Shown piece by piece: positions 1 through 27,543 of a DNA stretch of 27,543 nucleotides. This DNA comes from Hyphochytrium catenoides (taxonomy: Eukaryota; Sar; Hyphochytriomycetes; Hyphochytriales; Hyphochytriaceae). The position numbers and the translations under genes were made by a program. The DNA is taken from contig FLMG01001271.1 of assembly GCA_900088475.1 (NCBI GenBank), positions 1-27,543 of the forward strand, given 5' to 3'. Numbering within the stretch: the stretch's first letter is position 1; each line of letters starts with the position of its first letter. A model generated the notes under the pieces. That model saw nothing but the letters and a program-made list of their open reading frames with translations. It made no database searches and had not been told where the DNA came from.

Positions 1-114
1 CTGACTTCGTGAGAACAGCTGTACCTCTTTTCCAAGATAGCCTTGGCGCAGGACAATAGGACCCACTTTCTCAGGAGGACTGGGTCCACTACCTCCCGTC
101 GCTATCGCAGGCAT
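1..114 (-). CDS. possible 5' end of an unrecognised gene, cut by the window edge
   Basis: Reading the minus strand from an ATG at 114-112, 38 codons stay open to the window edge. They begin MPAIATGGSGPSPPEKVG and continue with IVLRQGYLGKE. A GTACAG splice donor could end the exon after GKE. The Gly/Pro/Ser-rich start looks like a disordered N-terminus. I do not recognise the protein and no domain is visible in so short a piece. The frame is also open for several codons upstream of the ATG, so the true start could lie further right. It may simply be chance. Confidence 0.25.
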   Translation of the reverse strand, partial: MPAIATGGSGPSPPEKVGPIVLRQGYLGKEVQLFSRSQ

Positions 115-387
115 CGCGGATGAATGGGACGCGCAATAACTGCTTACTAGAACACCTTTAAAGGCGAACCAAGCTGATTCTCAGCTGATTCTCATCCAAG
201 CGATCGATAGCAATCCATTGCACACCAAAGCCTTGCGGTGGACGTTTCTCCGCTCAATCTCTCTCGTATTATCGTTCTGATTGTATTGTGACAGCAGGGT
301 GCCAAGCACGCGCACCCTCCGTCGCCCTAATCGTCTTTCTCTGCTTCTTGCTATCGGACTGTGGAGCTTCGTGAGCTGCACCTGCCG

Positions 388-415
388 GTGATGAGTGATG
401 AGTGATGAGTGATGA
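388..415. repeat. tandem repeat, GTGATGA x4
   Basis: Four exact, head-to-tail copies of the 7-base unit GTGATGA, followed by one more G. It lies in the gene-poor left part of the window. The unit length is not a multiple of three, so it is unlikely to be coding. Confidence 0.9.
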
Positions 416-2134
416 GAACGGGCAAGAAACGCCTGTCTCCTTCCTCTGTTATGATGGGAGGGCCAAAAGGCAAGAGCTGAATGGGCTGTTGCTGCTGCAG
501 CATCACTCCCGCACTTCACTGTTGGTGGTTACTGCGTACTTGGAGAGGTCGGTAATCATCCCAGATGATCTCTTATTGATCTTCAGTGAGCGTCAGAACT
601 TTCCGATCTTCATCAGAGCTTCAGATGCTTACTTGAGGGGCGGGCTTACAGAGCTTCCGAGCTTCAGAGCTCATCCTCATTAGGTAGCAGGCCATGGAGG
701 ACATCGTCCATCAGTCAAGACACAGAAAGCTCTGCCAGATGTGTGCGATGGTATGAGGACAACTCGTCGGGCCCACTCTATGGATTACTACCTCAGGAAG
801 CCTTCAGAAGATCCAAGAAGGATAGGTCGTTGTGATTCCTTTATCTTCTGTTCTGGCTGCATCATGTCAAGGGGACGTTGCTGAGGTCAAAATAGCTGGT
901 TAAGGTGAAGCAGCTGAATAGGATATGGCCGGAACCTAATGAGATGAAGGAAACGAAGGAACGGTTGTTTCTGGACGAGAAGGATGAGCCGTCGGGGACA
1001 AGAAGAAAGAGATGGAGACGGCAATTCTTATTAGATTAGAGAACTGGGAAGAGAAGACGCTACCAAGAATTAGAAGGAAACACCAGTCACGCTAGGTAAC
1101 TGACCACTAATGCGTCCGCTGCCCATGCGGAGTATACGTTAATTGACCGAGGCAACACCATCCCTGTGTGTTGTGACCCTACCATGAATGAGATGACTAT
1201 GACCAGAGCAGTCCTCACACATCCTAAACCTCTTAATCCTCTACCGATTGCCCCTGTTACGAGCAATAGTAGCATCCGTGCTAGCCCTCAGCAGCCTCCT
1301 CGGCCATGTCGTCGTTTATCAAGAACGAAACTTCTTTCCCATTCGAGGGCATCAAAGACAAGCCGGCGAACTCCAAACTATAGCAGGAAGTCGTTGGAGC
1401 TTGGGTGTGTCAATTTCTCACTTCTTCGCTTCTGGTAGGATAGACATGATGCAGAAGCACATCAAGAGAAAGGAAAGCAGGGAAGGCAAAAGAATAGCCG
1501 CTATGGGGAGGGAATAATAAACTGTAGCGCATAGGAAGTACCCTGTCGAAATGGTCAAGTACCTACAGGCTGCGAGACAAGATAGGAAGCCCCACGCGTT
1601 GCTGGGATTACACTTTACAATCTGTCAATTTGGCATAGCACTAATCTTTCTTTCTTTTCCCCTTTCATTTGTTTCGGCGATTTAAGGAGAGGAGAGCCCC
1701 ACTGCCAGTGGCAGGTTATTACCTCTGTGAATGTGACAGTCTAACCTCCTTGTAGCTCCTGTCGCAACTCCCACCTGTGACCTCTTGCGCCGGGATAAGG
1801 TCTACCACGAGCTACAGCAGCCTGAGGATAGTGTCGTACCACCAACCACACGGATGAGCAGTGGACATATTCCAAGTAGCCTTGCTAGGGACAAACGAAG
1901 AGGACTAACTGACCAAGCGGACTGAAGAAGGTCTAATCGGGCAAGTCTTGGCGTGGATATGGGCTTTGAGTGGGACTGAAAGGTACTGACAATCAGATTC
2001 ATAGTCTATGGGCCTTTCACAGGCCACACCCTGGATCTTGCTCTCTTCCAGAAGTGATAAAGGTGACAGAGGAGTAGTTGAGAAATATCATGCGGAGTCA
2101 GCCATGTGAAGGGCAATAAAGGAAAAGGATCACG

Positions 2135-2140
2135 TTTATT
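2135..2140 (-). promoter_or_regulatory. candidate polyadenylation signal AATAAA of the Piezo gene
   Basis: On the minus strand AATAAA occurs about 16 bases after the Piezo stop codon. If used, it would give a very short 3' untranslated region. It is the only canonical hexamer I found close behind the stop. Confidence 0.5.
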
Positions 2141-2155
2141 CAAAGGGCTTCATGC

Positions 2156-3910
2156 CTAGTCCACTTTGACCTTACGAGGATTAGGAATGTTGATGATGCT
2201 GGGGCCTGTCATACGAAGCACAAGCTCGGGCGAGCGCATGATTCGCACCAATGTCTCAAACAGCTTCACCTCATCACGGAGATGACCCACATAGGATTGT
2301 TCTCTCGCTATGTAGACTCCCTACACATGGAGAGCCATTTAGTACATCAGCCCTTAGAGCCACAGACAACACATGTAGAAATCCTCACCTCACACAAGTC
2401 CAGCAAAACGGTGGGGTCTGGCATCTCTTCATAGACAATAAATAGATACTTCTTCCGGAAGATGTTCCCAATAAAACCTCCGATCGTGAAGATAATCTGC
2501 AGAGCAGGCGTAGCAAGAGCCAAAATCAGCCACCCGACTAGTCAGAACAATTATGAAGTTACTTTGCTCACAAATATGTAGAGCGCCTTGTATCCATAGC
2601 CGCCTGCAGCCGTCGTAAGAGCCGTTGAGATTCCTGAAATCACATTGTCGGAGACCGTGATGATGCAAAGACCACGGTTGTCCGCCGATCCACAATCCAC
2701 TTTGGCTTGGGAGGAGTTCGTATCAAGCTGGGACGTGACGACCCAGAAAGTTTGGCCTGCTGTGCCAATGAGCTGCATAGTCAGCAGGTACTTGGCATAT
2801 CCTGGAGCCACAAATGCCGGGCCCTCTAGCGGGAGGCGGAGGACAGAGTCATAAATTTGACCAACTTGGAAGACTTCCGACTTAAACTCAGGTTGGTTTT
2901 GGCTCGCATTGATAGCAGACGCGATGGCCTTTTGGGTGGCCATATCTATGGCCCCGAAGAAGGTTTGAGAAATCTGTGGCAAGAGGTAGAAGAGGAAGGT
3001 TTCTGGGTCAGCTACTCTCCTTCTATCCGGTGATGGTTCAGTTGCCCCATGAAGGCGGCAAGTGGACACACTGAGGGGTACTACTTTGATAACTGCCACC
3101 TACCTCTGTGTTGCTGTTCGTGGGGTTGATGGCTGAGCGTGTGAAGGTGAACGTGACCAGCCAACCAAGGTCTAGCCCTTCCGCCAGACTCTTTACCAAG
3201 TAATCCAGCAACGGACGGCTGCAGAGATATTATTTGTCAGCTATGGACGTAAAAGAATGAGCGCAAAGATCAAATGTGGAGAAGGGCGTAAGACTTGGAA
3301 CCATCAAAAAGAAGTATAGACACTCTCAGACGCCTTGAAAATACAACGAACATTTCTTTGATAGTAGGTGAATCACAAACATATCCGGACCCACCTTGCA
3401 CCCCAGGCAGCCTCTGAGAAAGGTAGGAAGGCGATGGACTGAGCCACAGCGTCTACTGTGTCAGTGCGCGGCAAGCTCTTGACATCCTTAAGGTCAAACG
3501 CAGTGGTCATGAAAGGATAGGTGAGAGCTGCGCTGCCATTCCTGCCTAGTCCTATCTTCACCTCCGCACTGGTGACAGGGTTAGGGTCGTAGGATGGGTT
3601 CAGGTCGGAAAATAGGAGCAAGGGGAGGACCAAGAGAAGGACAAGGAAGAAAACTACGAGGCCTCCTTGTATAAACTTTGTGAGAAATGGCTGCTTCTTA
3701 TATCCTTTGAGAGCCTCATCTTCCTGCCTCTCCCTCATGTTGCACTTTTGAATGTAAAGACTTATGTAGATCTCCTCATGCAAGTTGAAAAGAGGGCGGG
3801 AAAGTGAAGTCTCCGCACAGACCCAGTTCAGCGTGCTGCTCAGCTCGAAAAAGAAAGGGATAGCCTGGCATATCTCCTGCCTCAACTTGGTCAACTCACC
3901 AAAGCCTCGA
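2156..3910 (-). other. Piezo exons 30-34: anchor, outer helix, extracellular cap, pore helix and C-terminus
   Basis: Exons 3395-3910, 3104-3218, 2572-2973, 2389-2496 and 2156-2320. Order seen: PFFFELSSTLNW anchor motif; an outer-helix run rich in Leu/Val (LVVFFLVLLLVLPLLLF); about 245 residues of cap domain, close to the family size; the pore helix around ALYIFIIFTIGGFIG; then FIVYEEMP and MRSPELVLRM just before the stop. By-eye alignment puts EE at mouse E2495/E2496 and the RSPE Pro-Glu at P2536/E2537, both known pore-constriction positions. The pore therefore looks complete. Confidence 0.93.
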
Positions 3911-6900
3911 CTGGAGCAACAAAAGATGGGTAAGAGTAAGCTCAGACCTCCCACAGCACGACACGAAGAAAGAGGATCAGTAATCACCCGTCACTATAAG
4001 GTTAGATTGGCAAAGCGGGACTGCGGAAAGAGAGACTTGACACCCAGTCAAAACACAGAGAGGTATGCAGGGTAGAGAAAGCAATGTTCTTCTTAGATCT
4101 CTGTGTACCTAGTGAGCAAACGACTATCTCCTGAAAAAACGGGATACCCATACTTTATCTGCAACGCTGACAGCCCCATGTAAGCAGCTTGGATGAGGTA
4201 GAACAGAGAGAGAGACGTCCTTTCCATTATCACCGTATTCACAGACGCTGGAAACCAGAAAAGGATAAGGAGATGCACCGCGAGGACGAAGGAATACTGC
4301 AGACAGAGCTTAATCCGCAATGACTGGTACAGCACCGCCACTCTAACAAACACATTGTGGTCAGTAGGAGAAATCGGACGAAGAAAGATAGACAATGTGC
4401 ACTCGATCAGAGTTTCACAATCAGTTTCATTCTCGCTGCCCGATTTTGCTTCCTCATGCAACATCCGCACTCCACCTGTTATTTCTCTCTAGGTCCTCGC
4501 TCATTTAGACCACAAAGACGACTAGACCCCACTATCTCACCTGTCGCCTATCATTAGCGCCACCTGCAGTATGCACAAGATCACCATGGATCCCGAGAAT
4601 TGAGAGGAGGACATACTGGAGGAGAGGCCATTCGTCTCTTTGCTGCCAATAGAGGAGAATAGAAAGACTATCCCAATAAGGGAGATACCCTGGACTATAA
4701 GGGTAGCAGAGTAGTAGCTCCGTCCTGGCTTTTGTCCATTCGCTGCATCCTGGATGTCGGAGTCCCACCGAGGTGGGACAGGCGGGATAATCCGGTTGAA
4801 ATAGGCAGAGAATGGCTTGGGAACCTTTGAGATGAAAGATAATGAGGTGGCCATCAGGGTCTACTAGTAGCTACTTCTGCCAGAATGGTCTTGAAGAGTC
4901 GAAGAAGAGCGCAAGTCCAAAGTAGATTGGCCAAAGTCAACAAAGTTCGTCACTTACAATTTTATCCACAGATTGCGGAAGTCCGTGAAGCTTCTTCCCT
5001 ACGCCTTGATCCACGTAGATCTATAAAATCTAGGCTTCAGTGTGACTTCTAACCAGCTTGTAGTATGAGATGGCAGTACCTGGCGGGTGTTATTGAGAGC
5101 TTGCATATTTCTCTTCTCCTCCTCATCGGTGATCACTTCCTTGGTTGACTCTTCTTTCTCAGTAACCTCACTAATTGTCTCTGCAGCTTTGCGAGCTGCC
5201 TCTTCCTCTGCTGCCTTCATGGCTGCCTTTCTGCTCTGCAGCTCCAAGGCGTGCGCGCTGTAGAACAGGACAGTCAGAATGACGAGACACAGGTGAACTT
5301 TTCTGTCTCCTGTGCCTAGAATGGTAGCACTTCGTCAGCTTTCTTCTTCAAACCTCAACATGTTTTAGCTCTCTACCCAGTGCCAAAGCCTGACCGACCC
5401 ACATCCTACTTACATATCAAGCATAACGTCTTGATCACTCAATATCGATTGGTTATCCTTTCCTTGTGAGCCACGAGTGAGCTGCTCAATGAGAAATGTC
5501 CGCCGCACAGAAGCGTCGGCAGTCTCCCAAAGACCCCGTACTCCCAGCTCGAAGCGGTGGTATACGAGGGAGAGGAAGAAGAGGAAGGTCCAAATTAAAC
5601 CTGAAGATGAGTTCCATTGAGTCCGTCAAATACTGATGACCAGAGAAGTACGGAACACTTTTGATTGACCAAGTGGGGCGTGAATAGCAGCAGAAGACAT
5701 AAGCACTGGACAAAGGGTGATCTAATGAAGAATCCAGCTGATGAGAGAGGACTTGGAGTCGTGGACAGAGCATATAGGAGATTGGCCTTTAAAGGCGTCA
5801 CTTCTCTTCGCGTCTCCCTACCTTCTGTTATTGAGGCTACGTTGTTAAGTGACCCGTCAAATTTATAGATTCCTAAGACCAGTAGGGGCTGAAACCTCTT
5901 TACATTGGTACTTTGCACAGTCAGAGATAGAGAGGGGCACCATGGCTGGATCGATGGGTAGAAGAACGCGGACCGGTCGATCTGGGCTGACTGGCAGAAA
6001 ATTGGGACTTGAAAAAGGTATTTCACAGATAGCGCGAAGATGGACTACATGGCAGACGAGCAACTAATTACTTAGACGCCTATCCATCAACCACATATCA
6101 AGCGTGTTTAGAATACGGCAGGAGAAGGAAGTCGCCCTTACCCATGCCAACAAAAACTTCCAGATCTTGACCTTAGGTCTGGGATTTTCGAAGCCAGCAT
6201 ACGCAAAAATAAGCATCACAGGAACGGTGCTGAGCAGATCTCCTTGCATAGCGAACGACAACGCTGCTGCAAAACAGCAGAGAAGCGATGACCAGCCACG
6301 TAGAATGTTTACTAGTATAGCAGGCAGCTCCAACCAAGGAAAAATGGTGGAAGAGTTCTCATCTGGCCTCTTACTCTCATCACGTAGGACTGGGTCCTGC
6401 TGACGCTGCAACGAGGGAGCAACAGTTGGAGTTGAGCATTGTTACAAGTCTGAGGAGATAAAGGTATGGGAAACGACGTTGAATAGAAGAAGAGCTAAAG
6501 GGGGAACCAGCAAAACCTCCTCCTTGGCAACAATAGGAAAGAAAGCAGCATACGAAGGAAACGACGACGGCTTTATGAGGCAGACAAGAAGAGAGGGAAC
6601 TGTTCAATAAGACTCACCCATAATGCTGCATAGTAAGGAAACCACCACGGCAGCTCATCATCTTCTTTGTCTTCGTCATCCATCATCCAGCTCTCAATGG
6701 AGCCAGCCTCACTACCCTGCTCTGACATTTCGTCGTTTTCTGTCGTCTCACCACCATTCTGTTTTCACGGGTGCAGATGCGAGAAAAAGTGAGAAGAGGA
6801 GCATAATATAGTCGCTATTCCATTGAATAGCTGTGAGGAGAGACGGCGGTACCGTGTGTTCTACTTAGACCTAAGACGTGAATCTCATCCAAGGCAGGGA

Positions 6901-9900
6901 GGGCTAAGGCGATGGTAAAGCCCAAGTCTCAGTACACAACCTACCGCTCTAATATGCTCTTCCAACCTCTCTTGGAGCGTTGCACCCACAGATTTATTTG
7001 GCGTGTTTTGCAGAAAAGAAGAAATCCATTTCTCCTCATCTTCTTCATCCGCTGGCTGGAATTCGTACAGGTCATAAGGGTGTCGACCTCTCCTCAGCTT
7101 CAGAACGAAGCGCTGCAGTTGTGGCCTCCCATCCTCCAGTTGCACACGTTCAAGAGGGCGCTCAAGGCTTATTACGTCCCCATGGTGGAAGGAAGTAGGC
7201 CAGTGCCTCTTCCGGCGGCTTGACCTGAGGAGTCAAAAGGTTGACGAAGTCAGCTTTTGCTCTACATGGCCTAGATTCCTCAGGCATAGAGATAGAGATC
7301 TCTCTTTTTGTCGCTGCTGTCTAGTTCAGACCGGTCGCTTATCCATAATGCCCAACTTTCCTCGCACCTGTGCTTCGCAGCAACCCTTTCGTTCTTATAG
7401 TAAGATAGACGCCTCCGATCAGCAACAACGTAGCGCAAAAGGCATCGTTTGCTCTCTTTCATAAAGAAAAAGTGCCATGGTCGTTTGTTTGTCTGACTCG
7501 GCAGAAACCGTCAGTTAGTGGAGTCGTGCATGGGAGTATTCGAGCAGATGTACGCAAGCAGCCCTTTTCGTCCGGTGTATCTTTCCCCACATCTCCTCCT
7601 GTTGAACACTTTCTTTCCACTTGAGATCGGCCGTCGCTGTCTGCTACTCCTAAGTTGGAGATGCCCAGTTGCTCATAGACCTCCAAAGGTAGCCTTTTTT
7701 GTATTACTCACCGCTTTCCTCGTAATTCGCATCCACCCAGCGGTGACATCAGTCCCAAAGTCGAGTGGCGCAGTCGTAATGGGTGGCGATGGAATAGAAA
7801 AGGGACCCTCTCCGTTTCTGTTGACAGCTGAGACCTTGAACTGGTATGAAGAGGCAGGATGTAGCCCATCAATCGTTAGCGCGGTAATGTGGCCTATAAG
7901 GTGAGACGTTAGTTTTCTCGCTGAGATTGACAAACGGTTGAAGTCTTTCTGCTCCCTCCAATCAGTGTACCTGGCACTTCAATCATATCGTCATAGTCAC
8001 CCAATAGAGTGAGTGAAGGAACCTTCTGCTGCACAATTCTGTAGGCTTTGATCCTTAGGCCGCCGTAGCTCTCCGCTGGCTCCCATCGTAGCTCCACAGA
8101 GTGCGCTGTAGCGTTTGATGCACGAGGATTCTTCGGAGCGAGAGGGGGTAGCGAGAGATTCAACCCGATAGCGACATCAAGAAGCTCCGACGTCACGTTC
8201 AGGGTCTACGACACAGCGCCATAAAGGACGGGAAGGCAGTAAAGAGACACAACGGTCAGTTATCCTCATTGGCAGTTAAGATATCTGCTCTTTATCAGAG
8301 AAGAACGGATTGAATTGATACTGAGCCATTCTTGACCTACCCTTGTGACAACTGTCTTGAGCTTGAGGATCATAGCCCCCTTCACCTTGTGCATACGCCA
8401 CCACCTCTCAAGCCTGTCCGTATATTCCACCTTCTCGCTCAATTCGAACCTCTCATTCCGCTCCTCCCGCAATCGGTCCAAGTAGTGACGCATGTATCCA
8501 TATTTCTGACTTCTATACAGTTCACTCTGTACTGAAGCAAGAGCAAATATGATAATTGAAGCCCACGGCAATTCAGTACTGCCACTCGAAGTCTGAGACT
8601 GAGAATAAGGAGAAGTGAATGCCGCCCCTGGATAGTCCACGGGATACTTCACCAATCCCAGCAGGTTGCCCGCTGAAAGACAGGCGCCACCCATGTTGGA
8701 GTCATTGGTCCCTAACGTAAACGCACCCGCAGGGAAGTGGAGACGGAGCGCCAATTAGGTTTAAGCGCAGGAGCGCCAAAGGTAACTCAGAGGTCCAATA
8801 AATGACCGAGGTGCATTAAGAAAGCTGGGAAAAACTTAAGGAACGATAGAGAAGTGGACCACGGTACGGGGGAGAGGAGACAAGAAGGAAGAGTCAGGAA
8901 GAGTAATAAGCTAAATGGACTCTCGATATGACTTACCTATCACACACTGTTGCTTCGCTGCTGAGATTTCGATCGCAGGAAACTGGTACACAATCATGGC
9001 AAACATCTGTGTCCAATTAACCGCACGCAAACTCGCAAACACCCTAGTTCCTCCTCTGGATAGGTACTCCGAGCAGCAGAAGAAGACCACGGAGACGGAG
9101 ACATACAGCAGCGAGAAGAGATTGGCTTGGCTGCAGCCTGCAGCAAACGCCACCACCAGAACAATGTTGATGAAGAGCGCGAAGCAAAAGAAGGAAATCC
9201 AATGGAACAAAGTACGATTGTTGCCGCAGGTATAATCGCCTGGATCTCCAGGGAAGAGTTTCTGGCAGATGGCTTGAATTGTGCGCAAACGCTAGCCCAG
9301 CAAAACAGTCAGTTAGCCCCAACGGCAGGAATTCAAACGGCCAGGATCTAGCAAGCTCCCAAGAGCCGTTATCTCTTGTTTATCGAACACCGCAATCTTC
9401 AGCGTACCTTTCTGGATCATTTGTCCCCCTACCTATCCCTGCTAACGGTCTCCCTCTGCTAGCGGTCAGTCCTACACCATCAGGTATTGCTCGCAACTGC
9501 TTACCTTCACAGCGGGCTCCATAAGCCCGAATTGATCCGCCTCTTGCATCATCGGAGCCAGTGCGAGGGCATCCAGGGTGACGCCATAATGCCTTGCAAT
9601 GCTCTCATGGGCCCTCAATTCTGCCCAATAGTACGGGAGGTATTAGCGAATATAAGCGTTATGTGGGAGAAACGATAATACGGTGTCGGTCCTTCTCCAT
9701 TAGGTTTCCAGCCATCTCTTCCTCGAGACAGGCGCGACTACTTCTCTACTAGTCCGTCACTACATCTGCTCCTGATCAAAATTGCTGTCCAACTCCCTGC
9801 GGACAGATCTCCCTTTCTCCCTTGAGCCATTACGTACCTAGCTCTTCATAGAGCTGACGCAGTTTCCAAGCTTTAGGGATCATGCCCACGACGAAGAAAA

Positions 9901-12900
9901 CAGCTGCATCAGATAGGAGTTGCCACGGTGAACCATACCCCAGGCCGCCAATGCCTGTTAGACCAAGGGAGACAAGGTACAGATAAGATTTTAGTGAAAT
10001 CAATGTCAGAGGAATTGAACATTCAGAATTCAAGTGAGGGAAGACGTATAGAGAAAAACAGCGAAAAGGCTGCCTTCGAAAACTCTTAACCTACCGAACC
10101 AATACTGCCAACTGTTAGACAGCACTCTCCAGGGCCAGTAGCTCTGTCTGTCGGCTCCCAAAAATGGGGGAAATCCAAGAAAGGACCCGTACTGGGCTAT
10201 CAAACTCAGAATAAGCACCAGCTCAAGCCACCACCATCCGCCACGCACGAGAACTTTTCTCGGAGTATATATCAGAAGGACGACAAGGAGCATGTAACAT
10301 AGAGAAAGGAAGGAGAGGTGTACAAAGGACGAGACGACCAGTCCCACCAGCGTTAAGATGGTGAGAGCCCGGATCATGATGCGGACGTACGCTAGCCGCC
10401 AACGCCAAAAGGATGGTTCGACGTCATAATAACTAAGACCTCGACCTTCCTCAGCGGAGTCTCTCCCTTTGCTTGTGGGAGTTGCTCCCTCTTCACCCCC
10501 ACGGCTTTGTCTGTCTTTGTAGCGATGGTCTTCCGCTTCATGAAAAACCGTTTCTCCAAACTCTACAGCTCTCCGATCCTTCAGAGGTATTGGGTCACTT
10601 CTTCCCTCGGATGCAATGCTGTCCCTTTGCGAGTCGTTCGCCCCAAAGGCACTCGTTCGAATACGAGTGCTTTCCCTGTCCGTACTTCCACTTATGCGTT
10701 CACTTAGGCGTTGAGAGGGTTCCTTACGTCGTTGATCTTCACTTTCTGTTAGGCTCCTTACCAAGGACTCTCGAAGCACTGTACGGAAGCCCTCGTCGGA
10801 AGTGGGCAATGGTCTCCACGATGAGCCTTTTGCCCCGACTACCTGAATGGAAAATTCCGACATTTGGCCAGAATAACGGGCCGTTCCCGTCCCCGACGCC
10901 CCAAGGTAAGATCCTTTGCTCCCTCTTCCCATATCCAATTCGGGGACTTCTCGGCGCGATGAGGCACTAGCGGCATCTGATTCTCCAGGCAGGCTTTCTA
11001 TCGCGCTGTCAGCAGCCATGGCGGAGTTCATCTCAGCTGCCCCTAAACAAGCGAGAAAGTTGCGCGAGATCAAGCAAGTAAAATAGACGACGGCCCATGA
11101 GGACGCTTAGTTAGCCAATCCCAGTAAAGAGTAGTCGGGATATTATACGTACAAAACATCTTCTGTTTCACGCTGAAGGTAAGGGCAGCCTCAAGGGCCT
11201 TCAAGTCTTCAGCCTCAAAGTCCCGTTGGTAGATCTGGGCCCTGGAGAGACAGCAGAGAGTAGTTGAGAGGAAAGCAGCAAATTGAAAGTAGTAGGCAAG
11301 CAGAAAGGAGGGGAACTATGCTCGAAGAGAGGAGGCTTTAAATAGCTAGAGGTTTGACAGTGCATAGACTGTGACGCTGGATCAAAGTGGGAGATGCTTT
11401 AAGTCACGCGGGACATGGCAGAGCAAAATATAAAGTATCCTACCATCTTTGGATGCTACAGCAGATGGTCACGAAGGTGTGATAGCGCAATACCCGCCAC
11501 AGGCCATCTCCATCCTCCTCAGCCCTGATGAAGCCCCACCATGAAGCAGAAGGACCAGCAGAGAGAAAAGAATTGCCAGGTGCGAAGAAAGACAGCTGGA
11601 AGCAATATAACGCAAGAGAGAGCAAAGAGGAGAGGAGAAAATAAAACCACCAAATGGCATCCCATCGCATTGTGGGGATGACTATGAAGGCGTAGAGCCC
11701 GTACACAGAGTTAGCTACTGAAATTTGGCTGACACAGGCAACCGCCGCCAGTGCTAAGGTCAACTTAGAAGAATGGAGAGATAGCATTCTTTTGCCAAGA
11801 TGGACGAGATAGAAGAACCCGAGGCGGATGCTGTCGAAGACCTTCTTTAGAAGGAGGTTTGACTCTTCTTCCACGGCATCCTGCAGGAAATGGAGGAAGC
11901 TCTATTAGTGCAAACACCCAGGAAGTGCCAAGTAAACAGGGAAAGCAAGGGCTACGGAAGACAGAGAGTATGCATTTCCGAGCGCATGGAAGCCCAGAAC
12001 GGGAGCCAAAGCTGTGTGAAGGAGAAAAAAAGAGTCTATTACCCTGGGAGGACATGATTGCTGCCCGTCGACGGTTTGTGGCAGTGTATGGGTACTTTGA
12101 AGAGAACGAATATTCTGCCCTTGTATAACCGATACTAGGACCACCTGCATTAGATGATGTGAGTATGCACCCTGCTATCCAGCTCTTGGTAGAAGACCAT
12201 GGGAAAAGAAGGAGGAAAGGGACGTGCATCATAGCAAGGTGACCTAGGGCTAGGGATTCAGACGGCAGGGGTGTCAATGAAGCAACTAGCAAGGGACAGG
12301 CAGCTTGAGGCGCAAAACCGTAATCATACACTTAGCAGCTCGAGATCCACTTACCGCGGTCGTAGGGAAAAGGCTGACAAAGAGTGAGCGTGTGGGGAAG
12401 ACTATCAACCCTATCTCGACCAGTGTTATCCAGCGGTTAAGTGGCTCCCATAGGTCGAGAAGAGCAGTGTTTATTGCAGGAAACTGGTAGATATATTGCA
12501 TACACAGGATCAGCACGTTGGTGAGAACGATGGCCCGCCAGACGTTAAGCTCCAGGGTATTGCATTTCTCGTAAAATCTGTCAATAGAGACTGGTTAGAC
12601 CAAAACATGTCAAGACGGGGATTGACAGGAGACATATGTACAGGAGTCAAAGCGGAAGGGAACACCGCCACCCTCAAGACCACGGTAGGAGGAGAGTGAC
12701 AACTCCACCACAAAGCACAGATTAGCCTCGCAGCCCCATAACGGCGCCTTGATATAAGGTGCACGAGTGCCTATGAGGTAGATCAGGAGGGGCTGGTCAT
12801 ACCATACCTTTTGACCCCTAGAAGATACACCCAAATAGCAAGGAAGCAGAAGAGGAGCTGGATGAGTCCCACTACTGTCACTGTCCGTCCTGGAATCATC

Positions 12901-15900
12901 GGATCCTCAGGACCTTGAGGCTGCTGGGTAGGACGCTGGTACCAGACCGCGACTGAATAAAAGACAGAGTAAGAAACCGGCCTTCCAATGAACGAGTAGC
13001 CGCGCCAGATTAAGTCTGATAGAGAAGAGAGATAGAACCACGGCGCGGGAACAAGGGCTTGTGTTTGGGGATTCTGCTGACGCTGCTTCTTGACGATGAT
13101 GATCTGCAGAAGCCGCTGCGCCTGGGCCTACATTTTGTTGAAGCAACGGCGCGGCGAGTGAGTGCAAAGCCATGAGAATACTTCTCGAAGACAGCGAGCC
13201 CGAGTCCTTCTGAGAGCCGAGGACGCTATTCACTCTCCATTGAACGTCCTTACCAGGATCAGCACTGCCACTTGAATCATGTACTCCGTACTCCAGAGTC
13301 GTGCCCAATGGGAGATGTTCTTGTCAAAACAGACCAGGCCCATTGTGGTAAGGGTTGTTTGCTCTTCTTCCGCTGTGTTCTCCGAGCAGACCAGATTCCA
13401 AATGAACACTAAGAGACAGGCAAGGGAGGAGTACCAGCAGAGAAGAGGCCATAGGAAGACGCGAAACTTGGGATATAGGAGCACAAAGGCAAGCATCACA
13501 ATGTAAGCTGTTTGTAGAACGCTGACACTGGCTGCGAGCACGAGTACGATCATGCACAGAAGGAAGAACAGGTCCGTGTTCCGCATTATCACGCTTTTCG
13601 CATCCTCAAACCATATGGAGAAGGAGGATGGCTGGACTCTATCACTCTGCTGCGATGAGAGCTGCATCGTACGCAAAAGAAGTTTAAGGAGGAGGTGGAA
13701 GAGAGCAGTAGTAAGTAAGTGGCAATAGGTCAGCTGAGATGGCATAATAAGATGATTGCTGCATTGAAGAGCCACCTTTCAGGAGATGGACATATCATAC
13801 AAGCGACAAAACGATGGTGCATTGTTGCCATCCACCAGATGTCGGTGATGCCCACGCCCGCCAGCATTCATCCCTTTCTTTAGTCTGTCTTCCTTTGCTG
13901 CCTGTCTCTTCTCTCCTCATTCTCTAACCTCTTCTGCCTTTTCGCTCTCTCGCTCTTTCTTCTCTTCTTCTTCCCTCGACTGCCTCTTCTCCCTCTCTCG
14001 TTCTCGCTCCTGGCTTCTTCACTAGGGGATTCGTGGCCAGCAGTCGTCACTCTTCATCGCCAGCCTGTTGCTGTTCTTCCTCCTCTTCTGTGACCATGAT
14101 TAATCATCCTCGCACCCAATCTCTTCTTTATCCTTTCGCTGTGCCTCTGTATTCTTTCGCTGCGCTGACCCACTAAATAAGGTACTTCCTACGGTGCGTG
14201 ACACAAGCACTTACCGGTGCGTATTTCGGCGGCGTTCCGGCGACGCCTACTTCAGCTCCGGGAGCGGCAGCCTCCGGCGCCATTGTTCTGGGCGCTTCTT
14301 CGCAGTCCTTTGACACGACAGTATTCCATACCTCAAGCATTGCATAGTAACGCCCGCTCGTGAAGCACAGGTATGCAAGCAGAAGATTAAGGAGGAGTTG
14401 CACCCCGAGCTCCAGAGCTCCGTACTCGAATACGGAAACCTCCGTCTTGTCAGCCCACTTTCGTACCGTCTCCTCTGCGACCCCCAGACTTCCCTCCGAC
14501 ATCGCAAGAAGGTTAAAGGCATATTGAATAGAGATAAAGAACCATCCGTAGGCGAAGGCCAGCAGGTAGAAGTAAGGAATCCGCAAGATTCCAACGATGT
14601 TGATTCCAATGAGGCCCCAAGATAATAGAGGAATCGAAAAAAAGGATGGATATGAGACTGCCCATAACATGAGAACGACGCCAATGAGGAACACTGTGAC
14701 TTTCTTTACAGCAAATCTTCCCTCCGGAAAAGGTACTGGCGGCAGTATGTCCTCATTCTCCATCCTCTTGGAACGCTCCAGGCCTCCGGACAGGACTGGA
14801 TGTGGATGATCAGTAGCATCCCCCACGTGCAGTCCGGGTTGATCTAGTAAGGACGACCGAGGAGCCAAGGAGAAGGGACCCATCTTGTCTCCTCCTAGAC
14901 TCTCCCCTTGCCTTCTCAAACGACCAGAGGGGGTGACGTTGTCCAAAGGGAGCGAGAGCTGAACCCCCAAGAATTTTCCGGAAGATTGTCGTGGGGTGTC
15001 AAATGATCGGAAGCGACCTCCTGGAGAAGGGCTGCCCACTGGAACCTTTGGAGTCGTAAGAGAGTAAGGAGGACAGGGTAAGCCACGAGACTGAGAAGAG
15101 TGGACAGGCAGGACGGTTAGATGAGGGCTCGGCCTAAAGAAGGTGCAAGAACACATATCAATGTAAGTTGGCCGGGATGGCATAAGGCGTCGCTGGCTTT
15201 AATCTTAGCTGATGAGAAGAGAAGAGAAACACTTCGTCTCGGCAAACCTAACAGCCAAATTCAACTAAGAAGGTACCTTCGGAGTAGGGAGAGACCCGTA
15301 CTCAGAAAACCTCAATTTAGATTGAGGAGATTGGGGCGACAGAGAGAGCAGTCGCCCTTCTCCTCCCTCCGGGTCCGAGGCTCGGGGAGTGAAGTTGTGA
15401 CGAGGTCCACGCCAGAGCACAATCGTCGACTCAAAGATGACCAACTGTCCAGCAAAAAGAAGGTACAGCCCCCAGCTCTCCGGAGCCTACATTATTAGAA
15501 CGGACATCAGCACATCAGCCTATTTAGAACAAAAAAGCGCTACACGGATATGCTCGAGCGAAGGTTCTTTTTCTGGAGAAGTGAACCAAAATGACAGCAG
15601 CTTTTCTGTTCTCTTGCTCATTACTAACGTACCGTGGGTAGAGATGCTAGGCCTAAAATGCCTCTCAGAGCTTCTACAGTTGTCCATCGAGTCACTGCTG
15701 GTATCTGGAAAAAGTAGCTGTCGGAACGTGAAGTCCAGTAGAAGTGGTAGACAGGTGGCATAAGCACTTAAGTCAGTTCGTTTTCAAATGTAAACTAGGC
15801 CAGAGAAAGCCCTTCCACTTACCATATCACAAATGCAGTAAGGTTGAGCCCAAACAGGAATAACAGGAACAAAGGAGAGAGCGGTATACTCTCCAAGAAG

Positions 15901-16925
15901 GACCCAAGAAGCCTGCAACGAAGCTGTAGGACTCTGGAGAGGAGCGCCAAGAATGCACCATAGTAGGTGAGGCAAAGGAGCCCTGGCTGCGCGACAGAAC
16001 ATAGAAGAAGAGAGAATAGAAGGGCACAGGATGTGCCCAGAATACGACTGTGACTGATATCTCCTGTCTCCCTGCTGACATAGTGATGCATCCTACATCG
16101 TCTCTTTCCTTCTGTTAGAGACCTTGCTGGATGCAGGGATGTGGTGTACAAAGGGGATGCGGCGAACGTAACATGACGGGCCTTGCGATAGTGCCAGCCC
16201 GTGAATAGAGAGGAGAAAGCAACAAGAAGATCTGGTAGTACTAGCCAGCTGAGCCCTCCCCATAGCCCTAGCTCCTCAGCGCTAAACCCAAGCCAGTTAA
16301 GACTTGAAGGTATCGAAGTCACTGCTTGCAGCTCGGCGTAACCCTAAGCAGCAGAAGAGAAGAGTGGGCCGAAAAGTAAGAGATTTGGAGAAAGATGAAG
16401 GGTTCATTGCTTGAGAAGGAAAGAGGGAGCATGTTAAGGGATATCCTTCTCTAAGATATCAGCCCATGTAATGCAGGACAGAGATCAGAGGAAAGCAGGG
16501 AAGGCCAATGAGGCAGAAGAGAGAACGAGGGAATTAAAGGACCTAGAGAAGTCAACGCGAAGGCCTTTCTTTTGTTCGTCACGTACCTGGAAGACGATGT
16601 GCAAGATGAGCAATGTAAAAGAGACCAGGAGCGTGAGCCACGCAAGAAATGGACGAAGATGGGGCCGTAAAGCATCGAGGACATACGCCCCAATATATAT
16701 GTACGAGAACCCAATAGGGCGCGTTGCTATGGCAAGCAGTAGAGAGAAAGGAAAGATGATGTTGACTGCTCTGCATAGAGTGGGGGAGAAGCAGGATGAC
16801 GAGGAGGATGGAGATGAGAGAGGCTCAGGCTCTCTCTCTCCTCCTTCTCGGCTGAGCCGATGGAAGGCTCCGGATGCCCAGGGATGGCCAACGGACGGCC
16901 TCCCCCTGCCGTCGTCCGTGACCAT
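2156..16925 (-). CDS. Piezo-type mechanosensitive cation channel with internal FN3 and PH domains
   Basis: Thirty-four exons join in consistent phase to 9345 coding bases (3114 residues plus TAG); animal PIEZO1 has about 2500 residues. Piezo proteins form trimeric plasma-membrane cation channels opened by membrane tension. Seen directly: repeated four-helix transmembrane blocks along residues ~50-1840; a beam-like charged helix (~1780-1839); an FN3 domain (~1863-1962); a PH domain (~1995-2120); an acidic linker; the last membrane block; a Lys/Glu coiled segment; and the pore module. The diagnostic motif PF(X2)E(X6)W reads PFFFELSSTLNW near residue 2698. The C-terminus has VYEEMP and RSPE, as in PIEZO1. 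Introns are mostly 55-250 bases. The start chosen is the ATG at 16925, which places about 50 hydrophilic residues before the first membrane helix; an upstream alternative exists. Exon edges are by eye, but every junction keeps frame. Identity is near certain; individual edges less so. Confidence 0.95.
4109..6758 (-). other. Piezo exons 22-29: acidic linker, last membrane block and coiled segment
   Basis: Modelled exons: 6618-6758, 6142-6405, 5822-6044, 5414-5600, 5080-5257, 4958-5020, 4541-4860, 4109-4342. Exon 22 is strongly acidic (MMDDEDKEDDELPWW). Exons 23-25 match PIEZO1 around AGFENPRPKVKIW, VKYLFQVPIF and YHRFELGVRGLWE. Exon 26 is a Lys/Glu/Ala-rich probable coiled coil (KAAMKAAEEEAARKAAE). 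Exons 28-29 hold the four helices before the anchor, including YMGLSALQIKYGYPVF, which corresponds to the conserved LSAYQIRCGYP of PIEZO1. Confidence 0.9.
6945..7643 (-). other. Piezo exons 19-21: pleckstrin homology (PH) domain
   Basis: Exons 7554-7643, 7368-7492 and 6945-7224 encode residues 1979-2143. The domain runs from EEMWGKIHRTKRAAC through RPWHFFF and RRRLSYYKNE to the closing helix DEEDEEKWISSFLQ, whose Trp (~2116) is the near-invariant PH tryptophan. The middle holds GDVISLERPLERVQLEDG. The basic Arg/Lys cluster in the first strands would suit phosphoinositide binding, but the usual K-X-R just after the strand-2 Trp is replaced by HFFF. Exons 19 and 20 are the least certain pieces; exon 21 is secure. 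The block starts and ends at phase 0. Confidence 0.85.
7712..8205 (-). other. Piezo exons 17-18: fibronectin type III domain
   Basis: Exons 7971-8205 and 7712-7893 encode residues 1840-1978. The FN3 pattern is clear: LAPKNPRASN, then a Trp in VELRWEP (~1880), then SYGGLRIKAYRI (Tyr ~1894), then LTIDGLHPASSYQFKVSAVN with Tyr ~1934, followed by RNGEGPFS. The domain is about 100 residues, the normal length, and is split by one phase-1 intron. The block as a whole starts and ends at phase 0. FN3 domains are beta-sandwich interaction modules. In Piezo topology this position is cytosolic, so a role in protein contacts inside the cell is inferred. Confidence 0.9.
8341..16925 (-). other. Piezo exons 1-16: N-terminal membrane blade and beam
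   Basis: Modelled exons in gene order: 16587-16925, 15823-16343, 15633-15717, 15277-15486, 14215-15090, 13254-13661, 12808-13127, 12355-12577, 12043-12144, 11444-11880, 11153-11241, 10095-11042, 9838-9954, 9505-9620, 8937-9291, 8341-8711. Recognisable matches to PIEZO1 along the way include SVAQPGLLCLTYYG (exon 2), CYFFQIPAV (exon 3), SWWGFIRAEEDG (exon 10) and LGFPPFLGADRQSYWPW (exon 12). Exons 5 and 12 also carry long Ser/Arg/Glu-rich stretches of roughly 100 and 200 residues, presumably cytosolic loops. Exon 16 ends in a charged helix containing YLDRLREERNERFELSE, which sits where PIEZO1 has its beam. The acceptor of exon 16 is ambiguous between 8711 and 8672; both keep frame. Confidence 0.85.
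13929..14009 (-). other. possible extra Piezo exon encoding a highly charged segment
   Basis: The intron between exons 5 and 6 (13662-14214) is 553 bases, the longest in the gene. Inside it the coding strand is almost pure purine. From a CAG acceptor to a GTTAGA donor there are exactly 27 codons, phase 0 at both ends, reading ERERERE, then KRQSREEEEKKERESEKAEE. Including it would leave the downstream frame unchanged and give 3141 residues. The acceptor lacks a good pyrimidine tract, so it may be an optional exon or just intron sequence. Confidence 0.35.
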
Positions 16926-18421
16926 CCTCCTTACAGGAAGATAGAACTGAAAGGCGCTAGTGCCTAGATGAAAAACAAAAAAAAGTGCGGGTCAGGCCCT
17001 TGCCGTAAGCCTTCTTCACACGCTATGCTGCAGGGCTTTTAACGTTTAACAAGCAGCCTATAAATACCTTCTTCCTGTGAAGATCCGGCGACACCTGCGT
17101 ATGATCTTCTTCATCATTGGCCGTGAGTGGTAGCACCCATGATTGAGCACTGCTGGTGACGCCCTAGAGCCTTCCTAAGGAGCGATACTACCCAGTACTA
17201 AGAGTAAGAGCGAGAGACCAGACAGACAGACAGACAGACAGAGAGAGAGAGAGAGGGAGACCTTATGAAGATCGCCAGACGGAGATGAGGGGCCTGGTGG
17301 ATAGTGCGATAAGAACAAGGTGTGCGCTCTGCTTCTCTGATCATACCAAGGCAATGAGCAGCAGCAGCAAGCAGCAGCAACGCGCCTCCCTGATCCTTGG
17401 AAGAGATAGGCAGATGGTGCTCCAAGACAGACTGAAGGAAAGACAGACAGAGGAGAATGACTGACGAGTGAGGGTTTCTTACTTTAGTATAAACAGTAGA
17501 AAAGTGAGTGTATGGAGAGGAAGAGACGGAGAGAGATACAGCTTCTGGGAGGGGATAAGTTGAAGGACGGCGGCAAGGAGCCAGAGCATGGCGTTTGGCC
17601 CTGCTCCCTCCTCTCCCTCCTTCCCACACTGGCCCAAAATCACCACACCCGCCCACAACACGCTCTGTGCGTAAGACCGCGTAATGCCTCTGTACGGGCC
17701 TCACGAATATCGTACGTTGTAGTATCCCACCTAACCCAATAGGGTTGAGTTCTTTTGTTATTTACCACTTTGTACTGTTTAACCCACCATGAAACCCATA
17801 ACGAAGTGAAGAACGCCGTCGATGGTAGAAAAGTTTGATTCCCACAGCAAAGTCACATCGAGAATGAGTCTTCAGCTGGACAGCACGGAGGCTTGAGAAA
17901 GGCTGTCAGTCTCACAGTCCGAGTACATTTTATTGGGCTTCCATCCTTCCAAGGATCAGAAGCTCAAGAGTTCCTTCAGAAGTTAAGAAGCTATCGCCAA
18001 GTGCGCAGTCACCCTTTGACGCTTCAATAAGGCGTAGAGAGCGAGTAGGTCAACGGGAGTGCATATCTAGAGGATGGGGGAATGCGGGCAGCCTCCTCCT
18101 ATAATTCCTGGCGCCGTTGTCATCGCAGGTCTTGAGTCCTGAAGGAAAGTGGTTAAGGTTGATGGCTAGCTCATGCAGAGCTGGCACGAAGGTGGTCATC
18201 ATGTGGTGTCGGCGTATCTCTGTCGCAGGAGGGAAGATAGAGGTATGGCAAGAAGAGAGACAAGAGAGTTTCGGAAGATAACAGAGAATAGCTATCACTA
18301 GAACTTCTCAAGCCCTCCAGTTTCAAGCCAATAAAGATTATAGCACTGGCTGTGTTAGACAAACTGGTTCCTTATCATAGCGCTAGTCATACTTAAAAGG
18401 CTGTTATTCCCTTTCATCTGT
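16926..18421. other. region upstream of Piezo and downstream of RPN2; no certain gene
   Basis: About 1.5 kb. A minus-strand chain of short pieces is in phase with Piezo: from an ATG at 17589-17587 to a GTAAGA donor, a Leu/Cys-rich piece ending in a GTATGA donor, a piece containing SAQSWVLPLTANDEED ending at a GTATTT donor, and a short piece ending at GTAAGG near 16930, which would join exon 1 internally at about 16751. These may be alternative 5' exons or 5' untranslated exons. From about 17750 to 18421 I see only the likely 3' untranslated region of RPN2. Confidence 0.45.
17219..17255. repeat. compound microsatellite (GACA)n-(GA)n
   Basis: Five and a half GACA units run directly into about seven GA units on the plus strand, so the Piezo strand reads CT-rich. 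It lies upstream of the Piezo start codon chosen here, possibly in a 5' intron, where it could serve as a pyrimidine tract. Confidence 0.9.
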
Positions 18422-21400
18422 CTACTTGAAGGCATTAGTTGCGTTTGGATCCCACTCGAAGGGCTCAGGAGCCGCAGCATCTTCCTCCTCCGCTGGCTTC
18501 TTGGCCCTCATCTCCACCAGCTCCTCAGGTTCTTCAGGCTTGCTATCAACTACCACGTTGATGCCGAAAGGTGTCCTCTGTGGATAATGATTAGGCAAGA
18601 GTTTGCTAAAGTAAGCATAAGGCACATATGACGTAAGAGCGACCTAGTGTTTAGAATGTCATGGACTTCTAAGGACCACATGATAAGAGCGACATGGGAA
18701 AGAAGGATCATACCACCCGGAGACTCACATCTCTAATGACTGGTTGATAGCGGCCACCCGAAGTGAAAGAGCATAGCTTCGACTGTGATAGAGTGACGCG
18801 GGATGGATTTTTCAGGGTGAAGGAGGTCGGCTCAGGCTCCTTCTTCTTCCTTTCTTTTTTCTCTGCGCTGGGCTGAAAAAGTTCGGACAGAGATGAGACT
18901 GGAGTTATGCCCGAGAGGTAAGCTGCAGAGGAGTTAGAGTAGTAGGCAACCGTACCTCTTCCTTCGCTTCCTTCTCCTCTGCTTTTGTCTCTCCTTCAAC
19001 CTCCATGCTCTCCTTCGTCTCCTTCTCAGGTGGAGCAACCCCAGCCTTGGCCTATCAGAGTGCTGACTAATCAGATATGGCCATAACAACACAACGACAG
19101 GAACTCAGCGGACAAGCACTAAGAGGCACATATCCCATCCCAAGAACTGAGCTTAGAAGCGAGAATGGGAAGAGAGAAATGGACGTCACCTGCTCTTCCG
19201 CCTTCTTATGCGCTTGTTTTGCCTTCGCTCTTGCAGTGGTTGAAAGAACAGCCTGAGTGACGACTGCCTTCTTCTCTTCCTTCTTTTCCTCCAAAGGTTT
19301 AGGGTAGGCAAAGAGAGATGGACGAGCACTGCAAGTGACAGTCACTGGGGATGGCATCTTGAGATCTTTGTTTACCGCAATCGTCATAGTTGGCTGGGGG
19401 GAACAGAAGCAGGAGGAGGCTATGACTGAGGACAATGCAGTAGGAGGATAGCAGAGGGAAGTCTAGAAGAAAGTTGAGATGTACAGGAAAAGTTAAGGTT
19501 CAGAGATGACATGCTCTATGGCAGACCTGACATCGTGGCAGTCAATGAGAGAAATAGCTAGGAGAGAAGAAAGTCCTTGTCAAGGATATGGCGGCATAGC
19601 GGAGGCCAGTGTTTAGTGTCTATCAGAACAAAACGAGAAGGGCAATTGCAACGAGTTGCCTCGACAGTAGCACAATGGGAAGAGATCAGAAAGATGCTAG
19701 GAAAGTAATCCCCTCTTTACCTGAAAAGCCAGCGCAATAAAGTGGTGCAGAGGGTACCAGAACCAGTACTGAGCCCAAAGAGCTAGCCCGACCACCGAGC
19801 TCATTTTGGTGAAGCCTGCCCGGGACTGCAGCGAAACGACTACGTTTCTGCCTCCTGCATCCACAAGCCCACAGGCGATGATAGCACCCATCTTGGTCAT
19901 TGTGCTTTGGTGCTTATCTGAGACCACCTACGATTGCAAGGCGAAGCAAAGTGTGAGGATTGTTGGAAGATCGGAGACAAACATGAAAACAGAAAGTCTG
20001 CAAGCCACCACCGAGCTGGGCACAAGAGACCAAAGGTGTGAAACGTACTATAATCATCGCAGACCATCTTGGTGACTAGTCCGCGTAATTGAAGAACAAT
20101 GAGAGATGGGAGTTCACCTCACCTTCAGAAACTTCTCCTTGAAGGTCTTGACCTTAGGATTTCTGGCCTCACTCTCCTGCATGATGACCATGGCAAGTGC
20201 CATCATGGCTCCCTGCCTAACGTAATCCACGGCGTCATCAAGCATCGGCTCCAACAGCGCAATGGCCTCAGGTCTGGCAGTCCCTGCACACGAAATAGCA
20301 ACGGCCATGCAAGCTCCATAGCGAACGTGCGGATTGAACGACTCTGCCAATAATGAGACAAGATTCGGGACCTGGTAGACAAGCGAAGAACGAGACGTCA
20401 GTTGCAAGCATAAGGATAGACGCCCACATGCGCCCTGATACGCAAAAAAAATAAATCTGAACAAAGCACTTAAACAGCACTCACAGGCAAAAAAAGAGAG
20501 CAACAGGGAAAATTCCGCACAACAAAGAGATAGACTGAGGAGACACAACCAGCTTTGAGTTGATGAGAGCATTTCACCTTCTTACCTGCTCTGAAGACCT
20601 GAACAGAACGAAGCCTAGACATGTGACGGCTGCCCTTCTGACATCATCGTTGACATCGCTCACTGCGACATGCAGAAGCCGCCGAATAGCGCTGTTACTG
20701 CTGGTTCCTACAAAGGCCAGGCCGATGGTATACATAGCTCCATAGCGGATAATAGGGTCCTTGTCTCTTGTCAGTTGCTCCACCAAAACGTCACTCTCCT
20801 CTTCTCGGCCATACATAATCAGGGCAATGCCAAGGGCGACTGCCCTGATGATCTTTTCGTGCTTTGTATCATGGGCATACGAAATGAGCTCGCTGATAGC
20901 TGTGCGAGACAGCTCGGTGCTCTGACCTTGCCCGAGAAGAAGAAGGCCAATTCCCAAGCCTGCCGCTTCACCTGTGGCAGATTGGCGATTGAGAGACTAA
21001 ATAGGCAGCAACACAGTGAAAGGCAGACAATAATCGTAGAGAGACACGAACACCGACCCTAACCTTTGAGAAGGCGAACTAGGCCAACAAGGTAGGAGAC
21101 CAACCAGCTAAGATAAGGTAAATGGATCAACTCACCGGCCACGGCGCTGTCTGTGTAGAGTGTATTTTTGAGATCTTCGTACAGCTCTTCGTTTGCTGTG
21201 GCCATTGCAGCCAAACCCAAACCCAGGCAGGCACCGTGTTGCACCACTTCCATCGTTCCAGCGTTACGAAGGGCATTTTGAAGGTAGGTGATCGTTGTTC
21301 CATGGCCTGTTTTAGAGCATACAAGATAGAGGAGTAACAGCCACTATGTAAGAATCACCCGCTCACTCAATAGAGTTGCCCCAAAGAACAGAAGTAAAGC

Positions 21401-23764
21401 ATGTTTAGGCGATGACAAGGGCCCAAAGAGTTGAGAGAAGAGATCAACTTCTTCTTCCATCCCACGCCTTTACCGCACACGGAGCACTTACCGGCTCCGC
21501 CGCTATTGGCATGAATAAGGCCGAGTGCATATAGGGCACCGCCTTCTGAGTAAGGGGAGGCGGAGATACCTCCCTGTGGCAGATAGGGCTGCAGAAGATT
21601 CATGCTCTCCTTCACATGACCCTTATGAATCACGCCTAACCCGCCTGTAGCTGTAAACTTTGCCCAATTGGTAGCCTTGCCCATCCATTCAAGGTTATCC
21701 CGGAGAAAAGAATCCACGGTAGTCCCAGCCTATGCAAATAAATAGGTAGAGGGTAGGGAAGAGAGAGCAAGGGAGTGAGAAACAGAGCTAAAGCTACAGA
21801 GAAGAAGGTTGTTTCTATTCCTCCTTTCTCACCTGCATGTAGCCATGTGCGACGACAGTGGCCCCATGAAGTACTGAGTTCCTATTCTCAACCGCCGTCT
21901 TAATGTTTTTTAGGATTAGAAGGTCGGTCTTATTTTCCCTGTACAGAAAATCCAGAACCAGCTCCCGTGTGTAGCTCCCTTCTAGAATCTGATGGAGGAC
22001 ATTTATCCGCTGGAAGTAGTCGGCAGAGGCGCCAGCAGGTGTAGAGCGCTCGTCCTTGGTCTCTTCGCCTGAGAACATAAAAGAGCCGTCACTCCTCTGG
22101 ACTCCGCAGACGTTTGACTGGACAATGAGACACGGACGATTAAAGTATTGACGTGTGCTAATACCTTCTGAAGCTGCAGTGGCGGCAGGAAGAGCGCTGG
22201 CAACGCTCAAAAGGAACTTCTGGTTCTCGTTTTCGCAAATGTCGAACGCAACCTACAAAGATGGCAAACCCAGAGCAGGCGTAAGCACCAAGCACCACCA
22301 AGCAGCCAACTCACAATGGAAGGTGCCATTTGGCCAACAGCGGAGGAGCAATGAGCATTATCTCACCTGGTAGGCTAGAAGCGCGCTATTAAGGTCTCCT
22401 TGGACCAGCTTTTCTAAATTCTCAGCGATGCCCTTTGAATCGTCCAAAAATTGCAGGCATAGGCAGAGCCCGCTGTAGTCAACCTCAGGCATACTTCTGT
22501 GAAGCTGGAATGCGCAGCACGGAAGGTAATGGGTGTAAGCGATGGCTAACAGAGAGGTAAAAGGCATCATAAGCAGACTACACATAAAATCCCATGATCA
22601 ACGGTTTGAGACAAAGAGCATCGCTTACCCTCACGCAGATCTCGATGACTTTGAGTCTAAAGTCCCTGTGGTCCACCACCGACTGGCACATTTGGAGGCA
22701 CGAACGAAGCATTGAGGCCTTATCCTTGGACTTATTGATTGCCTCCTCCACCTGCGAATGACAGAAGCCGAAATTCGATGAGTCCGTGGAGACGACAGAA
22801 TAATGCCAGAGCATGTCAGGCCACACCTATCTCTCTATATGTATATAGTCAAGACAGGTGACAAGCAGCTTAGAGGCTTGGTGATAGAACTTATGGCGGG
22901 CAGCAGTCTTCATTCAAGAGAATAACGTAGAGAGGAAGGAGAGAGTTGCAGCTCCACCTTGTCCAGCCTTCGGCTTTCGATGGCAACTCCTAGGGCTTGC
23001 GTGTAGGCTCCGTCGGCGTAACATCTTTCAAACATCCGTTCAACAACAGCTTCCATTCTTTTGTCAATGGTGACAGGCTCGTTGGGTTCCAAGGCTTGCT
23101 TGGCCCGGAGGCTGATATACTCATCAATGCACTTTGCTGAGCGTTCGAGATCCAAGAGAGCGCTTTTAAATAAAACGGCATCAAGCAGGAGGATCTAGTG
23201 TCTTACCAATCATCTTTTCAACATACTCAGACTTGCTGCTGATATCAAAGAACTTGCCAGCACTCAGCGCTAGGCGGAGTGCGTCCCCATACTCCTCCAA
23301 ATGGAAATAGCACTGCCAAGGTGGCTGCTGTTAGTGCTTTCCACATATATAGAGAGAAAGGTTTGACACTGTGCTCAGGATAGTACGTTCACCTTAGAGA
23401 CGACTGCGGCTGCAAGCTCTCGTTCTGGAAACGTGTCATCCTCAGCCAAACTTTCAATCAGAGGTAAGCTATCCGCAATCTCTGCCCAAAACTGGTCGAC
23501 GACTTTGTAGAGATACTGCAACGCGTGTGCCTATAAAGAACAACGTGGCACTTACATCTCTATTCGCTCATAAACGTCAAGTCGTACTAACCTTTAGTTT
23601 GTAGTCTTCTTCATCCAGTAGCGCCAGCACACCAGAAGCTGCTCGCAACAATCGAAAAAGTAAGTACATTCACTGTCCCATTCTATTGCAAAGACGGATG
23701 GTTTAATGAGCTTACCGCTGGTGATTGGGGCAGAATGAGGAGTAGAGATTGCTGTTGCCGCCAT
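18422..23764 (-). CDS. RPN2: 26S proteasome regulatory subunit RPN2 (PSMD1)
   Basis: RPN2 is a large scaffold of the base of the 19S regulatory particle. Eighteen exons join to 984 residues plus TAG, the normal family length: 23716-23764, 23592-23638, 23393-23530, 23207-23312, 22958-23136, 22629-22751, 22367-22504, 22165-22252, 21833-22068, 21492-21729, 21136-21306, 20586-20971, 20123-20371, 19721-19927, 19190-19393, 18956-19051, 18729-18872, 18422-18577. The N-terminal helical part has [12 protein letters not shown] and CLQFLDD. From about residue 420 a series of proteasome/cyclosome repeats is plain: [98 protein letters not shown] is the family's signature stretch. A Lys/Glu-rich insert precedes the tail, which holds the RPN13-docking PEPFEW. 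Introns are 61-327 bases, phases 0 and 1 only. The start ATG gives [10 protein letters not shown], like plant RPN2. Confidence 0.97.
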
Positions 23765-25506
23765 GCTGGTGGTGGTGGATCGCTTCGTTAGTTCTGACGA
23801 TGCAAACGGCAGCGTAACGAAGAAGCGCCGCTAAGAACAGGTGTGGTCTCGTATCCAAAGGACCCTCCTTGGTCAACCCCACTTCAATATCCTTCCACTA
23901 TGGCGGAGTTCCTATAATACCGTCTTTCAACGACTTCTCTTTCGTCTACCACGAGGCACTCTTTCGGTCTCTGCTCCGTGATGACTTTATAACCGTCCTA
24001 CTCATCTCGCAGTTCACCTCTACGTTTTGAAGATCCTCGATATCTTCTTGGTTGCAGGCCCGATAATCGCTCTTCAGACTCTGTCGCAGCGGCGAATCCA
24101 AGCGGCAAAAGGGCGGAAGTCGAAAGAAATCCGGCGATCTTCCCCTAGCGTGCATTCTGGATAGGAGGCCAGAGGTATGGCCTCTATTTAGGCAAATATC
24201 TTCAATGATCAAGCTTATCCGTGATATGCTATAGTACTTGGCAGGTACTTGACAATTACATTACAAGTACACGTAGAACGTACCGTAGTAGGGTTTTGAT
24301 AGTTACCTACTTGTTGTTTGTACTTGATATTTGTATGATTTGGTACTTGCGGTACTGGTCATGAGGATTTTGTTGAGGAATCATCATGATTAGGACGTTT
24401 TCTCTTCGTTTATCCTCATCAAGATAGAGCTCTCTTCTTCTTCTGCTGGGGCTAGCGATGAAGGAAGGATAATAATAATTCAAGGAACTGTGAGTGGAGC
24501 TCTTTTGCCCTCATTATTGGGACGATCTCTGTACCGTCGTCCTGCTGCATACTACATCCACTACACGAAGGAGGAGGAGGCAGCGGTGCTGGCGCGGCGG
24601 GGGACTCTTCTTGCCATCCATCATCATCATCGTCAAGTTCTAAAGTAATAGGAGGAGTGTAACTCTTCTATATACCATCATCTGCAACAAGGGGCAGAAG
24701 AACCATTTTATAGAGGAGGAAAACAAACAAATGTGACAGAAGGAGACCACGAACGCAAGAACAGCACTGACCGATTAGCTATATGGCTGTCTGATTTTTT
24801 CAAATTTTCGCGTTTGATAATCAAAACGTAGAACTCATCCATCGATTTTCTCATTGTAGAACACCATTTACCAGAAATACATGCCGGAAAATTAGAAAGA
24901 ACGCATTGCTTGGGGTAACTTTCCCTTGCACACCATATGTAGAATCCACCCCCACCATCAATATTACTATCTATTAGGGGTGTCCTCTACCTATGTAGCC
25001 AGAGATGTCCGAGCCGCTTGACTTCACTTTAACGGCTGTTGGTTCTCGGCAGCGCGGAGACTCATCTTCATACTTTCCACCGCAACGCCAAAACCGGAGA
25101 AAAACGATTTCTTGGATTCACATTTCAAAGTTCAGCTCCGCGGGTTCTGACCTCCTGAATTCTGACTCTTCGTCTCGGCTCCCATCATCAAGGGATAGAG
25201 CCAGCGCTATCCGTGTTACCTGCTTGCTGTCTTCAGCGGGCGGTGCTCAATAGTGGATGATCGACAAGCATTAAGTGTGAACCGTCTTGAGATCATTGAA
25301 GCGCAGGAAGCGCTGTTCCCACCCTTCTGTGGTCTTGCTTGTGTCCCTTTGGCATTCACGGAGGGCAATAAAGGTGGAAGTGTGTCCTCTCTCTGACTGT
25401 AAATTGGACGTGTTGATCCTTACCTGCTTCTTTTTGTCTTAGAATTCTGGTGTGAGGAAAGAACGGCATTTTCGATCGAAGCTTCCGGACAAGGGCTAAG
25501 CGTAAT
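23765..25506. other. divergent intergenic region between RPN2 and the AT-hook gene
   Basis: About 1.7 kb separating two genes transcribed away from each other, so it should contain both promoters. It holds the GTACTTG cluster at 24234-24357 and Ser/His-rich triplet runs near 24420-24450 and 24617-24632. A strong pyrimidine tract ending in AG at 25442 looks like a splice acceptor, so the AT-hook gene may have a 5' untranslated exon in this region. I support no gene here. Confidence 0.5.
24234..24357. repeat. cluster of GTACTTG motifs
   Basis: Exact GTACTTG occurs at 24234-24240, 24245-24251, 24320-24326 and 24343-24349, and its reverse complement at 24264-24270. CTACTTG at 24307-24313 and GTACTG at 24352-24357 are near matches. 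That is five exact 7-mers in about 116 bases, roughly 470-590 bases upstream of the RPN2 start codon. The mixed orientation and irregular spacing fit a transcription factor site cluster better than a tandem repeat. Confidence 0.6.
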
Positions 25507-26999
25507 ATGGATCGAAGTCACCCTATGCATGGTGCATCGGGAGATGTTGGCTCCGGCCATAATCCGTTTTCCCTTCCCCATATCGTGGATCAGCCTTACT
25601 TAAATCAAAGCCTGGCCGGCGTAGATGGTGCTCCGTTTGGAGCTCCATCTCATGATATCATGCCAGTTCGCAGAGGCCGAGGAAGGCCTAGAAAATATCC
25701 GGTGGGCGAGAAGCCGCCCAAAAAGGCAAAGAAAGAGAAACCTCCAGTGCCTATCGTTACTCCCCTGATACCTCCAGAAGGCTATGTAGCCCCGGGAAAC
25801 TCTAGTAAATCGGTGCACCAAAAGGCTGCATTGATGAGGCTGTTCGAACAGGATCAGACTCCAAAGAAGGATGCTATCAGGGATGTCGTGATGAAAACTG
25901 GGCTTGATTACAGGGAGTGCCTCAAATGGTTTGTAGGTCAGCGTGGAGCAGCCAAAAAGAAAGGGAAGGGCAATGAAGAGGAAGGAACCACCGGCGGAGA
26001 AACCGCTGCAGGTTCGAGCCAGAAAGTAGAGGAGAAAGAATCTCCTAAGCCCATGGAAGAGGCGGAGCTCAGCAGCACACGGCCCGCGGCTCGCCCCCGC
26101 CCAGACGTAACAAACCTTACCAAATCTCAAACCAAGGCCGCAAGGGAGTGGGCCTGCCAATATTCTTTGGTTGACGATTTGGCTGAGAAAGAATATATGA
26201 TTCACCAGCTGGTGGACCAGCTTAATGTTAAGAGGCGGAAAGAGCTCAGGAATCTGCTCGTCAAAGAACCCTTACGTCTGGAAATTCCGAAAAATTTTAA
26301 AGTTAGGAAGAGTGCAGCGGACCCCTCTTTGACCCGTGATGCGCTGATTGAGCGTGCCGATCACTGCTGGAGTTATCTGAAGCAACGGTTCGGAGCACAG
26401 GAGAAGGAACCGGGCGAGGAGAACTGTCTGGATGAGAGTAAGCTGCCGTCGTGTCTCTCTCGCATACATTCTTCTCACCCATGTTTCTGCTGTTGCTATT
26501 GTTCACTTTGCTCACTTCTTGCTTCTCGGAGTAGGAACGGGTTGCTCTATTTATCGCACACCCTAATCTTTCCACTATTAGCCCCTGATGGGCTTCTGCT
26601 GTGACTAGTCTAACTTGTCCTACATACGCAGATGGCAATTTGTTGCTTGATGCTGCCATGGTGGCCGGGCTAGAGGCGATGTTTTCCCGGCATCGCGACT
26701 ATTTTATGGCCCTTGTGTACCGCTTCAACATCAAAGGTGTGATAGCTAACCTTGAACTGAAACCATAGGGACGGATAGCAATGGATATTTGTATATTCTT
26801 CCGTCTTTTGCCTGACGTCTTCATGGCTTCCTCTTTCGATTCTGTAGACATGTTCCGCCGGCAGATTGTTAAGGAGGCTCGTTCAGAGTTTGAAGGCAAG
26901 AAGAAAGTTGGGACAAAGAGGACCGCTAAGGACTCCAAGTCGCCTTCGGCAGCAAAGAAAGTAAAGAGACAGGATTCGGGGTCTATCGGATATGTCTGA
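25507..26999 (+). CDS. AT-hook and homeodomain-like nuclear protein
   Basis: Three exons, 25507-26437, 26632-26736 and 26848-26999, join in frame to 395 residues plus TGA. An AT-hook core (RRGRGRPRK, residues 55-63), which binds the minor groove of AT-rich DNA, is followed by a Lys-rich stretch. Residues about 95-152 resemble a homeodomain: ALMRLFEQDQTPKKDA, then GLDYRECLKWFVGQR with the WF pair at 141-142 and Arg 146, but Gly where the invariant Asn51 should be. An acidic linker and a conserved-looking helical region (~207-305) follow. The third exon is basic (KKKVGTKRTAKDSK, AAKKVKRQD) and may hold a nuclear localisation signal. An in-frame TGA at 25453-25455 supports the chosen start. A chromatin or transcription role is inferred; I do not recognise the full-length family. 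Confidence 0.8.
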
Positions 27000-27253
27000 G
27001 AGAGGATGTAGAATCCAAGTTGCACACTGCGAGATTGATACTGATCTAGACGAGGGACCACACAGAGAGTTGAGGAGAAAGGCATAGCAAGCAATGCAGT
27101 TCTCAGAGAATGATGTTTAACTTGTAACATTATTTGTGATTGAGTTGATGCTTTAACACATCATTAAAAGCCTTATGGCCCCATGCGTATACTTTCCCTT
27201 CCCAATCTCTTCTCTTTTCCCCTAAACAGACCAATTACATTCGAAGCCTATGC
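27000..27253. other. convergent 3' intergenic spacer
   Basis: Only 254 bases separate the stop codons of the AT-hook gene (plus) and the last partial gene (minus). ATTAAA, a common polyadenylation signal variant, lies at 27163-27168 on the plus strand, about 165 bases after the AT-hook stop. The two 3' untranslated regions probably approach or overlap one another. Confidence 0.5.
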
Positions 27254-27543
27254 CTACTCGTCATCGTCATCATCATCTGCCATCTCATCCGCCTCGATTG
27301 ATTCCTTGGCCCAGGTCTCAGCCTCATCCCTGATAACAATGTACAGTTGGCGACGCGGAATAATTAGGAACCGATCGGTATACGATGAGTCCAGGAGAAC
27401 ACGGAGGGTCCAGGAGAAGACGGGGGGATTCGAGTCACATGAGCTTGACAAAATGCAAGAATGGAACAATATGGCGAAGCTGACCTGATCTCTTTCGGTA
27501 CCATACGGTGCTTCCATTGAGTCTCCTCACAGATCCAGCTAAG
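27254..27543 (-). CDS. 3' end of an unrecognised gene with an acidic tail, cut by the window edge
   Basis: Modelled as two exons: 27485-27543, open to the edge and reading LSWICEETQWKHRMVPKEI, and 27254-27329, reading DEAETWAKESIEADEM followed by a run of six Asp, Glu and TAG. A GTCAGC donor and a TTATCAG acceptor join them in phase. Without splicing the frame is also open from an internal ATG, giving an 87-residue reading that shares the same tail, so the intron is not certain. The Trp/Cys-rich piece plus acidic C-terminus does not match a family I can name. Confidence 0.5.

Follow-up and report, generated by a model that had tools for sequence, protein, structure and literature searches.

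A predicted Piezo channel of Hyphochytrium catenoides with a fibronectin type III and a PH-like domain in the loop behind its inferred beam helix

The locus and the Piezo gene model

The window analysed here is a stretch of 27,543 nucleotides of Hyphochytrium catenoides DNA (contig FLMG01001271.1, assembly GCA_900088475.1) and is one of the 1105 contigs that make up the 42.5 Mb draft assembly of the genome. Its minus strand carries a gene for a Piezo protein, the features of which are collected in Table 1. The gene model was spliced by hand from three minus-strand frames, with the reading frame, the splice signals and animal Piezo serving as guides. GT or AG was found at all 64 internal junction ends of the 33-exon model, the splice phases are consistent, and the single stop codon is the terminal one with none inside the model; since the exon borders were chosen by hand for frame, this open frame is partly a result of construction. 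Independent backing for the model is given by its alignment with the database protein P0122. The model is uncertain at the 5′ start and at the exons designated eC and eI. The Piezo cap family (PF12166) matches the minus strand at 2201-2320 and at 2569-2946.

A TC/TG simple repeat is located at 17219-17254 on the minus strand, upstream of where the coding region of the Piezo model starts. Further upstream and on the same strand, a second gene extends over about 18400-23500 (rough limits). HEAT and proteasome/cyclosome repeat matches were found in one of its exons and a weak RPN2_N match (16.3 bits, cut-off 27) in another; from these two scanned exons the gene is likely to encode the 26S proteasome subunit RPN2. 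On the plus strand, an uninterrupted frame of 381 residues at 25459-26601 shows a homeodomain score of 22.2 bits, just below the cut-off of 22.9.

Table 1. Features of the Piezo gene in the window, in the order of their coordinates
Feature	Coordinates	Strand	Evidence
Piezo gene model, 33 exons, 3154 aa	2156..16925	-	GT-AG junctions, consistent phases, Pfam, alignments; 5′ end not fixed
Exons e5-e8: remaining cap, last TM, C-terminal domain, stop	2156..3218	-	cap 139.7 bits, match starting in e4
Exons e2-e4: THU9 and anchor with PFFFELSSTLNW motif	3395..4860	-	THU9_anchor 160.8 bits
Exons eW-eX: main part of the THU_Piezo1 unit after the loop	5822..6405	-	THU_Piezo1 65.1 bits
Exon eV: acidic linker (net -14) toward the next TM unit	6618..6758	-	charge count
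Exon eU: remaining PH-like domain (basic beta3-beta4 loop, C-terminal helix), phase 0 end	6945..7224	-	Pfam
Exon eT: PH-like domain, beta1-beta2 loop to beta3 (strand names by analogy)	7368..7492	-	Pfam
Exon eS: FN3 second half (to ~7784) and first PH-like strand (from ~7741)	7712..7893	-	Pfam
Exon eR: conserved ELLDVAxGL-type linker and FN3 first half	7971..8205	-	fn3 match, seven-row alignment
Exon eQ: last TM ahead of the loop and inferred beam helix (residues 1712-1835), phase 0 end	8341..8711	-	beam aligns with relatives

Identity as a Piezo

Pfam analysis of the spliced C-terminal 1443 residues gave matches, in this order, to fn3, PH, THU_Piezo1, THU9_anchor and the Piezo cap. The cap scored 139.7 bits against a curated cut-off of 26.9, and the THU_Piezo1 and THU9_anchor matches (65.1 and 160.8 bits) follow in the expected order. 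The PFEW motif is present as PFFFELSSTLNW at model residue 2727. In a simple hydropathy scan, 31 hydrophobic segments were counted in the window protein and 29-34 in four other Piezos, a class with about 30-40 transmembrane helices. None of the Pfam families matched the first 990 model residues; by alignment, the blade is homologous in parts to the database proteins P0124 and P0125. By its predicted protein, the window gene is a true Piezo channel, which is also likely to be otherwise complete in view of its number of hydrophobic segments and of its similarity to P0124 and P0125 in the blade. Its identification as a Piezo with an FN3 and a PH-like domain in its loop is regarded as practically certain. 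Genes for the RuBisCO large subunit and for light-harvesting proteins were searched for without a match; the protist is probably heterotrophic and a likely stramenopile.

The FN3-PH insert

The insert comprises 822 bases, corresponding to 274 residues (model residues 1836-2109), and is encoded by the four exons eR to eU, where the initial annotation had counted five. Both outer borders are in phase 0, and the flanking exons eQ and eV likewise end and start in phase 0. Thus, two earlier statements are borne out by the spliced model and the Pfam order, namely that an FN3 domain and then a PH-like domain follow the inferred beam ahead of the next transmembrane unit, and that they are inserted in frame with matching splice phases.

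The FN3 domain was recognized by fn3 (PF00041) at model residues 1858-1950 with 51.8 bits within the long piece and 58.4 bits alone (cut-off 25), and fn3 matched in all five Piezo FN3 sequences scanned. For the second domain, the window's own PF00169 score was below the curated cut-off of 25.1, with 17.7 bits in the long piece and 22.6-22.8 bits alone. Scores of 27.3-31.3 bits, above the cut-off, were obtained for all four database relatives P0122-P0125; PF00169 was matched by each of the seven aligned rows (best E 4.6e-9), including the three from this genome. The domain that had been annotated as PH in the window is therefore accepted as PH-like, because all seven aligned relatives match the family and four of them pass the cut-off, and the name PH is kept for the relatives that score above it.

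When a profile of the seven PH rows was compared with the PDB, 12 chains were matched at E<=5. Eight of these are PH proteins by their listed name, three further ones (beta-spectrin, centaurin-delta 1 and KIAA0053) we take to be PH proteins as well, and one is not a PH protein. The agreement with the PDB was weak: the best match was beta-spectrin with E 0.0041 over positions 38-132, and the other PH chains were covered over short stretches, mostly the last 25-30 positions with the C-terminal helix.

Paralogs, database relatives and history

With three Piezo families used as profiles, two more Piezo copies, here called C864 and C31, were found in the genome, C31 being detected once and weakly (28.5 bits, in a frame crossing introns). 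In both copies the beam-like helix is followed by FN3 and then by the PH-like domain before the next unit begins, and both domains match their families. Over beam, FN3 and PH, identity amounts to 38% between window and C864 (403 positions), 33% between window and C31 (327) and 38% between C864 and C31 (328). An acidic exon follows the PH-like domain in C864 as well; C31 runs into the contig end, and its linker is absent from the assembly. The intron positions are unlike among the three copies, which suggests that the duplications are old.

A profile search in which 8000 candidates were scored returned ten matches, consisting of four proteins with the FN3-PH Piezo architecture (P0122-P0125, with fn3 and PH above the cut-offs in all four) and six FN3 proteins for which no Piezo domain is listed. 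P0123 is labelled as Peronospora matthiolae and P0124 as Phytophthora boehmeriae (PHYBOEH_004769); the UniRef name of such Piezo proteins is 'Fibronectin type-III domain-containing protein'. P0122 and residues 1756-3154 of the window protein form a single alignment through the insert, with 30.3% identity over 1475 columns. P0125 has no Piezo Pfam match, yet it can be aligned with the window protein over residues 734-1175 and 1369-2215. The seven-row alignment is collinear over beam, FN3 and PH, and also over linker and THU where the rows extend. Hence, a predicted module of this kind is conserved in three paralogs, in two oomycete-labelled proteins and in two other relatives (P0122 and P0125).

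Moreover, two Piezos with FN3 as the only one of the two domains were found, namely P0008 (fn3 25.7 bits) and P0121 (37.2 bits), neither of which has a PH match. The protein search that yielded P0008 gave 149 matches, mostly bee and ant isoforms, and among the best 120 of them fn3 was present in one and PH in none according to the precomputed Pfam column; another returned two matches, the query itself and P0121. Such protein searches need shared short exact words, and plants, diatoms, brown algae and amoebae were poorly sampled.

A tree was calculated from 17 chosen rows, in which the FN3-bearing rows were trimmed after the insert; it is unrooted and contains long branches, including that of the window. 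The FN3+PH rows (window and oomycete-type) are joined with 96/95 and these with the FN3-only pair with 98/94, and the FN3 rows are set against ciliate-like (our label) and animal rows. A single acquisition of FN3, with PH added or lost at a later stage, would fit.

Position of the loop

The 'beam' of the window protein is so named by its position, which makes it a putative one. A profile of the beam stretch recovered no Piezo chain from the PDB and matched acetylcholine-receptor chains only (E 0.49 or worse), so that the beam, latch and lateral plug of animal PIEZO could not be matched residue by residue to the window protein on this comparison. In P0122, the residues that follow the loop (442-529) show a weak alignment with PIEZO2 residues 1971-2058 (7.5 bits, and 14.4 bits for a second PIEZO2 chain). 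Because of this alignment and because the next unit matches THU_Piezo1, the FN3-PH module most likely sits where animal PIEZO has its latch and clasp. In PIEZO2, the lateral plug is the linker from beam to latch, IDR3 joins latch and clasp, and IDR2 joins clasp and THU8 (PMC8924262).

Proposed mechanism and alternative explanations

What is directly seen is the succession of the domains, their reading frame as modelled, their conservation and the distribution of charge. The net charge of the PH sequences in the seven rows is +13, +7, +1, +12, +8, +12 and +8, with +3 to +7 in the beta3-beta4 loop, and the linker has a net charge of -10 to -14 in all six rows tested; C31 has only +2 in the beta1-beta2 loop and +1 in the whole PH-like domain. 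A [DN]E..A..HR motif is present in all seven PH sequences.

The following mechanism is proposed. The cytosolic loop would form a folded module of FN3, PH-like domain and strongly acidic linker at the site of the animal latch and clasp, and three such modules per trimer would lie under the membrane near the base of the pore. The PH-like domain may rest on the inner leaflet with the basic edge at beta3-beta4 and with the beta1-beta2 loop, which is basic and in part hydrophobic. General electrostatics would hold it there, more than a pocket specific for phosphoinositides, and the acidic linker may compete for the basic face of the domain. Flattening of the blades would then shift the balance between PH on the membrane and PH on the linker, and thereby move the beam end and the lateral gate, with FN3 possibly acting as a rigid spacer that fixes the geometry. 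Identity and electrostatic membrane module taken together are given slightly better than an even chance; the mechanism itself, in which general electrostatics make the contact with the membrane and the acidic linker competes with it, is favoured but tentative. Extended to a large protist clade that includes at least the oomycetes and the lineage of the window, it would mean that Piezo is gated via a built-in, folded clutch composed of an FN3 rod, a basic PH domain on the inner leaflet and an acidic linker as competitor, by which the local charge of anionic lipids and membrane tension are read together at the lateral gate, FN3 having come first and PH having been added or lost later; this generalization is offered as speculation.

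As good as the electrostatic membrane-contact mechanism is the explanation that FN3 and PH form a protein-binding scaffold, which links the channel to the cytoskeleton or to proteins that serve its trafficking or clustering. The best 60 of 181 matches to the FN3 profile include titin and integrin beta-4, which we take to be intracellular, next to receptor phosphatases and contactins, presumably extracellular, and the FN3-only relatives imply that FN3 is useful without PH. As nothing in the sequence names a partner, a scaffold role is considered possible but doubtful.

The proposal that the PH-like domain senses phosphoinositides specifically, gating the channel by the lipid state of the membrane, goes back to the initial annotation and is judged unlikely. 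A signature of phosphoinositide-binding PH domains is K-x(7-13)-[K/R]-x-R-hydrophobic, with [K/R]-x-R-aromatic as a stricter form. The stricter form is missing at the aligned beta2 position in all seven PH rows, which have Leu in the first place. The looser form occurs somewhere in the domain in five of the seven sequences at no common position. In the window it follows directly on beta2; C864 has it immediately ahead of beta2 and also within the beta3-beta4 loop, which is where it lies in C31, P0122 and P0124 as well (strand names by analogy); none was found in P0123 and P0125. The loose form leaves room for a specific lipid site, notably in C864 before beta2, and the basic character of the domain in seven of seven rows also speaks for a sensor. 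Animal Piezo1 and Piezo2 are phosphoinositide-dependent, as stated in a review (PMC12940486). A second review describes such motifs as poor predictors of lipid binding and names beta-spectrin, the best PDB match here, among the PH domains with non-canonical inositide sites (PMC4704004).

Less weight than to the electrostatic mechanism, the scaffold or the sensor is given to the possibility that the module is a passive spacer, which does no more than stand in for the disordered loop found in animal PIEZO and keep the lateral plug in position. The loop varies in length, with 372 and 387 aa where PH is present and 191 and 200 aa in the FN3-only proteins. In PIEZO2, deletion of IDR3 raised the conductance, which its authors explain by a misplaced lateral plug, so that the disordered region between latch and clasp works as a positioning element there (PMC8924262). 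Surface-type motifs are conserved in the module (the HR motif in seven of seven rows, the acidic linker in six of six tested), which argues against a merely passive part and makes this reading quite unlikely. Alternative splicing of the FN3-PH cassette, giving channel forms with and without it, is improbable: with 822 bases and phase 0 on both sides, skipping would remain in frame, and in C864, too, the insert has phase 0 at its borders and a length divisible by three, but its first border lies seven residues off that of the window. The probability that the Piezo model has wrongly taken in the insert from a gene of its own, or through an error of assembly, as the draft assembly of 1105 contigs and the hand-chosen exon borders might allow, is negligible, and a separate transcript, named in the initial annotation, is very unlikely, given the identical order on three contigs of the genome and in four database proteins and the one alignment, with P0122, that spans both borders.

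Novelty and significance

A Piezo with FN3 or PH was found undescribed in the literature searched, as far as the available parts of the papers extend (including PMC4820453, PMC13413365, PMC8924262, PMC4704004, PMC12940486, PMC7935092 and PMC3681921; subscription papers and preprints lay outside the scope). In this respect the claim that no such Piezo had been described holds; it does not hold for the sequences, which are already in databases, and the search of proteomes for Piezo with PH or FN3 was successful, so the design is not unique to the window. What is apparently new about the FN3-PH Piezo is therefore its description; its sequence was already on record.

In animal PIEZO, the cytosolic loops lack order over much of their length and are difficult to investigate. 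The loop of the window protein, as predicted here, offers folded, conserved and deletable domains in this place, and the existence of FN3-only and FN3-PH versions makes its role in gating directly testable by removal or swaps of domains. The comparison further suggests an ability of the most variable region of Piezo to acquire entire domains and to retain them through long stretches of evolution.

Comparison with known Piezos

The closest counterparts are P0122-P0125, which share with the window the order of beam-like helix, FN3, PH and acidic linker, followed in P0122, P0123 and P0124 (the latter with a partial THU match) by THU_Piezo1, THU9_anchor and cap. They differ from it in a loop identity of 33-34%, and the window gene is intron-rich and has at least two paralogs. 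For Phytophthora infestans and S. diclina, one or three piezo homologs are reported, and the available part of that paper makes no mention of fibronectin or PH domains (PMC4820453). P0008 and P0121 also have FN3 between the beam-like helix and THU_Piezo1; unlike the window, they show no PH match, and their loops measure 191 and 200 aa against 372 aa.

The PF..E......W motif is shared by the window with one insect and one nematode Piezo and presumably also with vertebrate Piezos. In its place P0122, P0123 and P0124 have PFLFEMRALLDY, at 994, 1024 and 1729, so that the pore motif ends in Y there and in W in the window; P0008, P0121 and P0021 gave no match to a relaxed PFEW pattern. The motif was called absolutely conserved in a 2013 paper (PMC3681921).

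With animal PIEZO1 and PIEZO2 (PDB 5z10 and 6kg7) the window protein has in common the order of THU, anchor, cap and C-terminal domain. The loop ahead of these units consists of lateral plug, latch, IDR3, clasp and IDR2 in PIEZO2 (PMC8924262), and of FN3 and PH in the window protein.
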